From positions 248,001-312,000 of the forward strand of contig NZ_FXTA01000004.1 of assembly GCF_900182645.1 (NCBI RefSeq): 64,000 bases of DNA. Reading direction: 5' to 3'. Below the pieces are notes generated by a model. The model was not told the DNA's origin and did no database searches. It worked only from the letters and a program-made list of their open reading frames with translations. Made by a program: the position numbers and the translations under genes. Within the stretch, counting starts at the first letter, position 1. Every line of letters starts with the position of its first letter. The DNA comes from Flavobacterium resistens. Lineage in GTDB: Bacteria; Bacteroidota; Bacteroidia; Flavobacteriales; Flavobacteriaceae. This document shows positions 1-64,000 of this stretch, in pieces.

Positions 1-105
1 AACAAATAATACTTTTTTCATACCTTTTTTATTTGATTTTTGTGCCAATGCAGAAATGCTTGTGGCTGTAATTGCAATTATTGCGAGTAGTGCTATTTTT
101 TTCAT
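1..105 (-). CDS. Secreted protein, N-terminal fragment (runs off the window)
   Basis: Only the first 35 codons are inside the window; translation starts at the ATG complementary to 103-105. The visible residues are a typical signal peptide: two lysines, a hydrophobic stretch LLAIIAITATSISALA, then QKSNKKGMKKVLFV. The final basic-then-hydrophobic stretch resembles the first beta strand of a DJ-1/PfpI-type amidotransferase fold, but too little is visible to name it. It is divergent from the LysR gene, with a -7 box TAAATTTG at 123-130. That arrangement suggests it is a target of that regulator, which is inference only. Confidence 0.6.
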   Translation of the reverse strand, partial: MKKIALLAIIAITATSISALAQKSNKKGMKKVLFV

Positions 106-122
106 AAGATTAAATTTTTTGA

Positions 123-130
123 CAAATTTA
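123..130 (-). promoter_or_regulatory. -7 promoter box of the secreted-protein gene
   Basis: The minus strand reads TAAATTTG here, an exact TAnnTTTG match, about 18 nt before the ATG at 105. No TTG was seen at the expected upstream distance. Confidence 0.5.
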
Positions 131-164
131 CGTCTTAAGTGATATCAGTAAAAATAAAATAAAC

Positions 165-172
165 TATGTTTG
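165..172 (+). promoter_or_regulatory. -7 promoter box of the LysR gene
   Basis: TATGTTTG matches the Bacteroidota TAnnTTTG -7 element, 19 nt before the ATG at 192. It lies about 35 nt from the divergent box at 123-130, so one bound regulator could affect both transcripts. Confidence 0.45.
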
Positions 173-191
173 TTATAAATAAATTTATGTC

Positions 192-1097
192 ATGGTCAAT
201 TTAGAATGGTACAGAACATTTAAGGCAGTCTATAAAAACGGAAATTTTTCGGTTGCCGCAAAAGAGTTATTTATGAGCCAGCCTGCCGTTAGTCAGCAAA
301 TTTCTATGCTTGAAGCGCATGTTGGGAATAAATTATTTGTTCGAAAGTCAAAAGGCGTAGAACCAACGGAATACGCTAAGTTACTGAATAATTTGATAAT
401 AGATGCGTTGGACAGGCTCGAAAGTGTCGAAACCGGTTTCAGGGCAAAGGCAGAAGATGCAAACCGATTAATTTCGATTGGAATTTCAAAACATCTTTTT
501 GACTGTGTTGGAGCTCTTTTAATTTCAAAATTTGATTTGATCGATTTTACTTTTGCAGAAAATGATGAGCTATTTGATTTAGTAAATTCTAAAAAACTTG
601 ATTTTGCGATTACAACAAAACGATTTGACACATTTGATACGGTTTACGAAATTGTTGGTAAAATAAAACTGATATTGGTTGCACCGTCAAGTTTAGATAT
701 AACCGAATTTCGTCAAAGATTAAAAACAGACAATTTTGCCGAAATTGAACAATGGCTGAATGCTCAGAAATGGTACAGTCATGATGCCCGTATTCCTCAC
801 ATAAAATTATTTTGGCTTCATGCTTTTAATAAAAAAAGGCCATCGATGATTCCTAATTATATTATTCCTTCAGAATCAGAAATGCTTAGACTTTTGTCTA
901 AAAATGAGGGTATAGCCGCAACGTGGAATTGTAATGCGAGAAATTATATTAAAGAAAATAAATTGCAATTGGTTTGGAACAGTTTTCATGTGCCAGAAGA
1001 ATTTGTGTATTTATTAGCTCCAAAAAACAATAGTGTAAAGTCGATTTTTGAAGTTATTGAGAAAGAACTTAAATTGTTTTTTGGGAATAGGTTATAG
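192..1097 (+). CDS. LysR-family transcriptional regulator
   Basis: 301 aa, the normal length for the family. Residues 1-60 form the winged helix-turn-helix (WYRTFKAVYKNGNFSVAAKE, then SQPAVSQQISMLE and LFVRKSKGVEPTE). The remainder is the periplasmic-binding-protein-like effector domain. LysR proteins bind DNA as dimers or tetramers and respond to a small-molecule ligand, which cannot be inferred here. The gene is divergent from the signal-peptide gene at 1-105, a common arrangement in which LysR controls its neighbour and itself. The ATG at 192 is preceded by a -7 box at 165-172. Confidence 0.93.
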   Translation: MVNLEWYRTFKAVYKNGNFSVAAKELFMSQPAVSQQISMLEAHVGNKLFVRKSKGVEPTEYAKLLNNLIIDALDRLESVETGFRAKAEDANRLISIGISKHLFDCVGALLISKFDLIDFTFAENDELFDLVNSKKLDFAITTKRFDTFDTVYEIVGKIKLILVAPSSLDITEFRQRLKTDNFAEIEQWLNAQKWYSHDARIPHIKLFWLHAFNKKRPSMIPNYIIPSESEMLRLLSKNEGIAATWNCNARNYIKENKLQLVWNSFHVPEEFVYLLAPKNNSVKSIFEVIEKELKLFFGNRL

Positions 1098-1165
1098 TTT
1101 GATAATGTGTGTTTTATGTTTTTTTTTGTTATTCATAAAACATATGAAAATTCTGCTGTTTTGTT

Positions 1166-1195
1166 TTGATTTTGTTTTGTAAAAAGATAAATTTG
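1166..1195 (+). promoter_or_regulatory. Promoter of the PKD lipoprotein gene (TTG-N19-TAAATTTG)
   Basis: TTG at 1166-1168 and TAAATTTG at 1188-1195 are separated by 19 nt, matching the Bacteroidota -33/-7 pattern. The ATG follows 29 nt after the -7 box. Confidence 0.65.
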
Positions 1196-1223
1196 AGAGA
1201 TGAACCACTAAAAATTTTCAATT

Positions 1224-1577
1224 ATGAAAAAGATTTTGACAATTTCAGTGTTTGCTTTAGTGTTTTTTATTTCTAATTCCTGTAGTAAAGCAGAAGAATC
1301 TATCGTAGATTGTGCTTTCGAAACTGCTAATTCAAAAATACATAATTCTACAGATGCCACTAATCCTAAATTAATGAATTATTCAATTGAATATACCGGG
1401 TCTGGAACTTTACAAAATGTGACATGGACATTTGGGGATGGAAGTACAGGGACTGGTGCCGTCGTTACTCATACTTATGCTGCTGCTGGGACCTATGAAG
1501 CGGTAGCAACTGTTACGGTTAAAAAAGATGGTTCAGAATGTGGTACAACTAAAAAGCGAACTGTTACAGTGAATTAA
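1224..1577 (+). CDS. PKD-domain lipoprotein
   Basis: 117 aa. The N-terminus is a lipoprotein signal (MKKILTISVFALVFFISNSC, lipid-attachment Cys20). Residues 48-117 form one PKD-type immunoglobulin-like fold with the diagnostic WTFGDGSTGTG and HTYAAAGTYEAVATVTV strands. PKD domains are surface binding or spacing modules; with no catalytic domain, a structural or adhesive role at the membrane surface is the most that can be said. It has its own promoter and ends before a perfect 20-bp inverted-repeat terminator. It is a stand-alone transcription unit convergent with nadD. Confidence 0.85.
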   Translation: MKKILTISVFALVFFISNSCSKAEESIVDCAFETANSKIHNSTDATNPKLMNYSIEYTGSGTLQNVTWTFGDGSTGTGAVVTHTYAAAGTYEAVATVTVKKDGSECGTTKKRTVTVN

Positions 1578-1590
1578 TGCTAAAGCATAA

Positions 1591-1635
1591 AAATAAATAT
1601 GGCCTGATTTTTTTTAAATCAGGCCATATTTATTT
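1591..1635. terminator. Bidirectional terminator between the PKD gene and nadD
   Basis: Perfect 20-bp inverted repeat (1591-1610 and 1616-1635, centred on ggcctgattt) with a five-T loop. A/T-rich flanks serve both directions. It overlaps the last codons of nadD. Confidence 0.85.
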
Positions 1636-2211
1636 TTTATAAAAATTATTGTGGTCAATATATTCCCAAACTTTTGGAGGAAGTAAAGGCTGAATATTTT
1701 TTCCTTCTTTAATGTTGTTTCTAATAAAAGTCGAGGAAATTTCTACAATAGGCGCATCAATTACATGAATTTTCGGATGTGATTTTAATTCGGTGTTTTC
1801 AGGTTCATCAGAAATTCTTGGATACACATAAATATCATGATTTTCAAGAATTACTTCATAATTTCTCCATTTATGAAACGTTTTCAGATTGTCTTCACCC
1901 ATAATTAATGAAAACTCATGATTTGGATATTTTTCCTGTAAATGAGCGAGCGTGATTACGGTATAACTCGGCTGAGGCAATTTAAACTCAATATCCGATG
2001 GTTTTATCTTTGGATAATCTTCTGTTGCCAGAAAAACCATTTGCAAGCGTTGTTGATCGTCTAATAAAGTCGTTTTCTTTTTTAACGGATTATGTGGTGT
2101 AACGACCATCCAAATCTGATCTAAATCTGCAAACTCAGCCATATGATTGGCAATTATCAAATGACCAACATGGATGGGATTATATGTTCCGAAATAAAGA
2201 CCTATTTTCAT
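1630..2211 (-). CDS. nadD: Nicotinate-nucleotide adenylyltransferase NadD
   Basis: 193 aa, usual length. NadD transfers AMP from ATP to nicotinate mononucleotide, giving deamido-NAD in NAD biosynthesis. The nucleotidyltransferase signature GTYNPIHVGH is at residues 8-17 and ISSTFIR at 158-164. Both are the ATP-binding motifs of the family. The gene is downstream of gmk in the same direction, with the four-helix-bundle gene between them. In many Bacteroidota yicC, gmk and nadD are adjacent, so the small gene looks like an insertion into this cluster. Confidence 0.96.
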   Translation of the reverse strand: MKIGLYFGTYNPIHVGHLIIANHMAEFADLDQIWMVVTPHNPLKKKTTLLDDQQRLQMVFLATEDYPKIKPSDIEFKLPQPSYTVITLAHLQEKYPNHEFSLIMGEDNLKTFHKWRNYEVILENHDIYVYPRISDEPENTELKSHPKIHVIDAPIVEISSTFIRNNIKEGKNIQPLLPPKVWEYIDHNNFYKK

Positions 2212-2224
2212 AGTTATAGTAACT

Positions 2225-2247
2225 AGTAATTAGTGAAGCGTGATTAG
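2225..2247. repeat. Left inverted repeat flanking the four-helix-bundle gene
   Basis: 23 nt that match the reverse complement of 2618-2640 at 19 of 23 positions. The core is agtaattagt. Related words occur again at 33971-34054. It overlaps the last codon of the four-helix gene and lies 13 nt before the nadD start. Confidence 0.6.
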
Positions 2248-2609
2248 TCTTTTAGCGTTTTTGAAAAAGCATTAATCATTTTTGATTCTTCTTCAATTTG
2301 ATTTAGTATTTCTTTATAAAGAGTTTGATTGGTTATGAAACCAAGGTCATTTGCAATTAGTAATTGCGTCTCAATTTCAAATAATGAACCTCTTGATATG
2401 TTTAGAAAATGACTAAAAGATTTATCTGTATTGCGGCCATAACCCTCCGCTATGTTTGATGGAATTGAAACGGATGCTCTTTTTAACTGACTTGTTAAAG
2501 CGTATAATTCTTCTTGAGGAAATGATTTTACTAACTGATAAATTAGAGAAACGATTTTAATTCCTTTTTGCCAAACTAATAAATCTTTATATGATTTTAT
2601 ATTGCTCAT
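2244..2609 (-). CDS. Four-helix-bundle protein (S23/23S rRNA intervening-sequence family)
   Basis: 121 aa and entirely alpha-helical in character. It has the family pattern: YKDLLVWQKG near the N-terminus, LTSQLKRASVSIPSNIAEG in the middle and SLFEIETQLLIANDLG later. Members occur inside 23S rRNA intervening sequences and as stand-alone genes scattered through Bacteroidota genomes; no enzymatic role is established. It sits between gmk and nadD and is bracketed by 23-nt imperfect inverted repeats (2225-2247 and 2618-2640). That suggests acquisition as a small cassette, which is inference. Confidence 0.9.
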   Translation of the reverse strand: MSNIKSYKDLLVWQKGIKIVSLIYQLVKSFPQEELYALTSQLKRASVSIPSNIAEGYGRNTDKSFSHFLNISRGSLFEIETQLLIANDLGFITNQTLYKEILNQIEEESKMINAFSKTLKD

Positions 2610-2617
2610 TTTTTAAG

Positions 2618-2640
2618 CTAATGACTATTTACTAATTACT
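2618..2640. repeat. Right inverted repeat flanking the four-helix-bundle gene
   Basis: Partner of 2225-2247 (19 of 23 matches after reverse complementing). It overlaps the gmk stop codon. Confidence 0.6.
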
Positions 2641-3211
2641 TTTTAGAAACGAAGTCTTTCACCAACTGATAAGCTTCTTCCTTAGCAGTATCTAAATCGT
2701 AGTTTTTAATAATAGTATCAAATTGAGGCGCTGTTGCTAATTCAACAGAAGCTTTAGCAATTCGCATATTGATTTTGTCATCACTCTCTGTTGATCTTTG
2801 TTTTAAGCGGCGTTTAAGTTCGTCAACACTTGGAGGTTTTACAAAAACAGCTAAAGTTTGTTCTGGAAATTTATGTTTGATACGAAGACCGCCGGCAACA
2901 TCAATATCAAAAATCACATTTTTTCCTAAAGCCCAGATTCTTTCGATTTCGGCTTTCAAAGTTCCATAGAAATTATCTCGGTAAACTTCTTCCCATTCCA
3001 GGAATTCTTCTGCTTTAATGTGTTTTTTGAATTGTTCCAGCGAAATAAAATAATAATCTTTTCCGTGTTCTTCTTCTCCGCGTGGGTCGCGTGAAGCCGC
3101 TGAGATTGAAAATTCTAAGTTTAAATCTTCTTTCCCTAGTAAATGTTTTACTATAGTTGTTTTTCCTGATCCTGAAGGTGCTGAAAAAACAATTAATTTT
3201 CCTTTGTTCAT
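2636..3211 (-). CDS. gmk: Guanylate kinase
   Basis: 191 aa. It phosphorylates GMP to GDP with ATP. The P-loop is SAPSGSGKTT at residues 10-19, followed by the GMP-binding segment SAASRDPRGEEEHGKDYYF and the lid-region arginines RRLKQRSTES. Length is typical of bacterial Gmk. The gene lies downstream of yicC, separated by about 130 nt of repeat-rich DNA, and upstream of the four-helix gene and nadD. Confidence 0.97.
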   Translation of the reverse strand: MNKGKLIVFSAPSGSGKTTIVKHLLGKEDLNLEFSISAASRDPRGEEEHGKDYYFISLEQFKKHIKAEEFLEWEEVYRDNFYGTLKAEIERIWALGKNVIFDIDVAGGLRIKHKFPEQTLAVFVKPPSVDELKRRLKQRSTESDDKINMRIAKASVELATAPQFDTIIKNYDLDTAKEEAYQLVKDFVSKK

Positions 3212-3341
3212 TGTGTATGCTTTAGGCTTTAAGCAATACGCTTTAAGCTTTTATTTATGCTTTAAGCTTTAAGGCGGTAAGCCTTAGGCTTTATTTTAAT
3301 GTCGTTTTAGCTTATAGCGTATTGCTTAAAGCTTAAAGCGC
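3212..3341. repeat. Repeat-rich palindromic spacer between yicC and gmk
   Basis: About 130 nt built from near-copies of gctttaagc in both orientations; for example gctttaagcaatacgcttta faces tagcgtattgcttaaagc. The RNA could fold into long hairpins. It is one of several word-based palindromes in this window and contains no gene. Confidence 0.7.
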
Positions 3342-4202
3342 TTATAAAACGTTCAATACTTGCTCTTTAATCTTCTCCAATTCATCTTTCATCATCACAA
3401 CCAATTTCTGCATTTGAGCATGATTCGATTTTGAACCCATTGTATTGATTTCACGCCCCATTTCCTGAGTGATGAAACCAAGTTTGCGCCCGTTAGCTTC
3501 AGTTCCGTTTAAAGTTTCAAGGAAATAGTCCAAATGATTCGTTAAACGCACTTTTTCTTCAGTAATATCTAATTTTTCTAAATAGTAGATTAATTCCTGT
3601 TCAAAACGATTTTCATCGACATTTACTTGTAATTCTGAAATAGCAGTTTGCAGACGGTCTTTGATAGCTTGTACACGTTCCGGATCAAGTGCTAAGGCGT
3701 CATCCATATATTGACGAATATTTCCAATTCGTAAGTTGAATTCCTTTTCAAGAGATGCTCCTTCGTCTTTTCTAAAACTTAAAATGTTCTGGAGTGCTTC
3801 GTCAATTGTAACCTGAATTTGTTCCCAATCATTTTCGTCAATTTCCTCACGTTCTGTTTTTAATGTATCTGGCATACGAACAGCCATTTTCATCAATTCT
3901 GTCACGTCAGCATCAGGATAAACTTCTTGCAATTGCGCGATATAATTTTTTACGACAGGAACATTTACTTTAGTTGAAGTTTGTTCAGCGGTACTTTCAA
4001 TATAAATACCGAAATCTATTTTACCTCTTTCAAGTTTGGTCGAAATCAAAGTTCTTAAACCTAATTCCATTTCGCGATAAAGCGACGGCATTCGCACGTT
4101 TAGATCAAGACCTTTGCTGTTTAGAGATTTTACTTCAACCGTAATTTTTTTTGTAGGCAATTGCAAAGAAGCTTTGCCAAACCCTGTCATAGATTGTATC
4201 AT
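3342..4202 (-). CDS. YicC family endoribonuclease-like protein
   Basis: 286 aa, full length. The start MIQSMTGFGKA is the family hallmark, and the C-terminal half carries the charged segment GFITQEMGREINTMGSKSN typical of the DUF1732 region. E. coli YicC is a reported endoribonuclease acting in small-RNA turnover; here the role is inferred from family membership. A -7 box TATCTTTG at 4222-4229 lies 19 nt upstream, so it probably begins the yicC-gmk-(four-helix)-nadD transcription unit. Confidence 0.92.
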   Translation of the reverse strand: MIQSMTGFGKASLQLPTKKITVEVKSLNSKGLDLNVRMPSLYREMELGLRTLISTKLERGKIDFGIYIESTAEQTSTKVNVPVVKNYIAQLQEVYPDADVTELMKMAVRMPDTLKTEREEIDENDWEQIQVTIDEALQNILSFRKDEGASLEKEFNLRIGNIRQYMDDALALDPERVQAIKDRLQTAISELQVNVDENRFEQELIYYLEKLDITEEKVRLTNHLDYFLETLNGTEANGRKLGFITQEMGREINTMGSKSNHAQMQKLVVMMKDELEKIKEQVLNVL

Positions 4203-4221
4203 ATAATTGAGTATAAAGGCG

Positions 4222-4229
4222 CAAAGATA
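4222..4229 (-). promoter_or_regulatory. -7 promoter box of yicC
   Basis: The minus strand reads TATCTTTG followed by C, a strong form of the flavobacterial -7 element, 19 nt before the yicC ATG. No clear -33 TTG was seen. Confidence 0.55.
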
Positions 4230-4295
4230 ATTAAAAGTTTGCTGCTTTGTGTTCTAAATTGTTAATCAGTTTCGTACAGGAAGGTTTTTATTTTC

Positions 4296-4643
4296 TTACG
4301 ATAATGCTTTGATAACTTCAGCAACATTTTTTTGGCTGTTGCCAATGTAAATTTTGCCGTCAATTATAAAAACCGGACGACTTAAAAAAGTGTAATGTTC
4401 CAGAATATATTTTTTAAAATCAGCTTCCGTTAGATTTTTGTTTTTTAAATCCATTGATTTGTACAATTGTGCTTTCTTGCTAAATAAAAGTTCATAGCTT
4501 CCAGAGAGTTTGTACATTTCTTCAAGTTCCGTTTCCGTAATCGGATTTTGTCTGATGTCTTGAAAAACCAAATTGTTTTCCGGCAAGCTTTTGATGATTT
4601 TGCGACAAGTATCGCAAGAAGCTAAGTAATATATTTTGTTCAT
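4296..4643 (-). CDS. ArsC/Spx-family thioredoxin-fold protein
   Basis: 115 aa, the usual size of the ArsC/YffB/Spx family. The N-terminus has a CxxC pair in YLASCDTCRKII (Cys10 and Cys13). RPVFIIDGKIYIGN matches the conserved cis-proline region of the fold. Classical arsenate reductases have one catalytic Cys and defined arginines; the CDTC pair and lack of ars neighbours favour a Spx/YffB-like redox protein. Substrate unknown. It is a single gene divergent from the DinB-like gene. Confidence 0.85.
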   Translation of the reverse strand: MNKIYYLASCDTCRKIIKSLPENNLVFQDIRQNPITETELEEMYKLSGSYELLFSKKAQLYKSMDLKNKNLTEADFKKYILEHYTFLSRPVFIIDGKIYIGNSQKNVAEVIKALS

Positions 4644-4722
4644 TTTTTGTGAATTTTGTTAGAATGCAAAGAAAATCCATTTAAAGCTTAAAATTGATTA
4701 ATTTTAGAAAAAAAATATAATT

Positions 4723-5178
4723 ATGAACTCAGTTTTTGAAGTACACAAAACCATTAGAGAAAATCTTTTGAAGGTTTTAGACAATCATTCATTAGAGCAA
4801 TTAAATAAAATTCCGGAGGGATTTAGTAATAATCTGATTTGGAATATTGCACATTGTGTGTCATCACAGCAAGTTTTGGTTTATAAATTGTCAGGTTTGC
4901 CAACATTTGTTTCTGAAGAATTTATTGCGAAGTACAAAAAAGGCACAAAACCCGAAGGTGACGTTTCGCAAGCCGAAGTTGATGAAATCAGGAATTTGCT
5001 TTCGGCTACTTTAACGCAAACAGAAAAAGATTTTGAAGCAAATATTTTTGTTAGTTACAATGAATATTTAACCAGCATGGGATTTACATTACGCAATGTT
5101 GAAGATGCTTTGAATTTTAATAATTATCACGAAGGCATTCACACCGGAATTGTGTGGAGCATTAGAAAATTTGTTTAA
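4723..5178 (+). CDS. DinB-like (DinB_2) metal-binding protein
   Basis: 151 aa four-helix bundle. The helix motif LIWNIAHCVSSQQVLVYKLSG and the C-terminal NNYHEGIHTGIVWSIRK carry histidines expected to form the divalent-metal site of the DinB/YfiT superfamily. Members include thiol-S-transferases that use bacillithiol or mycothiol, but many have no known substrate. The gene is monocistronic and ends just before a strong hairpin terminator at 5182-5210 shared with the convergent RlpA-like gene. Confidence 0.85.
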   Translation: MNSVFEVHKTIRENLLKVLDNHSLEQLNKIPEGFSNNLIWNIAHCVSSQQVLVYKLSGLPTFVSEEFIAKYKKGTKPEGDVSQAEVDEIRNLLSATLTQTEKDFEANIFVSYNEYLTSMGFTLRNVEDALNFNNYHEGIHTGIVWSIRKFV

Positions 5179-5181
5179 ACG

Positions 5182-5210
5182 AAAAAATCCTGCATTAAGC
5201 AGGATTTTTT
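5182..5210. terminator. Bidirectional terminator
   Basis: Arms aaaaaatcctgc (5182-5193) and gcaggatttttt (5199-5210) with loop attaa. It lies between the convergent DinB-like and RlpA-like genes. Confidence 0.9.
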
Positions 5211-5212
5211 AT

Positions 5213-5695
5213 TTATTCTATAATAGTTTCAATTGTTACTTTCATAGCACCCGCACCTTTACTTTTTGTAATCTCCATAAAAGCTCTTTTTGAAAGATCT
5301 ATTTCACGGGTTTTTACAAAAGGACCACGATCGGTGATTTTTACAATTACAAACTTTCCATTGGCTTCGTTTGTTACTTTAACACGTGTCCCGAAAGGAA
5401 GTTTTTTGTGTGCGGCTGTATATTTGCTATTATTAAAACGGCTTCCATCAGCGGTTTTTTTACCATTAAAACGATCTGCATAGTAGGAGGCATGAGCGTT
5501 TTTTTTGTAGGTTTTCAATTTTAATCCTTTGTCCGTAAAAACGGAGTCTGTTGGCAGTGGAATTAAATTTGGTTTTGTCAGGGTGTCTTGGGCCTTTGGC
5601 TCAATTACTGGCTTGGTTTGGCTTATAACGTAGGTAAAACAACTTATAAAAGCTGCCGTAAGCATTGTGAGTATATAGTTTTTCTTATTTCTCAT
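5213..5695 (-). CDS. Septal ring lytic transglycosylase RlpA-family protein
   Basis: 160 aa with an N-terminal hydrophobic signal segment (residues 7-25). The C-terminal half is the RlpA double-psi beta-barrel: HASYYADRFNGKKTADG, then LPFGTRVKVTNEANGK, and ITDRGPFVKTREIDLSKRA. In Gram-negatives RlpA cleaves peptide-free glycan strands at the septum; there is no SPOR domain here. Activity is inferred from the family. It is flanked by terminators on both sides and is therefore monocistronic. Confidence 0.9.
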   Translation of the reverse strand: MRNKKNYILTMLTAAFISCFTYVISQTKPVIEPKAQDTLTKPNLIPLPTDSVFTDKGLKLKTYKKNAHASYYADRFNGKKTADGSRFNNSKYTAAHKKLPFGTRVKVTNEANGKFVIVKITDRGPFVKTREIDLSKRAFMEITKSKGAGAMKVTIETIIE

Positions 5696-5746
5696 GGGTT
5701 ATTTTTTTCAGACTTGGGGAGTTTGTACAAATAATATGCCATTATA

Positions 5747-5776
5747 AAAAAAGTCCTACAAATTTAGGACTTTTTT
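5747..5776. terminator. Hairpin terminator downstream of the 4-TM protein gene
   Basis: Arms aaaaaagtccta (5747-5758) and taggactttttt (5765-5776). It lies just beyond the stop codon of the minus-strand membrane-protein gene. Confidence 0.88.
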
Positions 5777-5777
5777 A

Positions 5778-6200
5778 TTAGAACCAAAGGTTCCATGGAA
5801 TTCTGCTTAAAATAAGCAATAAACCTAAACCATAAAAAATAGCAAACGTCTTAAACTTTGCTTCGCTATTGATTAGTTTTTTATGTTTAGACCATCCGAT
5901 AGTAATCAGAATGATAGCTATAATATTGATAAGAGGGTGTTCAAGTGATGTAAGTCTAAGTTCAGCATTAGACATTTGCCCGAAAGCTGCTTTCCCTAAA
6001 GGAGATACAAAGTAAAGAATAAGACCAATCAATAATTGTGTGTGAGTTCCAATTAAGGCAAATAACGAAATTTTGCGGTCTTTGGCAGTAAATTCTTTTT
6101 TAGAATTGAGGCCAATTAGCGCATTCACGACAGCAACTAAAAGAAGCAATAATGCTAAGTAAGCCCAGCCCGAGTGAAGTTCTTTTAAAAAATGATCCAT
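5778..6200 (-). CDS. Small four-helix integral membrane protein, function unknown
   Basis: 140 aa. Four hydrophobic segments are visible: about residues 11-30, 44-66, 90-105 and 119-137. Histidines lie near the membrane faces (HSGWAYL, GTHTQLLIG, EHPLINI). Bacteroidota homologues are sometimes labelled cytochrome b-like because of such histidines, but nothing here proves haem binding. It has its own -7 box (6223-6230) and a terminator on each side. No function is proposed. Confidence 0.8.
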   Translation of the reverse strand: MDHFLKELHSGWAYLALLLLLVAVVNALIGLNSKKEFTAKDRKISLFALIGTHTQLLIGLILYFVSPLGKAAFGQMSNAELRLTSLEHPLINIIAIILITIGWSKHKKLINSEAKFKTFAIFYGLGLLLILSRIPWNLWF

Positions 6201-6222
6201 AAATTATGTTTTTTGTTTTAAA

Positions 6223-6230
6223 CAAATATA
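6223..6230 (-). promoter_or_regulatory. -7 promoter box of the 4-TM gene
   Basis: The minus strand reads TATATTTG 22 nt before the ATG at 6200, directly after the TonB-receptor terminator. Confidence 0.5.
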
Positions 6231-6248
6231 GAAAAAAAGGCCATAAAA

Positions 6249-6282
6249 AAAACGGCATTAAACTAAAAGTCAATGCCGTTTT
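6249..6282. terminator. Terminator of the TonB-dependent receptor gene
   Basis: Arms aaaacggcatt (6249-6259) and aatgccgtttt (6272-6282) with a 12-nt loop, located 24 nt after the receptor stop codon. Confidence 0.85.
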
Positions 6283-6305
6283 ATTATTTATTAAGATTCT
6301 AAATT

Positions 6306-9146
6306 TTAGAAATCGTAACGTAATTGGAAGTTCCAAGTTCTTCCGAATCCGAAGAATACTTGGTTAGCATCAGCTACTCCTTTGTACAATCTGTTATTAG
6401 AAGCGTAAGTTCCTAAAGCTGGATTTGTTGAACTTACATTGTCATCAGCGAAAATGTTTGTTCTTGATTCAGCGATATACGTTTTATCAAATACGTTGTT
6501 GATGTTTAATCTGAAGTTTACAGATTTATCTTTGTTTTGACCAACTAACATTTTGTATGACCAACCAGCATCAACTAAACCGTAAGCAGGTAATTGTAAT
6601 GAACCTTTGTTTGTTGGAGAAGCAAAGTTAATTGGACTAATTCCAGCATATAAATTGTCATTGTAGTTGTAGTTAGCATCTAAAAAGAATCTTGTTAAAA
6701 CTTCGTAAGAAGCTCCTAAAGATGCTGTCATTTGAGCTGCATCACCAACTTTTACTCCATCCATGTAGATTTGAGTTGCAGAATATCCAGGAACTGGGCT
6801 GTTGTCAGCTGTATAGTAAGCATTTACAGTAGCGTTTCCTTTATATTCCCAGATTCCATAAGAGAACATACCAGTAATTCTTAATTTGTCTGTGATGTTT
6901 GAACTACCTTCGAATTCAAATCCTGAGTGAACCTCGTTAAGACCTACGTATTCTGTATAAGTAGTGTTAGCTGCAAGACCAGGAACTGTGTTAGCTGGAA
7001 GAGCATTACCTCTTAAGTATCTGTCATCCCAGTTTGTGTTATAAAGGTTTACGTTTGCAGTAAAATATTTAGAACGGAATCCGTAACCTGCTTCAAATCC
7101 TAAGATTTTCTCGTTAGTTAAGTTAGGGTTAACTGTAGATCTGTTGTTAGGGTAAACTGAGTTAAAGAAAGGTTGTTTTGAGTAGTAACCAGCATTAACG
7201 AATACATTGTGTTTTTCGTTGATGTTGTAGTTAGCACCTCCTTTTACGTTTCCACCTAATACATTTTCGTAAGGAGTAGATCTTAATGGATCTCCAGATT
7301 TGTATACGAAATCATCTTCTCTTTTGTATCCTTGTTGAGAAACAGCTCCTTGAATAAATGCACTTAAGTTATCTTTAGAGTACTCTAATTGAGTAAATAA
7401 ACCGTACCATTTTACGTTACCAGTACTATTGAAAGAGATTTTCTCATAGTTTTTCTTATCAAAAACGTTCCATTGAACAGTTGTTGGGTAAGTAGTTGTA
7501 AGGTGTCTTCCGTTTGGTTTTAAATCAGCGATAAAATTATCGAAATATTCTCCACCACCTAATAAATCATTTACAACTGTATAGTGATATCCTCTGTAAG
7601 TTCTTCCGTCAAAACCAAAATCTAAAGTTAAAGTATTAGATAGTTTTTTGTTTAAGTTGATTACAGCACCATACCAGTCATGAGAGTTGATAGATGAAGT
7701 TTGAGAAATACCTGATGTATTTGTATTTGTCTGTGCGTTCCAATCAGCGTTTGATCCACTGAAGAATGAACTGTTTTGGTAAACTCCACCAATTTTTGTT
7801 CTTGTTTGAGGACCTGTAAGGCCTCCAATTGTAACAGTTTGTCCAGAGTTGTAAGCGTAGATTTTATCATAATCGATTAAACCGTCAGCTCTTCTGAAAG
7901 CCAATACGTCATTGTATGCTTTTCCTTTAATACCTCCAGTTGCACTAGCTCCAGCACCACGTCCCCAAGAAGCGTACAATACAGTAGAAAGTTTTGTAGT
8001 CTCGTTGATTGCATAATCCCAGTTAAGAGATGCAATTGGTTTATGGTAGTAGTTTTTTCTGATGTTGTATTCTTCACCATTCAAGTATCCTGTATCAGCA
8101 TTGTATCTTGTGTTTGGATCTTCTTTAGTTCCATACTGTTGGTAAGTTGCAATAGTAGATGCAGTAGATCTTTGGTTGTGCCATTGTGGAGCACCAGTTA
8201 CTGTTAACTGAACATCATGTTTGTTGTTTTTAGTTGTATATCCTAAAGCAACAAAATAGTTTGACCCTTCAAATTGAGTACCTTGGATATATCCGTCTCC
8301 CATTGTTTGAGATAATAATACAGAAGCAGAAAGTCCGTTGCTTAATTTCCCTGTACTGTATGAACCTTGAATTTTGAAGTTTCTAGCGTTTCCAAATCCA
8401 GAAGAGAAAGATCCTCCTTCTTTTTTGTCAGAAGTTCTTGTGATAACGTTGATTGTACCTCCTACAGAAGGTGTAGCAAGTTTAGAAGCTCCTAAACCTC
8501 TTTGAACTTGGATTACAGAAGCAACATCTGATAAACCAGCCCAGTTACTCCAGAAAACAGAACCATTTTCCATGTCGTTAACTGGCATACCGTTGATCAT
8601 AACCGCAATGTTGTTTTGGTTGAAACCACGAATGTTAACTCTAGCGTCTCCAAAACCACCACCTGATTTAGTTGCATAAACTGAAGGAGTGTTTTTTAAG
8701 ATCTCTGGAAACTCTTGAGTTCCAAGTTTTTGTTGAATTTCAGCTGCTTTAATTGTAGACACAGCAACCGGAGTTTTTCTGTCTTTAGCAACGTCAATTA
8801 CTGTACTTTTTACGACTATCTCACTTAATTCGTTTGAGTTAGATGCTAAAGTAATCTCACCTAAGTTTGTAGTTGAGCCATTTGATACTGTAAATTTTAC
8901 AGTTTTGTTGTCATAACCGATAAAAGAGACAACAATCTCTCCTGAACCCGTTGTTGAATTAATGGTAAATTTACCATCAAAATCTGTTGAAGTAGCTGTA
9001 GATGATCCTTTGATCGCTACGTTTGCTCCTGGTAATGAACCGCCCGTTGCGTCGGTAATTGTACCAGTAACTTTTCCTTGAGAAAATACGGTTGAAACTA
9101 TCATAAAAAATAGTCCAGTAAGTAACCAATTTTTCATTTTCTTCAT
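6306..9146 (-). CDS. TonB-dependent receptor with CarboxypepD_reg-like domain
   Basis: 946 aa outer-membrane importer. Residues 1-22 are a signal peptide. About 24-105 is the Bacteroidota carboxypeptidase-regulatory-like domain (KVTGTITDATGGSLPGANV and DFDGKFTINS). About 125-240 is the plug (RVNIRGFNQNNIAVMINGMP, then GGTINVITR). The remainder is a 22-strand-type barrel ending in the terminal Phe of FQLRYDF. Such receptors import siderophores, vitamins or glycans using TonB energy. No SusD partner or substrate-specific enzyme is adjacent, so the ligand is unknown. It is monocistronic, with a -7 box at 9172-9179 and a terminator at 6249-6282. Confidence 0.95.
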   Translation of the reverse strand: MKKMKNWLLTGLFFMIVSTVFSQGKVTGTITDATGGSLPGANVAIKGSSTATSTDFDGKFTINSTTGSGEIVVSFIGYDNKTVKFTVSNGSTTNLGEITLASNSNELSEIVVKSTVIDVAKDRKTPVAVSTIKAAEIQQKLGTQEFPEILKNTPSVYATKSGGGFGDARVNIRGFNQNNIAVMINGMPVNDMENGSVFWSNWAGLSDVASVIQVQRGLGASKLATPSVGGTINVITRTSDKKEGGSFSSGFGNARNFKIQGSYSTGKLSNGLSASVLLSQTMGDGYIQGTQFEGSNYFVALGYTTKNNKHDVQLTVTGAPQWHNQRSTASTIATYQQYGTKEDPNTRYNADTGYLNGEEYNIRKNYYHKPIASLNWDYAINETTKLSTVLYASWGRGAGASATGGIKGKAYNDVLAFRRADGLIDYDKIYAYNSGQTVTIGGLTGPQTRTKIGGVYQNSSFFSGSNADWNAQTNTNTSGISQTSSINSHDWYGAVINLNKKLSNTLTLDFGFDGRTYRGYHYTVVNDLLGGGEYFDNFIADLKPNGRHLTTTYPTTVQWNVFDKKNYEKISFNSTGNVKWYGLFTQLEYSKDNLSAFIQGAVSQQGYKREDDFVYKSGDPLRSTPYENVLGGNVKGGANYNINEKHNVFVNAGYYSKQPFFNSVYPNNRSTVNPNLTNEKILGFEAGYGFRSKYFTANVNLYNTNWDDRYLRGNALPANTVPGLAANTTYTEYVGLNEVHSGFEFEGSSNITDKLRITGMFSYGIWEYKGNATVNAYYTADNSPVPGYSATQIYMDGVKVGDAAQMTASLGASYEVLTRFFLDANYNYNDNLYAGISPINFASPTNKGSLQLPAYGLVDAGWSYKMLVGQNKDKSVNFRLNINNVFDKTYIAESRTNIFADDNVSSTNPALGTYASNNRLYKGVADANQVFFGFGRTWNFQLRYDF

Positions 9147-9171
9147 TTGTTATTTAGTTTATTGTTTTTGG

Positions 9172-9179
9172 CAAAATTA
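9172..9179 (-). promoter_or_regulatory. -7 promoter box of the TonB-dependent receptor
   Basis: The minus strand reads TAATTTTG 25 nt before the ATG. No TTG lies at the usual spacing. Confidence 0.45.
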
Positions 9180-9403
9180 TAACAATAAAATCAGATAATG
9201 TTATCAAAATGTTAAGAAAAATTAGTTTTACGTTTTCTGTTGCGCATTAAAATGATTTTTTCTTTTTTCATTAAATTAAATAACGTTTTTGTAGATTTTA
9301 TCTATTATATTTTGTTAAAATGATAATAATTTCAACAGCGCTGTAGCAGTAAACTTTCAAATAGCACCTTTTTAGAGGGTGTAATGTTATTTTTTGTATG
9401 AAA
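9180..9403. other. Gene-free spacer upstream of the TonB receptor
   Basis: Together with the adjacent promoter box and terminator this makes a 312-nt gap. No open frame, tRNA-like fold or repeat was seen. The length is enough for a regulator site controlling the receptor, but none was recognised. Confidence 0.5.
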
Positions 9404-9436
9404 AAACGCCTTAATTTTAAGTAAATTAAGGCGTTT
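9404..9436. terminator. Terminator of pgi
   Basis: Arms aaacgccttaattt (9404-9417) and aaattaaggcgttt (9423-9436), 14 bp perfect, loop taagt. Located 22 nt after the pgi stop codon. Confidence 0.88.
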
Positions 9437-9458
9437 CAGTTTGTTGTAAATTTGTGAT

Positions 9459-11102
9459 TTATTTATTCTTCAAAAAGTGATTTAGTAAAAATGTTGTCGA
9501 GCTGTCGTGAGTCTTAACAGTTTTAGAATTTATTTCATCCAGAATTGAATTTGCCAATTGTTTTCCTAATTCAACGCCCCATTGATCAAAACTGAAAATG
9601 TTCCAGATAATTCCCTGAACGAAAATTTTGTGTTCATATAATGCAATCAACGAACCTAAACTTTTTGGTGTTAACTTTTCAATCAAAATTGTGTTCGTTG
9701 GTTTGTTTCCTGTGAAAACTTTAAATGGCAATAAGTAAGATGCTTTTTCTGCAGAAAGTCCTTGTTTGTCAAATTCTGCTTGAACTTGTGCCGGAGTTTT
9801 TCCATTCATTAAAGCTTCTGTCTGAGCGAAAAAGTTTGACATTAATTTATCGTGATGATCTTCGTTTCCGTAAAGTGGTTTTACAAATCCGATGAAATCA
9901 GTTGGAATTCTTTTTGTTCCTTGGTGAATTAATTGGAAAAATGCATGTTGCGAGTTTGTTCCTGGCTCTCCCCAGATAATTGTTCCAGTTTGGTAGTTCA
10001 CAGGTTTTCCGTCACGACCAACACTTTTTCCATTACTTTCCATAGTTGCCTGTTGTAAATACGGAGCCAATTTGGATAAATATTGTGTGTATGGAATCAA
10101 AGCTTCACTTTCGGCACCATAAAAATTATTGTACCAAACGCTTAATAAAGCTAAAATTACCGGAATGTTTTCGTCAAATTCTGCTGATTTGAAATGGTTA
10201 TCCATATCATGAGCTCCAACTAATAATTGGTTGTAATTATCAAAGCCAATTGCCAATGCAATACTCAATCCAACAGCGCTCCAAAGAGAAAATCTTCCTC
10301 CAACCCAGTCCCACATCGGGAAAACGTTGTCTGGATTAATTCCGAATTCTGTTACTTTCTGGATATTTGTAGAAACTGCAACGAAATGTTTTGCTATATC
10401 TTCCTGAGAAGCCGATTTCAAAAACCATTCTTTAATAGTTTCAGAATTTGAAAGTGTTTCCTGAGTGGTAAAAGTTTTAGAAACAATTAAAAATAATGTC
10501 GTTTCAGGATTTAATTTTTTGATTATTTCGTTTACGTGATCGCCGTCAACATTAGAAACGAAATGTAAATTCAAATGATTTTTGTAGAATTGCAAAGCTT
10601 CAACCGCCATAACTGGGCCAAGATCTGAACCTCCAATTCCAATATTCACAACGTCTGTAAAAGCTTTTCCTGTAAAACCTTTTCTTTCTCCAGAAATTAC
10701 TTCGTTTGTGAAATTTTTGATTTTATTTTTTACTTCGTAAACTTCCGGAATTACATTTTCTCCGTCAACATTAATTACTGCCGATTCCGGAGCACGTAGA
10801 GCCGTATGCAAAACAGCGCGATTTTCAGTTTTGTTGATTAATTCTCCTCCAAAATAATCAGCAATTGCGTTTTTTAATCCAATAGAATTTGCCAATTCTA
10901 ATAAAAGAGCAATAGTTTCCTGACTGATATTGTTTTTAGAATAATCTACTAAAAAGTCATTCCATTGTAAGTTGAATTTTTCAGCGCGTGCATTATCTTG
11001 CTGAAATAATTCTTGTATCGTAGTTTCGTGAATTGCGTTATAGTGGTTTTGCAGATTTTTCCACGCCTCAGTCCCAGTTGGGTTTGTTGTGTTTAAAGCC
11101 AT
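9459..11102 (-). CDS. pgi: Glucose-6-phosphate isomerase
   Basis: 547 aa, matching the long (E. coli-like) Pgi form. It interconverts glucose 6-phosphate and fructose 6-phosphate in glycolysis and gluconeogenesis. Signatures seen: [15 protein letters not shown], the sugar-phosphate loop [44 protein letters not shown], and the C-terminal GVELGKQLA. The gene is monocistronic, with a -7 box TATTTTTG at 11139-11146 and a terminator at 9404-9436. Confidence 0.98.
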
Positions 11103-11138
11103 TTGTATTTTATTATGTGGTTTGTTTTTTTAGAAACA

Positions 11139-11146
11139 CAAAAATA
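11139..11146 (-). promoter_or_regulatory. -7 promoter box of pgi
   Basis: The minus strand reads TATTTTTG 36 nt before the pgi ATG. Confidence 0.5.
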
Positions 11147-11232
11147 CTGAAATAACTTTTAAAAGGGTAACGGTTCACGATTATATAACAATTAGTTACG
11201 AAAACGTTTTATTGAATATCAAGGCTTAGATT

Positions 11233-12003
11233 CTAATCTATTCTAATGTTTTTCCATTCTGTAACTAGCTTGTCGTCTATAGTGATGTCACTAATCACAA
11301 AATATTTAAGATGATTTTTTGAAGTCTTTTTAAAGAGTTTTTTAAAATCTTTGTCAATTGTGTATTTTTCGTTTAAAACAAAAGAGAATGATTTTATTTT
11401 TTTCCACTTGTTGGTTTTTAAGCTGTATATGGTAATTGCTTTATATCGGCTTGCACAGGAAGAATAGTACTCAGCAATTTCGCTTTTTCCGTCTTCGTTA
11501 ATATCTCCAATATTTATGATACTTGTTGGGTGGCAACAATTGGAATCAGTACTAATTCTAGGAATACTGTTATCTGTGAAATAATAAGAATCACCTTCTT
11601 CGCAATAATTCAATGCATGTAAAACAAATACTGAGTCTGCTTTTTTATCACCATTTAAATCTCCTAGATTATTAAAGCCTTCATTGTAAAATTCATTAAA
11701 GAGTTTTTTTTGAAGCCTAATAGGATCACATTCTTTCTTTTTCCCTTCAGCATCGTACTTTGAAATATCTAGTTTGAATTTTCTTTTAAGAATGAAATTA
11801 TTGATAAATTCAATGTCATTTGATAAAACAGAATCTTTTGACGTGCCTTTTTTTATAGCTTTTAATTGTTCATCAAAAGAAAGTTTTTTTGGTGATTTTG
11901 ATTTAGAGCTTACAGCGTGAGAATCTATTTTTGGCAAAGTTTCTTTTCCTTTTTCGCAAGATACAAGACTAAAGAGAATTACGAATAAAATAAATGTTCG
12001 CAT
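11233..12003 (-). CDS. Lipoprotein with VCBS/FG-GAP-like calcium-loop repeats
   Basis: 256 aa. Lipoprotein signal: MRTFILFVILFSLVSC, lipidated Cys16. Two Asp-rich loops are visible, LGDLNGDKKADSVFV and IGDINEDGKSEIAEYY. They resemble single FG-GAP/VCBS blades that bind calcium, placed in a region with a CCHP cysteine pair. No enzyme motif is seen. It is the last gene of a minus-strand run of small uncharacterised genes (11233-13790) and shares its direction with the M23/TDO/DUF3108 genes upstream. Function unknown; likely periplasmic or surface-exposed. Confidence 0.75.
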   Translation of the reverse strand: MRTFILFVILFSLVSCEKGKETLPKIDSHAVSSKSKSPKKLSFDEQLKAIKKGTSKDSVLSNDIEFINNFILKRKFKLDISKYDAEGKKKECDPIRLQKKLFNEFYNEGFNNLGDLNGDKKADSVFVLHALNYCEEGDSYYFTDNSIPRISTDSNCCHPTSIINIGDINEDGKSEIAEYYSSCASRYKAITIYSLKTNKWKKIKSFSFVLNEKYTIDKDFKKLFKKTSKNHLKYFVISDITIDDKLVTEWKNIRID

Positions 12004-12030
12004 AAACGGATGTTGTTTTTTTGAAAGAAA

Positions 12031-12687
12031 TTAATTGGTAGTGAGGATTTTGATTAAAAGTGCTAAAGGAAAAATTATCGTTCCAAGAATAAAAATAGTT
12101 TTTCCGTGTTTTCGATCGTCCTCATTATATGAATAAATACGTTCGCCGTTTGGTAATGTTTTTTTAGAAGTCCAAAGAAGATATCCAATAATGATTCCAA
12201 GGAAACCACCTAAAAGAGAAAATATATAACCAACAGTAATCCAGGATTTTTGAGGTTCTTCTGGTTTTGCTAAAATTTGCAAACGCTCTTTTTTTAAGGA
12301 AGCAAGTACTTCTGAATCGATATTTTTACCTCGTTCAATTAAGAGTTTTTGAGCCAATTTATAATCAAAAACATTCCATTCGTCTGATTTTAAAAGAACA
12401 TCGTACAATTCTTCATCTGAAAAACTTAGAAGGTAATGATCTTTGTCAACTTCATTTAGAATGTTTTCAGTGTCTTTTTCCAAAATAGCTTCGGCTTTTG
12501 CAAAATCAGCTGGGTCAATTTTTATTTCGTATTGATTTTGTAAAGTACTTCCTGAAAAAGTGATATCAACTGGAGCAATATTATCGGCTAAAACAGATTT
12601 AATATTATTTCTGTCCAATAATATTTCAAGTTCTTTGGCTTGGATGCGTGTTGGGAAATTCTTAAAAGCGATAAAATGTTCAGTCAT
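12031..12687 (-). CDS. DUF2007-type (putative signal-transducing) protein with C-terminal membrane helices
   Basis: 218 aa. The N-terminal ~75 residues (FKNFPTRIQAKELEILLDRN, then YEIKIDPADFAKAEAIL) have the ferredoxin-like DUF2007 pattern. A charged helical linker follows. Two hydrophobic segments lie at about residues 148-168 and 196-213, so the domain is tethered to the inner membrane. The biochemical role of DUF2007 is not established. The neighbours are two unknown lipoproteins. Confidence 0.75.
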   Translation of the reverse strand: MTEHFIAFKNFPTRIQAKELEILLDRNNIKSVLADNIAPVDITFSGSTLQNQYEIKIDPADFAKAEAILEKDTENILNEVDKDHYLLSFSDEELYDVLLKSDEWNVFDYKLAQKLLIERGKNIDSEVLASLKKERLQILAKPEEPQKSWITVGYIFSLLGGFLGIIIGYLLWTSKKTLPNGERIYSYNEDDRKHGKTIFILGTIIFPLALLIKILTTN

Positions 12688-12732
12688 TATTTGGGGTTGG
12701 TTTTTAATGTTTTTTATTTTATTCTTAAAAGT

Positions 12733-13161
12733 TTAATTTTCACAGAAGCAAAAGATTTCATGTGTAGATTTCTTTCTTGCAATATCATACCTATCGGTTT
12801 TTATGATTTCAAAATCGGTGTTATTTATTTCATTATAATCTGGGAACCAATTTGGTTTTAGTTCGTCGTATTTTTTTATTTTTTGTTGAAATGAAAATAG
12901 AGGAACTTTTGTACTGTTCAAGAATAAGGAATCGTAAGTCTTATTATTAGAGTAGTTGAATTTTACAAAGTTGCAAGAGCCAAGGTGAGAACCGCTTTTT
13001 AGATTGTAAGAATCCGATTTGATGATATTCGGGAACCAACCAGTTAATCTCAAATTAGTTTCTGTTTTATAATCATTATAGGTGTCAAAACTAATTTCAA
13101 ACGGTTTATTTTGACATGAAATAAAAGCAATGAGGAGGGAATATTTTAGCAGTTTTTTCAT
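12733..13161 (-). CDS. Small lipoprotein of unknown function
   Basis: 142 aa. The lipoprotein signal MKKLLKYSLLIAFISC predicts lipidation at Cys16. The mature part is rich in Asn, Tyr and Lys, and contains LTGWFPNIIKSDSYNLK and a C-terminal CFCEN. No family was recognised. It starts 8 nt after the stop of the 206-aa gene upstream, so the two are probably co-transcribed. Confidence 0.7.
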   Translation of the reverse strand: MKKLLKYSLLIAFISCQNKPFEISFDTYNDYKTETNLRLTGWFPNIIKSDSYNLKSGSHLGSCNFVKFNYSNNKTYDSLFLNSTKVPLFSFQQKIKKYDELKPNWFPDYNEINNTDFEIIKTDRYDIARKKSTHEIFCFCEN

Positions 13162-13169
13162 AAATCAGA

Positions 13170-13790
13170 TTACCAAACCTTCCACCAAGGTTTTTTATTT
13201 ACTTCAATAGTTTTCTTTTCGGTATCAATTTCAATTCTTTTTGGCGATTCCATTTTAATTTTAGAATCATCAAAAAACAGTTCTCCAATTTCATTCATTC
13301 CTATTGGAGATTTGGTTCTTTCCTTCCAATTTTCGGTTTGTAATTCTGGAATTAAAGCAATATTTATTTTGTCACTGAATTTTTTTCTTGCTTTTTCTAT
13401 AATTTCTTCTTCCAGATTTGAAGATGAATTTTTAAAAAGAGTTAGCGAATTGTCTGGAATATTTAAAAGAAAAACTTGAGTTTTGTCTCCGATTTTCTGA
13501 ATATCCAAAACTTTAAAATAAGCAATTGTGTCCAAAAGAAAGTGACCAATTTTTGCGGAATCAGGATTAAATTTTGATAAATCTTTGGGATGTGCACTAG
13601 CAATTAAATATCTGAAATTTCCAGAAAGGCCTCCACCAAGAGAAGTCATGTCAGTAAAACCTTTTTCTTGAATTATTTGTCCGACTTTATAATTCGAAAT
13701 TAAGTTTTCAGAAAGATTGGTGTCTCTGTAAAATAGCTTTAAACCTGAAAAAGTTTCACTATAAATTGCTTTAAGCCGAGCGTTTTTCAT
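13170..13790 (-). CDS. Hypothetical protein
   Basis: 206 aa without signal peptide or membrane helix. Visible features are a Gly-rich turn (TSLGGGLSGNFRYLIASAHP), a charged helix LEEEIIEKARKKFSDKI and a basic/aromatic C-terminus KKPWWKVW. No family or motif was recognised. It is probably cytoplasmic and co-transcribed with the lipoprotein 8 nt downstream. Confidence 0.65.
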   Translation of the reverse strand: MKNARLKAIYSETFSGLKLFYRDTNLSENLISNYKVGQIIQEKGFTDMTSLGGGLSGNFRYLIASAHPKDLSKFNPDSAKIGHFLLDTIAYFKVLDIQKIGDKTQVFLLNIPDNSLTLFKNSSSNLEEEIIEKARKKFSDKINIALIPELQTENWKERTKSPIGMNEIGELFFDDSKIKMESPKRIEIDTEKKTIEVNKKPWWKVW

Positions 13791-13827
13791 GTTTTGCTAT
13801 TTTTTTGAATTGAGTTTTTAGTAAAAA

Positions 13828-15048
13828 TTAAAGATTCCCTATACTATCCAATTCTCTTTTCAAAGGTTCGATTTGTTTTGCAAAACGTGTTTTATCATTT
13901 CCTGTGAGAGACTCTCCAGTTGGTAAATTCAAACGAAGCGCATCAACCTGTACGCCATTTTTCCAGAAACGGTAACAAACGTGTGGTCCTGAAGCTAAAC
14001 CGGTGCTTCCTACTAATCCAATAGTTTGTCCTTGTGTAACGCGTTGTCCGCGACGAACCAAGATTTTAGACATATGTAAATATTGAGTAGAGTAGGTTCC
14101 GTTGTGTTTTACTTTTACAAAGTTTCCGTTTCCTGCAGTATATCCTGTTGCTTCAACAACTCCAGATGCAGTCGTAGAAATTGGAGTTCCTGTTGGAGCG
14201 GCATAATCTGTTCCTTTGTGCGCTTTCCAGGTATGCTGCACAGGATGAAATCTGTTCATTGTAAATCTTGAAGTGATTCGGCTGAATTTGATTGGAGTTT
14301 TTAGAAAGAAATTTTTAAGTGTTCTTCCTTGATCGTCATAATATTCGATTTTTCCTGAAAGCGTATCTTTTTCAAAAGGGAATGCATAAACGATTTTTCC
14401 TTTATATTCAAAAAAGGCAGCTTCAAGTTCTTCAACTCCGTCGTATGTTTTTCCGTTGATAAATCTTTCGGTGAAAATTAATCCGTAGCGATCACCTTTT
14501 TTAAGTTTGAAGAAGTCAATCGACCATGAAAAGACTTTTGTAATTCTGCTGGCAAGTGCTGTTTCGACACTTTCATTTCCTAAAGTTTCTGAAAGAGAAC
14601 TTTTTAAAACACCACCAATAATTTTTCTTTTTAAGGTTACAGGTTTTATTTTTTTATAAGCTTTTGCAATACTGTCTCTTAAGTCAATAACATAATACGT
14701 TAGTGCATCTGGCTGATAAATAAATACCTGAAGATTGTTGGTTTTGTTTTTTGAACGAAGCAATGTAAAAGGTTTGCCATAACGAATTGTTCTAACGTTA
14801 AAAGAGTCTTTAACTTGCTCCACTATGTCGAATACTTTTTTATCACCAATATTCTGACTTTGAAAAATGGATCCAAAAGAATCTCCTTTTGAAAAGGTAT
14901 CATTAACTACATTATAGTCTGCGTAATTAAACCCGAATTCTATTTTTTTGGTTTTAGGTTTGGTAATTTTGTTTTCAACTATTTCCTCTTTTTTATTACA
15001 TGAGAAAACAGAAAACAAGACTATTAAAATTACGACTGCTCTTTTCAA
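13828..15048 (-). CDS. M23-family metallopeptidase lipoprotein (LytM-like)
   Basis: 406 aa. Translation probably starts at TTG (15046-15048): no in-frame ATG precedes it, and the following residues form a clean lipoprotein signal ending at VLFSVFSC (Cys17). The C-terminal LytM domain (about 260-375) has HKGTD (His277, Asp281), YLH (His325) and GPH (His356). The usual HxH motif reads HVC, so the second His, normally a zinc ligand, is Cys358. M23 enzymes hydrolyse peptidoglycan cross-links in the periplasm. Whether Cys supports zinc binding here is open. It lies 33 nt downstream of the TDO gene, probably in the same transcript. Confidence 0.9.
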   Translation of the reverse strand: MKRAVVILIVLFSVFSCNKKEEIVENKITKPKTKKIEFGFNYADYNVVNDTFSKGDSFGSIFQSQNIGDKKVFDIVEQVKDSFNVRTIRYGKPFTLLRSKNKTNNLQVFIYQPDALTYYVIDLRDSIAKAYKKIKPVTLKRKIIGGVLKSSLSETLGNESVETALASRITKVFSWSIDFFKLKKGDRYGLIFTERFINGKTYDGVEELEAAFFEYKGKIVYAFPFEKDTLSGKIEYYDDQGRTLKNFFLKTPIKFSRITSRFTMNRFHPVQHTWKAHKGTDYAAPTGTPISTTASGVVEATGYTAGNGNFVKVKHNGTYSTQYLHMSKILVRRGQRVTQGQTIGLVGSTGLASGPHVCYRFWKNGVQVDALRLNLPTGESLTGNDKTRFAKQIEPLKRELDSIGNL

Positions 15049-15081
15049 ACTTTTTAAATTTTTCTGGGAAACTAAAATATT

Positions 15082-16014
15082 CTATTCATTTCCCCAATTG
15101 GACAATTCTTCTTCGGTCCACAATTTAGGAAAAAAGATGCGTCTTTGGTATTTTGGATGCATATATTTTTGCCAGTCACTTCCTCCGGTCGCTTCTCCGT
15201 TGCCTTTTCCGCTTTCCAAAATATATTTTCTTGCAGTATTAAGATGCTGCATTACCCAGGTAATATTTACCGTTTTGTCATAATGGCGCATTGCGGCAAT
15301 TAGTTCCGTATTTTGTTGATCTTCAATAGGAAGCTGTGTGAATTTTTGCCAAATATTTTTCGTTTTGAACGATGACATTTGTCTTAAAAACTGCTCTTTG
15401 TATTTTTTCTCAAACTCGTTAAGCAAGTATGATTTTTCTCCAGTTTGATAATCTTTTCCAGCTGCTTGCCAATACAAATGTTCGAAACTGGTTTCTAAAT
15501 CGGTGTTTTCGTCAAAGTTGGCTTTGTATCTTCTGTCAGTTAAATTGATAACATCAGTCGATGCAAATTCGATCATTCTATATTGTGCGCTCTGAAAACC
15601 ACTTGCTGGAGTAAGCGTATTTCTGAATTTCATATATTGATCGACGTCCATTCCGTTTTCCATAATACTGAACGAATTGGTAAGCATGTCAAAATAACGT
15701 GTGATTCTTGAAAGTCTTTCGCTGAAAAAATCAACCTGAATATTTTCTGTTTCAGCAATTTGGTCAATTTCCCACAAAATCATTTTAAAGATTAATTCGT
15801 TGACTTGATGGTACATAATGAAAACCATTTCATCAGGAAGTGTGGTACGTTGTATTTGTAAATTTAAAAGAGCGTCGGTTTGAATATAATCCCAATATGT
15901 AATTGGTTTTGACCAAAGCAATCCTTCTAACTGAACATCAGTTTTTTGATTTATAGCTTGGAATTTTTGATCAATTTCTTTTAAAATTGATTCTGAATGA
16001 TCAGTAAGGTTCAT
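15082..16014 (-). CDS. Tryptophan 2,3-dioxygenase family protein
   Basis: 310 aa. The haem enzyme opens the indole ring of tryptophan to give N-formylkynurenine. Landmarks: DEMVFIMYHQVNELIFK (His69 equals the distal His of bacterial TDO), FRNTL (Arg131, substrate carboxylate), SGFQSAQYRMIEF, His257 in ITWVMQHLNTARKYI (proximal haem ligand) and EATGGSDW (Thr276). Key residues are therefore present. Its start overlaps the stop of the DUF3108 gene (TAATG), so the two are translationally coupled. Kynurenine-pathway genes are not visible nearby, but hpd and hmgA lie just upstream. Confidence 0.92.
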   Translation of the reverse strand: MNLTDHSESILKEIDQKFQAINQKTDVQLEGLLWSKPITYWDYIQTDALLNLQIQRTTLPDEMVFIMYHQVNELIFKMILWEIDQIAETENIQVDFFSERLSRITRYFDMLTNSFSIMENGMDVDQYMKFRNTLTPASGFQSAQYRMIEFASTDVINLTDRRYKANFDENTDLETSFEHLYWQAAGKDYQTGEKSYLLNEFEKKYKEQFLRQMSSFKTKNIWQKFTQLPIEDQQNTELIAAMRHYDKTVNITWVMQHLNTARKYILESGKGNGEATGGSDWQKYMHPKYQRRIFFPKLWTEEELSNWGNE

Positions 16015-16784
16015 TATTTTTTTGCTTTAAATGGATTTTTTAATCCTTTATATTCATCAAGATCTGCTTTGAGTGATCCAACAGCAAGATCTGCTTTAAT
16101 TCTAATAGGAACTTTGTTGTCGTCGTCTGTAATCCAGAGTGTTAAACTTTCTTCTTCTTTGAAAACCCTTCCTTTCTGTACAGATGGTCTAAAAACCATC
16201 GTAGAAACGGTGCCAAATTTAGTTGTAATATCTTGACGACCTATATATTTTAACTTAAATTTTGTGATTTCGTCATCAAAAAACATGTCAATTATAATGG
16301 CTTCTCCTGATTTTAATTTATCAATATTTGGATGATTTCTTAAGTAGTAAAATGAAGAAACAATATCTTGTACATTATCAGTAGTTACAATGGTTTTTTC
16401 AGATTTTCGCTTGTAATCTTTTACCAAAACTCTGTTTTCTGCCTGATTAAAAAAACCTTCCTGATTTTTGGTATAACCGCCTTCATCAATTTTTCTCACA
16501 TAACGATATGGGCTTCCGGTTTCTCTATCAAAATAGCTTTCGTATAAATCTTCAACTTTAAAGAAAAATTTAGACATGCCAGTTGTGTAACCTTTACCCA
16601 CGGCATGAAAAACTTTTTTATTATTTATTGTTGCGTCTTTAATTTCGAGTGTAGCATATCCGGCGTTTATAATTCCGTAGTGAATTCTGAACTTAAAGAA
16701 CTCTCCTGTGTCGAAAGCGTCTTCTTTTTGTGTATCAAAACTAAAGGCTGTGAGGATGAATATAGTGAGGATTAATTTTTTCAT
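16014..16784 (-). CDS. DUF3108 domain-containing exported protein
   Basis: 256 aa with an N-terminal signal peptide (MKKLILTIFILTAFSF). Residues 25-240 match DUF3108: GEFFKFRIHYGIINAGYATLEI near the start, then LWITDDDNKVPIRIKADLAVGSLKADL near the end. The domain is a periplasmic beta-rich, lipocalin-like fold of unknown role. A full promoter (TTG-N20-TACATTTG, 16831-16861) precedes it, so it heads the DUF3108-TDO-M23 transcript. Confidence 0.88.
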   Translation of the reverse strand: MKKLILTIFILTAFSFDTQKEDAFDTGEFFKFRIHYGIINAGYATLEIKDATINNKKVFHAVGKGYTTGMSKFFFKVEDLYESYFDRETGSPYRYVRKIDEGGYTKNQEGFFNQAENRVLVKDYKRKSEKTIVTTDNVQDIVSSFYYLRNHPNIDKLKSGEAIIIDMFFDDEITKFKLKYIGRQDITTKFGTVSTMVFRPSVQKGRVFKEEESLTLWITDDDNKVPIRIKADLAVGSLKADLDEYKGLKNPFKAKK

Positions 16785-16830
16785 AGTACTGTTTTACAAA
16801 TATTTATGAGGATAATTGCAAATTCTATTC

Positions 16831-16861
16831 CAAATGTACCAAAACAAAAAAACTCAGTCAA
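16831..16861 (-). promoter_or_regulatory. Promoter of the DUF3108-TDO operon (TTG-N20-TACATTTG)
   Basis: On the minus strand TTG (16859-16861) and TACATTTG (16831-16838) are 20 nt apart. The -33 element lies inside the upstream terminator stem, so terminator and promoter overlap. Confidence 0.55.
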
Positions 16862-16878
16862 GTAATGACTGAGTTTTT
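16848..16878. terminator. Strong hairpin terminator (end of candidate small RNA)
   Basis: 13-bp perfect stem with loop agtaa and T runs on both strands. It can end the small RNA and any read-through from hpd. Confidence 0.9.
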
Positions 16879-16955
16879 ATGCTATTAACTAACCAAAAAA
16901 CTATAAATTATGAAATTTATATCAATCCAAAAGGAAACCACCCCTTTTGTTTTGC
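16848..16955 (-). ncRNA. Candidate small RNA (~107 nt) with own promoter and terminator
   Basis: Seen on the minus strand: a -7 box TATCTTTG (16961-16968), then about 107 nt without an open frame that can form three stems. Stem 1 is CAAAAGG/CCTTTTG (16943-16949 with 16928-16934, loop GGTGGTTT). Stem 2 is ATAAATT/AATTTAT (16914-16920 with 16903-16909). Stem 3 is the 13-bp terminator AAAAACTCAGTCA/TGACTGAGTTTTT (16866-16878 with 16848-16860), followed by more T. The start is estimated from the -7 box. The compact fold with a purine/GU-rich loop looks like a regulatory RNA. It could belong to a known Bacteroidota RNA family, but that could not be tested. Confidence 0.55.
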
Positions 16956-16960
16956 GAGTG

Positions 16961-16968
16961 CAAAGATA
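16961..16968 (-). promoter_or_regulatory. -7 promoter box of the candidate small RNA
   Basis: The minus strand reads TATCTTTG followed by CA, the strong flavobacterial form also seen upstream of yicC and gdhA. It lies about 110 nt after the hpd stop codon. Confidence 0.5.
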
Positions 16969-17077
16969 GATAGAAAGTTCAAAAAAGAAATAGCAAAAGG
17001 TAAGTTTAACATAACATTTGCATAAAAACCAACGTTTTACCGAGAATTTTTCTGCATAATGTAAAAAATCAGTGTTT

Positions 17078-18238
17078 TTATAATGTTCCTCTCAATTCTT
17101 GCTCTCTTTCAATCGACTCGAAAAGGGCTTTAAAGTTCCCTGCGCCGAATCCTTTTGCACCCATTCTTTGGATAATTTCGAAAAACAATGTTGGTCTGTC
17201 CTGAACAGGCTTCGTAAAAATTTGTAATAAGTAGCCATCTTCATCGGCATCAACCATGATAGCTAACTTTTCAATTTCATTAATATCTTCTTTCATCATA
17301 TCCATATGAACGCCCAATCTTTCTGGGATTGCTTGGTAATATGTATGTGGTGGAGCTGATAAAAATTCAACACCACGAGCTCTTAATTGTGATACTGTTT
17401 TAATGATGTCATCTGTAGCAATGGCGATGTGCTGAATTCCAGGCCCGCCATAAAAATCTAAATATTCTTCAATTTGAGATTTTTTCTTTCCTTCTGCTGG
17501 TTCATTGATTGGGAATTTAATTCTTCCGTTTCCATTAGACATTACTTTACTCATCAAAGCAGAATATTCTGTGGTAATTTGTTTGTCATCAAAAGATAAG
17601 AAATTCACGAATCCCATAACGTCTTCGTAGAATTTTACCCAAGTATTCATTTCGTTCCAACCAACATTTCCAACCATGTGGTCAATATATTTTAATCCCG
17701 TTGGTTCTGGATTGTAATCTGATTTCCATTCTTTATAACCTGGTAAGAAAACCCCATTATAGTTTTTTCTTTCTACGAAAATATGAACGGTTTCTCCGTA
17801 AGTGTAAATTCCTGAACGGATTACTTGGCCAAATTCATCTTCTTCAACAGTTGGTTCCATAAAAGAACGAGCGCCACGTTTCATTGTTTCTTCGTAAGAT
17901 TTTGTGGCATCTTCAACCCAAAGCGCTGCAACTTTTACTCCGTCACCATGTTTTTTCAAATGTTCGTTGATTGGAGAATCAGCTGTTAAAGGCGTAGTCA
18001 AAACAATTCTGATTTTGTCTTGTTTCAAAACATAGGATGCTCTGTCTTTTACACCAGTTTCTAATCCGGCATAAGCCAATGACTGGTATCCGAAAGCAGT
18101 TTTATAATAATGTGCAGATTGTTTTGCATTTCCAACATAGAATTCTACATAATCTGTTCCTAATAATGGAAGGAAATCTTGTGCTCCTTCAAAGATTTTT
18201 TCTAATCCGTATTCGACTGATTTAACTTCTTTTGACAT
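17078..18238 (-). CDS. hpd: 4-Hydroxyphenylpyruvate dioxygenase
   Basis: 386 aa, the standard length. It converts 4-hydroxyphenylpyruvate to homogentisate with Fe(II) and O2. The iron ligands are visible: His187 in YIDHMVGNV, His270 in GPGIQHIAIATDDI and Glu354 in LFFEIIQRMGAKGFGAGNF. The C-terminal FKALFESIEREQELRGTL is the helix that closes the active site. hmgA is upstream on the same strand, so the two encode consecutive steps of tyrosine degradation. The 167-nt gap holds a long palindrome. Confidence 0.97.
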   Translation of the reverse strand: MSKEVKSVEYGLEKIFEGAQDFLPLLGTDYVEFYVGNAKQSAHYYKTAFGYQSLAYAGLETGVKDRASYVLKQDKIRIVLTTPLTADSPINEHLKKHGDGVKVAALWVEDATKSYEETMKRGARSFMEPTVEEDEFGQVIRSGIYTYGETVHIFVERKNYNGVFLPGYKEWKSDYNPEPTGLKYIDHMVGNVGWNEMNTWVKFYEDVMGFVNFLSFDDKQITTEYSALMSKVMSNGNGRIKFPINEPAEGKKKSQIEEYLDFYGGPGIQHIAIATDDIIKTVSQLRARGVEFLSAPPHTYYQAIPERLGVHMDMMKEDINEIEKLAIMVDADEDGYLLQIFTKPVQDRPTLFFEIIQRMGAKGFGAGNFKALFESIEREQELRGTL

Positions 18239-18308
18239 GATGTTTATTTGTTTAATCGGTTAATCGTTTAATTGATTTTCCGAAATGTTGCTTTAAGATT
18301 TTTTTTCT

Positions 18309-18394
18309 AACCGCAAAGGGCGCAAAGATTTTACGCAAGGTTCGCAAAGTAATCATAGCGTTCTTTGCGTAAAATCTTTGCGACCTTTGCGGTT
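18309..18394. repeat. Long intergenic palindrome between hmgA and hpd
   Basis: The first 30 nt (aaccgcaaagggcgcaaaga...) are the reverse complement of the last 30 with one mismatch, separated by about 26 nt. The words gcaaaga and ttacgcaa recur. As RNA it would form a ~30-bp hairpin in the hmgA-hpd transcript. Confidence 0.85.
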
Positions 18395-18405
18395 AAGTAG
18401 TTTAA

Positions 18406-19563
18406 CTATTCCGTCCAGGATTTATAGTACTGACCATCATCTAATCCCATAGCTTCTTCCGTAACCATAAGTGGTCTGAAAGTATCAACCATAACGGCTA
18501 ATTCCTGAGTTTCTTTGTGACCAATACTGCGTTCCATTGCACCCGGTGCCGGACCGTGCGGAATTCCTTTTGGATGTAAAGTGATATGACCTTGCTCAAT
18601 ATTATTACGGCTCATAAAATCACCATCAACATAATATAGAACTTCGTCAGAATCAATATTGCTGTGGTTGTATGGAGCCGGAATTGCTTTCGGATGATAA
18701 TCGTAAAGTCTTGGGCAGAATGAACAAACGACAAAAGTTGCCGTTTCAAAAGTTTGATGTACCGGAGGCGGTTGGTGAACACGTCCCGTTATAGGTTCGA
18801 AATTGTGAATTGAAAATCCGTATGGGAAATTATATCCGTCCCAACCCACAACGTCAAAAGGGTGTGTAGCATAAACCACTTCGTGTAGCATGCCTTCTTT
18901 TTTGATTTTAATTAAAAAATCACCTTTTTCGTCGTGTGTTTCCAATTCATTTGGCAAAATAAAATCACGCTCGCAAAATGGAGAATGCTCTAAATGTTGA
19001 CCTGATTGGTTTTTATATCGTTTAGGTGTATAAAATGGAGAATATGATTCTACATAAAATAGACGATTGTCTTCTGTTTCAAAATCAATTTGATAAATAA
19101 TACCACGCGGAATAATCAAATAGTCACCATATTCGAAAGGAATATTTCCTAACATGGTTCTTAATTTTCCTTTTCCTCTATGGATGAAAAGCATTTCATC
19201 GGCATCGGCATTTTTGTAGAAATAATTTCGAAGCGATTTTTTTGGAGCTGCCAAACCAATGATACAGTCTTTGTTGACTAACATTGCTTTTCGGCTATCC
19301 AAAAAGTCATTTTCAGGTTTTAATTCAAAACCTTTAAATAGAAGTGATTTTATGTTTTTTCCGATTGCAATTTTTGGTTCAACCGAATAAGAATTTAAAA
19401 TTTCTTTTACCTGAGTTGGTCTGTGAACATGGTATGACAAAGACGAATGTCCGTGAAAACCTTCTGTTCCAAATAATTGTTCGTAATAAAAACCCCCGTT
19501 TGGTTTTTCGAATTGGGTGTGTCTCTTTTGAGGAAAATCTCCAAGTTTATGATATAATGGCAT
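18406..19563 (-). CDS. hmgA: Homogentisate 1,2-dioxygenase
   Basis: 385 aa. It cleaves homogentisate to maleylacetoacetate. The cupin core shows GWDGYNFPYGFSIHNFEP, FCPRLYDYHPKAIPAPYNHS and ITLHPKGIPHGPAPGAMER. Likely iron ligands are His300, Glu307 and His336, assigned by analogy to the human His335/Glu341/His371 set; the His-Glu spacing is one residue longer. The length is below that of mammalian HGO (445), as in other Bacteroidota forms. It is immediately upstream of hpd on the same strand. Confidence 0.95.
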   Translation of the reverse strand: MPLYHKLGDFPQKRHTQFEKPNGGFYYEQLFGTEGFHGHSSLSYHVHRPTQVKEILNSYSVEPKIAIGKNIKSLLFKGFELKPENDFLDSRKAMLVNKDCIIGLAAPKKSLRNYFYKNADADEMLFIHRGKGKLRTMLGNIPFEYGDYLIIPRGIIYQIDFETEDNRLFYVESYSPFYTPKRYKNQSGQHLEHSPFCERDFILPNELETHDEKGDFLIKIKKEGMLHEVVYATHPFDVVGWDGYNFPYGFSIHNFEPITGRVHQPPPVHQTFETATFVVCSFCPRLYDYHPKAIPAPYNHSNIDSDEVLYYVDGDFMSRNNIEQGHITLHPKGIPHGPAPGAMERSIGHKETQELAVMVDTFRPLMVTEEAMGLDDGQYYKSWTE

Positions 19564-19879
19564 GGCTTTTTCAATTAGATAATTTGTGAATTAGATAATT
19601 AGAAAATGTGAATTGCAGAGTTAATAATTAGTTCAATTTTTTAATTGACCAATTATTTCAATTCGATAGAGCCATTATTCAGGATTTCTCTTGATAAGGA
19701 ATTGAAGATACTCTAATAAACCTGTCCAATTTGTTTTCATTATAACAAATGTCGTAATTTTTGACGAGTAAAATTAAAAATTATATTATTTATAACACTA
19801 ATTATTTTGATTTTTTTGATATAATTTTTTGATAACAAAAAAATACCTCAAATTTATTGAACAATTCCTGATTCAATTC
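19564..19879. other. Gene-free 316-nt spacer upstream of hmgA
   Basis: AT-rich. The first 70 nt contain aattagataatt-type repeat words like those near 2225 and 33971. No convincing TAnnTTTG box lies close to hmgA; one on the minus strand (TAAATTTG, 19849-19856) is about 290 nt away. No open frame or hairpin terminator was recognised. Confidence 0.45.
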
Positions 19880-22162
19880 TTAAAATAAAAATCCAATGCT
19901 AAACCATGTATAGCTTTTTGACATTTCTGGCGACCACGATTGTTTGATTTCAATTGGACCAATAATAGTTTCTAATCCATAACCTAAAGCATAACCAGTA
20001 TATTTTGGCATAGAAATCCAATCAACTGTCGTGAAAATATCGTCACCCAGATTGGCAAAATTGGCAGAAAAGTTTACGTGATTTTTCTTGAAAAGTTCAT
20101 AATCCAATGTAATATCTGTTTTTATGTAGCTGTTGCCAGCAATGCTCAGAAAATCATAACCATAGAAGTAGTTAAAATTATTGATTTTGCTATAACCATA
20201 TCCTCCTAAAATATAATCGAAATAAGGAACACTATCGCTTCCGATATTAAATCCGGCATCGGCACCAATTTTGACAGTTGCTCTTCTAAATAATGTTTTG
20301 GCAAATGCGATTTCGGCTTTTGCCATAGAAAACGGTTTAAAAGTATTGGTGTAATCAGAAGAAGCTAAATAAGTTTGTATGTCGCTGGAGAAATACAAAC
20401 CAGAACGAGGAAAAGTTTTTTTGTCAAAAGAGTCGTATTTTAAGTATCCAAAAACACTCATGTAATTACTTTTGTCAATAATGTTTCCTTCATTTGCCAG
20501 TGTTGGCGAATTGATTTTTAAATATTTATATTCTAAACCACCGCCCATCAAAAATTTCTGAACAAAAATAGTTTGAAAATAAGCCTGATTGGTAAGATCA
20601 AAAAAATCAACATTAATAAGGTTTACATTTGGATTTGATTGCTCAAGTCGGCTTATGCTTGTTGTCACATTTCGGTTAAATTGATTTAATCTTGAGCGAA
20701 ATCCAAAACTGATATTAAATCCGTTTTCGATATAATAATTAAAATCATATCTAAAATTATCTCCTAAAATAATATCTAAGGAAGTAACGTCATTTTTTAG
20801 AAATGTTTTTTTGTGCGTTAGATTTAATAAGATGGCACTTTTGTAAAGTCCATCATAATGTAAACCAAGTTTTAGATACGTTTGGGTTGGGTTTTCTTTC
20901 AAAACAAGATCCAAATTGTCACCGTTTTTATCTCCCGGTTGCAGGCAATATGAAATTGTACTAAAGTTTTGAGTTGCATCTAAATTGTTCATTCCGGTTT
21001 TTAAATCATCATATGTGATGGTACTTCCGGGTTTAAAACGCAGTTTTCCGTTAATATATTCTTTAGTGTAATTGTCTAATTTATCGACATTAATTTTTTC
21101 TATTTCTAAAGTATCACTGCTGACTTTGAGTTTTGGTTTTTTATAAAAAGTTTCTTCCGTAACTAATGTTTTGATTTTTTCGTAAACAGCAAAAGTAGCT
21201 TCTTCTCCTTTTCTGATTATTTCTTCGCCGCGGTCAAATGAAATTACGCCAAAATCACGAATATCTGGTTTTATGTAAACGTCGGTTTCTTTTCTTTTGC
21301 TTTTCATTTTCTCAATCGACTGAAGATTGGTGATCTGAACTAAAATTCGGGTTGCATTTTTTAGCCCTTTTCTATTCTGTAAATCATCTTGTACATCGAC
21401 ACCAATAATGATGTCGGCTCCAAGGTTACGCACTTCCTGAATTGGATAATTGTTGACCACGCCGCCATCGACCAAAAGTTTTCCGTCAATTTCGACCGGT
21501 GTAAATAACGAAGGAAAAGCAGCACTGGCCATCATAGCCTGCACCAAATTACCTTTGTTAAGCAATACTTCCTCGCCAGTTTCAATATTTGTTCCAATAC
21601 ACAAAAATGGAGTTGGCAATTTATTGAAATCGCGAACATGACGAACATTTCTGGTCAAGCTGCTTAAAAGATTGTAATTATACATTCCTTTTGAAAGTGC
21701 TTCTGGAATTCCAATTTTGAAATTACTGAAAGGCAAAGTAATGGCATACAATTCGTCATTTTTTTTGCCATAAAAATTTTTAGAAGAACGCGGAATATAA
21801 TCGTTGATCAATTCGTCAAAATTTGTTTTCTTGAAAATCGAATCAATTTGTGATGCATTATAACCAGTGGCATAAAGTCCGCCAATTACAGATCCCATGC
21901 TGGTTCCACCAATATAATCGATTTTGATGCCGGCTTCTTCCAAAACCTTTAATACACCAATATGTGCAAATCCTTTTGCGCCGCCGCCGCTTAAAACTAA
22001 ACCAATTTTTGGTCTTTTAACGCTGTCTTGTTTTATCTCCTGTGAAAATGATTTCTCTGGAAGAAGTAACAATATAAAAAGTACGACTGCAACGTTCCAG
22101 ATTGAATTGGAAAAAAAACCTTTCGACAGAGTATGTGAAATGAACACTTTTTTTAAGTACAT
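19880..22162 (-). CDS. Patatin-like phospholipase fused to outer-membrane barrel
   Basis: 760 aa. A signal peptide with an extended N-region ends near residue 40 (KSFSQ). The patatin domain (about 52-330) has the oxyanion loop SGGGAKG (58-64), nucleophile Ser88 in GTSMG and Asp232 in VDGGVVNNYP. This is a complete Ser-Asp dyad. About 345-430 looks like a POTRA-type segment, and 430-760 is a BamA/Omp85-like barrel. The architecture is that of type Vd patatin-like autotransporters (PlpD type), predicted to display a lipase at the outer membrane. The start lies 9 nt after the uvrC stop, so it is co-transcribed with uvrC. Confidence 0.92.
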   Translation of the reverse strand: MYLKKVFISHTLSKGFFSNSIWNVAVVLFILLLLPEKSFSQEIKQDSVKRPKIGLVLSGGGAKGFAHIGVLKVLEEAGIKIDYIGGTSMGSVIGGLYATGYNASQIDSIFKKTNFDELINDYIPRSSKNFYGKKNDELYAITLPFSNFKIGIPEALSKGMYNYNLLSSLTRNVRHVRDFNKLPTPFLCIGTNIETGEEVLLNKGNLVQAMMASAAFPSLFTPVEIDGKLLVDGGVVNNYPIQEVRNLGADIIIGVDVQDDLQNRKGLKNATRILVQITNLQSIEKMKSKRKETDVYIKPDIRDFGVISFDRGEEIIRKGEEATFAVYEKIKTLVTEETFYKKPKLKVSSDTLEIEKINVDKLDNYTKEYINGKLRFKPGSTITYDDLKTGMNNLDATQNFSTISYCLQPGDKNGDNLDLVLKENPTQTYLKLGLHYDGLYKSAILLNLTHKKTFLKNDVTSLDIILGDNFRYDFNYYIENGFNISFGFRSRLNQFNRNVTTSISRLEQSNPNVNLINVDFFDLTNQAYFQTIFVQKFLMGGGLEYKYLKINSPTLANEGNIIDKSNYMSVFGYLKYDSFDKKTFPRSGLYFSSDIQTYLASSDYTNTFKPFSMAKAEIAFAKTLFRRATVKIGADAGFNIGSDSVPYFDYILGGYGYSKINNFNYFYGYDFLSIAGNSYIKTDITLDYELFKKNHVNFSANFANLGDDIFTTVDWISMPKYTGYALGYGLETIIGPIEIKQSWSPEMSKSYTWFSIGFLF

Positions 22163-22171
22163 AAAAAGCAG

Positions 22172-23965
22172 CTAGTTGGTTTTGTAAAAGTCGACAATTT
22201 TTTTGGCTTTTGAAACTCCAATTACATCTGAAATTTCTTTTTCGGATGCTAATTTTAATCTTTTAACACTTTTAAAATGCTGAATCAAAGTCAGCATGGT
22301 TTTTTCGCCAATTCCCGGAATACTTTCAACCGAAGAATTCAGCGCTGCTTTGCTTCGTTTGTCGCGGTGAAATGTGATTCCAAATCGGTGCGCCTCATTA
22401 CGCAATTGCTGGATCACTTTCAACGTTTCCGATTTTTTGTCCAGGTATAACGGAATCGAATCGCCGGGATAAAAAAGTTCTTCAAGACGTTTTGCAATTC
22501 CAATAATGGCAATTTTTCCTCGTAAGCCCAGTTCATCAATACTTTTTAACGCAGCTGATAATTGTCCTTTTCCACCATCAATAATAATTAATTGAGGCAA
22601 AGGTTCATTTTCTTCCAATAATCTTTTATAGCGTCGGCCCACAATTTCAGTCATCGAAGCAAAATCATCAGGGCCTTCAACGGTTTTTACATTAAAATGA
22701 CGGTAATCTTTTTTGCTAGGTTTCCCATCTTTAAAAACAACGCAAGCTGCAACCGGATTTGTTCCCTGAATATTCGAGTTATCAAAACATTCAATATGGC
22801 GTGGTTCAACCGGAAGACGCAAATCTTTTTGCATTTGTGCCATAATTCGATTTGTATGTCTGTCCGGATCTACAATTTGTAATTGTTTCAACTGTTCGAT
22901 TCGATAGAATTTAGCATTTCGAATCGACAAATCCAAAATCTGTTTTTTATCACCAAGTTGCGGAACGGTCGTTTTGATGTTTTCTCCCAAATCAATTTCA
23001 AACGGAACAATAATTTCTTTTGATAACAATTGAAAACGTTCACGAAGTTCGACGATTGCTAATTCTAATAATTCTTCGTCGGTTTCATCCAGTTTTTTCT
23101 TCATTTCCAAAGTATGCGAACGAATAATAGAACCATGTGAAATCTGAAGAAAGTTTACAAAAGCAGCACTTTCGTCTGAAACAATTGAGAAAACGTCAAT
23201 ATTTGTAATCTTCGGATTTATGATAGTAGATTTGGATTGATAGTTCTCCAAAACTTCGATTTTTTCTTTGATTTTTTGCGCTTCTTCAAATTGTAAGTTT
23301 TGGGCATAACTATTCATCAATTTCTTGAAATCCTTTAAACTTTCTTTGAAGTTCCCTTTCAAAATTTCACGAATCGCATCGACTTGTCTTTGATATTCTT
23401 CCAAAGGTTCTAAACCTTCGCATGGACCTTTACAATTGCCAATATGATATTCCAGACAAACTTTGAATTTTCCGGAATCAATATTGGATTTACTTAAATC
23501 ATAATTGCAGGTTCGCAACGGATATAATTCTTTGATTAATTCCAAAATCGTATGGACCGTTTTGAAATTAGTGTATGGTCCAAAATATTCAGAACCGTCT
23601 TTAACCATTCTTCTTGTAGAAAATATTCTCGAAAAAGGTTCTTTTTTTATACAAATCCAAGGATAACTTTTGTCATCGCGAAGTAGTACATTATATCGTG
23701 GCTGAAGTGTTTTGATTAAATTGTTTTCCAGTAAAAGCGCGTCGGTTTCTGTTGGAACGACGATATGTTTTATAGTCACAATTTTTTTGACCAAAACATT
23801 CGTTTTAGCCGTATCATGAATTTTATTGAAATAGGAGGAAACTCTTTTTTTTAAGTTTTTGGCTTTTCCAACATATAAAATCTTTCCGTCTTTATCATAA
23901 TATTGATATACGCCAGGATTGTCTGGCAAGGTTAGAATTTGAAGATCTAAGGACGGTTTTTGCAT
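22172..23965 (-). CDS. uvrC: Excinuclease ABC subunit UvrC
   Basis: 597 aa from the ATG at 23963-23965; a longer frame from TTG at 24004 adds 13 residues that UvrC proteins lack. UvrC makes both incisions in nucleotide excision repair. GIY-YIG nuclease: PGVYQYYD and ILYVGKAKNLKKRVSSYF (residues 17-46). The UvrB-binding segment follows (KLMNSYAQNLQFEEAQKIKE). RNase H-like 5' nuclease: IECFDNSNIQGTNPVA and IIIDGGKGQLSAAL. HhH at the C-terminus: VESIPGIGEKTMLTLIQHF. Promoter box TAAATTTG at 24050-24057. Confidence 0.97.
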   Translation of the reverse strand: MQKPSLDLQILTLPDNPGVYQYYDKDGKILYVGKAKNLKKRVSSYFNKIHDTAKTNVLVKKIVTIKHIVVPTETDALLLENNLIKTLQPRYNVLLRDDKSYPWICIKKEPFSRIFSTRRMVKDGSEYFGPYTNFKTVHTILELIKELYPLRTCNYDLSKSNIDSGKFKVCLEYHIGNCKGPCEGLEPLEEYQRQVDAIREILKGNFKESLKDFKKLMNSYAQNLQFEEAQKIKEKIEVLENYQSKSTIINPKITNIDVFSIVSDESAAFVNFLQISHGSIIRSHTLEMKKKLDETDEELLELAIVELRERFQLLSKEIIVPFEIDLGENIKTTVPQLGDKKQILDLSIRNAKFYRIEQLKQLQIVDPDRHTNRIMAQMQKDLRLPVEPRHIECFDNSNIQGTNPVAACVVFKDGKPSKKDYRHFNVKTVEGPDDFASMTEIVGRRYKRLLEENEPLPQLIIIDGGKGQLSAALKSIDELGLRGKIAIIGIAKRLEELFYPGDSIPLYLDKKSETLKVIQQLRNEAHRFGITFHRDKRSKAALNSSVESIPGIGEKTMLTLIQHFKSVKRLKLASEKEISDVIGVSKAKKIVDFYKTN

Positions 23966-24049
23966 TCTTTTTTGTTTCTGAAGAGAGATGACAAGCAATT
24001 TCAAAAATCATTCCGATTTATCAAAAAAAGCTTACTATCGATTTAGTTT

Positions 24050-24057
24050 CAAATTTA
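24050..24057 (-). promoter_or_regulatory. -7 promoter box of uvrC
   Basis: The minus strand reads TAAATTTG about 85 nt before the ATG at 23965. Confidence 0.4.
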
Positions 24058-24102
24058 CGAAATCAAAAGAATAATTTCTATATTTAGCTTTTATAATTCT
24101 AC

Positions 24103-25080
24103 ATGAAAAATAGCAAGCCCTTAGTTATCTTCGATGAAGCAATTTTGCCTGGAGAAAGCAGAACGATTAATGTTGAAATCGCACGATTGCATACGACTAC
24201 AAAACTTAATATTCCAGTAATTGTTCGCCGTTCAAAAATTGAAGGCCCTGTTGTTTTGTTTTCAGCAGGAATTCACGGCGATGAAATAAACGGTGTTGAA
24301 ATTGTACGACAGATTATCAGCAAAAAAATCAATAAACCGGCGCGCGGAACCATAATTTGTATTCCAATTATCAATATGTATGGTTTTGTAAACAAGTCGC
24401 GCGAGTTTCCTGATGGACGCGATTTAAATCGGGTTTTTCCAGGAAGCAAAAAAGGTTCTCTTGCTAGCCGATTCGCATTTCATATTGTCGAAGAAATTTT
24501 GCCGATTTTAGATTATGCAGTAGATTTTCATGCCGGAGGAGCAAGCCGATTTAATGCTCCGCAAATCAGAATTACAGAGAATAATCCCGAATTGAAAGTT
24601 TTGGCCGATGTTTTTAATGCACCATTTACTTTGTACTCTAAAAATATTGGAGGTTCTTTTAGAAATACTTCTGAAAAAGCAAATGTGAAAATGCTGCTTT
24701 TTGAAGGCGGAAAATCGTTGGACATTAATAATGATATTGCCAATGAAGGTGTTTTGGGAACAAAACGATTGTTGAATTATCTTGGAATGCTTGATTCAAA
24801 ACAACTTGTTGAAGCTGCACCGATGCCTTCAATTTATATTAAAAATTCAGTTTGGCTTCGTGCAAAATGTTCTGGTCTGCTTCATGATTTTAATTTAATC
24901 GGGAGGTTTGTGACAAAAGGAACTATTTTAGCGATTATTACAGATCCTTTTGGGAAATTTGAGCAAAAGGTAAAAGCACCTCATGACGGATTTATAATTA
25001 ATGCCAATCATTCGCCAATTGTTTACGAAGGTGATGCCATTTACCATATCTCTAAAAAACCTGAAAATGCCGACGAATAA
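24103..25080 (+). CDS. Succinylglutamate desuccinylase/aspartoacylase (AstE/AspA) family protein
   Basis: 325 aa zinc carboxypeptidase-fold hydrolase. Zinc-site motifs: SAGIHGDEINGVEIVRQI (His and Glu ligands) and YAVDFHAGGASRFNAPQIR (the later His). The C-terminal ~80 residues form a biotinyl/lipoyl-like beta sandwich common in this subfamily. Members cleave N-acyl amino acids or related amides. No arginine-succinyltransferase genes are nearby, so the substrate is undefined. It overlaps the following cyclo-ligase gene by 14 nt, indicating coupled translation. Confidence 0.88.
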   Translation: MKNSKPLVIFDEAILPGESRTINVEIARLHTTTKLNIPVIVRRSKIEGPVVLFSAGIHGDEINGVEIVRQIISKKINKPARGTIICIPIINMYGFVNKSREFPDGRDLNRVFPGSKKGSLASRFAFHIVEEILPILDYAVDFHAGGASRFNAPQIRITENNPELKVLADVFNAPFTLYSKNIGGSFRNTSEKANVKMLLFEGGKSLDINNDIANEGVLGTKRLLNYLGMLDSKQLVEAAPMPSIYIKNSVWLRAKCSGLLHDFNLIGRFVTKGTILAIITDPFGKFEQKVKAPHDGFIINANHSPIVYEGDAIYHISKKPENADE

Positions 25081-25636
25081 AAAAGAACTTCGATTACATT
25101 ACAAAAATCTGCGTGCAGCACTTTCTGAAGAAGAAATTGAAGAAAAAAGTCTGGCTGTTGCTAATAATTTAATCCCGCTACCGATTTGGGATAAAACATA
25201 CTTTCATGTTTTTCTTCCAATTGTCGAACATAAAGAAGTCGATACAGAGTTTGTTTTGCATTTGCTTTCCGGAAAAGATAAAGAAATTGTGATTTCAAAA
25301 AGTGATTTTGAAACGCGCGCAATGACACATTTTTTATTGACCGATAATACGAAAATTAAAAAAAACGAATACAATATTCCGGAACCAGTAAACGGTCTTC
25401 AGGTTCAGAGTTCAAATATTGATGTTGTTTTTGTTCCGCTTTTAGCTTTTGATATTCATGGAAACCGAATTGGTTATGGAAAAGGTTTTTACGATAAATT
25501 CTTAGCAGAATGCCGACCAGAAACGATAAAAATTGGACTTTCATTTTTTGAAGCCGTAAATCAGATTGATGATGTCTTTGAATCGGATGTGAAATTGGAT
25601 TATTGTGTTACGCCTTTAAAAATCTATACTTTTTAA
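25067..25636 (+). CDS. 5-Formyltetrahydrofolate cyclo-ligase
   Basis: 189 aa from the ATG at 25067; a longer frame from 25001 would overlap the upstream gene by 80 nt and adds residues the family lacks. It converts 5-formyl-THF to 5,10-methenyl-THF with ATP. Family signatures: KKELRLHYKNLR at the N-terminus and VVFVPLLAFDIHGNRIGYGKGFYDKFL (substrate and Mg-ATP loop). Start overlap with the AstE/AspA gene means one transcript. A terminator follows at 25740-25783. Confidence 0.93.
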   Translation: MPTNKKELRLHYKNLRAALSEEEIEEKSLAVANNLIPLPIWDKTYFHVFLPIVEHKEVDTEFVLHLLSGKDKEIVISKSDFETRAMTHFLLTDNTKIKKNEYNIPEPVNGLQVQSSNIDVVFVPLLAFDIHGNRIGYGKGFYDKFLAECRPETIKIGLSFFEAVNQIDDVFESDVKLDYCVTPLKIYTF

Positions 25637-25739
25637 ATTTGACACTTGAATACATATAAGATTTTTAATGGCAAAACTTATTTTATTATTAAATTTTTTA
25701 TGCCACATTAATGTTTGCTGAATAATTCAAGAACAAAAT

Positions 25740-25783
25740 AAAAATCCCAAACTCCAGTTTAAGAATTGGAATTTGGGATTTTT
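25740..25783. terminator. Bidirectional terminator between cyclo-ligase and batE
   Basis: Outer arms aaaaatcccaaa (25740-25751) and tttgggattttt (25772-25783), extended inward by tcca/tgga pairs. The sequence is nearly the same as the terminator at 40402-40450. Confidence 0.85.
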
Positions 25784-25805
25784 TTATTGTATTATTTTTA
25801 AAAAT

Positions 25806-26549
25806 TTACTTTACTTCTTTAATAGTTGAACCATCAATCCAGCCTTCAGTTCCATCGGTTAATTCGATTTTTTTCCATTGACCTAAAACTTCGGTTACAT
25901 AAACTTTTGCACCTTCGTGTAATAGGAAAATTGCTGCGCCGCCTTTTTGAGGTTCGCTTCGTACTTCGCTTAATTCAGCAAAAACAATTGCTGGACGATC
26001 ATTATCAAAATGGTTTTTTTCAGACATTCCTGCTGAAACACTCAATCCTAAAGCAACCAAAAGAACAAACATTCCAATAAAATAAATTCTTTTTGTAAGC
26101 GTCAGTTGTGAAAAGTAATAGCCGATAAAACTCAATAAGAAAAGAAATGCAATTCCAACCGAAATTTTTGCCCAGGTATTATAATCGAAAATACCGGTAA
26201 AATTCTGTATTAGTTTTGCGAAACCAACTTTCGGAACTTCTTTAATTTCGTCAATTGTTAGTTTTTTGGCAAATTTTAAATTGTTTAGTGTTTCCGGATC
26301 ATGAGGTTTTAAAACTAAAGCTTTTTCATAATTGTATATCGCCGGAGCAACTTTATTTAGCTTATAATAACTATTAGCCAAATTGAAATACAACTCAGCC
26401 GATTCTTGTTTTTTTTCTTTTACAACACCTTCATAAGCCTGAATAGCTTCCTGATAATTGCCTCTTTGGTACATGGCATTTCCTTTTTCAAAGCTTTGAG
26501 CAAAGAAAACCTGTGTGATGAATAAAAAGAGATAGACTATATTTTTCAT
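25806..26549 (-). CDS. batE: BatE-like TPR/SH3 protein
   Basis: 247 aa, last gene of the Bat operon. A signal peptide (to AQS near residue 19) is followed by TPR motifs at about 20-95 (GNAMYQRGNYQEAIQAYEG, LYFNLANSYYKLNKVAPAIY, YEKALVLKPHDPETLNNL). Two membrane helices lie at about 130-180. A bacterial SH3 domain is at 185-247 (VRSEPQKGGAAIFLLHEGAKV, ending GWIDGSTIKEV). The product is periplasmic-facing and presumably a scaffold for the VWA proteins of the operon. The gene is 15 nt after batD. Confidence 0.88.
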   Translation of the reverse strand: MKNIVYLFLFITQVFFAQSFEKGNAMYQRGNYQEAIQAYEGVVKEKKQESAELYFNLANSYYKLNKVAPAIYNYEKALVLKPHDPETLNNLKFAKKLTIDEIKEVPKVGFAKLIQNFTGIFDYNTWAKISVGIAFLFLLSFIGYYFSQLTLTKRIYFIGMFVLLVALGLSVSAGMSEKNHFDNDRPAIVFAELSEVRSEPQKGGAAIFLLHEGAKVYVTEVLGQWKKIELTDGTEGWIDGSTIKEVK

Positions 26550-26564
26550 TTTATTTTCTTTAAA

Positions 26565-28313
26565 CTAAACGATCTGTTTTTCTAATTCTGAAATAATCAA
26601 AACGGCTTTGTCAAAATCTTGTTGAATCGAAGCGCTAGATGCCGGAGCATAGCGTGCAAATTCGCAGTTTTCAGTCAAATTAATAAAGCTTTGAACAGAT
26701 TCTGGGTTTGCATTTCTTGACAACAACAATTCACGAATATTATCTTTACTCATCTCTGAAGTTTCAATATGCAGTTTCGCTTTCAGGAAGTTATGCATTG
26801 CTTTTTCCAGCGCGATATAAAATGCTTCTTTGTTGTTAAGCTGTTTTTTAGCTTCAGACAAATATTTCTTAGCCAGCTTATTATTCATTTTGATTCGGTT
26901 TCCAGCAACGTCGCCATCAATTGCTTCTTTTTTCTTCTTAGCAATGATTATAATTGGCAAAATGATGAAAGGTGCAAACAACAAGGCATAATACAAATCA
27001 GAACCATAAAAATCATTTTTAGCGATAGAAACTAAAGAAGTTCTTGATTTGATATATTTAAACTGATCTGTTTTTGAAATAACATTTTTAGCCGCATTTG
27101 CTGTACTATTTGCTTCAGCCTGCATTGGGCCATCTAAAACATCAATCGCAATTTCCTGTGAAGTGATTGTTTTGTATGAACCTGTACTCAAATCAAAATA
27201 CGAAAACTGCATTGGCTTAATAATATATTTTCCTTTGTATTGTGGTACAATAGTATATTTATCTGAAATTCTTCCCGACATACCAGTTAAAGAAGTTGTC
27301 ACTTTTTCATCATGAACCGGATCATACATTTCCAGCGCATTTGGAACAACTGGTTTTGGTAAAGTAAACAGTTTCATGTTTCCGCTTCCGGAAGCACTTA
27401 CAACTAAATCCAAACCTTCGCCACTTTTTACACTTGTTTTAGATGGTGTAACAATAAAGTTGAATTTTCCAACAGCACCGCTGAAACCTTCTGGTTTTGC
27501 AGTTTCAGGAAGCGGTCTTACGTTTATTGTTTTGGCTCCAGCCGAAACTACTTTATTGTCATCGGTAATAATCATTTGACCAAACATATCGCGACGATTT
27601 GTTGGCAATTGTACACCAATATCCAATGAAAGCGGTTCGATTGTTAATTTGCCTGATTTTTGAGGATACAGGATTGTTTTTTTCAAAATCACAAAATAGC
27701 ATCTTTGACCCTGAAAACTTCCTTCTTCAATTGATAATTGTTTAATATCAATGTTTTGATTCCAAAAATCATTGTATTTTGGTTTTGCCAATTCTTTAAA
27801 ACCAGTAACCCCAATATTATTGAAATACAATTTGTAAACAACCGTAATTGGTTCGTTCAGATAAGGATTTGTTTTTGAAATTTCGGCAACCAGATTAAGA
27901 GTTTCACTTCCTTGTCCTTGCGGTCTGTCATTTGGATCTCTCTCTTGGGCAACGGCATTTGTAACAACAATTTTTATAGGCGAAGTTTTGTAAATCTGTC
28001 CATTAAATTCAATTGCAGCCTGACGAATTGTTACATTTCCTTTTCTATCAGGTTGTAAAATATAAGAATATATTTTTTGAAAAGAGCTTCGGCCATTAAC
28101 CCATGACTGGCTTATTTGCTGACTTGGTCCGGCTACGATTTTAAATCCATCAAAATTAGGCTGTTCAAAGTTGTCTCCATCAACATTCATGATGAAGTCA
28201 ATTCGAAGTCTTTCGTTGAGGCCAAGCGTGTTTTTGCTGACTCTGGCTTCAAACTGAACTTGAGCTAAAAGCCCTTGAAAAGTGAATAGAAATAATATTA
28301 AAAATCTTTTCAT
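26565..28313 (-). CDS. batD: BatD family protein
   Basis: 582 aa. Signal peptide MKRFLILFLFTFQGLLAQ, then tandem beta-sandwich repeats of the BatD family (VQFEARVSKNTLGLNERLRI; later NFIVTPSKTSVKSGEGLDLVV). One membrane helix is at about 440-460 (ALLFAPFIILPIIIIAKKKK), followed by a cytoplasmic helical tail. BatD proteins accompany MoxR/VWA modules and are thought to assemble with BatA/B at the inner membrane. The gene is separated from batC by a palindromic spacer (28368-28415). Confidence 0.9.
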   Translation of the reverse strand: MKRFLILFLFTFQGLLAQVQFEARVSKNTLGLNERLRIDFIMNVDGDNFEQPNFDGFKIVAGPSQQISQSWVNGRSSFQKIYSYILQPDRKGNVTIRQAAIEFNGQIYKTSPIKIVVTNAVAQERDPNDRPQGQGSETLNLVAEISKTNPYLNEPITVVYKLYFNNIGVTGFKELAKPKYNDFWNQNIDIKQLSIEEGSFQGQRCYFVILKKTILYPQKSGKLTIEPLSLDIGVQLPTNRRDMFGQMIITDDNKVVSAGAKTINVRPLPETAKPEGFSGAVGKFNFIVTPSKTSVKSGEGLDLVVSASGSGNMKLFTLPKPVVPNALEMYDPVHDEKVTTSLTGMSGRISDKYTIVPQYKGKYIIKPMQFSYFDLSTGSYKTITSQEIAIDVLDGPMQAEANSTANAAKNVISKTDQFKYIKSRTSLVSIAKNDFYGSDLYYALLFAPFIILPIIIIAKKKKEAIDGDVAGNRIKMNNKLAKKYLSEAKKQLNNKEAFYIALEKAMHNFLKAKLHIETSEMSKDNIRELLLSRNANPESVQSFINLTENCEFARYAPASSASIQQDFDKAVLIISELEKQIV

Positions 28314-28367
28314 TAAATTGTTTAATCGTTTATTTGTTTTAACCGTTTAATCGCTTTTATATTGTTT

Positions 28368-28415
28368 AATCGTTTAACTGTTTATTCGATTAAATAAATA
28401 AACAGTTAAACGATT
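28368..28415. repeat. Palindrome between batC and batD
   Basis: 19-bp perfect arms (aatcgtttaactgtttatt at 28368-28386; its complement at 28397-28415). It is preceded at 28318-28367 by further gtttaatcgttta copies. It lies within the operon and would form a stable hairpin in the Bat mRNA. Confidence 0.85.
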
Positions 28416-28427
28416 AGCCTAAAAATC

Positions 28428-29192
28428 CTACCAGTCTTTTTCTGTTTTTTTAGGACTTCCTTTTATTTTTTGGGCGTTTACTTTATCCTGAACTTTCTTC
28501 TCTTCATTGTTAACCGCATCTAATAAATTTTGAACACGATCTTTTGATATTCCTCCAGGTTGTGGTTTTGGCTGTCCGTTATTATCAGATTTATCATCTT
28601 TTTTCGGATCATTTTTGCCGTCTTTTTTATCCTTGTCTTTATCGCCTTTATCGTCTTTTTTATCTTTATCCTTGTCCTTGTTTTTATCTTTGTCTTTGTC
28701 CTTGTCTTTATTTTTATCCTTATCCTTGTCTTTGTCTTTATTTTTGTCTTTATCTTTTTTAGGAGGATTTTCTTTTAGTTTTTGTTTGGCCAAAGCATAA
28801 TTGTAACGAGTTTCATCATCAGTTGGATCATTTCGCAATGCTTGTTTGTATGCCTCAACAGCCTGCGTGTAATCTTTCTCTTTCATGAAAACATTTCCTA
28901 AATTATGATAAGCAGTATGTTTTTCAGGTCTTGTTTTAGCATTTTTTATCGCTTTCGCGTAAGCGAATTTGGCTTCCGAAATTTGGTTTTGCTTATAAAT
29001 AGTGTTTCCTAAATTGTACGAAGCAGCTGCTTTTTTTGGAAATTTTGACTGTGAAATTCTATAATTCGCTTCGGCATCAACAAATTTATTCTGTTTATAT
29101 TCTTCGTTCCCGTTTGGCAATGTTTTGTCTTTCTCCTGAGCAGAAACTGCTAAGGAAAACGTTAGTAAAATATAAAGAAGTAAATTTTTCAT
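28428..29192 (-). CDS. batC: BatC-like TPR protein with Lys/Asp-rich tail
   Basis: 254 aa from the ATG at 29190-29192, which begins a clean signal peptide (MKNLLLYILLTFSLAVSAQ). An earlier ATG at 29249 would place 19 charged residues before it. TPR units span about 25-140 (EYKQNKFVDAEANYRISQSK, AASYNLGNTIYKQNQISEAK, AYHNLGNVFMKEKDYTQAVE). From about 150 to 215 the chain is almost only Lys and Asp (KDKDKNKDKDKD type), encoded by a DNA tandem repeat at about 28610-28760. The tail is probably extended and variable in copy number. The C-terminus is less repetitive. Confidence 0.88.
   Translation of the reverse strand: MKNLLLYILLTFSLAVSAQEKDKTLPNGNEEYKQNKFVDAEANYRISQSKFPKKAAASYNLGNTIYKQNQISEAKFAYAKAIKNAKTRPEKHTAYHNLGNVFMKEKDYTQAVEAYKQALRNDPTDDETRYNYALAKQKLKENPPKKDKDKNKDKDKDKDKNKDKDKDKDKNKDKDKDKKDDKGDKDKDKKDGKNDPKKDDKSDNNGQPKPQPGGISKDRVQNLLDAVNNEEKKVQDKVNAQKIKGSPKKTEKDW
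28610..28760 (-). repeat. Low-complexity Lys/Asp codon repeat inside batC
   Basis: Imperfect 6- and 12-nt tandem units encoding KD, KN and KDKD. This is expected to be prone to slippage; changes in multiples of 6 nt keep the frame. Long T/C-rich frames on the opposite strand are shadows of it. Confidence 0.8.
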
Positions 29193-29235
29193 TCTAAATT
29201 TTTTATTTTTTTGTTTCGGGAATTTTGCGAAACAA

Positions 29236-30270
29236 TTATTTCTTTTCATTAAATAAATTCAGCTCTTTTATCCAGTTTGTTTTTCTTTCCAAAAGGAAAA
29301 TATCTAAGAATAATAATAGAAAAGCGAAACCAAGAAACCATTGAAATTGCGATTGAAATTCGGCCATTTGCGTTGCTTCAAACTCTGTTTTTTGAATATT
29401 GTTCAGCGCATTTTTAACGTAATCCAAAACTTCTTTGGTATTGCCGCCATAAACATAACCGCCTTTTGTTGCTTTTGCAATAGTTTTTAAACCTTCCTGA
29501 TTTAATTTAGTTATTACAATTTCTCCGTTTTGATCTTTCTGATGATTTCTAACAATGCCATTTTCTTTTAACGGAATTGTTCCTCCTTTTTCAGTTCCAA
29601 CTCCAATTGTAATGATTTTCATTCCCAATTTATTGGCTTCTTCGGCAGCTGCAGAAGCGCCTTCAGAATGATCTTCTCCATCAGAAATCAAAATCAATAA
29701 CTTGCTTGTTTTGCTTTTTTCATCAAAATAAGTTGATGATAAACGAATTGCCTCATCAAGTGAAGTTCCCTGAGACGAAACCATATCTGGAGTCATACTT
29801 TGCAGGAACATTTTGGCAACACTATAATCAGTAGTAATCGGTAAAACTGGGAAAGCACTTCCGGCGTAAGCTACAATTCCAATTCGGTCACTTCCTAACT
29901 GATTGATAATTTGCGAAACAATTTGTTTACTTTTTTCAAGACGATTTGGCGCAACATCTTCGGCCAGCATACTTTTAGAAACGTCGACAGCAAAAACAAT
30001 ATCGATTCCTTCGCGTTTAACGGTTTCCATTTTTGTCCCTATTTTTGGATTTACAAGTCCAATAATCAAACAGGCAAGTGCCAAAAGGATAATCGATAAT
30101 TTTAATACTGGTTTAAAAACAGAACTTTCAGGGCTCAGTTTTTTGACCATTTCTATATCACCAAATTCGCGTTGTTTTTTTCGTTTCCAATATACATTGA
30201 AAAGAAAAATACATACCAAAATTGGTAGTAAAAATAAAAGGTATAAATATTTTTTTTCGTCTAATTCCAT
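29236..30270 (-). CDS. batB: BatB-like VWA domain membrane protein
   Basis: 344 aa. Two N-terminal hydrophobic helices (about 8-25 and 56-75) and one C-terminal (about 310-328) bracket a von Willebrand factor A domain. The metal site is intact: DVSKS at about 91-95, the T of QGTSLDEAI and D of ISDGEDHSE. VWA domains bind partner proteins through a divalent metal; in this operon the module is predicted to act with the MoxR ATPase. It overlaps no neighbour but is 51 nt from batA. Confidence 0.92.
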   Translation of the reverse strand: MELDEKKYLYLLFLLPILVCIFLFNVYWKRKKQREFGDIEMVKKLSPESSVFKPVLKLSIILLALACLIIGLVNPKIGTKMETVKREGIDIVFAVDVSKSMLAEDVAPNRLEKSKQIVSQIINQLGSDRIGIVAYAGSAFPVLPITTDYSVAKMFLQSMTPDMVSSQGTSLDEAIRLSSTYFDEKSKTSKLLILISDGEDHSEGASAAAEEANKLGMKIITIGVGTEKGGTIPLKENGIVRNHQKDQNGEIVITKLNQEGLKTIAKATKGGYVYGGNTKEVLDYVKNALNNIQKTEFEATQMAEFQSQFQWFLGFAFLLLFLDIFLLERKTNWIKELNLFNEKK

Positions 30271-30321
30271 TTTAAATTTTAGATTTCTGAATTTAGATTT
30301 TAGATTTTTTTTAATCCAAAA

Positions 30322-31323
30322 TTAAATGAAGCTTCTGTAAACCGTATTTCTTAAACCAACTTCCAGCAATAATAAAAAGACTGCCAATGAAACAAAAAAT
30401 CGGTATTTTTCGTCATAATCGTAGAACTTCAATTCCTGTATTTCTGTTGTTTCTAATTTGTTGATTGCATTATAAATTTGGGCTAATCTGTCATTGCTGG
30501 TTGCTCTAAAATACGTTCCATCAGTTTTGCGTGCAATGCTTTTCATTAATTGCTCATCAATTTCTACTTTTTGCATTTTGAATAAGAAACCGCCATTTGG
30601 TCCATATGCATATGGAGATTCTGCCATTCCATTTGTTCCCAGACCAATAGTGTAAACTTTGATGCCATATTGTTTTGCAATGTCTGCAGCAGTTTCAGGT
30701 TCAATAAATCCGGCATTATTTACACCGTCTGTCAATAAAATAATAACGCGACTTTTTGCTTTACTGTCTTTTAATCGGTTTACAGCAGTTGCCAATCCCA
30801 TTCCAATTCCAGTTCCATCTTGTAAAGCAGTATCATATTTGATTTCCTTTATTGCTTCCAAAATAATGGCTTTATCGCTCGTAACAGGTGTTTTGGTATA
30901 GGCTTCTGATGCATATAAAACTAAACCAATTCGGTCATTAGGTCTTTCGCCAACAAAATCTGCGGCTACTCTTTTTAAAGCTTCCATACGGTTTGGCTTC
31001 AAATCTTTTGCCAGCATACTTCCGGAAACGTCGATTGCCATTACAATATCAATTCCTTTAGTTGTTTTGGTTTGATTGCTGATGTCAACTGTTCTTGGTC
31101 TTGCCAAAGCAATAATTAATGAACATAAAGCAATAATCCTGAAAACATACAAGCATGGTTTTAGTTTTGTCAACAGTGATTCGCTGTTTTTAAAACCGAT
31201 AGTTGAACTCATTTTTAAAGTTGCAGATTGTTGGTTTCGTTTCCAGAAGTACCAAGCACTCACAATCGGAATCAAAAGAAACAGCCAAAAGAATTCTGGA
31301 TTTAAAAAAGTGATCTTTCCCAT
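30322..31323 (-). CDS. batA: BatA-like VWA domain membrane protein
   Basis: 333 aa. N-terminal helices at about 9-25 and 57-75, VWA domain about 88-290, terminal helix about 308-325. The MIDAS motif is complete: DVSGS, the T of QDGTGIGMGL, and LTDGVNNAG. It is a paralogue of the downstream batB. Its start overlaps the upstream gene's stop by one base (TAATG), showing tight coupling in the operon. Confidence 0.93.
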   Translation of the reverse strand: MGKITFLNPEFFWLFLLIPIVSAWYFWKRNQQSATLKMSSTIGFKNSESLLTKLKPCLYVFRIIALCSLIIALARPRTVDISNQTKTTKGIDIVMAIDVSGSMLAKDLKPNRMEALKRVAADFVGERPNDRIGLVLYASEAYTKTPVTSDKAIILEAIKEIKYDTALQDGTGIGMGLATAVNRLKDSKAKSRVIILLTDGVNNAGFIEPETAADIAKQYGIKVYTIGLGTNGMAESPYAYGPNGGFLFKMQKVEIDEQLMKSIARKTDGTYFRATSNDRLAQIYNAINKLETTEIQELKFYDYDEKYRFFVSLAVFLLLLEVGLRNTVYRSFI

Positions 31324-32954
31324 TAGTTACTAGCTTTTCTAAGTTCAACAGAATTTAAAATTCGGTCTGTAATCGTATTTCCGTAGCTGTCGCCTTCTTC
31401 GTGCGAAATAATAATTTGCTGCAATCCTTGTTCTTGTTTAAACAAAAGAATTTCGTAATACACTTTTGTACTGCTTTTGGTAAGGGGATTTATAACTGTC
31501 ATCGTTCCATATCCTTTTAAGCCCTGAACACCTTCGTTTGTTTGGTAATCTTCTTGTTTTACAATTATATTTTGTCCGCCTTGGGCTTCAATAACTTTTA
31601 ATGAACCTTCTAATGTTTTTGCCAAATCGATTTCTGTTGGCGTTTTGAATTTACTCGTTGAAACCGCAATGTAAAAATTGTCCGTCATGCCTCCATAAAC
31701 AAAAAGCTGCATTTCCTTAATTAAAGCCATAGCATCTTTCGGAAGAACTTTTAATGGGTCCACTCGTTTTAAAACTTGAGGCGTTTCAAGTAAAACTCCT
31801 GGATTTCCGTACTCACTTTTTACCCATTCGCTTTCCAAAAGGCGTTTTGTTGGGTTCATTAAAACGGTGTCTTTTACATTAGTGAAACCTTTTACAGCAA
31901 TTAAAACAGCTGTCGTTACAATCAATAAACCAAAAACAGATGCGACAGCAATCGTAATTCGTTTATTTCTTTGTTTCTTTAATTGAAGTTTAATCTGTTT
32001 TTGTCTTTGAGCTTCATTCAGTAATTCATCTTCTTCTGATGGAATTTCTGTCGGAATTGCATTATCCAACGTTAAAATTACTTTTTGGATTTTATTTCTA
32101 TCTTCAGTAATTTCAAAATCCAAAGGTTTTGATTTTGCAAATTTTACCAAATCCGCCTGACGTAAAACTCGTTCTAAATTTTCAACCGTTTCTGGCGTTA
32201 AAGTCATTTTCTTTTTGGTCGAAGCGGTTCTTATTGCCTGAATTAATTCAGAAGTCGTGCTTTCCATTGCCGGAATGTGAATGGCTTCTTCAATATAATT
32301 TCTGGCAATATCTGTCAGTTCGCTATAGTATTCTTTGATTTCTCCTTTTTGAACAAGTTCTTTTTGTTCTAGATTGTTTAATAAGCTTGTTGCTTTTTCG
32401 ATAGGAGTTTTATAAACTTCTTCTTCGATTTTCTTTTGTTGGCGTTTTTTTACATACCAATACACAAACGCTCCAATACCAAGAATAATCAATAATGCTA
32501 AAACATATTTCCACCAACTTCCAAGACCTTCGTCAGCAGTGCTGATGTCTTTGATATCGTACATTTTTTGTTGTAAAGTATCGACTTTTACATTGGCAAC
32601 TTCAACTTTGATTGAATCAGAGAAATACGGTTTTTTGTCGATTAAAATCGTAACACTCGGAATTACATATTTTCCAGAATCAAATTGTGTTAGTCCATAT
32701 TTTTTGATCAGTTCATAATTGCCGTCTTTCTTTACTGTATCAACTGGATACGACTGAATAACTTCTAAAGGTCCAAAAGTTTTTTGTTTAGGAAAAACAA
32801 CTTTCGATTTTGAACTTACAACTGTTTTCAGCGTAAGCTTGAATTCAGCTCCAATTTTGTTTTTTGTAGTATCAATACTAGTTTCGACTTGCTTTTGCTG
32901 TGCAAAAACCGCCGATGTAAGCAAAAATAGAAATATGTAAAATTTTAATTTCAT
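31323..32954 (-). CDS. Bat-operon protein of unknown function, BatD-like N-terminus
   Basis: 543 aa. Signal peptide to AQQ (about 20). A beta-rich periplasmic part (25-130) resembles a single BatD-type domain (IGAEFKLTLKTVVSSKSKVV). Two membrane helices lie at about 146-166 and 334-354. A basic, helical cytoplasmic loop lies between them and an extracytoplasmic C-terminal domain of about 185 residues follows. The position between the DUF58 and batA genes is standard for the Bacteroidota version of this operon. Probably a membrane partner of BatA; no enzymatic motif seen. Confidence 0.8.
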   Translation of the reverse strand: MKLKFYIFLFLLTSAVFAQQKQVETSIDTTKNKIGAEFKLTLKTVVSSKSKVVFPKQKTFGPLEVIQSYPVDTVKKDGNYELIKKYGLTQFDSGKYVIPSVTILIDKKPYFSDSIKVEVANVKVDTLQQKMYDIKDISTADEGLGSWWKYVLALLIILGIGAFVYWYVKKRQQKKIEEEVYKTPIEKATSLLNNLEQKELVQKGEIKEYYSELTDIARNYIEEAIHIPAMESTTSELIQAIRTASTKKKMTLTPETVENLERVLRQADLVKFAKSKPLDFEITEDRNKIQKVILTLDNAIPTEIPSEEDELLNEAQRQKQIKLQLKKQRNKRITIAVASVFGLLIVTTAVLIAVKGFTNVKDTVLMNPTKRLLESEWVKSEYGNPGVLLETPQVLKRVDPLKVLPKDAMALIKEMQLFVYGGMTDNFYIAVSTSKFKTPTEIDLAKTLEGSLKVIEAQGGQNIIVKQEDYQTNEGVQGLKGYGTMTVINPLTKSSTKVYYEILLFKQEQGLQQIIISHEEGDSYGNTITDRILNSVELRKASN

Positions 32955-32984
32955 TTGATTTTTGATTTCAGATTTTAGTCTAAA

Positions 32985-33104
32985 ACGAAAGCTTAAAAAT
33001 AGAACACGGATGACACAGATTTAAGCAGATTATATTTTTTTATAATTGAAAAACGATATTTTAAAATCTAATATTCTAACCTTCTAATCCCGAAGTTTCG
33101 GGAT
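32985..33104. repeat. Repeat-type spacer with hairpin
   Basis: Contains the dispersed word acacggatgacacagattta (33004-33023), related to the palindrome at 36169-36244. It also has a short perfect hairpin atcccgaa/ttcgggat (33087-33104) just after the DUF58 stop codon. It may attenuate or process the Bat mRNA. Confidence 0.5.
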
Positions 33105-33106
33105 AA

Positions 33107-33970
33107 TTATCTAGACTTGAAATAGCCTAATAATTTAGTTACATAATTTTCATCGACTCTGGTATTTACCACGCCAGCGCCAGATTTGCTGAAAGTTTCC
33201 TTGAAATAATTTACTCTTTCGTGATAATGTTTTTCATAGTTCATTCGAACTGTTTTTGAACCTGTATCAACCAAAATTGTTTTTCCGGTCTCTGCATCCA
33301 GCATGTTTACCATTCCTAAATTTGGAATTTTTTCCTCACGGATATCATATACGCGAACTCCGGTAAGGTCATGTTTTTTTGAAGCAATTTTTAAAGTTTG
33401 CTCATAATTTTCAGACATGAAATCTGAAATCATAAAAACAATGGCTTTCTTTTTCTGAGTTCCTGATAAAAATTTCAAAGCTTCAGAAATATCGGTTTTG
33501 TGGCTTTTTGGTTCAAATTCGATTAATTCACGAATGATTCTTAAAACGTGCGAACGGCCTTTTTTTGGTGGAATATACAATTCAACATTATCAGAAAATA
33601 AAATCAATCCAATTTTATCGTTGTTTTGTGTAGCCGAAAAAGCCATCGTTGCCGCAATTTCGGTTACGATGTCTTTTTTAAACTGAGTTTTTGAACCAAA
33701 ACCTTCAGAACCCGAAATATCAACCATCAAAACCATGGTCAATTCGCGTTCTTCTTCAAATACTTTAACGTGAGCTTCGTTGTAGCGTGCGGTTACGTTC
33801 CAATCGATGTTACGAATATCATCTCCGTATTGGTATTGACGCACCTCGCTAAACGTCATTCCTCGTCCTTTAAATGAAGAGTGGTATTCTCCCGAAAAGA
33901 TATGATTACTCAATCTTTTGGTCTTGATTTCTATTTTCCGTACTTTTTTTAAAAGCTCTTTTGTATCCAT
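33107..33970 (-). CDS. DUF58 domain-containing protein
   Basis: 287 aa. The DUF58 hallmark is GMTFSEVRQYQYGDDIRNIDW at about 36-56 with HVKVFEEERELTMVLMVDIS after it; the following VWA-like region has DISGS and MISDFMSE. No membrane helix. DUF58 proteins are constant partners of MoxR ATPases and are predicted cytoplasmic adaptors or substrates. The gene lies directly downstream of moxR and upstream of the Bat genes. Confidence 0.92.
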   Translation of the reverse strand: MDTKELLKKVRKIEIKTKRLSNHIFSGEYHSSFKGRGMTFSEVRQYQYGDDIRNIDWNVTARYNEAHVKVFEEERELTMVLMVDISGSEGFGSKTQFKKDIVTEIAATMAFSATQNNDKIGLILFSDNVELYIPPKKGRSHVLRIIRELIEFEPKSHKTDISEALKFLSGTQKKKAIVFMISDFMSENYEQTLKIASKKHDLTGVRVYDIREEKIPNLGMVNMLDAETGKTILVDTGSKTVRMNYEKHYHERVNYFKETFSKSGAGVVNTRVDENYVTKLLGYFKSR

Positions 33971-34054
33971 TTTCTGTAGTGATTAGTGAATAGTAGTTAG
34001 TGAATAGCAAAAAAGCAGAAAGCTAATTACTAATCACTCTTTACTAATTACTAT
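33971..34054. repeat. Palindromic spacer between moxR and DUF58
   Basis: Words agtgattagtgaatag and ctaattactaatcactc face each other. The sequence is of the same family as the repeats flanking the four-helix gene at 2225 and 2618. Confidence 0.65.
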
Positions 34055-35059
34055 TTATGGTACCTCAATCTCGTTAACGATTTTGTTGATAATGTCTACA
34101 GAAGTAATGTTTTCTGCTTCTGCTTCGTAAGTGATTCCAACTCTGTGACGTAAAACATCGTGAACAACTGCACGAACATCTTCTGGAATTACATAGCCAC
34201 GACGTTTAATGAAAGCATAACATTTAGCAGCATTAGCCAAGTTGATACTTCCACGAGGAGAAGCTCCAAAACTGATAAGCGGTTTTAAATCGGCTAATTT
34301 GTATTTTTCTGGGTAACGTGTAGCAAAAATGATATCTAAGATATATTTCTCAATTTTTTCATCCATGTAAACTTCACGAACAGCTTCTTGTGCACGTAAA
34401 ATTTGATCTACAGAAACCACCGGGTTTACTTTTTCGTAAGATCCTTTTAAGTTTTGGCGAATTACAAAACGCTCTTCGTCAATTTTTGGATAATCGATAA
34501 CAGTTTTCAACATGAAACGGTCAACCTGAGCTTCAGGAAGTTGGTAAGTTCCTTCTTGTTCAACCGGGTTTTGAGTGGCAAGAACCAAAAATGGACGATC
34601 TAATTTGAAAGTGGTGTCACCAATAGTTACTTGTTTTTCCTGCATTGCCTCAAGAAGTGCAGATTGTACTTTTGCAGGAGCACGGTTGATCTCGTCGGCA
34701 AGTACGAAATTAGCAAAGATTGGTCCTTTTTTAATAGAGAATTCGTTTGCTTTAATATTGTAAATCATTGTTCCGATAACATCGGCAGGCAATAAATCGG
34801 GCGTAAACTGGATACGGCTGAAAGAACCTTGAACCGCTTGAGATAGCGTGTTAATTGCTAAAGTCTTGGCCAAACCAGGAACTCCTTCAAGTAAAATATG
34901 TCCCTGTCCTAAAAGACCAATTAATAAACGTTCGACCATGTGTTTCTGGCCCACAATAACTTTGTTCATTTCCATTGTAAGAAGGTCTATAAAAGCACTT
35001 TCTCTTTCAATTTTTTCATTGATCGCTCTAATGTCTAAAGTCGTTGTATTTTCTTCCAT
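34055..35059 (-). CDS. MoxR family AAA+ ATPase
   Basis: 334 aa from the ATG at 35057-35059 (MEENTTTLD...). A frame extending 40 codons further upstream adds residues unlike MoxR proteins. The AAA+ core shows Walker A GVPGLAKT, Walker B VLADEINRAP, sensor 1 LATQNPVEQEGTYQLPEAQ, and sensor 2 GASPRGSI. MoxR ATPases act as chaperones for VWA/DUF58 partners, here encoded downstream. It probably heads the whole operon to 25806. The 224-nt divergent gap to the aldo/keto reductase must hold its promoter, but no clear TAnnTTTG was found. Confidence 0.96.
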   Translation of the reverse strand: MEENTTTLDIRAINEKIERESAFIDLLTMEMNKVIVGQKHMVERLLIGLLGQGHILLEGVPGLAKTLAINTLSQAVQGSFSRIQFTPDLLPADVIGTMIYNIKANEFSIKKGPIFANFVLADEINRAPAKVQSALLEAMQEKQVTIGDTTFKLDRPFLVLATQNPVEQEGTYQLPEAQVDRFMLKTVIDYPKIDEERFVIRQNLKGSYEKVNPVVSVDQILRAQEAVREVYMDEKIEKYILDIIFATRYPEKYKLADLKPLISFGASPRGSINLANAAKCYAFIKRRGYVIPEDVRAVVHDVLRHRVGITYEAEAENITSVDIINKIVNEIEVP

Positions 35060-35283
35060 ATAAATGTTTTTAAAAGCTTTTTTAAACTCTTGATTTTTAC
35101 GTCCGGTTTTTGAGAGTGCAAATTGAATATTTTTTGAGAAGTAAGATGTTAAAGAATGGTTAAAACTTCGACCAAACACCTAATTTTAAGGACGAATTGT
35201 GAATCTATTTTTATATTTTTAAGAACTTTGATGGATATGTTTTTAAAAAGCATATTTATTACCAAAAATAACGCAATATAACC

Positions 35284-36156
35284 ATGAGCAAAACAACATT
35301 ATCGCCTATTATTTCAGGCACTATGAATTGGGGAATCTGGGACAAAAACCTTTCAGCTAAAGAAATGGAAAACTTGATACAAATTAGTATCGAAAACAAA
35401 ATTACCACTTTTGATCATGCCGATATTTACGGCGACTATACCACCGAAGCTGAATTTGGAAAAGCATTTAAAGCAAGTAAAATTTCCCGCGAAAAAGTAC
35501 AATTAATTACAAAATGCGGTATTCAGTTGGTGAATGAAAACCGCAACACAAAAATCAAACATTATGATTATTCTAAAGACTATATAATTTGGTCTGTTGA
35601 AGAATCACTAAAGAAACTCAAAACAGATTTTATCGACGTTTTTTTATTGCACAGACCAAGTCCGCTGATGCAGGCTGATGAAATTGCTGAAGCAGTTGAA
35701 AAATTAAAATCGGAAGGAAAAATTATTGATTTTGGACTTTCGAATTTTACAAGTTCTCAAACCGAATTAATTCGCCAGAAAACTGAAGTAAGTTTTAATC
35801 AGGTACAATTTTCTGCAACACATTTTGAAGCAATGACTGACGGAAGTTTGGATTATATGCAAACGCATGGAATTCGACCGTTGTCATGGAATCCGCTTGG
35901 AACTGTTTTTAGAGAAGATACCAAAAAAACACGCCGCTTGAAAAAACTGTTTTCAGTGCTTTTGGAAAAATATCATTTAGGTGCAGATACACTTTTGTTG
36001 GCCTGGATTTTAAAACATCCGGCAGGAGTTATTCCAATTGCAGGAACTGTTAACGTTGCCAGAATTCAATCTTTATTAAAAGCAGTTGAATTAGATATGG
36101 ACAAAGAAGACTGGTTTGCCATCTGGACAGAAAGTATGGGCGACGATGTTGCGTAG
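35284..36156 (+). CDS. Aldo/keto reductase
   Basis: 290 aa TIM-barrel oxidoreductase. Motifs: FDHADIYGDYTTEAEFGKA (Asp and Tyr of the catalytic tetrad), LITKCGIQ (Lys), DVFLLHRPSP (His), and the NADPH-binding end IPIAGTVNVARIQS. The pattern resembles the YdhF subgroup of NADPH-dependent reductases. Substrate unknown. It is divergent from moxR and upstream of an SDR gene, with a palindrome in the gap. Confidence 0.93.
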   Translation: MSKTTLSPIISGTMNWGIWDKNLSAKEMENLIQISIENKITTFDHADIYGDYTTEAEFGKAFKASKISREKVQLITKCGIQLVNENRNTKIKHYDYSKDYIIWSVEESLKKLKTDFIDVFLLHRPSPLMQADEIAEAVEKLKSEGKIIDFGLSNFTSSQTELIRQKTEVSFNQVQFSATHFEAMTDGSLDYMQTHGIRPLSWNPLGTVFREDTKKTRRLKKLFSVLLEKYHLGADTLLLAWILKHPAGVIPIAGTVNVARIQSLLKAVELDMDKEDWFAIWTESMGDDVA

Positions 36157-36168
36157 ATAAAAATATTG

Positions 36169-36244
36169 GCCCACAGAATTTTACGGATTAAACAGGTTTA
36201 AAAAATTACAGTGTGAATCTGTTTAATCTGTAAAATCCGTGGGC
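36169..36244. repeat. Palindrome between aldo/keto reductase and SDR genes
   Basis: About 30-bp arms, beginning gcccacagaattttacgga and ending taaaatccgtgggc, with a few mismatches and one indel. The word aatctgtttaatctg recurs in related form at 33000. It may act as a terminator or mRNA hairpin. Confidence 0.85.
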
Positions 36245-36261
36245 AAAAACAAATACTTAAA

Positions 36262-37017
36262 ATGAAAAAAACAGCCCTAATTACTGGAGCAACAAGCGGA
36301 ATTGGAAAAGCAACCGCACAAATACTGGCAAAAAACAATTATAAAGTTATTCTTTGTGGCAGACGTAAAGATCGTTTAGAAGAATTGGAAAAAGAGCTTT
36401 CTGCTTTTACAGAAGTACATTCTTTATCTTTTGATGTTCGGGATAAAGATGCCGTTTTCTCAGAAATTAATTCTTTGCCAGAAGATTTTTCAACAATTGA
36501 TGTTTTAATCAATAATGCTGGAAATGCACACGGTTTAGATCCGATTCAAAATGGAGATATTGATGATTGGGATGCTATGATTGATATTAATGTAAAAGGA
36601 CTTTTGTATGTTTCTAAGGCAATTATTCCGCAGATGATCGAGAGAAAAGCGGGACATATTATCAATATCGGATCAATTGCAGGGAAAGAAGTTTATCCAA
36701 ACGGGAACGTTTATTGCGCTTCAAAACATGCTGTAGATGCTATCAACAACGGAATGCGAATGGATTTGAATCCGTACGGAATTAGAGTTGGTGCAATTCA
36801 CCCGGGAATGGTTGAAACTGAATTCAGCGAAGTTCGTTTTAAAGGTGATGCCGATAGAGCTTCAAATGTATATAAAGGTTTAGATGCGCTTCAGGCGGAA
36901 GATATTGCAGATATTATTCATTTTGTAGTTTCAAGAAAGTATCATGTTAATATTGCCGATTTGATTGTGTTTCCAACGGCACAGGCTTCTGCAACCATTG
37001 TCAAGAAAAATATTTAA
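36262..37017 (+). CDS. SDR family NAD(P)-dependent oxidoreductase
   Basis: 251 aa classical short-chain dehydrogenase. Cofactor loop TGATSGIG at residues 8-15, CGRRKDR after beta2 (an Arg pair that favours NADPH), NNAGNA, the catalytic Ser in INIGSIAG, and YCASK with Tyr and Lys. The pattern is of the YdfG type (serine/3-hydroxy acid dehydrogenases). Exact substrate unknown. It is bracketed by two long palindromes (36169-36244 and 37031-37111). Confidence 0.95.
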   Translation: MKKTALITGATSGIGKATAQILAKNNYKVILCGRRKDRLEELEKELSAFTEVHSLSFDVRDKDAVFSEINSLPEDFSTIDVLINNAGNAHGLDPIQNGDIDDWDAMIDINVKGLLYVSKAIIPQMIERKAGHIINIGSIAGKEVYPNGNVYCASKHAVDAINNGMRMDLNPYGIRVGAIHPGMVETEFSEVRFKGDADRASNVYKGLDALQAEDIADIIHFVVSRKYHVNIADLIVFPTAQASATIVKKNI

Positions 37018-37030
37018 AATTAGATCGTTA

Positions 37031-37111
37031 GACTTCTTAGAAATTTAGATCTTTAGATTATCTTAGGAATCTGAAAATCATAATCTAAGAAGTCTAAATT
37101 TCTAAGAAGTC
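37031..37111. repeat. Palindrome between SDR and AlbA_2 genes
   Basis: Arms 37031-37060 (gacttcttagaaatttagat...) and 37081-37111 are nearly perfect complements. The word agacttcttagaa also appears alone at 61745-61757. It sits between co-directional genes. Confidence 0.85.
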
Positions 37112-37127
37112 CCATAATCTGAAGTAA

Positions 37128-38273
37128 ATGATTAATAAGCGCCTTTTGATAAAGAATTTACTTGCTCACAATGACGAGAGCAGTTTTTATGATAAAAAAA
37201 GGCAACTGAATTTGCATACGCGTGAAGGAAAAGGAAAGTTTCTGAAGCACATTTGCGCATTGTCAAATTCAAATCCAACGAACAACTCTTATATTGTTGT
37301 TGGTGTTGAAGATCAGGATAATGAAATTGTTGGCGACGATTTTTTTGATGACAGCCGAATTCAGAATCTCGTAAACGCTTTTTTGGAAAATCCGCCAAAG
37401 ATTCAATATGAAAATGTACCATTTCCAAATCTTCCGAAAGATAAAGTAATCGGATTGGTTACCATTAAGCCGAAAAACAAAATCTCTTATTTTAAAAAAG
37501 GTATTCATACAATTGTTGCAAATAGTATTTTCATTAGGCGCGGAAGTAATTCAATTCCTTTAGAAAATCATGAAGAAGTAGAGAAGAATTATCAAAATAC
37601 TGAAACCGTTATTGGTATCGAAAATAATTCCCGAAACAGTATTCAATATACACTTGACGGTGTTATTGATTTTATGAATTTCAGGCACAAAGATATGTCA
37701 CCGAAATATCGTGTTTTTAAAGAATTATTTGTGATTTGCTGGGCAGGAGTTCCTAAAAAATCGCGTGATAAAACGTTTCTTTCCAGAGTAGATATTGAGT
37801 TGATTAACGAACAAATTAAACTTTTTTACTCGGCTCAGGATGTTGTAACGATAATTTTTGATGATGATAGTTTTACGATTACAGAATACGTTCCGCTTGG
37901 ATTAAATGACAAAACAAGTTACTATCCGCTAGAAGAACAAACCATTCGTTTTTTTGATAATGGTTATTATAAAATCGATCGAAAAATACTTTTTCATCCT
38001 CCCGAATTCAATCGCAAAATGCTTTATCATATTTATAATTCAAATATGGCATTGCTTCAAAAATTGCAAAAAGGAATCGTTTTGTCTGAACGAGAATTGA
38101 TTGATCTGGAAAATCTTCCTTCTACTTTTATGATTTGTTATTTGAATGGTTTTGATGAAGCCAAACAAAAACTGATCGATTCAAAATTGTTATTAAAACC
38201 CTTTCCTCAAGTGTATTTGTCGTTTAAAGAAGCTTTAAGAATTCTTCGTAAAATGAAATATGACGTCCAATAA
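37128..38273 (+). CDS. AlbA_2/Schlafen-type putative DNA-binding protein
   Basis: 381 aa. Residues about 14-150 match the AlbA_2 (Schlafen-like, formerly divergent AAA-4) domain: ESSFYDKKRQLNLHTREGKG, KFLKHICALSNS, NSYIVVGVEDQDNEIVGDD and FIRRGSNSIPLE. The C-terminal 230 residues were not recognised. Bacterial AlbA_2 proteins are often transcription-related or linked to defence and stress loci, but function is rarely known. It stands alone between a palindrome and a convergent lipoprotein gene, with no visible partner. Confidence 0.82.
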   Translation: MINKRLLIKNLLAHNDESSFYDKKRQLNLHTREGKGKFLKHICALSNSNPTNNSYIVVGVEDQDNEIVGDDFFDDSRIQNLVNAFLENPPKIQYENVPFPNLPKDKVIGLVTIKPKNKISYFKKGIHTIVANSIFIRRGSNSIPLENHEEVEKNYQNTETVIGIENNSRNSIQYTLDGVIDFMNFRHKDMSPKYRVFKELFVICWAGVPKKSRDKTFLSRVDIELINEQIKLFYSAQDVVTIIFDDDSFTITEYVPLGLNDKTSYYPLEEQTIRFFDNGYYKIDRKILFHPPEFNRKMLYHIYNSNMALLQKLQKGIVLSERELIDLENLPSTFMICYLNGFDEAKQKLIDSKLLLKPFPQVYLSFKEALRILRKMKYDVQ

Positions 38274-38300
38274 CTTTTGCTCGGGAAAACTTAGAACCTT

Positions 38301-39044
38301 TTAATGATATTTCAAATATTGATTTACTTCATCATACGGAAATAATATTTCTTTTGGACCATCAGCGTATGATGCGGCTTCATAAGAGTTGTAGTATAAC
38401 AGAAGGCCTTCTTCAGTATAAAAAATATTTTGTGGCAATTGAAATTTGTCGTTTTCAAACATTAAACCTGTTGCATTGATATTTGCTTTGGCAGGAATTT
38501 TATATTTCTCTCTGAATTTTTTTTCGGCGAAAGCCTTAAATTCTTTTTCGTTTTTGAATAATTGATCGTTAAAAATTGTTTTTCCGGTCTTTGGATCAAA
38601 TAATAAGGATTTAAAACCTTGATAGCCATGTGCACCGCCGGTAAAAGTATAGTGATCAATTTTGATGTTTAAAATTTCTTCAGAATGGAATTCGACATTT
38701 CCTATAATTTTTCCTTCCCAGCCAAAAGTCTCAGTTGGAAATTTTTTATGCATTTCTTCATAAGACGAAATAAATGATTCTGTGAGGATATTGTAATTGA
38801 TTGCTTTTGAAGGATTTTCGTCAAAATAAACAATCTCTTTTACGACTTTGAAAACTTTTTTATTGATACTGTCTGCAGTAATTTTTACATTTTTTGCAAT
38901 TGGAACTTCAATAGTAATTACAGGACAATCGCTTTTGCAGGGAATAGTAGATTTTTTTTCAAACGTCTCATTTTCAAATGAAAGCTCTTTGTTACAACTT
39001 GTAAATATCAAAAACAAAAAGACTAAAAAAGTAGAATGTTTCAT
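38301..39044 (-). CDS. DUF3298/DUF4163 lipoprotein
   Basis: 247 aa. Lipoprotein signal MKHSTFLVFLFLIFTSC (Cys17). The DUF4163-like part includes FGWEGKIIGNVEFHSEEILNI, and the DUF3298 part has YTFTGGAHGYQGFKSLLFDP and ILFPYDEVNQYLKYH. These RsiV-like folds are periplasmic; binding roles are suggested for some relatives (lysozyme for RsiV), but no anti-sigma part is present. Convergent with the AlbA_2 gene. Confidence 0.85.
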   Translation of the reverse strand: MKHSTFLVFLFLIFTSCNKELSFENETFEKKSTIPCKSDCPVITIEVPIAKNVKITADSINKKVFKVVKEIVYFDENPSKAINYNILTESFISSYEEMHKKFPTETFGWEGKIIGNVEFHSEEILNIKIDHYTFTGGAHGYQGFKSLLFDPKTGKTIFNDQLFKNEKEFKAFAEKKFREKYKIPAKANINATGLMFENDKFQLPQNIFYTEEGLLLYYNSYEAASYADGPKEILFPYDEVNQYLKYH

Positions 39045-39204
39045 ATATGTGAAAGTTATTTGTTAGCAGATATAAAAGGTAACACTTTTTATGGAAACGA
39101 AATTTTAATTTCACAAAAGTCTGACAGACAGTGGTTTTATGTCAAAAAGTGTTAATTATATACAAAGGTAAGAACTTGTTTCAGGATTAGAATAAATTAA
39201 ACGG

Positions 39205-39212
39205 TAAATTTG
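39205..39212 (+). promoter_or_regulatory. -7 promoter box of the Cys/Met PLP enzyme gene
   Basis: TAAATTTG, 33 nt before the ATG at 39246. Confidence 0.45.
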
Positions 39213-39245
39213 TACAGCATTTATAGAATTAAAATTTGTAACTAT

Positions 39246-40388
39246 ATGAAATTCAATACTAAAGTAATACATGGTGGTCAACATCATGATCCAAGTACAG
39301 GTGCAGTAATGCCTCCGGTATATCAAACTTCAACTTTTATTCAAACAAGTCCAGGAAAACCTTTGGCAGATTATGAATATAGCCGAGCTTCAAATCCAAC
39401 TCGTACAGCTTTAGAAAACGCTTTAGCAAGTATTGAGAATGGAACTCGCGGACTTGCTTTTTCGTCTGGTTTAGCAGCAACAGATTGTATTTTAAGATCA
39501 TTTAAAGCCGGTGATGAAATCATTGCAATGGATGATTTATACGGAGGAACATATAGAATGTTTTCTAGAATTTATAAAGATTCTGGAATTAAATTCCATT
39601 TTGTTGATATGACTGATTTGGAGAAATTGAAATCGTTAATCAATGAAAATACAAAACTGATTTGGGTTGAAACGCCAACAAATCCATTGATGAAATTGGC
39701 TGATATCGAAGAAGTTGCCAAAATCACAAAAGCGCATAAAATTTTATTTGCAGTAGATAATACTTTTGCAACACCTTATTTACAAAAACCACTAGATTTA
39801 GGAGCTGATATCGTTATGCACTCAGCGACAAAATATTTAGGAGGACATTCTGATGTAATTGCCGGAGCTTTAATTGTAAAAGATGAAGCTTTAGGAGATC
39901 AATTGCATTTTCAGCAATTTGCAACTGGAGCAACGTTAGGACCAATGGATAGTTTTTTAGTTTTAAGAGGAATTAAAACACTTTCGTTAAGAGTTCAAAG
40001 ACATTGTGAAAATGGAGAAAAAGTAGTAGAATTTTTGAGTAATCATCCTAAAATTAAAACGGTTTATTATCCAGGATTAAAAAATCATCCTTTTCACGAA
40101 ATTGCTAAAAAGCAAATGAAAGCTTTTGGCGGAATGGTTTCGTTTACTTTTGTTTCAGGTAAAAAAGAAGATTCGATTGCATTTTTAGAGAAACTAAAGG
40201 TATTTACTTTAGCAGAATCTTTAGGCGGAGTGGAATCTTTGGCAAATCATCCGGCTTTAATGACGCATGCATCGATTCCTGCAGATAAAAGAGCTGAGGT
40301 TGGTATAACTGATGATTTAGTGAGATTAAGCGTTGGTATCGAAGATGCTGAAGATTTAATCGCCGATTTAGAGCAGGCTTTATCTTAA
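39246..40388 (+). CDS. Cystathionine gamma-synthase/lyase-type PLP enzyme
   Basis: 380 aa from the ATG at 39246; the frame extends upstream to a TTG at 39210 that overlaps the -7 box. Cys/Met-metabolism PLP family: YEYSRASNPTRTALENALA, DDLYGGTYRMF, DNTFATPYLQKPL, the PLP lysine in MHSATKYLGGHSDVIAG, and SLGGVESLANHPALMTHA near the C-terminus. It either makes cystathionine from an activated homoserine or breaks it down. Sequence alone cannot separate gamma-synthase from gamma-lyase. It is a single gene with a terminator at 40402-40450. Confidence 0.92.
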   Translation: MKFNTKVIHGGQHHDPSTGAVMPPVYQTSTFIQTSPGKPLADYEYSRASNPTRTALENALASIENGTRGLAFSSGLAATDCILRSFKAGDEIIAMDDLYGGTYRMFSRIYKDSGIKFHFVDMTDLEKLKSLINENTKLIWVETPTNPLMKLADIEEVAKITKAHKILFAVDNTFATPYLQKPLDLGADIVMHSATKYLGGHSDVIAGALIVKDEALGDQLHFQQFATGATLGPMDSFLVLRGIKTLSLRVQRHCENGEKVVEFLSNHPKIKTVYYPGLKNHPFHEIAKKQMKAFGGMVSFTFVSGKKEDSIAFLEKLKVFTLAESLGGVESLANHPALMTHASIPADKRAEVGITDDLVRLSVGIEDAEDLIADLEQALS

Positions 40389-40401
40389 AAAAAATAGCAA
40401 T

Positions 40402-40450
40402 AAAAAATCCCAAATTCCAATTTTGATTATTTTGGAATTTGGGATTTTTT
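40402..40450. terminator. Bidirectional terminator
   Basis: 19-bp perfect arms (40402-40420 and 40432-40450) built on aaatcccaaattccaa. It lies between the convergent PLP enzyme and outer-membrane protein genes, and resembles 25740-25783. Confidence 0.9.
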
Positions 40451-40466
40451 TTATTTTGGAATTTCT

Positions 40467-41258
40467 CTAGAACTCTAAATAATAGATGTATCCAAAGTTA
40501 AACCATACTTGCCAGTCGTTTGACTTGTTTTCTTTATAAATATCTTTATTAGGATTTAGACCATCGACCCAGTCATTGCTGAACATTTTAAAACGAGTTT
40601 CAAACATTAAATCGCTCATTGTTGTCATTTTATAATGAACACCAACTCCTCCGGTTGCGGCTAAAACAACTCCTGTTTCAGTAGAAAAACCGTGTGGTCT
40701 TCCGTCTGATGGTGTTAAATATTTTCCTATAGTAACATTTGGAAATGTCAAATCTCCTAAACGAGAACCAACTTTTGCTGAATAATAGTCTACCTGAAAT
40801 CCAAGACTCAAATACGGACTGAAACTACCAACTGTGTTTTCGAAGTCATGTATTTTGATAAAAGAAAATTCTAATTGAGATCCTATTCCTAATGTAGTTG
40901 AACTTGCTTCCATGTTTTTAAGCATCTTAACAAATACCGTTTCTGGCGTTTTGTCAACCCATCTTCCAAAATGTTTAAGTTCAGTATGGCTAAACGAAAG
41001 TTCAGATCTTACTTTAAAGTGTTCAGTAAAAAAACTTTCATGATTATTGGCGGCTGAAAAGTTGATGAAATGCATAACTCCAATCCCAAATCCGGTGTTT
41101 CCGACGTTAGTGTCAAAGTTGTTTCTCTGACCAAAATCAGATTGCAGTGTTACAGGTCCTGCGAATATTCCTATTTCTTGTGCTAAATCAGATTGGGCGT
41201 TTACTGCAGTACTGATACCAAGAATGGTAAATAGCGTGATAATTACGGGTTTGAGCAT
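40467..41258 (-). CDS. THC0290_0291-type outer-membrane beta protein
   Basis: 263 aa from the ATG at 41256-41258, which begins a clear signal peptide (MLKPVIITLFTILGISTAVNAQ). The frame continues 9 codons upstream to a TTG. The mature chain is beta-strand-rich with alternating aromatics (SDLAQEIGIFAGPVTLQSDF, LSLGFQVDYYSAKVG, WQVWFNFGYIYYLEF), the style of small outer-membrane barrels. It matches a Flavobacteriia family known to me by the locus-style name THC0290_0291; function unknown. Promoter at 41283-41311. Confidence 0.75.
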   Translation of the reverse strand: MLKPVIITLFTILGISTAVNAQSDLAQEIGIFAGPVTLQSDFGQRNNFDTNVGNTGFGIGVMHFINFSAANNHESFFTEHFKVRSELSFSHTELKHFGRWVDKTPETVFVKMLKNMEASSTTLGIGSQLEFSFIKIHDFENTVGSFSPYLSLGFQVDYYSAKVGSRLGDLTFPNVTIGKYLTPSDGRPHGFSTETGVVLAATGGVGVHYKMTTMSDLMFETRFKMFSNDWVDGLNPNKDIYKENKSNDWQVWFNFGYIYYLEF

Positions 41259-41282
41259 AGTATTTGGGCTTTCAAATCTTGG

Positions 41283-41311
41283 CAAATATATAAAAAAGGT
41301 TGTCTAATCAA
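41283..41311 (-). promoter_or_regulatory. Promoter of the outer-membrane protein gene (TTG-N18-TATATTTG)
   Basis: The minus strand has TTG (41309-41311) and TATATTTG (41283-41290) 18 nt apart, ending 25 nt before the ATG. Confidence 0.6.
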
Positions 41312-41485
41312 AATAATAAATTCTTGTATTAAAAATTTAGTAACAAAACACTTAATTTTCTGACTTTAAGTGCAATGATTTGATGTAAAATCAGAGGTGT
41401 AAAATTGTATTTTAATTTTTGTTTAGAAATTACACAATTCTTCTCTAAAAACGAAAAAAAATAACAATTCATGATTGTTTTGCCT
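41312..41485. other. Divergent spacer between outer-membrane protein and gdhA
   Basis: The whole gap is 326 nt including the two promoter elements. It holds no open frame or hairpin that stands out. Confidence 0.4.
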
Positions 41486-41493
41486 TATCTTTG
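41486..41493 (+). promoter_or_regulatory. -7 promoter box of gdhA
   Basis: TATCTTTG followed by CA, the strong flavobacterial form. The start codon is 92 nt further on, leaving a leader of about 85 nt. Confidence 0.55.
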
Positions 41494-41584
41494 CATGTTG
41501 TTACGAAAACGTTTTCTTTAAGGCGTTTTTCTTATTATAATTGATTTTAAGCTAAAAACTATTATTTGAATAATTTATTTAAAA

Positions 41585-42928
41585 ATGGAACAAAAAATAA
41601 ATGAATTTATGGCTCTGGTTGAGTCAAAAAATCCAAACGAACCAGAATTTCTTCAGGCTGTCAGAGAATTTGCAGAAACAGTTATTCCGTTTATTGCTGA
41701 AAGAAAAAAATATGATGGAAAAAATTTACTTCTTAGAATAGCTGAACCGGAAAGATCTATAATTTTCAGAGTTCCATGGGTAGATGATAAAGGAGAAATT
41801 ATTGTAAACCGCGGATTTAGAATTCAGATGAATTCAGCAATCGGACCTTATAAGGGAGGTATTAGATTTCATCACACTGTAAACCTATCAGTTTTAAAAT
41901 TTCTTGCTTTCGAACAAGTTTTTAAAAATAGTTTGACAACACTTCCAATGGGCGGAGGAAAAGGTGGTTCTGATTTTGATCCAGAAGGAAAATCGGATGG
42001 TGAAATTATGCGTTTCTGTCAATCATTTATGACAGAATTGTGCCGTCATATCGGTCCAGATCTTGACGTTCCAGCTGGAGATATCGGCGTTGGAGCAAGA
42101 GAAATTGGTTATTTGTTTGGTCAATATAAAAGAATCAGAAATGAATTTACAGGAGTTTTAACTGGAAAAGGTTTGGCTTATGGAGGTTCATTAATACGTC
42201 CTGAAGCTACAGGATATGGAGTTGTATATTTTACAGATCAAATGCTTCGTACAATTGGTCATGATATAAAAGGTAAAAGAGTTGCGATTTCAGGATTTGG
42301 AAACGTAGCTTGGGGAGTAGCTTTAAAAATAAATGAATTAGGAGGAAAAGTAGTTACGATTTCTGGACCTGATGGTTATATTTATGATGAAGACGGAATT
42401 TCCGGAGAAAAAATCGACCATATGGTTGAAATGAGAGCTACCGGAGATAACAGAGCAGAAAGATATTTAGAGAAGTATCCAAATGCGATTTTCCATAAAG
42501 GAAAAAGTCCGTGGGAAGTAAAAGTAGATATCGCAATTCCATGCGCAACTCAAAATGAGTTAACTGGAGAAGATGCTAAGAAATTGATTGATAATGGCGT
42601 TTTATGTGTAACTGAAGCGGCTAATATGCCTTCGACATTAGATGCTATTAAACTTTTCTTAGATAATAAAGTACTTTTTGCTCCAGGAAAAGCAGCTAAT
42701 GCTGGTGGTGTTGCTGCATCTGGATTAGAAATGACACAAAACTCTATTCGTCTAAACTGGACAAGTGAGGAAGTAGATTTAAGATTAAAAGACATTATGG
42801 TTGGAATTCACAACCAATGTAAAAAATATGGCGCTGAAGAAGACGGCTATGTGAACTACGTAAAAGGAGCAAACATTGCAGGATTTGTTAAAGTTGCCGA
42901 TGCTATGCTCGCTCAAGGTGTAGTGTAA
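41585..42928 (+). CDS. gdhA: NADP-specific glutamate dehydrogenase
   Basis: 447 aa, the length of hexameric bacterial GdhA. It makes glutamate from 2-oxoglutarate and ammonia. Substrate site: GPYKGGIRFHHTVNLSVLKF and LPMGGGKGGSDFDPEGKSD (catalytic Lys region). PAGDIGVGAREIGYLFGQY follows, then the dinucleotide fold (VAISGFGNVAWGVA). The pattern matches NADP-linked anabolic enzymes. The ~85-nt leader after the -7 box is long enough for control of expression. A terminator follows at 42954-42989. Confidence 0.97.
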   Translation: MEQKINEFMALVESKNPNEPEFLQAVREFAETVIPFIAERKKYDGKNLLLRIAEPERSIIFRVPWVDDKGEIIVNRGFRIQMNSAIGPYKGGIRFHHTVNLSVLKFLAFEQVFKNSLTTLPMGGGKGGSDFDPEGKSDGEIMRFCQSFMTELCRHIGPDLDVPAGDIGVGAREIGYLFGQYKRIRNEFTGVLTGKGLAYGGSLIRPEATGYGVVYFTDQMLRTIGHDIKGKRVAISGFGNVAWGVALKINELGGKVVTISGPDGYIYDEDGISGEKIDHMVEMRATGDNRAERYLEKYPNAIFHKGKSPWEVKVDIAIPCATQNELTGEDAKKLIDNGVLCVTEAANMPSTLDAIKLFLDNKVLFAPGKAANAGGVAASGLEMTQNSIRLNWTSEEVDLRLKDIMVGIHNQCKKYGAEEDGYVNYVKGANIAGFVKVADAMLAQGVV

Positions 42929-42953
42929 TTTTTAGTTATAGTTTTTTGAAATG

Positions 42954-42989
42954 CCTTCATTTGTCTCTGGACATTTGAAGGTTTTTTTT
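42954..42989 (+). terminator. Terminator of gdhA
   Basis: Stem ccttca...tgaagg extended by gtc/gac, followed by a T run. Confidence 0.8.
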
Positions 42990-43029
42990 ATTTATAAAAA
43001 GAACAAAAAACAAATAATTCCGTTTGTAG

Positions 43030-43037
43030 TATATTTG
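43030..43037 (+). promoter_or_regulatory. -7 promoter box of the porZ-like gene
   Basis: TATATTTG, 22 nt before the ATG at 43059; no upstream TTG at 18-20 nt. Confidence 0.4.
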
Positions 43038-43058
43038 TTTATTCGAATACGTAAAATA

Positions 43059-45341
43059 ATGAAAAGAAAGTTTCTGTATATTTTGTTTTTACTCTTGTCT
43101 CAATTTAGTTTTTCACAGAACAAATTGTCATGGCAAGGTTATTTTTCGTTCAACGAAGTAAAAGATATTTCAGAATCTTCTACTGCGGTTTTTGCAGCCT
43201 CAGAAAATGCTTTGTTTACAAAAGATGCAACAACAAATACAACTAAAACCATTACTACTGTTGACGGACTTTCAGGTCAGACTATTTCGGCTATGCATTA
43301 TAGCGAAACCTTTAAAAAAACAATTGTAGGTTATGAAAATGGTTTGATGATTGTAATTAATGAAGCTGATGGAAGCATGCTTAAAGTTGTAGATATCATC
43401 AATAAGCAATTGGCTCCTAATCTAAAAAAAATCAATCATTTTATGGAGCATAATGGTTTGGTTTATGTCTCCTGCGATTTTGGAATTGTACAGTTTAATT
43501 TGACAACTCTGAAATTTGGTGACACCTATTTTATAGGAGATAATGGCGCAGAAATCAGTGTTAAGCAAACTACATTTTTTAACGGATTTATTTACGCCGC
43601 AACTTCAAGCGGAATAAGAAGCGCCGATATTGCAAATCCCAATTTAAATGATTTTAAGCAATGGTCTGTTGTGAATACCGGCGATTGGTCAAGTGTTGAA
43701 AGTTTAGATGCAGAACTGATTGCTATTAATTCTTCGGGTTATATTCATCGATTTAACACTAACAATTTTGTTGGATTTTCGCAACTTCCACAGGCTTCGG
43801 TTGATATGCGGGCGAAAAATCATAATTTGTTTATAACCATAAAAAATGCTGTATATGTTTATAGCAATCAAATGGTATTAATTCGGCAAATTTCTAATGC
43901 TCAGGTATTGGATAATACTATAAATTTTACTTGCGCAACTTCGGTCGGCAATGTGATTTTTATTGGAACAAAAGAAAAAGGTTTGTTTTCATCATCGCTT
44001 TCAAGCAGTTCTGCATTTGTAAATAGTACTCCATCTGGGCCGGCCCGAAATAATATTTTTTCAATGGATGTAACGCCAAGTGTTCTTTGGACAGTTTATG
44101 GAGATTATGACACCTATTATAATCCGTATGATTTAGATAGTTATGGGGTTAGTAAATACAATACTTCTGGCTGGCTAAATATTTCTTATTCTGACGTTTA
44201 CAATGCAAAGTCGATGACAAGAGTTATTGTGAATCCAAAGAATGAAAAACAAGTTTATGCAAGTTCATTTTTTTCAGGTTTATTGCGAATAGAAAATGAT
44301 GTTCCGAATCTTTTGTATAATGAAAAAAATAGCGGTTTAGAATCAATTACTACTGAAGGTCCAAATTATATTGATGTCCGTATCAATGCGACTGCTTTCG
44401 ATAAAGCAGGAAATTTGTGGGTTACAAACAGTCGTATAAAAAATGGTTTGAAAGTTTTAAAAACCAATGGTCAATGGGGAAGTTATGCCATGACCTCAAT
44501 CTTAGACGATGCTCAAGCTAGCAGTTATTCCAGTATTTTGGTGGATAAAAACAGCGTAAAATGGATTGGAACAAATCGTGACGGTGTTGTTGGTTTTAAT
44601 GAAACGAATAATACCTTCAAAAAAATGACTTTTGGTGCCGATGCCGGAAATCTTCCAGTTGCCGATGTTAGAGCGCTTGCAATTGATACTAAAAATCAGC
44701 TTTGGATTGGAACGACAAAAGGATTGCGCGTTTTGTCCAATGTTGGAAATTTTCAGAATGACAGCCAGCTAAAAGCGAATCCAATAATTATTATGGAAGA
44801 TAATTTGGCTCAGGAGCTTCTTTACGAGCAATTTATTACCACAATTGCGGTTGATGGCGCAAATAATAAATGGATTGGAACAAGTGATTCTGGGGTTTTT
44901 ATGGTTTCGCCAAACGGACAGGAAACAAAATATCATTTTACAAATAGTAATTCGCCTTTGCCTAGTAATGCCATAAATGATATTAAAATCAATAGTACAA
45001 CGGGTGAAGTTTTTATTGCGACCAATAAAGGTTTAATTTCTTTTGGCGGAATCGCAACTGAAGCCAATGAAGATTTGAGTAATGTTTATGTGTATCCAAA
45101 TCCGGTACGGCCAACCTATTCGGGAACTGTAAAAGTTGCGGGATTATTGGATAAAGCCAATATTAAAATCACAGACATTGAAGGTAATTTGGTTTACGAA
45201 ACAACTTCAGAAGGAGGAACAATTGAATGGGACACAACCGCTTTTGGAAAATATAAAGTTTCTTCTGGAGTTTATATGATTTTTATTTCTGCGCAAGACG
45301 GAGGTGAAACGAAAGTCAAAAAAGTTATGATTATTCGTTAG
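43059..45341 (+). CDS. porZ: PorZ-like type IX secretion system beta-propeller protein
   Basis: 760 aa from the ATG at 43059, which starts a signal peptide (MKRKFLYILFLLLSQFSFSQ); a frame beginning 36 codons earlier would bury it. Two beta-propellers: the N-terminal one (SWQGYFSFNEVKDISESSTA) and a later one with repeats such as LWVTNS, KWIGTNRDGVVGF, LWIGTTKGLRVL, KWIGTSDSGVFMV. The last ~80 residues are a type A T9SS sorting domain (VYVYPNPVRP, then VKKVMIIR). In Porphyromonas gingivalis PorZ is part of the attachment complex that modifies T9SS cargo. The name rests on architecture and the adjacent recO. Confidence 0.82.
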   Translation: MKRKFLYILFLLLSQFSFSQNKLSWQGYFSFNEVKDISESSTAVFAASENALFTKDATTNTTKTITTVDGLSGQTISAMHYSETFKKTIVGYENGLMIVINEADGSMLKVVDIINKQLAPNLKKINHFMEHNGLVYVSCDFGIVQFNLTTLKFGDTYFIGDNGAEISVKQTTFFNGFIYAATSSGIRSADIANPNLNDFKQWSVVNTGDWSSVESLDAELIAINSSGYIHRFNTNNFVGFSQLPQASVDMRAKNHNLFITIKNAVYVYSNQMVLIRQISNAQVLDNTINFTCATSVGNVIFIGTKEKGLFSSSLSSSSAFVNSTPSGPARNNIFSMDVTPSVLWTVYGDYDTYYNPYDLDSYGVSKYNTSGWLNISYSDVYNAKSMTRVIVNPKNEKQVYASSFFSGLLRIENDVPNLLYNEKNSGLESITTEGPNYIDVRINATAFDKAGNLWVTNSRIKNGLKVLKTNGQWGSYAMTSILDDAQASSYSSILVDKNSVKWIGTNRDGVVGFNETNNTFKKMTFGADAGNLPVADVRALAIDTKNQLWIGTTKGLRVLSNVGNFQNDSQLKANPIIIMEDNLAQELLYEQFITTIAVDGANNKWIGTSDSGVFMVSPNGQETKYHFTNSNSPLPSNAINDIKINSTTGEVFIATNKGLISFGGIATEANEDLSNVYVYPNPVRPTYSGTVKVAGLLDKANIKITDIEGNLVYETTSEGGTIEWDTTAFGKYKVSSGVYMIFISAQDGGETKVKKVMIIR

Positions 45342-45359
45342 TCAAAATTAGTTTTAAGG

Positions 45360-45905
45360 ATGAGCAGAAGAAATAAAAGTGGAATGCCAAAGCGAAAGAA
45401 GAAAGGGAACAAAATTTTAATTTTGCGGTTAATGCTTTTTTTCTTAGCCTTCTTTTGTTTCTTTCATTCATTAAGACAATACGATAATTTTACGATTATT
45501 AAATTTAGTTATTTAGTAGGTATTTTTGTTGTTTCAGGGCTTTTGTTTGGGGCAATTTTGTATCAATATGAAAAAGGATTTCAAGGAGTTGATTTTAAAA
45601 CATATGATCATTTTGTGTGGAGCTTATGGGTATACGGATCAATTTCTTGTTCAGCTTTTTTTGTTTTAAATGAATATTTATCTGACAATAAAGATTACAA
45701 ACAAACTGTTTTGATTCTGGAAAAACACGAGGCCTCTAGACGCTCTGTTCATCATATTGTTGTTAAAATTGAAGGAGATGAACGAGATATTAATCTTCCA
45801 AAAAATGAGTATTTGGAAATTTCGATGGCAAAAGCTGTTGAAATAAAATTGAAAAATGGTTTTTTTGATTTTCTTTTAATAGAGAAAGTTGAATTAAAAT
45901 ATTAA
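45360..45905 (+). CDS. Small membrane protein of unknown function
   Basis: 181 aa. The N-terminus is highly basic (MSRRNKSGMPKRKKKGNK), followed by three hydrophobic segments at about 20-37, 50-69 and 86-106. The C-terminal ~70 residues are soluble (YKQTVLILEKHEASRRSVHH, AVEIKLKNGFFDFLLIEKV). No family was recognised. It starts 18 nt after the porZ stop and probably belongs to the same transcript. Confidence 0.75.
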   Translation: MSRRNKSGMPKRKKKGNKILILRLMLFFLAFFCFFHSLRQYDNFTIIKFSYLVGIFVVSGLLFGAILYQYEKGFQGVDFKTYDHFVWSLWVYGSISCSAFFVLNEYLSDNKDYKQTVLILEKHEASRRSVHHIVVKIEGDERDINLPKNEYLEISMAKAVEIKLKNGFFDFLLIEKVELKY

Positions 45906-45929
45906 AAATTTACTTTAGATAGTATTCAG

Positions 45930-45990
45930 TCGCGGTCTCAGTTTTCAGTAAAACCTGAAACGTGAAACCTGAAACAAAAAAACAAAAACT
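45930..45990. repeat. Repeat-type spacer before recO
   Basis: Contains two copies of cctgaaac around acgtga (cctgaaacgtgaaacctgaa), a short direct repeat of the dispersed word type seen in other gaps. Confidence 0.45.
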
Positions 45991-46704
45991 TTGCTAGTCA
46001 AAACCAAAGCCATAGTAATCTCATCCCTAAAATTTCAGGAAAAAAGCTTGATCGTAAAATGTTTTACACTTTCAAGCGGACTGAAATCGTATTTTGTACG
46101 CGATGCTTTTTCGAGTCGGAAAGCGAGCCAGAAGATTGCTTATTTTCAGCCGTTTTCGATTTTAGAAATTGAAGCCGTTCATAAAAATAAAGGAACACTG
46201 GAAAATTTTAAAGAAATAAAAAGTGCAGTTCCGTTTCAGAGCATTCATACTGATATTGTAAAAAGTACAATGGTGATGTTTTTGTCTGAAATGCTTCACT
46301 ATTCCATTCAGGAAGAAGAAAAAAACGAACAGCTTTTTCTCTTTTTAGAAACGGCTTTGACTTGGCTGGATCATCATGAAGAAATTTCCAATTTTCATTT
46401 GATTCTACTTTTAGAAATCACAAAATATTTGGGTTTTTATCCAGATATTTCAGAAATAAATTTGCCTCATTTTGAAATGAATGAAGGTGTTTTTACACTT
46501 TTTCAAGGAGCAAGTGTTTTAACGGAACACGAAACCAATTTGTTTAAAAAATTGGTCGAATTAAAATTCGATAATGATCAAAAAGTCTTTCATGTTTTAG
46601 AAAGGCAAATTCTTCTAAAAATTCTGATTGATTATTACAGTCTGCATTTGGAAGGATTCAAAAAACCTAAATCTTTAGAGATTTTAAAGGAAGTTTTCTC
46701 TTAA
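45991..46704 (+). CDS. recO: DNA repair protein RecO
   Basis: 237 aa, starting at TTG (45991); no in-frame ATG precedes it and the residues match the RecO start (MLVKTKAIVISSLKFQEKSL). The OB fold covers about 1-80 (SSGLKSYFVRDAFS, FQPFSILEIEAVHKNKG), followed by a helical domain. RecO loads RecA on SSB-coated single-stranded DNA together with RecR. The usual C-terminal zinc cysteines are absent. It is often next to porZ-like genes in Bacteroidota. Confidence 0.9.
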   Translation: MLVKTKAIVISSLKFQEKSLIVKCFTLSSGLKSYFVRDAFSSRKASQKIAYFQPFSILEIEAVHKNKGTLENFKEIKSAVPFQSIHTDIVKSTMVMFLSEMLHYSIQEEEKNEQLFLFLETALTWLDHHEEISNFHLILLLEITKYLGFYPDISEINLPHFEMNEGVFTLFQGASVLTEHETNLFKKLVELKFDNDQKVFHVLERQILLKILIDYYSLHLEGFKKPKSLEILKEVFS

Positions 46705-46834
46705 ATCGATTAAAAGGCTATTATTTGTTGCGGAATATACCTGAAATTTCCTGAAATCGGTCTTTTTTCTTTCATCTTTTATCTATTTTCCTCAAAATTC
46801 CTTACTTTCGCACCTCGTTTAAGAAAAGGATAAA

Positions 46835-49800
46835 ATGAGTACAAAATTTACTGAATACAAAGGACTTGACTTGCCAACGGTAGCGTCTGAAGTTCTTGAT
46901 TTTTGGAAGAAAGAAAATATATTTGAAAAGAGTGTAACTACTCGCGAAGGTGCTGAGCCTTTCGTATTTTTTGAAGGTCCGCCTTCAGCAAACGGATTAC
47001 CAGGAATTCACCACGTAATGGCGCGTGCGATTAAAGATATTTTTTGCAGATATAAAACTCAAAAAGGTTTTCAGGTAAAAAGAAAAGCCGGATGGGATAC
47101 TCACGGTTTGCCTGTTGAATTGGGTACTGAAAAAGAATTAGGAATTACAAAAGAAGATATTGGCAAAACGATTTCGATCGAAGAATATAACGAAGCGTGT
47201 AAAAAAACCGTTATGCGTTATACTGACGTATGGAATGACTTGACCGAAAAAATGGGATATTGGGTTGATATGGAAGATCCATATGTGACTTACAAACCAA
47301 AATACATGGAATCTGTTTGGTGGCTTTTGAAACAAATCTACGATAAAGGTTTGTTGTATAAAGGATACACGATTCAGCCATATTCTCCAAAAGCCGGAAC
47401 TGGATTATCTTCTCATGAAGTAAATCAGCCTGGAGCTTATAGAGATGTTACAGATACTACAATTGTAGCACAATTCAAGACTTTGCCGGAAACGCTTCCA
47501 AGCTTTTTACAAGGTTTTGGAGATATTCACATTTTAGCTTGGACGACAACTCCTTGGACATTGCCGTCGAATACAGCTCTAACAGTTGGGCCAAAAATCG
47601 ATTATGTTTTAGTAAAAACTTTCAATCAATATACTTTTGAGCCAATCAATGTGATTTTGGCCAAAAACTTAGTTGGAAAACAATTCGGAAAAGGATTTTT
47701 CTTAAGTGAAGATGATGCTGATTTTGACAATGTTAAAAACGGCGACAAAAAACTTCCATATAAAATCTTAACTGAAGCAAAAGGAGCAGATTTAGTAGAA
47801 ATCCGTTACGAGCAATTATTGCCTTATGTATTGCCATATCAAAATGCAGAAAATGCATTTAGAGTAATTTCTGGTGATTTCGTTACTACAGAAGACGGAA
47901 CAGGAATCGTGCATACAGCGCCAACTTTTGGTGCAGATGATGCTAAAGTGGCAAAAGAAGCAAAACCGGAAGTTCCGCCAATGTTGGTTTTGGATGAAGA
48001 AGGAAATGCAGTTCCGTTAGTTGATTTACAAGGGAAATTCACTTCTCATGTTGGTGAACTTGCTGGTAAATATGTGAAAAACGAATATTACGATGCAGGA
48101 CAAGCTCCGGAGAAATCGGTGGATGTTGAAATCGCAATTCGTCTAAAAGAAGAAAATAAAGCTTTTAAAGTTGAAAAATACGTGCACAGTTACCCACACA
48201 GTTGGAGAACTGACGAGCCGTTATTATATTATCCCCTAGATTCATGGTTCATCAAAGTAACCGATGTAAAAGATAGAATGTTCGACCTGAACGAAACTAT
48301 CAATTGGAAACCTAAATCTACTGGTGAAGGACGTTTTGGAAACTGGCTTAAAAATGCCAACGACTGGAACTTATCTCGTTCTAGATATTGGGGAATTCCG
48401 TTGCCAATTTGGAGAACTGAAGACAAAAAAGAAGAAGTTCTTATTGGTTCTGTTGAAGAATTATACAATGCGATCGAGAAATCTATTGAAGCTGGTTTTC
48501 AAAAGGAAAATCCGTTTAAAGGTTTTGAAATCGGAAATATGTCTGAATCAAATTATGATTTAATTGATTTGCACAAAAATGTAGTGGATCAAATTACATT
48601 GGTTTCGGCTTCAGGCCAGCCAATGAAACGCGAAAGCGATTTGATCGACGTTTGGTTTGATTCTGGAGCAATGCCTTATGCACAATGGCATTATCCTTTT
48701 GAAAATCAAGATAAAATCGATGGGAACAAAGATTTTCCTGCGAATTTTATTGCAGAAGGAGTAGATCAAACTCGTGGATGGTTTTATACATTACACGCTA
48801 TCGGAACTTTGGTTTTTGATAAAGTAGCGTATAAAAACGTAGTTTCAAACGGTTTGGTTTTAGATAAAAACGGAATTAAAATGTCTAAGAGTAAAGGAAA
48901 TACTATAGACCCGTTTAAAACCATTGAAGAATTCGGTCCTGATGCCACACGTTGGTACATGATTATGAACGCAAATCCGTGGGATAACTTAAAGTTTGAC
49001 CTTGAGGGAATTGCTGAGGTTCGCCGTAAATTCTTCGGAACTTTATACAACACTTATTCTTTCTTTTCGTTATATGCTAACATCGACGGATTTAAATATG
49101 CTGAAGCAGAGATTCCGTTAAACGAAAGACCAGAAATCGATCAATGGATTATTTCTGAGTTGAATACTTTAGTGAAGTTTGTTGACGAATGTTATGAAGA
49201 TTACGAACCAACAAAAGCGACAAGAGCTATTTCTGAATTCGTTCAAGAAAACTTAAGTAACTGGTATGTTCGTTTATGCCGTCGTCGTTTCTGGAAAGGG
49301 GAATATGCTAAAGATAAAATCGCAGCTTACCAAACGCTTTATACTTGCTTGTTAACAATCAGTAAATTGAGCGCTCCAGTAGCTCCATTTTTTATGGATA
49401 AATTGTATCGCGATTTAACTGCTTCGACGGGAACCGAGGATTTTGCTAGTGTTCACTTGGCTGAATTCCCGAAATTTGTCGAAAACTTTGTTAATAAAAC
49501 GTTAGAGAGCAAAATGCAGAAGGCGCAGACGATCTCTTCTTTGGTTCTATCACTTAGAAAAAAGGAAATGATCAAAGTGCGTCAACCTTTGCAAAAGGTA
49601 ATGATTCCGGTACTTGACGACAATCAGAGAGCTGAAATCGAAGCTATTTCTGACCTGGTAAAAGCCGAAGTAAACGTGAAAGAAATCGAACTTTTAGACG
49701 ATGCTTCAGGTATTTTGGTAAAACAAATTAAGCCTAATTTTAAGGCTCTTGGGCCACGTTTTGGAAAGGATATGGGTCTGATTTCTAAGGGAATACAAGG

Positions 49801-50236
49801 TTTTTCAGCTGAGCAAATTAATGAGTTGGACAAGCAGGGAACACTGGATATTGTTATTTCTGGAAATAATGTAACTTTATCATTAGAAGACGTCGAAATA
49901 ACATCTCAGGATATTGAAGGATGGCTGGTTGCAAATTCAAATGGAATTACAGTTGCGCTTGACATTACAATTTCTGAAGAGTTGAAAAATGAAGGTATCG
50001 CGAGAGAATTGGTAAACAGAATTCAGAATATCCGTAAAGATTCAGGATTTGAAGTTACTGATAAGATTAAGGTACAGATAAAGAGAGACAGCATTTTAGA
50101 AGATGCAGTTTTGAAAAATGAAGACTATATTAAGTCTGAGACATTAACAGATGATTTGGTTTTTGTGGATGCTTTAGAAAACGGCACAGAAATTGAGTTT
50201 GATGATATTAAAACAATGATATTAATTTCAAAATAA
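46835..50236 (+). CDS. ileS: Isoleucyl-tRNA synthetase, type 2 with GXHH signature
   Basis: 1133 aa, the long (IleRS2) form; E. coli IleRS is about 940. It charges tRNA-Ile. The class I signature, normally HXGH, reads GIHH at residues 57-60 in SANGLPGIHHVMARAIKD (DNA 47003-47014). KMSKS is intact in GIKMSKSKGNTIDP. The editing domain carries WTTTPWTLPSNTAL and GTGIVHTAPTFGADD. GXHH variants of IleRS2 are reported to be hyper-resistant to mupirocin. A weak -7-like box TACTTTCG lies at 46803-46810. The DksA/TraR-type gene follows 11 nt after the stop. Confidence 0.98.
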   Translation: MSTKFTEYKGLDLPTVASEVLDFWKKENIFEKSVTTREGAEPFVFFEGPPSANGLPGIHHVMARAIKDIFCRYKTQKGFQVKRKAGWDTHGLPVELGTEKELGITKEDIGKTISIEEYNEACKKTVMRYTDVWNDLTEKMGYWVDMEDPYVTYKPKYMESVWWLLKQIYDKGLLYKGYTIQPYSPKAGTGLSSHEVNQPGAYRDVTDTTIVAQFKTLPETLPSFLQGFGDIHILAWTTTPWTLPSNTALTVGPKIDYVLVKTFNQYTFEPINVILAKNLVGKQFGKGFFLSEDDADFDNVKNGDKKLPYKILTEAKGADLVEIRYEQLLPYVLPYQNAENAFRVISGDFVTTEDGTGIVHTAPTFGADDAKVAKEAKPEVPPMLVLDEEGNAVPLVDLQGKFTSHVGELAGKYVKNEYYDAGQAPEKSVDVEIAIRLKEENKAFKVEKYVHSYPHSWRTDEPLLYYPLDSWFIKVTDVKDRMFDLNETINWKPKSTGEGRFGNWLKNANDWNLSRSRYWGIPLPIWRTEDKKEEVLIGSVEELYNAIEKSIEAGFQKENPFKGFEIGNMSESNYDLIDLHKNVVDQITLVSASGQPMKRESDLIDVWFDSGAMPYAQWHYPFENQDKIDGNKDFPANFIAEGVDQTRGWFYTLHAIGTLVFDKVAYKNVVSNGLVLDKNGIKMSKSKGNTIDPFKTIEEFGPDATRWYMIMNANPWDNLKFDLEGIAEVRRKFFGTLYNTYSFFSLYANIDGFKYAEAEIPLNERPEIDQWIISELNTLVKFVDECYEDYEPTKATRAISEFVQENLSNWYVRLCRRRFWKGEYAKDKIAAYQTLYTCLLTISKLSAPVAPFFMDKLYRDLTASTGTEDFASVHLAEFPKFVENFVNKTLESKMQKAQTISSLVLSLRKKEMIKVRQPLQKVMIPVLDDNQRAEIEAISDLVKAEVNVKEIELLDDASGILVKQIKPNFKALGPRFGKDMGLISKGIQGFSAEQINELDKQGTLDIVISGNNVTLSLEDVEITSQDIEGWLVANSNGITVALDITISEELKNEGIARELVNRIQNIRKDSGFEVTDKIKVQIKRDSILEDAVLKNEDYIKSETLTDDLVFVDALENGTEIEFDDIKTMILISK

Positions 50237-50247
50237 AGTATAATACC

Positions 50248-50628
50248 ATGATAGATGAAATTACAAGATACTCTGACGCTGATTTGGCGGAGTTCAAAGA
50301 AATAATCCAAGCAAAAATTAAAAAAGCACAAGAAGATCTTGATTTGATCAAAAGTGCCTATATGAATGATTTGAATAACGGAACAGACGATACATCTCCA
50401 ACTTTCAAAGCTTTTGAAGAAGGAAGTGAAACAATGTCTAAAGAAGCAAACTCTCAATTGGCAATTCGTCAGGAGAAGTTTATCCGCGACTTGAAAAACG
50501 CTTTATTCCGTGTTGAAAACAAAACATATGGTATTTGCAAAGTAACAGGTAAATTAATCAGCAAAGAAAGGCTTAAAATTGTTCCTCATGCTACAATGAG
50601 TATCGAAGCTAAAAACTTGCAGAGATAA
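50248..50628 (+). CDS. DksA/TraR family regulator with one zinc-finger cysteine
   Basis: 126 aa. A coiled-coil N-terminus (LAEFKEIIQAKIKKAQEDLD) and globular C-terminus YGICKVTGKLISKERLKIVP are the DksA/TraR pattern. DksA enters the RNA polymerase secondary channel with ppGpp to control rRNA and biosynthetic promoters. The canonical C4 zinc finger is not kept: only one Cys is present (in GIC). Its partner positions are Thr and others, as in many Bacteroidota homologues. It is co-transcribed with ileS (11-nt gap) and followed by a terminator at 50645-50676. Confidence 0.92.
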   Translation: MIDEITRYSDADLAEFKEIIQAKIKKAQEDLDLIKSAYMNDLNNGTDDTSPTFKAFEEGSETMSKEANSQLAIRQEKFIRDLKNALFRVENKTYGICKVTGKLISKERLKIVPHATMSIEAKNLQR

Positions 50629-50644
50629 TAATATTATCATTCTT

Positions 50645-50676
50645 AAAAAAAGCGTCCCAAAATGGGGCGCTTTTTT
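50645..50676 (+). terminator. Terminator of the ileS-DksA-like unit
   Basis: aaaaaagcgtccc and ggggcgctttttt form a 13-bp stem with one G-T pair, followed by T-rich sequence. Confidence 0.88.
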
Positions 50677-50823
50677 CTTTAATACGACTTTCCAAGTTTT
50701 AATTTCGGTAAATTATATTGCGAAAAAGCATTTCTTACAGATGCAAAAAGCGAATCCGTTTGATTTCGATTTATTACGAAACAATTAACGTTACTTAAAA
50801 AGTGCTTTTTTGATTTAATTAGT

Positions 50824-50831
50824 TATTTTTG
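50824..50831 (+). promoter_or_regulatory. -7 promoter box of lspA
   Basis: TATTTTTG followed by CGC, 20 nt before the ATG. Confidence 0.5.
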
Positions 50832-50850
50832 CGCATCAAAATTTTATAAA

Positions 50851-51447
50851 ATGTCATTACGAAAAGCGTATTTCCTTATATTTTTAGTTTTAATTGTTGA
50901 TCAACTATCAAAAATCTACGTAAAAACAAACTTTGTTCTGGGTGAAGAGGTTGTTTTATTTGATTGGTTTAAGATTCATTTTATAGAAAATGAAGGAATG
51001 GCATGGGGAACAAAAATTCCAGGTGAATATGGAAAATTAATTCTGACTGTTTTTAGAATTTTTGCTGTTTTCGGTATCGGTTGGTGGCTTTCAGATGCGA
51101 TTAAAAAACGTCATTCTACTTATTTAGTAGTGGCGATTGCATTAATTTTTGCTGGAGCAGCGGGTAATATCATAGATTCGGTTTTTTACGGAGTTATTTT
51201 TGATGACAGCACGCACACTATGGCAACACTTTTTTCGCCGAATCCTTATGGAAGCTGGTTCCATGGTTTAGTAGTTGATATGTTTTATTTTCCTATCTGG
51301 GAAGGTAATTTACCAACTTGGCTGCCAATTTTTGGAGGCAAACATTTTGCTTTTTTCAATGCTATTTTTAATGTTGCCGATATAGCTATTTCTACAGGAG
51401 TTGGAATATTATTGGTTTTCAATAAAAGAGCTTTTCCAAAGCACTAA
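50851..51447 (+). CDS. lspA: Lipoprotein signal peptidase LspA
   Basis: 198 aa. It cleaves prolipoprotein signal peptides at the lipid-modified Cys. Four hydrophobic segments (about 5-20, 62-80, 92-108, 168-190). Catalytic aspartates are Asp143 (GLVVDMFYFP) and Asp177 (FNVADIAIST); also IENEGMAWG and GAAGNIIDSV. It is about 30 residues longer than E. coli LspA because of an insertion at about 115-165, usual in Bacteroidota. The cell makes many lipoproteins, several in this window. Confidence 0.96.
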   Translation: MSLRKAYFLIFLVLIVDQLSKIYVKTNFVLGEEVVLFDWFKIHFIENEGMAWGTKIPGEYGKLILTVFRIFAVFGIGWWLSDAIKKRHSTYLVVAIALIFAGAAGNIIDSVFYGVIFDDSTHTMATLFSPNPYGSWFHGLVVDMFYFPIWEGNLPTWLPIFGGKHFAFFNAIFNVADIAISTGVGILLVFNKRAFPKH

Positions 51448-51531
51448 ATTCTGTCGATTTCTCAGATTCTTTAGATTTTTCAATGGATAGTGTTTTATAA
51501 ATACTATTTTTACCATACAAAAAATCGAATT

Positions 51532-54500
51532 ATGCAAAGTCCGTCTTTCTCTATTTATGATGCTTCTGCAGGCTCAGGAAAGACTTATACTTTGGTTAAA
51601 GAATATCTTAAAATTATTCTTTCTTCGCCAAAAAACGATGCATATCGAAATATACTCGCGATCACTTTTACGAACAAAGCGGTTCATGAAATGAAAAGCC
51701 GTATTGTTGGTAGTCTTTCTGAATTTGCTAAAGATGAGCCTTCTGAAAAAGCAATTGCTTTGATGGAAGATTTGTCTCGGGAAACCGGACTTTCGATTAT
51801 TAAAATCAAAATTAAATCGCAAAGCATCATCAAGCATTTGATTCATAATTATGCGGCTTTTGATATTTCGACAATTGATAAATTTACCCACAAAGTAATT
51901 CGGGCTTTTGCGCACGATTTAAATCTTCCAATGACTTTTGAAGTTACTTTGGATACTGAAAATTTATTAATCGAAGCAGTTGATGCAATAATTGCACAAG
52001 CGGGTCAGGATGAAACTTTGACCAATTTACTTATCGATTTTACAATGGAAAAAACCGACGATGATAAAAGTTGGGATGTTTCTCGTGAAATTTTAGAAAC
52101 TGGTAGATTAGTGCTCAATGAAAACAATCGAAATGAAATTTTGCATTTTCACGATAAATCTATTGAAGAGTTTATCGAGATTAAAAAGAAAATGCTTGCG
52201 CTTTGCAAAGATCTGGAATCTGAAAACGAAGGTTGGGCAATAGATGCACTTTCGTTAATTGATAAAAACGGAATCGATTTAAAATCATTTTCACGTGGTA
52301 CTTTTCCAAATCATCTAGAAAGTATTCGTGACGGAAAATTCAATCCAAGAAATAAAACTTTTCATGAGTTTGATGATATTGCAATTAATAAAACGGCTAA
52401 AGATCGAGCTTTAATTGAAAATATCATTCCAGATTTGCTTCAGATTTTGAGCAAGATTTACAAGAATTTCGAAAAAAGAGATTTTTATAAAGCTTTCCTG
52501 AAAAATATAACGCCACTTTCGCTGTTGAATACAGTAAGTAATGAATTGGCAAAAATACAGTCGGAACAAAATATTCTTTCCATTTCAGAATTTAATGCCA
52601 TTATTCATCGGGAAATTCAGAACCAGCCTGCGCCTTTTATATATGAGCGTTTGGGAGAAAAGTATCGTCATTTTTTTATAGATGAATTTCAGGATACTTC
52701 TGAAATGCAGTGGCAAAATTTGATTCCGCTGATTGACAATTCACTTTCAGGTCAGGATGATTTAGGGAATAAAGGAACGCTCATGATTGTTGGTGATCCA
52801 AAACAATCAATCTATCGCTGGCGCGGAGGAAAAGCAGAGCAATTTATTGAGCTTAGTAAAGATGTAAATCCCTTTAATAATCCGGATAAAGAAATAAAGC
52901 ATTTAAATACCAATTATAGAAGTTATAGTGAAGTTATTGATTTTAATAATGCTTTTTTTAAATTAATTTCTTCCGAATTTTCAAATGAAGATTATAAAGA
53001 TTTATACGAAAATCACAGTTTTCAGAATTCAAATGCGAAAAAAGGAGGATATGTAAATATTTCATTTCTTCCAATTATTGAAAAAACTGATGCTGTAGAG
53101 GAAGAAGAAGTTGTTGAAAAATCAGATTTGTATGTTTTAGCAACTTTAAATACGATTCTAAAAGTTGTTAAACAAGGTTTTCAGTACAGAGACATTGTGA
53201 TTTTGACTCGAAAAAGAGGTCAGGGAATTGCAATTGCAAATTATTTAACGGAGCAAAATATTCCGCTTTTGTCTTCAGAAACTTTAATGATTCAGAATGC
53301 TACTGAAGTTCGTTTGATAATTCATCTTCTAAAATATTTGAATAATAGCGCCGATTTAGAATCCAAAGCTAATTTTCTTCATTTTTTAGCCTCCAATATA
53401 AATCATAAAATGCCTATTCATGATTTTATTGAAAAAGGAATGTCAAATAGAGTAGAAGCCGATTTTGAAAAATGGCTTCTGACTTTTGATGTTTCATTGA
53501 ATTTTGAAGATGTTAGAAAAAAATCATTGTATGAAGCTGTTGAAATTATCATTTCTAAATTCATTCCTTCAGAAGGAAATGCTTATGTGCAGTTTTTTCT
53601 GGACATTGTTTTAGAAAGAGATATGAGGAGTCAGGCTGGTATAGCCGACTTCTTAAGTTACTGGGATAAAAATGCTGAAAAATTCAGTATTCCGTCTCCG
53701 GAGGGAAATAATGCTGTTCGTATCATGACAATTCATAAATCGAAAGGTTTGGAGTTTCCGGTTGTGATTATGCCGTTTGCCGAAGAAGATTATAATAGAA
53801 AGCCAAAAGATAAATTATGGCTTGATGCTGAAAATGAAGATTTAGGTGTTCCTAAGGCTTTGATTGATAACAGCAGCGCGGTAGAAGGTTTTGGCGAAAG
53901 TGCTTCGGCGGTTTTTAATGTGAAAAAGCAGGAAGAATTATTGGATAATATTAATGTTTTGTATGTTGCTTTAACACGTGCCGAAGAACAACTATATGTT
54001 ATTTCGCAATCTTTGAACGAAAGAAAAGATGGAGAATTCCCTAGTAATATGGCATCTTTTTTTATTAAATATTTGATTAATGAGGGGGTTTATGATTCAG
54101 GAAAATTAGAATATGAATTTGGAGATCCCGCAAAATTATCTTCTTCGGTTGAATTCACTGATTCAATAAAAGAGATTCCGGTTGTCAAAGAAGTTTTAAA
54201 TCCAAAAAATATAAAAATTGCACAGAGAGAAGCTTTAATGTGGGGAACACATCAGCAGGAAGCAATTGCTTACGGTAATGTTGTTCATGAAATTTTGGCT
54301 TTTGTAAAAGATAAATCAGATATTGATTTGGCAGTTACAAAAGCAATTGAAGCGGGCTTAATAAAGATTGATCAGGTAGAGCAGGTTTTGAAAACGCTTC
54401 ATGATATTGTGAATCATCCGGAAATTAATGTATGTTTCGAAGGAAAAGACAAGATTTTAAATGAGCAGAATATTATCCAGAAAGAAGGGAAAATTTTAAA

Positions 54501-54687
54501 ACCGGATAGAGTTGTGCTTACAGAAGATAAAAATGCTTATTTGTTGGATTATAAAACCGGAGCAATAAATTCTAAATATAAGCAGCAACTTCAGGAATAT
54601 GAAGACGCTATTGAGGATTTGGGATATAAAGTGTTAAAAAAAGCATTGGTGTATATAGGAACCGAAATCGATGTAGTAAATTTGTGA
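51532..54687 (+). CDS. UvrD-type helicase/nuclease (AddA-like)
   Basis: 1051 aa from the ATG at 51532; the frame extends 14 codons upstream. Superfamily 1 helicase motifs in order: ASAGSGKT (Walker A, 11-18), FTNKAVHEMK (Ia), FFIDEFQDTSEMQW (II), GDPKQSIYRWRGG (III), LNTNYRSY (IV), MTIHKSKGLEFPVVIMP (V), YVALTRAEEQLYV (VI). The C-terminus has a RecB-type nuclease site (KPDRVV, LLDYKTG). With the AddB-like protein it should process double-strand breaks for recombination. The two genes are about 3 kb apart, separated by kbl and an ompA-like gene. Confidence 0.92.
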   Translation: MQSPSFSIYDASAGSGKTYTLVKEYLKIILSSPKNDAYRNILAITFTNKAVHEMKSRIVGSLSEFAKDEPSEKAIALMEDLSRETGLSIIKIKIKSQSIIKHLIHNYAAFDISTIDKFTHKVIRAFAHDLNLPMTFEVTLDTENLLIEAVDAIIAQAGQDETLTNLLIDFTMEKTDDDKSWDVSREILETGRLVLNENNRNEILHFHDKSIEEFIEIKKKMLALCKDLESENEGWAIDALSLIDKNGIDLKSFSRGTFPNHLESIRDGKFNPRNKTFHEFDDIAINKTAKDRALIENIIPDLLQILSKIYKNFEKRDFYKAFLKNITPLSLLNTVSNELAKIQSEQNILSISEFNAIIHREIQNQPAPFIYERLGEKYRHFFIDEFQDTSEMQWQNLIPLIDNSLSGQDDLGNKGTLMIVGDPKQSIYRWRGGKAEQFIELSKDVNPFNNPDKEIKHLNTNYRSYSEVIDFNNAFFKLISSEFSNEDYKDLYENHSFQNSNAKKGGYVNISFLPIIEKTDAVEEEEVVEKSDLYVLATLNTILKVVKQGFQYRDIVILTRKRGQGIAIANYLTEQNIPLLSSETLMIQNATEVRLIIHLLKYLNNSADLESKANFLHFLASNINHKMPIHDFIEKGMSNRVEADFEKWLLTFDVSLNFEDVRKKSLYEAVEIIISKFIPSEGNAYVQFFLDIVLERDMRSQAGIADFLSYWDKNAEKFSIPSPEGNNAVRIMTIHKSKGLEFPVVIMPFAEEDYNRKPKDKLWLDAENEDLGVPKALIDNSSAVEGFGESASAVFNVKKQEELLDNINVLYVALTRAEEQLYVISQSLNERKDGEFPSNMASFFIKYLINEGVYDSGKLEYEFGDPAKLSSSVEFTDSIKEIPVVKEVLNPKNIKIAQREALMWGTHQQEAIAYGNVVHEILAFVKDKSDIDLAVTKAIEAGLIKIDQVEQVLKTLHDIVNHPEINVCFEGKDKILNEQNIIQKEGKILKPDRVVLTEDKNAYLLDYKTGAINSKYKQQLQEYEDAIEDLGYKVLKKALVYIGTEIDVVNL

Positions 54688-54767
54688 AAAAATTAATCAG
54701 ATGTTAAAGATAAACACACTTATTTTAGGTTTAAGTTGTTAATTTTTAACGTTTTAAATATAAGGAA

Positions 54768-55961
54768 ATGTACGGTAAAATTAAAGAACATCTGCAAAAT
54801 GAATTGCAGACTATTGAAGAAAACGGAATTTTTAAAAAAGAACGTATTATAACTTCAGCTCAAGGTGCTGAAATTACAATTTCTACAGGAGAAACTGTAT
54901 TGAATTTTTGCGCAAACAATTATTTGGGACTTTCTTCTCATCCAGAAGTAGTGCAGGCCGCAAAAGATGCAATGGATACGCATGGATTTGGAATGTCGTC
55001 TGTTCGTTTTATTTGCGGAACACAGGATATTCATAAAACATTAGAAAAAAAGATTGCAGATTTTTATGGAACAGAAGATACCATATTATATGCTGCAGCT
55101 TTTGATGCTAATGGAGGTGTTTTTGAACCTTTATTAGGTGAAAATGATGCTATTATTTCAGATAGTTTAAATCATGCTTCTATTATAGATGGGGTTCGTT
55201 TGTGTAAAGCGGCTCGTTATCGTTATGAAAATAGCAATATGGAAGATTTGGAGCAACAGTTGATTAAAGCAAATGAAGCCGGAGCTCGTTTCAAATTAAT
55301 TGTTACAGATGGTGTTTTCTCTATGGACGGTTTAGTGGCGCCTCTTGATAAAATTTGTGACTTAGCAGATAAATATGATGCGATGGTAATGGTTGATGAG
55401 TGTCATGCAGCAGGATTTATCGGTGCAACCGGAAAAGGAACTCTTGAGGCAAAAGGAGTTATGGGACGTGTTGATATTATAACAGGTACCTTAGGTAAGG
55501 CTTTAGGAGGTGCAATGGGAGGATATACAACAGCTAAAAAAGAAATTATCGAGATATTACGCCAGCGTTCTCGTCCTTATTTGTTCTCAAATTCTTTGGC
55601 TCCTGCTATTGTTGGTGCTTCCATTAAGGTTTTTGAATTATTGGAAAAAGATACTTCATTGAGAGATAAGTTAGAATGGAATACAAATTATTTCAAAGAA
55701 GGAATGAAAAAAGCAGGTTTCGATATCATTGACGGAGATTCTGCAATTGTTCCTGTTATGTTATATGATGCTAAATTGTCGCAGACTATGGCAAATGCAT
55801 TATTAAAAGAAGGAATTTACGTAATCGGATTCTTTTTCCCAGTAGTTCCAAAAGACAAAGCAAGGATACGCGTTCAACTTTCAGCTGCGCATACTAAAGA
55901 GCACTTGGACAAGGCAATAGAAGCTTTTACATTAACAGGTAAAATGTTAAAAGTTATATAA
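54768..55961 (+). CDS. kbl: Glycine C-acetyltransferase (2-amino-3-ketobutyrate CoA ligase)
   Basis: 397 aa PLP enzyme of the alpha-oxoamine synthase family. It converts 2-amino-3-ketobutyrate and CoA to glycine and acetyl-CoA in threonine degradation. Signatures: [42 protein letters not shown] (Asp, His near PLP), and the Schiff-base Lys in [15 protein letters not shown]. No threonine dehydrogenase gene is adjacent. Length and motifs fit Kbl better than the longer homologues (5-aminolevulinate synthase, BioF), but BioF-like activity cannot be excluded. Confidence 0.92.
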
Positions 55962-56007
55962 TTACCATATTCTGTAAATTTTTGTAGGTTTTTTTTAACA
56001 TTTCATT

Positions 56008-56037
56008 TTGTATTTAAAAAATTTGGTGTTACTTTTG
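56008..56037 (+). promoter_or_regulatory. Promoter of the OmpA-like gene (TTG-N19-TACTTTTG)
   Basis: TTG at 56008-56010 and TACTTTTG at 56030-56037 with 19 nt between them: a full match to the Bacteroidota pattern. Start codon 38 nt later. Confidence 0.7.
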
Positions 56038-56074
56038 CTTGTAATTAACTAAATTGTAATTAAAAAAATTAAGT

Positions 56075-57538
56075 ATGAAACATCTTAACAAACTTTTAGT
56101 TGCTGTGATGATGGTGATGGGTTTAAGTTCTCACGCACAAGACAGTAACAATCCATGGGCAATCTCATTTGGGGTTAATGCAGTGGATACCAGAACAAGT
56201 TCTGGAGCAGGACATGGTTTCTTTGATCAGCACTTTTCTCAGCCATTCGCTGTAAAAGACAACTGGAATATTCTTCCTTCATTATCTTACATTGGTGTGT
56301 CTAGATATGTTGGTAGTGGATTTTCTGTTGGTTTGCAAGGTTCTGTAAACAAAATTGATAAATTCGTTAGCTTTGCTCCATATGCTCCAGGGCATGACGG
56401 AAGAGGGAATGTTGTAACTAATCCTGGTGACTTAATGTACTACGGAATTGATGCTACTATCAAATACAGCTTCCAAGAATTAATCAAATCTAAAGTGATC
56501 GATCCTTCGTTATCTGTTGGTGGTGGTTATACTTTCTTAGGAGATAATAGCTACGGAACTGTTAACCCAGGTGCTGGTTTAACTTTCTGGTTTACTGATG
56601 CTATTGGTCTTGAGTTAGCTACAAGATACAAATGGGCTGTTAGTGGAGATAGAGTTGATGCTTCTGGAGCTCCAGATGCTGTTTCTCACTTCCAACACAC
56701 AGCAGGTCTTATCTTCAAATTCGGAGGTAAAGATACTGACGGAGACGGAATCTATGATAAAGATGACGCTTGTCCAGATGTTGCTGGTTTAAAACAATTC
56801 AACGGATGTCCTGATACTGACGGAGATGGAATCGTTGATGCTTCTGACGCTTGTCCAGATGTATTTGGTTTAGCTGCATTAAACGGATGTCCTGATACAG
56901 ACGGAGACGGAATTGCTGATAAAGATGATGCTTGTCCAGATGTTGCTGGTTTAGCTGCTTTAAAAGGTTGTCCTGATACTGACGGAGACGGAATCGCTGA
57001 TAAAGATGATAAATGTCCTACAGTTGCTGGTCCAAAAGAAAACGGTGGTTGTCCTTTCTTAGACGCTGACAAAGATGGTGTTGCTGATAAAGATGACGAT
57101 TGTCCTACAGTATACGGTCCTGCTAGTAACAGAGGTTGTCCAGAAGTAACTTCTGAGGCTTTAGAAGATCTTAAAGTTCAAGCAAGAGCAGTTTACTTCA
57201 ACTCAGGTAAAGCTACTTTCAAAACAGGAGATAAAGAAACTCCAGCTAGATTAGATGCTATTAAAGAAATCCTTAAAAACTATCCAAACGCGAAATTCTC
57301 TATCGAAGGACACACAGATAGTACAGGTTCAGCTAAAATCAACCAAAAACTTTCTGAAGATAGAGCGAAAGCTGTATTGGATGCTTTAGTTGAAAGAGGT
57401 GTTAATGCTGAAAACTTAGAGTCTAAAGGATTTGGATCTTCTCAACCAGTTGCAAGTAATAAAACTGCTGCAGGTAAAGCTCAAAACAGAAGAACTGAAA
57501 TCAGACACATTGGTTCTAAATACCAAGGTAAACTATAA
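56075..57538 (+). CDS. OmpA-family protein with thrombospondin type 3 repeats
   Basis: 487 aa. Signal peptide to SHAQ (about 21), then an N-terminal barrel of about 195 residues. Five thrombospondin type 3 calcium repeats (about 218-356) have the pattern DTDGDGIxDxxDxCPDVxG. The OmpA C-terminal domain (about 360-487) binds peptidoglycan: YFNSGKATF, then [22 protein letters not shown] and RRTEIRH. It is likely an abundant outer-membrane anchor. Complete promoter at 56008-56037 and terminator at 57560-57587, so it is its own unit. Confidence 0.96.
56730..57140 (+). repeat. Tandem repeat encoding thrombospondin type 3 units
   Basis: Imperfect DNA copies of about 69-84 nt (gatacngacggagacggaat type) inside the OmpA-like gene. 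Repeat number may vary between strains by recombination. Confidence 0.8.
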
Positions 57539-57559
57539 TTTACTTTGTAAATAATACTT

Positions 57560-57587
57560 AAAAGCCATTCTTAATTGAATGGCTTTT
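57560..57587 (+). terminator. Terminator of the OmpA-like gene
   Basis: aaaagccattc and gaatggctttt with a 6-nt loop, followed by T residues; 14 nt before the AddB-like start codon. Confidence 0.88.
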
Positions 57588-57601
57588 TTTATTTTTATAA
57601 A

Positions 57602-60367
57602 ATGATAAACACTTCTTTTCTTGAAAAAATTGCAGCTGTAGTTATTCAGAATTATGAAACAAAGCTTGCTGAAACAACTATTATTCTGCCTAATAAAAGA
57701 GCGAAGGTTTTTTTAATTGAAGCTTTAAAAAAAGAAACTCACAAAACTATTCTTTCGCCGGATATCATTAGCATTGAGGATTTTGTTCAGGACGTGGCTT
57801 CAATTCGTTCAATAGATTCAATCGAGCTTTTGTTTGAATTTTATGAAGTGTATTTGTCTGTTACAGAAAAACAGCATCAGCAGTCATTTGAATTATTTGC
57901 TAATTGGGCCAAAACACTTTTACAGGATTTTAATGAAATTGATCGATATCTTCTAGATCCGAACCATGTACTTTCTTATTTGAAAGATATTGAGGATATA
58001 AAAAAGTGGGGAGTCGAAGTAGAAAACAAAACAAAACTTTTAGAGAATTATATTGATTTCTGGAAGCTTCTTCCTTTGTATTATGACGCATTATATAATC
58101 ATTTGTTAAACAAAGCAATTGGTTATCAAGGTTTGATTTATCGAGAAGCTGTCAATAATCTTAATCATTTCTCGAATACGGTTTCAAGCCGTTCTTTTAT
58201 CTTTGCAGGCTTTAATGCGTTAAATGCTGCTGAAGAGAAAATAGTGCAACATTTATTGGCTATGGATCAGGCAAAAATATACTGGGATACAGACCAGACC
58301 TTTTTGAATGATCCTTATCACGACGCGGGGCTTTTTGTAAGGCGTTTTAAAGAAAGCTGGAAGTATTATAAATCGCATCCTTTTGAATGGATTGTAGATG
58401 ATTTTTCGCAATCCAAAAATATTCAGGTAATTGGTTCGCCAAAAACTATCGGCCAGGCAAAAATTGCAGGAAGTATAATTGAAAATTTAATTACCGAGAA
58501 TCCTGCCGGATCTTTAGATAAAGTTGCGGTGGTTTTAGGTGAGGAAAGCTTGCTGATTCCGGTTTTGTATTCGTTGCCTGCTTCAGTTGGTGCTTTGAAT
58601 ATTACCATGGGATATTCTGGTAAAAACAATCCGTCACAGATTTTAATTGCTAAATTGTTTAAAATGCATACAAATGCGCTTTCGCGAAAGGGCGACAGTT
58701 ATGTATTTTATTATAAAGATGTTTTAGATGTTTTAACACATCCGCTTGTGGCTCCTTATGCAAATGCAAATCATCTGGTTAAGATTATCAAAGAGAATAA
58801 TTACACTTTTATTTCTCATAACAGAATAATTGAATTGTATGGTCATTCATCTAATCTGTTCGATTTATTATTTAAAAAATGGGAAAGCGGTTCATTAGCT
58901 GTACTTGAAAATATTTCAGCACTTTTGCTTTTGATCAAAACAAATTTTGATAAGGATAATGAAGAGGAGAAAATTGCAAAATCTTTTGTTTATGCTGTTT
59001 TTAAAGTCATAAATAAACTTATCAATTATTACACTAGTCATAATCATATTGATAACATTGATACGCTTCACGCCATTTACAAACAAATTATTGATGTTGC
59101 TGAAGTTTCATTTGAAGGTGAACCTTTGCGTGGACTTCAAATAATGGGTGTTCTTGAAAGTCGTGTTCTCGATTTTGATACGGTTATTATAACTTCAATG
59201 AATGAAGGAAAATTTCCGGCTGGGAAATCTCAAAATTCCTTTATTCCTTATGATGTAAAAAGAGAATTGGGTTTGCCGACTTTTAAAGAAAAAGATGCAA
59301 TTTATACGTATCATTTTTATCATTTACTTCAGCGTGCCAAAAATATCTATCTTATTTACAATACTGAAAATGATGGATTAGATGCAGGTGAAAGAAGTCG
59401 TTTTATCACACAGTTAGAGGTGGAAAAACAACCTAGGCATAATCTGACTTTTGATATTTATAATCCGGTTTTACCTTCAACGGCATATCAGCCAATGGTG
59501 ATTCCAAAATCGGAGGCTGTTATGAACCGATTGAAAGAGATCGCTTTAGCGGGATTTTCTCCTTCTGCACTGACAAGTTATATTCGAAACCCGATTGATT
59601 TTTATTTCCAAAAAATACTTCGAATCCGTGAAGTAGAAGAAGTAGAGGAAAATATCGCGTTGAATACTCTCGGAACGATAATACACGAAACGTTAAAAGC
59701 GCTTTACGAACCTTTTATTGGTCGATTTATTTCTGAAGAAGATATAACAAAATGCTTTAAACTTCTTGATGAAGAGGTTTTAAAACAATTTAAAGTAGTT
59801 TATAAAGAAGGTGAAATTAAAAAAGGCCGAAATCTTTTAGCTTTCGAAGTTGCAAAACGAAATGTTTTTAATTTTCTGAAAGTGGAATTAGAAGCAATTC
59901 GAAATGGAGACGCAATTAAAATTATTGCTTTAGAGCAAACATATCAGCGCGAACTCACACATCCAAGTTTGCCATTTCCGGTTCTTATAAAAGGAAATGT
60001 TGACCGAATTGAACAGCGAAATGGAAAAATAAGAATTATTGATTATAAGACAGGAAAAGTCGAAAAGGCGAATGTTGTACTCAAAACATGGAACGGATTG
60101 ACCAATGAGCTTAAAAACGACAAAATCATTCAGGTTTTAGCTTATGCATTCATGTTTGAAAAAGAAGCTGGCAACATGCCTATTGAAGTTGGAATTATTT
60201 CATTTAAGAATCTAAAATCAGGTTTTTTGCCTTTTATATTCAAAGAAGAAAAAGATTTGGATACAACTGTGTCTGAGCAAACTCTCGCTTTGTATCTGAA
60301 AGAAATAGTTTTGCTTTTGAATGAAATTTTTGACACTACAATTCCTTTTGAAGAAAAAATAAATTAA
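57602..60367 (+). CDS. AddB-like PD-(D/E)XK nuclease family protein
   Basis: 921 aa from the ATG at 57602 (MINTSFLEK); the frame has a second ATG 9 codons earlier, within the terminator. The N-terminal half is an inactivated helicase-like region. The position usual for Walker A reads LPNKRAKVFLIEAL, with no GKT/S. The C-terminus has the RecB-type nuclease site: FSPSALTSYIRNPIDFYFQ, GNVDRIEQ, IRIIDYKTGKVE. Bacteroidota AddB proteins lacking ATP-binding motifs fit this. The stop overlaps the next start (TAATG). Confidence 0.9.
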   Translation: MINTSFLEKIAAVVIQNYETKLAETTIILPNKRAKVFLIEALKKETHKTILSPDIISIEDFVQDVASIRSIDSIELLFEFYEVYLSVTEKQHQQSFELFANWAKTLLQDFNEIDRYLLDPNHVLSYLKDIEDIKKWGVEVENKTKLLENYIDFWKLLPLYYDALYNHLLNKAIGYQGLIYREAVNNLNHFSNTVSSRSFIFAGFNALNAAEEKIVQHLLAMDQAKIYWDTDQTFLNDPYHDAGLFVRRFKESWKYYKSHPFEWIVDDFSQSKNIQVIGSPKTIGQAKIAGSIIENLITENPAGSLDKVAVVLGEESLLIPVLYSLPASVGALNITMGYSGKNNPSQILIAKLFKMHTNALSRKGDSYVFYYKDVLDVLTHPLVAPYANANHLVKIIKENNYTFISHNRIIELYGHSSNLFDLLFKKWESGSLAVLENISALLLLIKTNFDKDNEEEKIAKSFVYAVFKVINKLINYYTSHNHIDNIDTLHAIYKQIIDVAEVSFEGEPLRGLQIMGVLESRVLDFDTVIITSMNEGKFPAGKSQNSFIPYDVKRELGLPTFKEKDAIYTYHFYHLLQRAKNIYLIYNTENDGLDAGERSRFITQLEVEKQPRHNLTFDIYNPVLPSTAYQPMVIPKSEAVMNRLKEIALAGFSPSALTSYIRNPIDFYFQKILRIREVEEVEENIALNTLGTIIHETLKALYEPFIGRFISEEDITKCFKLLDEEVLKQFKVVYKEGEIKKGRNLLAFEVAKRNVFNFLKVELEAIRNGDAIKIIALEQTYQRELTHPSLPFPVLIKGNVDRIEQRNGKIRIIDYKTGKVEKANVVLKTWNGLTNELKNDKIIQVLAYAFMFEKEAGNMPIEVGIISFKNLKSGFLPFIFKEEKDLDTTVSEQTLALYLKEIVLLLNEIFDTTIPFEEKIN

Positions 60368-60663
60368 TGATCAGAAAGCTACTAAACATATTCGAGTTTT
60401 TTAAAACAACATTGATAGTTAACTTGTTGGTTTCTGCAATTGCTGTTTTTTTGGGTGGTTTTGATTATTTCTTTATATGGTTTCTAAGTTTTGGTTTTTT
60501 AGCCAGCATCGGTTTCAAGGAATTTTATCGCAAAAAAAATTATTTGTTTTATTTCAATAATGGTGTTTCAAAAATCCAACTTATGTTATTTAGTTATCTG
60601 ATGACTTTTTGCACCGCAATTTTATTTGGTTTAATCGTCTTTTTAAAAAATAAATTATTTTGA
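60367..60663 (+). CDS. Small membrane protein coupled to an ABC ATPase
   Basis: 98 aa with three predicted membrane helices (about 14-30, 31-48, 73-93), beginning MIRKLLNIFEFFKTTLIVNL. It resembles a minimal ABC membrane partner, though too short for a typical permease. Start overlaps the AddB stop (TAATG). Its stop overlaps the next gene's TTG start (TTGA). No function is known. Because it sits next to the ATPase, a two-component transporter or a regulatory membrane anchor is plausible. Confidence 0.75.
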   Translation: MIRKLLNIFEFFKTTLIVNLLVSAIAVFLGGFDYFFIWFLSFGFLASIGFKEFYRKKNYLFYFNNGVSKIQLMLFSYLMTFCTAILFGLIVFLKNKLF

Positions 60664-61331
60664 AAAAACATACTTTGGAAATTAGCGGGATTCAGAAAAG
60701 ATTTGGAGATAAAACGATACTTTCTGATGTTTATTTGAAATGTGAAACTTCAGAAATTATTGGATTGCTCGGGAGAAACGGCTCTGGAAAATCTACTTTG
60801 TTGAAAATTGTAGCCGGTTTAGAATCAGTTCCGGATCGTTGTGTTCGAATCGATTCTGTTTCTTTGAATATTAAAAATGCATTGATGAATAATGTCAGTT
60901 ATTTGGATCAGGATCAGTTTATTCCGAATCATCTTTCTGTTCAAAAAGTGATTGCACTTTCAATTGATAAAGAAAATAGAATTAATTTTTGTGAAGATCA
61001 GTTTATCAAAAAGCTTCTAAACAAAAAAATAAGACATTTGTCAACGGGCGAATTACGTTATCTGGAAATAAAAATTGTGCTTTCCAATTCATCCTTGTTT
61101 GCATTGCTCGACGAACCTTATAATGGACTTTCTCCGCTGATGATCGAAACTATAAACGAAATGATAAAAGGCAGCTTAAACAAAAAAGGGATTATTGTTA
61201 CGGACCATAACTATCAGAATGTAGTAAAAATCGCAAATCGGCTGGTTTTGATAAAAGACGGAAAGACTCATCCAATAAAAGAAAAAACCGAACTTGTCGA
61301 AAAAGGATATCTTACAAGTATGGCTTTTTAA
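60660..61331 (+). CDS. ABC transporter ATP-binding protein
   Basis: 223 aa starting at TTG (60660-60662), overlapping the previous stop by three bases. The nucleotide-binding fold is complete: Walker A GLLGRNGSGKST (35-46), Q-loop about residue 85 (LDQDQF), signature LSTGE at 127-131 (a diverged LSGGQ), Walker B SLFALLDEP (145-153) and switch His183 in VTDHNY. Likely partner: the 98-aa membrane protein just upstream. No solute-binding protein or large permease is visible, so the transport substrate is unknown. Confidence 0.92.
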   Translation: MKKHTLEISGIQKRFGDKTILSDVYLKCETSEIIGLLGRNGSGKSTLLKIVAGLESVPDRCVRIDSVSLNIKNALMNNVSYLDQDQFIPNHLSVQKVIALSIDKENRINFCEDQFIKKLLNKKIRHLSTGELRYLEIKIVLSNSSLFALLDEPYNGLSPLMIETINEMIKGSLNKKGIIVTDHNYQNVVKIANRLVLIKDGKTHPIKEKTELVEKGYLTSMAF

Positions 61332-61481
61332 TTGGTTTAGTAACCAGATGTTTTTTTTAAAGAAGCCTTTCTTTTCAAGCCCTTGCGAATCTGGACTGTT
61401 TATTTTTCCGTTTTCAAAACTAGATTTCGTAGCCTTAATCACTTTGATACATAGATTAAATAGTATTTCTGAAACAGTTTT

Positions 61482-61489
61482 TATCTTTG
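61482..61489 (+). promoter_or_regulatory. Orphan -7 promoter box in the gene-free region
   Basis: TATCTTTG followed by C, the strong flavobacterial form. No supported gene lies downstream on the plus strand for more than 2 kb. Confidence 0.4.
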
Positions 61490-61931
61490 CAATTATTTAT
61501 GCATTTCTATAAAAATACTTCCTCGTGTAAACTTTAATGGCCTATACAGCTATTAAAAATGAATTTTATGGAACAAAATGTTATTATTTTCAATGAATCT
61601 TTTTTTTCTGTTGTTTTTTTTTGCGCATTTTCTTCTAAAAAAAGCCAATAATTATGCTATAAATAAAAGTGATTCAAAAGATTATACAGCGATTTTTTTT
61701 AACAAGTGTTTATCGCACAATTATGTTAATTAAAATATCTTTGAGACTTCTTAGAAGGAAAATCGATTTAGAAAAGAGAAGGGCATAATTTGTAATGTGT
61801 CTGAGAATGTGAATAATGGGATCTTCAACAAAGAATAATTAGAAGTAAATCATAGATTAACGAGAGTGACTTTGTCTAAATTTAAGAAAGACATTGTTGC
61901 CAAATTATAATTTTTTGCCCCCACAAAAGGA

Positions 61932-61972
61932 AGAAAAGGCTGTTTTCGATATTTTTCGAGATGGCCTTTTCT
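61932..61972 (-). terminator. Weak terminator downstream of the alpha/beta hydrolase
   Basis: agaaaaggc (61932-61940) and gccttttct (61964-61972) form a 9-bp stem with an inner tcga pair; the T run is broken. Confidence 0.55.
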
Positions 61973-61995
61973 GATTTAAAAAGCTTTCGTTTCTT

Positions 61996-62769
61996 TTAAA
62001 AGAAGTTGTTTAAAATGCTTTTCAGTTCGTCTTTATTTTCAATATGGCTCATATGCCCATCTTCAAACGAAACTAATTCTGCAGTAGTGTCTTCGATTTG
62101 CGATAAACTGTCCTCATAATTTAAAACCGGGTCTTTTTTGCCTAAAATCAATAAAAGCGGAAAACGGTTTTCGTGTAAAAGCCATTCTCTGTCTTTTCTG
62201 ATTTTCATTCCTTCGAGTGATGCTACAATTCCCTGTAAAGGTGTTTTTAAAGCTTCTTCTTTTACTTTTTCAATTTCATTTGCCAGACGAATTCGGTTGT
62301 TTTCACTAAATAAATTTGCAATCGCTAAACTCACAAAACCTACATAATTTTGTTTTACGGCTTTTATGGCACGAGTTCTGTTCAGTTTTTTTTCGACGCT
62401 GTCTTCTTTTGAAGTGGAATTCAGTAAAACTAATTTTTTGATTTTATCTGGAAATAATTCGGCGAAAGCCAAACCAACATATCCACCCATTGAATGGCCA
62501 AGAATTGTTGCTTTTTCTATATTTAAATATTCCAAAACTTCATTTACAGCATTTGCATTTTCCTCCATTTCATGCACATATCCCAAAGAATCAGATTCGC
62601 CGTGACCTAATAAATCAATGGTAATGACACGATTTTTTTCTGAGAAAAGTTCAATATACTCTTTCCACATTTTTTTATTTTCTAAAAAGCCGTGCAACAG
62701 AACAATTGCGTTTCCTTTTCCTGAATCTGTAAAAGATATTTTGGTGTTTTTATATAGAATGTTTTTCAA
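61996..62769 (-). CDS. Alpha/beta hydrolase
   Basis: 257 aa starting at TTG (62767-62769); upstream codons reach a stop within four positions and no ATG is available. The fold has the oxyanion segment LLHGFLENKKMW (His26-Gly27), the nucleophile Ser93 in GHSMGG (91-96), an acid in LILGKKDPVLNYEDS and the catalytic His in FEDGHMSHIEN. Such proteins include esterases, C-C hydrolases and lipases; substrate unknown. Box TACCTTTG at 62794-62801 likely drives it. Confidence 0.88.
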   Translation of the reverse strand: MKNILYKNTKISFTDSGKGNAIVLLHGFLENKKMWKEYIELFSEKNRVITIDLLGHGESDSLGYVHEMEENANAVNEVLEYLNIEKATILGHSMGGYVGLAFAELFPDKIKKLVLLNSTSKEDSVEKKLNRTRAIKAVKQNYVGFVSLAIANLFSENNRIRLANEIEKVKEEALKTPLQGIVASLEGMKIRKDREWLLHENRFPLLLILGKKDPVLNYEDSLSQIEDTTAELVSFEDGHMSHIENKDELKSILNNFF

Positions 62770-62793
62770 AATGATAGTTTAAAATGTAAAATG

Positions 62794-62801
62794 CAAAGGT
62801 A
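62794..62801 (-). promoter_or_regulatory. -7 promoter box of the alpha/beta hydrolase
   Basis: The minus strand reads TACCTTTG followed by CA, 24 nt before the TTG start. Confidence 0.5.
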
Positions 62802-62842
62802 CTAATTGAAGAACCATATAGAAAATATAAGTTTATTGCAGT

Positions 62843-62874
62843 CAAAAAAAACGGCCTTCATTTCTGAAAGCCGT
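62843..62874 (-). terminator. Terminator of the AIM24-family gene
   Basis: acggccttca (62851-62860) pairs with tgaaagccgt (62865-62874) with one mismatch. On the minus strand a run of seven T follows. Confidence 0.8.
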
Positions 62875-62894
62875 CAATTATAGATTTATAAAAA

Positions 62895-63701
62895 TTAAAA
62901 ACGATTGTCTCCATCTAAAAGATTTCCCAATCCGCCTAAGAGGCTTCCTTCGTCACGACTGTTGCCGCCTGATCTTGGTGCCGATGCTATGATTCTGTCA
63001 GCTAATCTGCTGAAAGGTAAAGATTGTATATAAACTGTTCCGGGACCGCGAAGAGTAGCATAAAACAAACCTTCACCACCGAAAAGAGAATTTTTGATGC
63101 CACCAATAAATTCAATATCATAATCGACATCTTTGGTGAAACCTATAATGCAACCAGTATCTACTTTTAGAACTTCTCCAGAGGCTAATTCTTTTTTAGC
63201 CATTGTTCCGCCAGAATGTACAAATGCCATTCCGTCTCCTTCTATTTTTTGCATGATGAATCCTTCACCACCGAAAAGACCTCGGCCCAATTTCTGAGAG
63301 AATTCTATACCGACAGAAACGCCTTTGGCAGCGCATAAGAACGAACTTTTTTGACAAATAAATTTGCCTTGAAATTGGGTTAAATCAATTGGAAGAATTT
63401 TTCCTGGATAAGGTGATGCAAAGGAAACTTTGCTTTTAGTATTTCCTTGATTTAAAAATGCTGTCATGAATAGGCTTTCACCGGTAAGAACTCTTTTTCC
63501 GGCATTTAACAGTTTGCCAAATAGTCCGGAACCAGCTTGTTGGTTGGATCCGTCGCCAAAAATGGTTTCCATTTGAATGTTGTTTTCCATCATCATAAAA
63601 CTCCCAGCTTCTGCAATTACTATTTCTTGCGGATCCAGCTCTATTTCGACATATTGCATTTCTTCTCCAAAAATGTGATAATCTATTTCGTGTGCTTGCA
63701 T
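62895..63701 (-). CDS. AIM24/TIGR00266 family protein
   Basis: 268 aa. Two stacked beta-rich halves of the family: YVEIELDPQEIVIAEAGSFM near the N-terminus and GKFICQKSSFLCAAKGVSVG, VDTGCIIGFTKDVDYDIEFIGG, LFGGEGLFYATLRGPGTVYI further on. There is also a Gly-rich C-terminal tail (RSGGNSRDEGSLLGGLGNLL). The family is widespread in bacteria and has a mitochondrial relative (AIM24), but no biochemical activity is established. Monocistronic, with a terminator at 62843-62874. Confidence 0.9.
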   Translation of the reverse strand: MQAHEIDYHIFGEEMQYVEIELDPQEIVIAEAGSFMMMENNIQMETIFGDGSNQQAGSGLFGKLLNAGKRVLTGESLFMTAFLNQGNTKSKVSFASPYPGKILPIDLTQFQGKFICQKSSFLCAAKGVSVGIEFSQKLGRGLFGGEGFIMQKIEGDGMAFVHSGGTMAKKELASGEVLKVDTGCIIGFTKDVDYDIEFIGGIKNSLFGGEGLFYATLRGPGTVYIQSLPFSRLADRIIASAPRSGGNSRDEGSLLGGLGNLLDGDNRF

Positions 63702-63849
63702 GATTTCTGAATTTTTGTTTTTTTAAATTAGACTAATAATGCTGCAGAATGTTACAATCTTTAGTGTACTTCAGCTGTTTTTAAGAACATTAACAGTTTT
63801 TGTTATTTTAAATTAGTCTTAATTATGTTTTTTATTGCTTTAAATTCTA

Positions 63850-63857
63850 TATTTTTG
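63850..63857 (+). promoter_or_regulatory. -7 promoter box of the last gene
   Basis: TATTTTTG followed by CACC, 23 nt before the ATG at 63881. Confidence 0.5.
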
Positions 63858-63880
63858 CACCGTTATTATATTTTATCAGA

Positions 63881-64000
63881 ATGGCATTAGTTAGTGATTT
63901 GACCACCAAAGTATTATTTGAAACCGAAAAAGGATACAGTTATCAATGTGATTTGACCAATAGCATAATTATTAATTTTGTTGATACAGTGTCAAGTTAT
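63881..64000 (+). CDS. Protein of unknown function, N-terminal fragment
   Basis: Forty codons are visible (MALVSDLTTKVLFETEKGYS...SIIINFVDTVSSY) and the gene runs off the window. No signal peptide is apparent; the segment alternates in a way suggestive of beta strands. Identity cannot be determined from this part. The -7 box at 63850-63857 and the ATG at 63881 support a real gene. Confidence 0.6.
   Translation, partial: MALVSDLTTKVLFETEKGYSYQCDLTNSIIINFVDTVSSY

Follow-up and report, generated by a model that had tools for sequence, protein, structure and literature searches.

FtsX has four transmembrane (TM) helices, and in both FtsX and MacB a periplasmic domain lies between TM1 and TM2, which in FtsX reaches its partner; LptF and LptG carry a periplasmic jellyroll. 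The accessible part of a 2020 classification gives LptF/G six TM helices and MacB (type VII) four, the latter being the smallest transmembrane domain that it names (PMC8386196). Type II exporter domains in ECOD are described, in the accessible sections of that source, as having a four-TM core with the coupling helix between the second and third segments, the fourth core membrane segment being shared by FtsX, LptF/G and ABCG/ABCA domains (PMC6588880). In the portion available of a third source, the LptF/G coupling helix holds a strictly conserved glutamate, and residues F90 and R91 in the groove of LptB contact LptF/G (PMC5082905). Among the titles and abstract openings listed by a literature search, with subscription papers and bioRxiv largely outside its coverage, none concerned an ABC system as minimal as the one described here.

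Here, we analysed a window of 64,000 nucleotides from Flavobacterium resistens (contig NZ_FXTA01000004.1, positions 248,001 to 312,000), in which an earlier note had singled out a minimal two-gene ABC module translationally coupled to an addB-like gene. An ORF check returned the coordinates, the lengths and both gene overlaps exactly as described there: the last A of the addB stop codon TAA (60365-60367) is the first base of the small-gene ATG (TAATG), and the small-gene stop codon TGA (60661-60663) overlaps the ATPase start codon TTG (60660-60662) in TTGA. The features, in window coordinates, are as follows.

57602..60367, plus strand: addB-like gene (PDDEXK_1, addB_alphas); context only, outside the module except in one lineage
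60367..60663, plus strand: membrane protein of 98 aa, predicted to be a minimal ABC transmembrane subunit (ORF, pairing, AF2)
60370..60456, plus strand: helix 2-30, N-terminal amphipathic stretch and TM1 (AF2)
60460..60528, plus strand: helices 32-40 and 42-54, TM2 (AF2)
60532..60570, plus strand: predicted coupling helix, residues 56-68, with the motif YLFYFNNGVSK at residues 59-69 (AF2 helix 56-64, conservation, LptF/G register)
60571..60657, plus strand: helix 69-97, TM3 (AF2)
60660..61331, plus strand: complete ABC ATPase, 223 aa, LptB-like (ABC_tran, LptB model, PDB match, tree)
60771..60794, plus strand: Walker A GRNGSGKS, residues 38-45; its G, G, G and K occur in 229-231 of 232 loci
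61038..61052, plus strand: ABC signature LSTGE, residues 127-131
61101..61118, plus strand: Walker B ALLDEP, residues 148-153; its E occurs in 230 of 232 loci
61996..62769, minus strand: alpha/beta hydrolase (Abhydrolase_1), convergent neighbour; context only

The natural unit is the pair of small gene and ATPase, not the trio with addB. Searches with the ATPase reached 223 distinct ATPase sequences, and in 221 of them a member of the small-protein family is encoded directly upstream, so the small ORF is not a product of chance; the proposed two-gene module is supported by this count, and the arrangement that the note had named as speaking against it, homologues beside a full-size permease, was not what these loci showed. 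Since loci reached through the small protein (L001-L012 and L015-L037, contributing 11 distinct sequences found in that way only) favour pairing, the count from ATPase queries was kept separate; once they are added, pairing amounts to 232/234. Excluded from the counts were L013, a small-protein match with four stops and without an adjoining ATPase, and L038, L039, L041 and L042, which lie outside the family. Column conservation was counted over 232 distinct loci, part of the matches listed having been fetched.

The distribution was drawn from Bacteroidota genomes, a wider contig scan returning one locus. At E <= 1e-45, the ATPase was found in at least 31 of 395 genomes of the class, at least 63 of 395 of the window's own order and at least 240 of 400 of one other order (that of G138, which we take to be probably Sphingobacteriales), these being lower bounds because at most 7 candidates were scored per genome (at most 12 in another genome search). 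Among the matches listed, double ATPase copies were few and no fusion of the ATPase and small-protein genes was seen, the longest open frame being 299 aa. Plasmid sequences gave no match at E <= 1e-40; viral contigs held at least 17 distant ABC relatives. The module is often absent or lost, and its function is therefore dispensable.

The suggested link to addB and DNA repair was not supported. The AddB-like gene scores 87.3 bits with PDDEXK_1 (Pfam cut-off 22) and 96.7 bits with NCBIfam addB_alphas, under the cut-off of 486.5. The TAATG overlap and the presence of addB upstream of the pair in 25/232 loci might suggest that the trio is a functional DNA-repair operon; against this, no addB was detected upstream in 207/232 distinct loci, and the neighbours vary elsewhere. 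All 20 genomes of the window's genus that were picked as lacking the module, partly by a less sensitive one-sequence search, retain addB, and in 19 of them the hydrolase gene lies no more than 1.5 kb after it; G391, one of those picked, does carry the module at another place. A further point against such an operon, which we regard as very improbable, is that the small protein is a membrane protein. An origin of the small gene as a frameshift or read-through of addB was rejected, since its frame relative to addB varies between loci. When the neighbours of 25 loci were grouped by clustering, the widest cluster besides the pair occurred in 6 loci, among the matches listed; in genomes of family f17, for example, the neighbours include apparent RpoD, PhzF and SMC genes.

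The AF2 model of the window's small protein (pLDDT 94.3, pTM 0.80) comprises helices 2-30, 32-40, 42-54, 56-64 and 69-97, and a distant member, L063, is predicted with the same helix order (pLDDT 87.4, pTM 0.70). The label of a three-helix protein, given previously, thus fits the membrane helices in the model and misses a short fourth one, residues 56-64, which sits between TM2 and TM3 and is predicted to be cytoplasmic. We read this helix as a coupling helix because ABC permeases have theirs at that place. The three most conserved columns, 62, 64 and 66, fall inside it or just past it (Y/F62 in 232/232, N64 in 229/232 and G66 in 220/232). Across the family, K and R amount to 0.174 per residue in columns 1-15 versus 0.015 in the loop after TM1, which places the N-terminus, by prediction, inside; the positive charges lie beside the N-terminus and the short helix, not in that loop.

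The small ORF looks to be under selection as a protein: compared with L014 (Flavobacterium sp. ASV13), Ka/Ks is 0.24, a value resting on 11 differences only, while that of the ATPase is 0.10. One could suppose that the gene is a decaying fragment of a formerly larger permease, and it does carry an internal stop in G008 (L002), while G399 (L163) holds remnants only; in a Flavobacterium the small gene is without an ATG. Against this, size, helix order and motif are alike across Bacteroidota families, and both the Ka/Ks ratio and the conservation over 232 loci speak for a maintained gene, so that we can practically dismiss decay as a general explanation.

Where scores could be compared with cut-offs, the small protein matched no curated family above one: in Pfam and NCBIfam, neither the window protein nor 40 further members scored above one, and among members with E-values only the best match was 0.00052 (DUF4118). 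Weak Pfam matches to three ABC permease families, one member each and all spanning the short helix, were obtained for LptF_LptG (L010, residues 34-93, 15.8 bits), ABC2_membrane_3 (L004, residues 19-94, E 0.0055, 16.3 bits) and FtsX (L068, residues 52-100, E 0.059), at 13.9-16.3 bits versus cut-offs of 25.5-31.6; matches to PRA1, DUF4199, SecE and herpesvirus gM were about as strong. For LptF/LptG (PF03739, gathering score 27.9 bits, which was not reached), L010 was the only one of 49 members to match at E <= 1, and no match at E <= 0.1 was found among 88 members. When two profiles of the small protein were searched against PDB sequences, one gave a single chance match, to the start of an MlaD entry, and the other none. 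With neither the window nor the L063 model did Foldseek reach E <= 0.001 for any PDB entry, the window model giving three poor matches, and VIA with the window model (7 chains) showed no ABC protein among the rows returned, the best Z being 4.8 (a complex I subunit).

The ATPase is a typical ABC protein (ABC_tran, 73.9 bits). As had been noted, it is complete: Walker A, Q-loop, signature, Walker B and H-loop are all present in the window protein, and the Walker A G and K, Q84, the signature S and G, D151/E152 and H183 are conserved in 224-232 of 232 loci (columns of the conservation alignment equal the residue number minus one). The signature LSTGE was read correctly for the window, the family norm being LSGGE (155/232, with LSTGE in 5/232). 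Its best NCBIfam model is LptB, at 112.8 bits and so below the 240-bit equivalog cut-off of LPS_export_lptB, and its best PDB match is also LptB. In a tree, the ATPase family joins the LptB of its own genome (98/94), away from the 15 other ABC ATPases encoded there; LptB is its nearest relative among the 16 compared, and the genome's own apparent LptB is encoded elsewhere (L140).

This kinship, and the finding of LptF and LptG genes in the window's genome and in every one of the 16 genomes searched, would suit a small protein acting as an adaptor that brings the LptB-like ATPase to a permease whose gene lies elsewhere, for example as an alternative motor of LptFG. Several observations argue against it: (i) the element most strongly conserved in the small protein is its own coupling-helix-like one; (ii) LptB F90 and R91 align with P89 and N90 of the window ATPase, position 90 being variable in the family; and (iii) three genomes that gave no small-protein match (G002, G005 and G006) also have LptF/G. 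We judge the adaptor improbable.

In hhalign runs against LptF/G residues ~1-130, the family profile, used in three overlapping versions, gave E-values of 0.013, 0.0028 and 0.0057 with low probabilities (3-11%), versus 0.049 or worse for seven control templates, and each run aligned the short helix and TM3 with the coupling helix and TM3 of LptF/G. The position of the LptF/G glutamate is taken by N58 in the window protein, with E in only 88/232 loci. Against ABC-2, hhalign did no better than the controls, the template comprising only four own-genome ABC-2 proteins.

In structure comparison with the L063 model, VIA placed FtsX of M. tuberculosis FtsEX first of 229 chains, across all 120 residues (Z 8.0, rmsd 4.9), in a tie with 3lg7, a designed scaffold to which it is unrelated (Z 7.8), and in a range, below ~13, that is common for helical bundles; LptG (Z 4.7, rmsd 8.9) has no meaning on its own. 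An FtsEX-like mechanotransmitter, in which the ATPase would move the small protein to regulate another envelope protein with no transport, is compatible with this first rank, tied as it is, with the little room that three helices per subunit leave for a substrate path, with the absence of an extracellular domain in the AF2 model and with the lack of a neighbour common to more than 6 of 25 loci. Against it, no partner gene recurs widely in those neighbourhoods, and the TM1-TM2 loop, of ~7 residues and almost without charge, is unlike the periplasmic domain of FtsX, so any partner would need to bind within the membrane. Overall, we consider a mechanotransmitter with no transport less likely than an extruder.

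The reading that we favour, and hold to be reasonably probable, is that the pair is a minimal ABC membrane machine, an extruder or a mechanotransmitter; the conserved pairing, the intact ATPase motifs, the helix prediction in two distant members, the conservation peak at the short helix and the proximity to LptB all point this way. Two LptB-like ATPases and two three-helix proteins would assemble with no further subunit, each ATPase receiving residues 56-68 of a small protein in its groove as a coupling helix. On binding ATP, the ATPase dimer would close and shift the coupling helices, and the membrane dimer, with its six helices, would open or close towards the periplasm. This movement would most likely serve to flip or extrude a small amphipathic or lipid-like molecule of the inner membrane. 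Covariation is consistent with docking at this site: among the 8 highest-scoring couplings between the two proteins, 6 fall in small-protein residues 56-68 (top score 1.47), versus maxima of 4/8 and 1.36 in 25 within-lineage re-pairings, with the qualifications that the cut at 8 was picked after the list was seen, that the excess is gone at the top 20, 50 and 100 pairs, and that re-pairing also breaks fine-scale kinship, which by itself lowers coupling scores. Counting against the reading are the lack of a Foldseek match, the tie of FtsX with a scaffold, the low hhalign and Pfam scores, N58 in place of the LptF/G glutamate, the absent fourth core segment and the frequent absence of the module. 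The pair may act in the envelope, given that LptB, LptF/G and FtsX, to which it is closest, are all envelope machines.

If this is true, the three-helix subunit, conserved and equipped with a coupling helix, would lower the four-helix minimum named above and offer a tractable model for the way in which ABC motors act on membrane helices, and the pair may rank among the simplest ABC membrane machines so far seen; no curated Pfam or NCBIfam family was found for the small protein, although its partner is so frequent in one of the orders sampled. LptB2FG (type VI) resembles the pair in its ATPase, which is closest to LptB by PDB, NCBIfam and own-genome tree alike, and in where the predicted coupling helix falls, after TM2 and before TM3 in matching register; LptF and LptG are two different subunits, whereas here a single gene encodes a subunit of three long TM helices in 98 aa, with neither the six helices nor the periplasmic domain. 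Compared with FtsX and MacB, the fourth helix and the periplasmic domain are missing, and the ECOD type II exporter core is matched in its coupling-helix place, without the fourth core segment. The ABC-2 (type V) exporters, to which one member (L004) shows its weak match, have six TM helices. It is conceivable, although our judgement leans somewhat against it, that a homodimer of two times three membrane helices, with one coupling helix each, and two LptB-like ATPases would form a complete ABC machine with the smallest known ABC transmembrane domain, a stripped-down or ancestral version of the extruder fold shared by LptFG, MacB, FtsX and the ABC-2 permeases.

The genes concerned overlap one another in the window:

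ending at 60367, + strand, addB-like gene (window)
60367-60663, + strand, small-protein ORF of 98 codons (ORF reading)
60660-61331, + strand, ABC ATPase gene of 223 codons (ORF reading)

The overlaps claimed in the earlier note are both borne out by the window sequence, with TAATG shared by the addB-like and small genes and TTGA by the small and ATPase genes. The genome carrying the window measures 5.04 Mb, and the nearest named record found, Flavobacterium sp. ASV13 (phylum Bacteroidota), has 95% identity across the small protein and the ATPase, with Ka/Ks values of 0.24 for the small gene (11 differences), 0.10 for the ATPase and 0.04 for addB. Between the UvrD-like (addA-like) gene and the addB-like gene (window 51490-60367) stand two genes, which we take to encode a glycine C-acetyltransferase type enzyme (54768-55961) and an OmpA-like protein in which DTDGDG motifs recur (56075-57538).

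The true unit is the pair of small protein and ATPase. As a single-sequence query, the small protein found matches in 13 of 60 relatives' genomes, with the ATPase adjoining in 12 of the 13; the thirteenth match, locus L013, contains four stops and has no ATPase beside it. A small-protein profile matched at least 23 of 395 Bacteroidota genomes, the same ATPase family lying directly downstream in 23 of 23. Searching with the ATPase first (profile A4, E <= 1e-45; genome counts are lower bounds) gave matches in the class for at least 31 of 395 genomes, in the window's own order for at least 63 of 395, and in the order to which genome G138 belongs (probably Sphingobacteriales) for at least 240 of 400; few of the genomes listed had two copies. 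The small protein was immediately upstream of the ATPase in 279 of 282 loci examined (duplicates included), upstream in 232 of 234 distinct ATPase sequences, and still in 221 of 223 once those reached solely via the small protein were left out, which upholds the proposal of a minimal two-gene ABC module. The exceptions are L216, where a contig end cuts the locus, and L061/L159 of a single genome (G773), an orphan ATPase without the small gene, adjoined by the end of what is presumably a histidine kinase gene. Genome G146 carries two copies of the module at separate places (C1:596772 and C5:204276, the latter L352), each with the small protein. The small-gene stop ends a median of 4 nt downstream of where the ATPase profile match begins.

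A tblastn search with the C-terminal 205 residues of addB found this gene upstream of the module in 25 of the 232 distinct loci, so that the three-gene order, whose conservation in Bacteroidota the earlier note had proposed to check, is not generally kept. In other lineages the module is surrounded by different genes: in a separate set of 25 neighbourhoods, the pair aside, no gene was present in more than six among the neighbours listed. Twenty genomes of the window's genus were chosen as lacking the module: addB is kept in all 20, and in 19 the convergent alpha/beta hydrolase (61996..62769, - strand, in the window) follows it within 1.5 kb (3 of the 19 run past the fetched end). Since the neighbours vary, addB is upstream in only 25 of 232 loci and it is retained without the module, the suggested DNA-repair-linked role loses its ground; the position of addB next to the module is incidental. 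Module loss is frequent, and it is in progress (i) in genome G399 (locus L163), where an ATPase scrap remains at the module site between addB and the hydrolase (tblastn) and the bases directly after addB resemble, by eye, the first dozen small-gene codons, and (ii) in L002 (genome G008), where the small gene has an internal TAG and the ATPase frame is intact.

Twelve of the 25 addB-linked small-gene orthologues (L003, L005, L015, L016, L017, L021, L023, L025, L209, L212, L217 and L370) have no ATG, GTG or TTG from the in-frame stop to the conserved N-terminus; at the counterpart of window position 60367 they carry ATC, ATT or GTC (L003), followed by AGA, AGG or AAA. Overall, an ATG occurs within 25 codons in 192 of 232 loci. 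For five of the 12 loci, compared in 10 pairs, synonymous differences predominate over the first 15 codons in nine pairs, and the stretch therefore appears to be translated; these loci suggest that translation starts at a near-cognate codon in coupling with the addB stop.

The ATPase is complete, as had been claimed, with all catalytic motifs present and conserved across 232 sequences. Among NCBIfam models, LptB scores highest on the window ATPase (112.8 bits versus 84.4 for the next, the cut-off of 240 not being reached) and has the lowest E-value of the listed models matching 32/32 family members. The top three PDB matches of the ATPase profile are 9doh LptB (149 bits), 5x5y (149) and 6mjp (140), followed by ABCA3 (131); a passage of the 2020 classification (PMC8386196) classes 5x5y and 6mjp as LptB2FG(C). 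When 16 ABC ATPases drawn from 42 matched places in the window's own genome were placed in a tree with the family, the latter grouped with L140, whose sequence reads as that genome's own LptB, with 98/94 support and a long stem (1.39).

For the 98-aa protein, AlphaFold2 (49 family members; pLDDT 94.3, pTM 0.80) predicts the three long helices anticipated earlier plus a short one: helix 2-30, helices 32-40 and 42-54, short helix 56-64 and helix 69-97. The helix order is identical in the model of a distant 120-aa member, L063 (88 rows; pLDDT 87.4; helices 2-34, 40-63, 65-73 and 78-117). K+R per residue is 0.174 at the N-terminus, 0.150 around the short helix and 0.015 in the TM1-TM2 loop (C-terminal tail not counted), a distribution of positive charge that places the short helix, by prediction, in the cytoplasm. 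The top three conserved columns (n=232), N64 (229), G66 (220) and Y/F62 (232), all fall within or directly after this helix, the place occupied in ABC permeases by the coupling helix. Mean-field coupling analysis of 232 paired sequences (effective number 171) gave a best inter-protein score of 1.47, with residues 56-68 in six of the top eight pairs, against maxima of 1.36 and four of eight in 25 within-lineage re-pairings; among the top 20, 50 and 100 pairs these residues occur 7, 12 and 19 times, and up to 9, 19 and 29 times in the re-pairings. This covariation weakly favours contact between the two proteins.

LptFG extrudes a lipid-like substrate. The most economical reading of the pair would be a 2+2 machine of two ATPases and two small proteins, in which two coupling helices would move six membrane helices. 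Such a machine might extrude a lipid-like substrate, as in LptFG and as proposed for YbbAP-TesA (PMC12646458), or might solely transmit force, as FtsEX does; the kinship of the ATPase to LptB tips our preference towards extrusion.

For the small family, neither Pfam, NCBIfam nor the PDB sequences gave a match at a convincing score, and the literature searched (mostly without subscription papers and bioRxiv) yielded no description of such a system. When three overlapping small-protein profile versions were compared by hhalign with the N-terminal portions of 29 LptF/G proteins, E-values were 0.013, 0.0028 and 0.0057 (probabilities 3, 11 and 6%), all three setting the short helix and TM3 on the LptF/G coupling helix and TM3, with E-x7-G-[IV]-S of LptF/G against family position 58 and G66; all seven controls (FtsX, ABC-2 and the C-terminal part of LptF/G, each in both orientations, plus LptF/G reversed) scored E 0.049 or worse. 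Single members matched Pfam LptF_LptG (L010, 15.8 bits), ABC2_membrane_3 (L004, 16.3) and FtsX (L068, 13.9) below cut-off, all across the short helix, and unrelated families match about as strongly. By VIA, M. tuberculosis FtsX headed the 229 chains for the L063 model, aligning across all 120 residues (Z 8.0, rmsd 4.9). It was the sole chain at Z 8, in a tie with a designed scaffold (7.8), and helical bundles can score so by chance; Foldseek returned no match at E <= 0.001 for either small-protein model. The glutamate described as strictly conserved in LptF/G, in a passage of PMC5082905, is N58 in the window protein and E in 88 of 232 family members, and the small protein has neither a fourth core membrane segment nor a periplasmic domain. 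With scores below the cut-offs as well, formal membership fails, and the small protein belongs to none of these systems' families; it may nonetheless act in the manner of these permease systems. With three membrane helices it would undercut the six of LptFG, five of MlaE and four of MacB, as tallied in the 2020 classification (PMC8386196).
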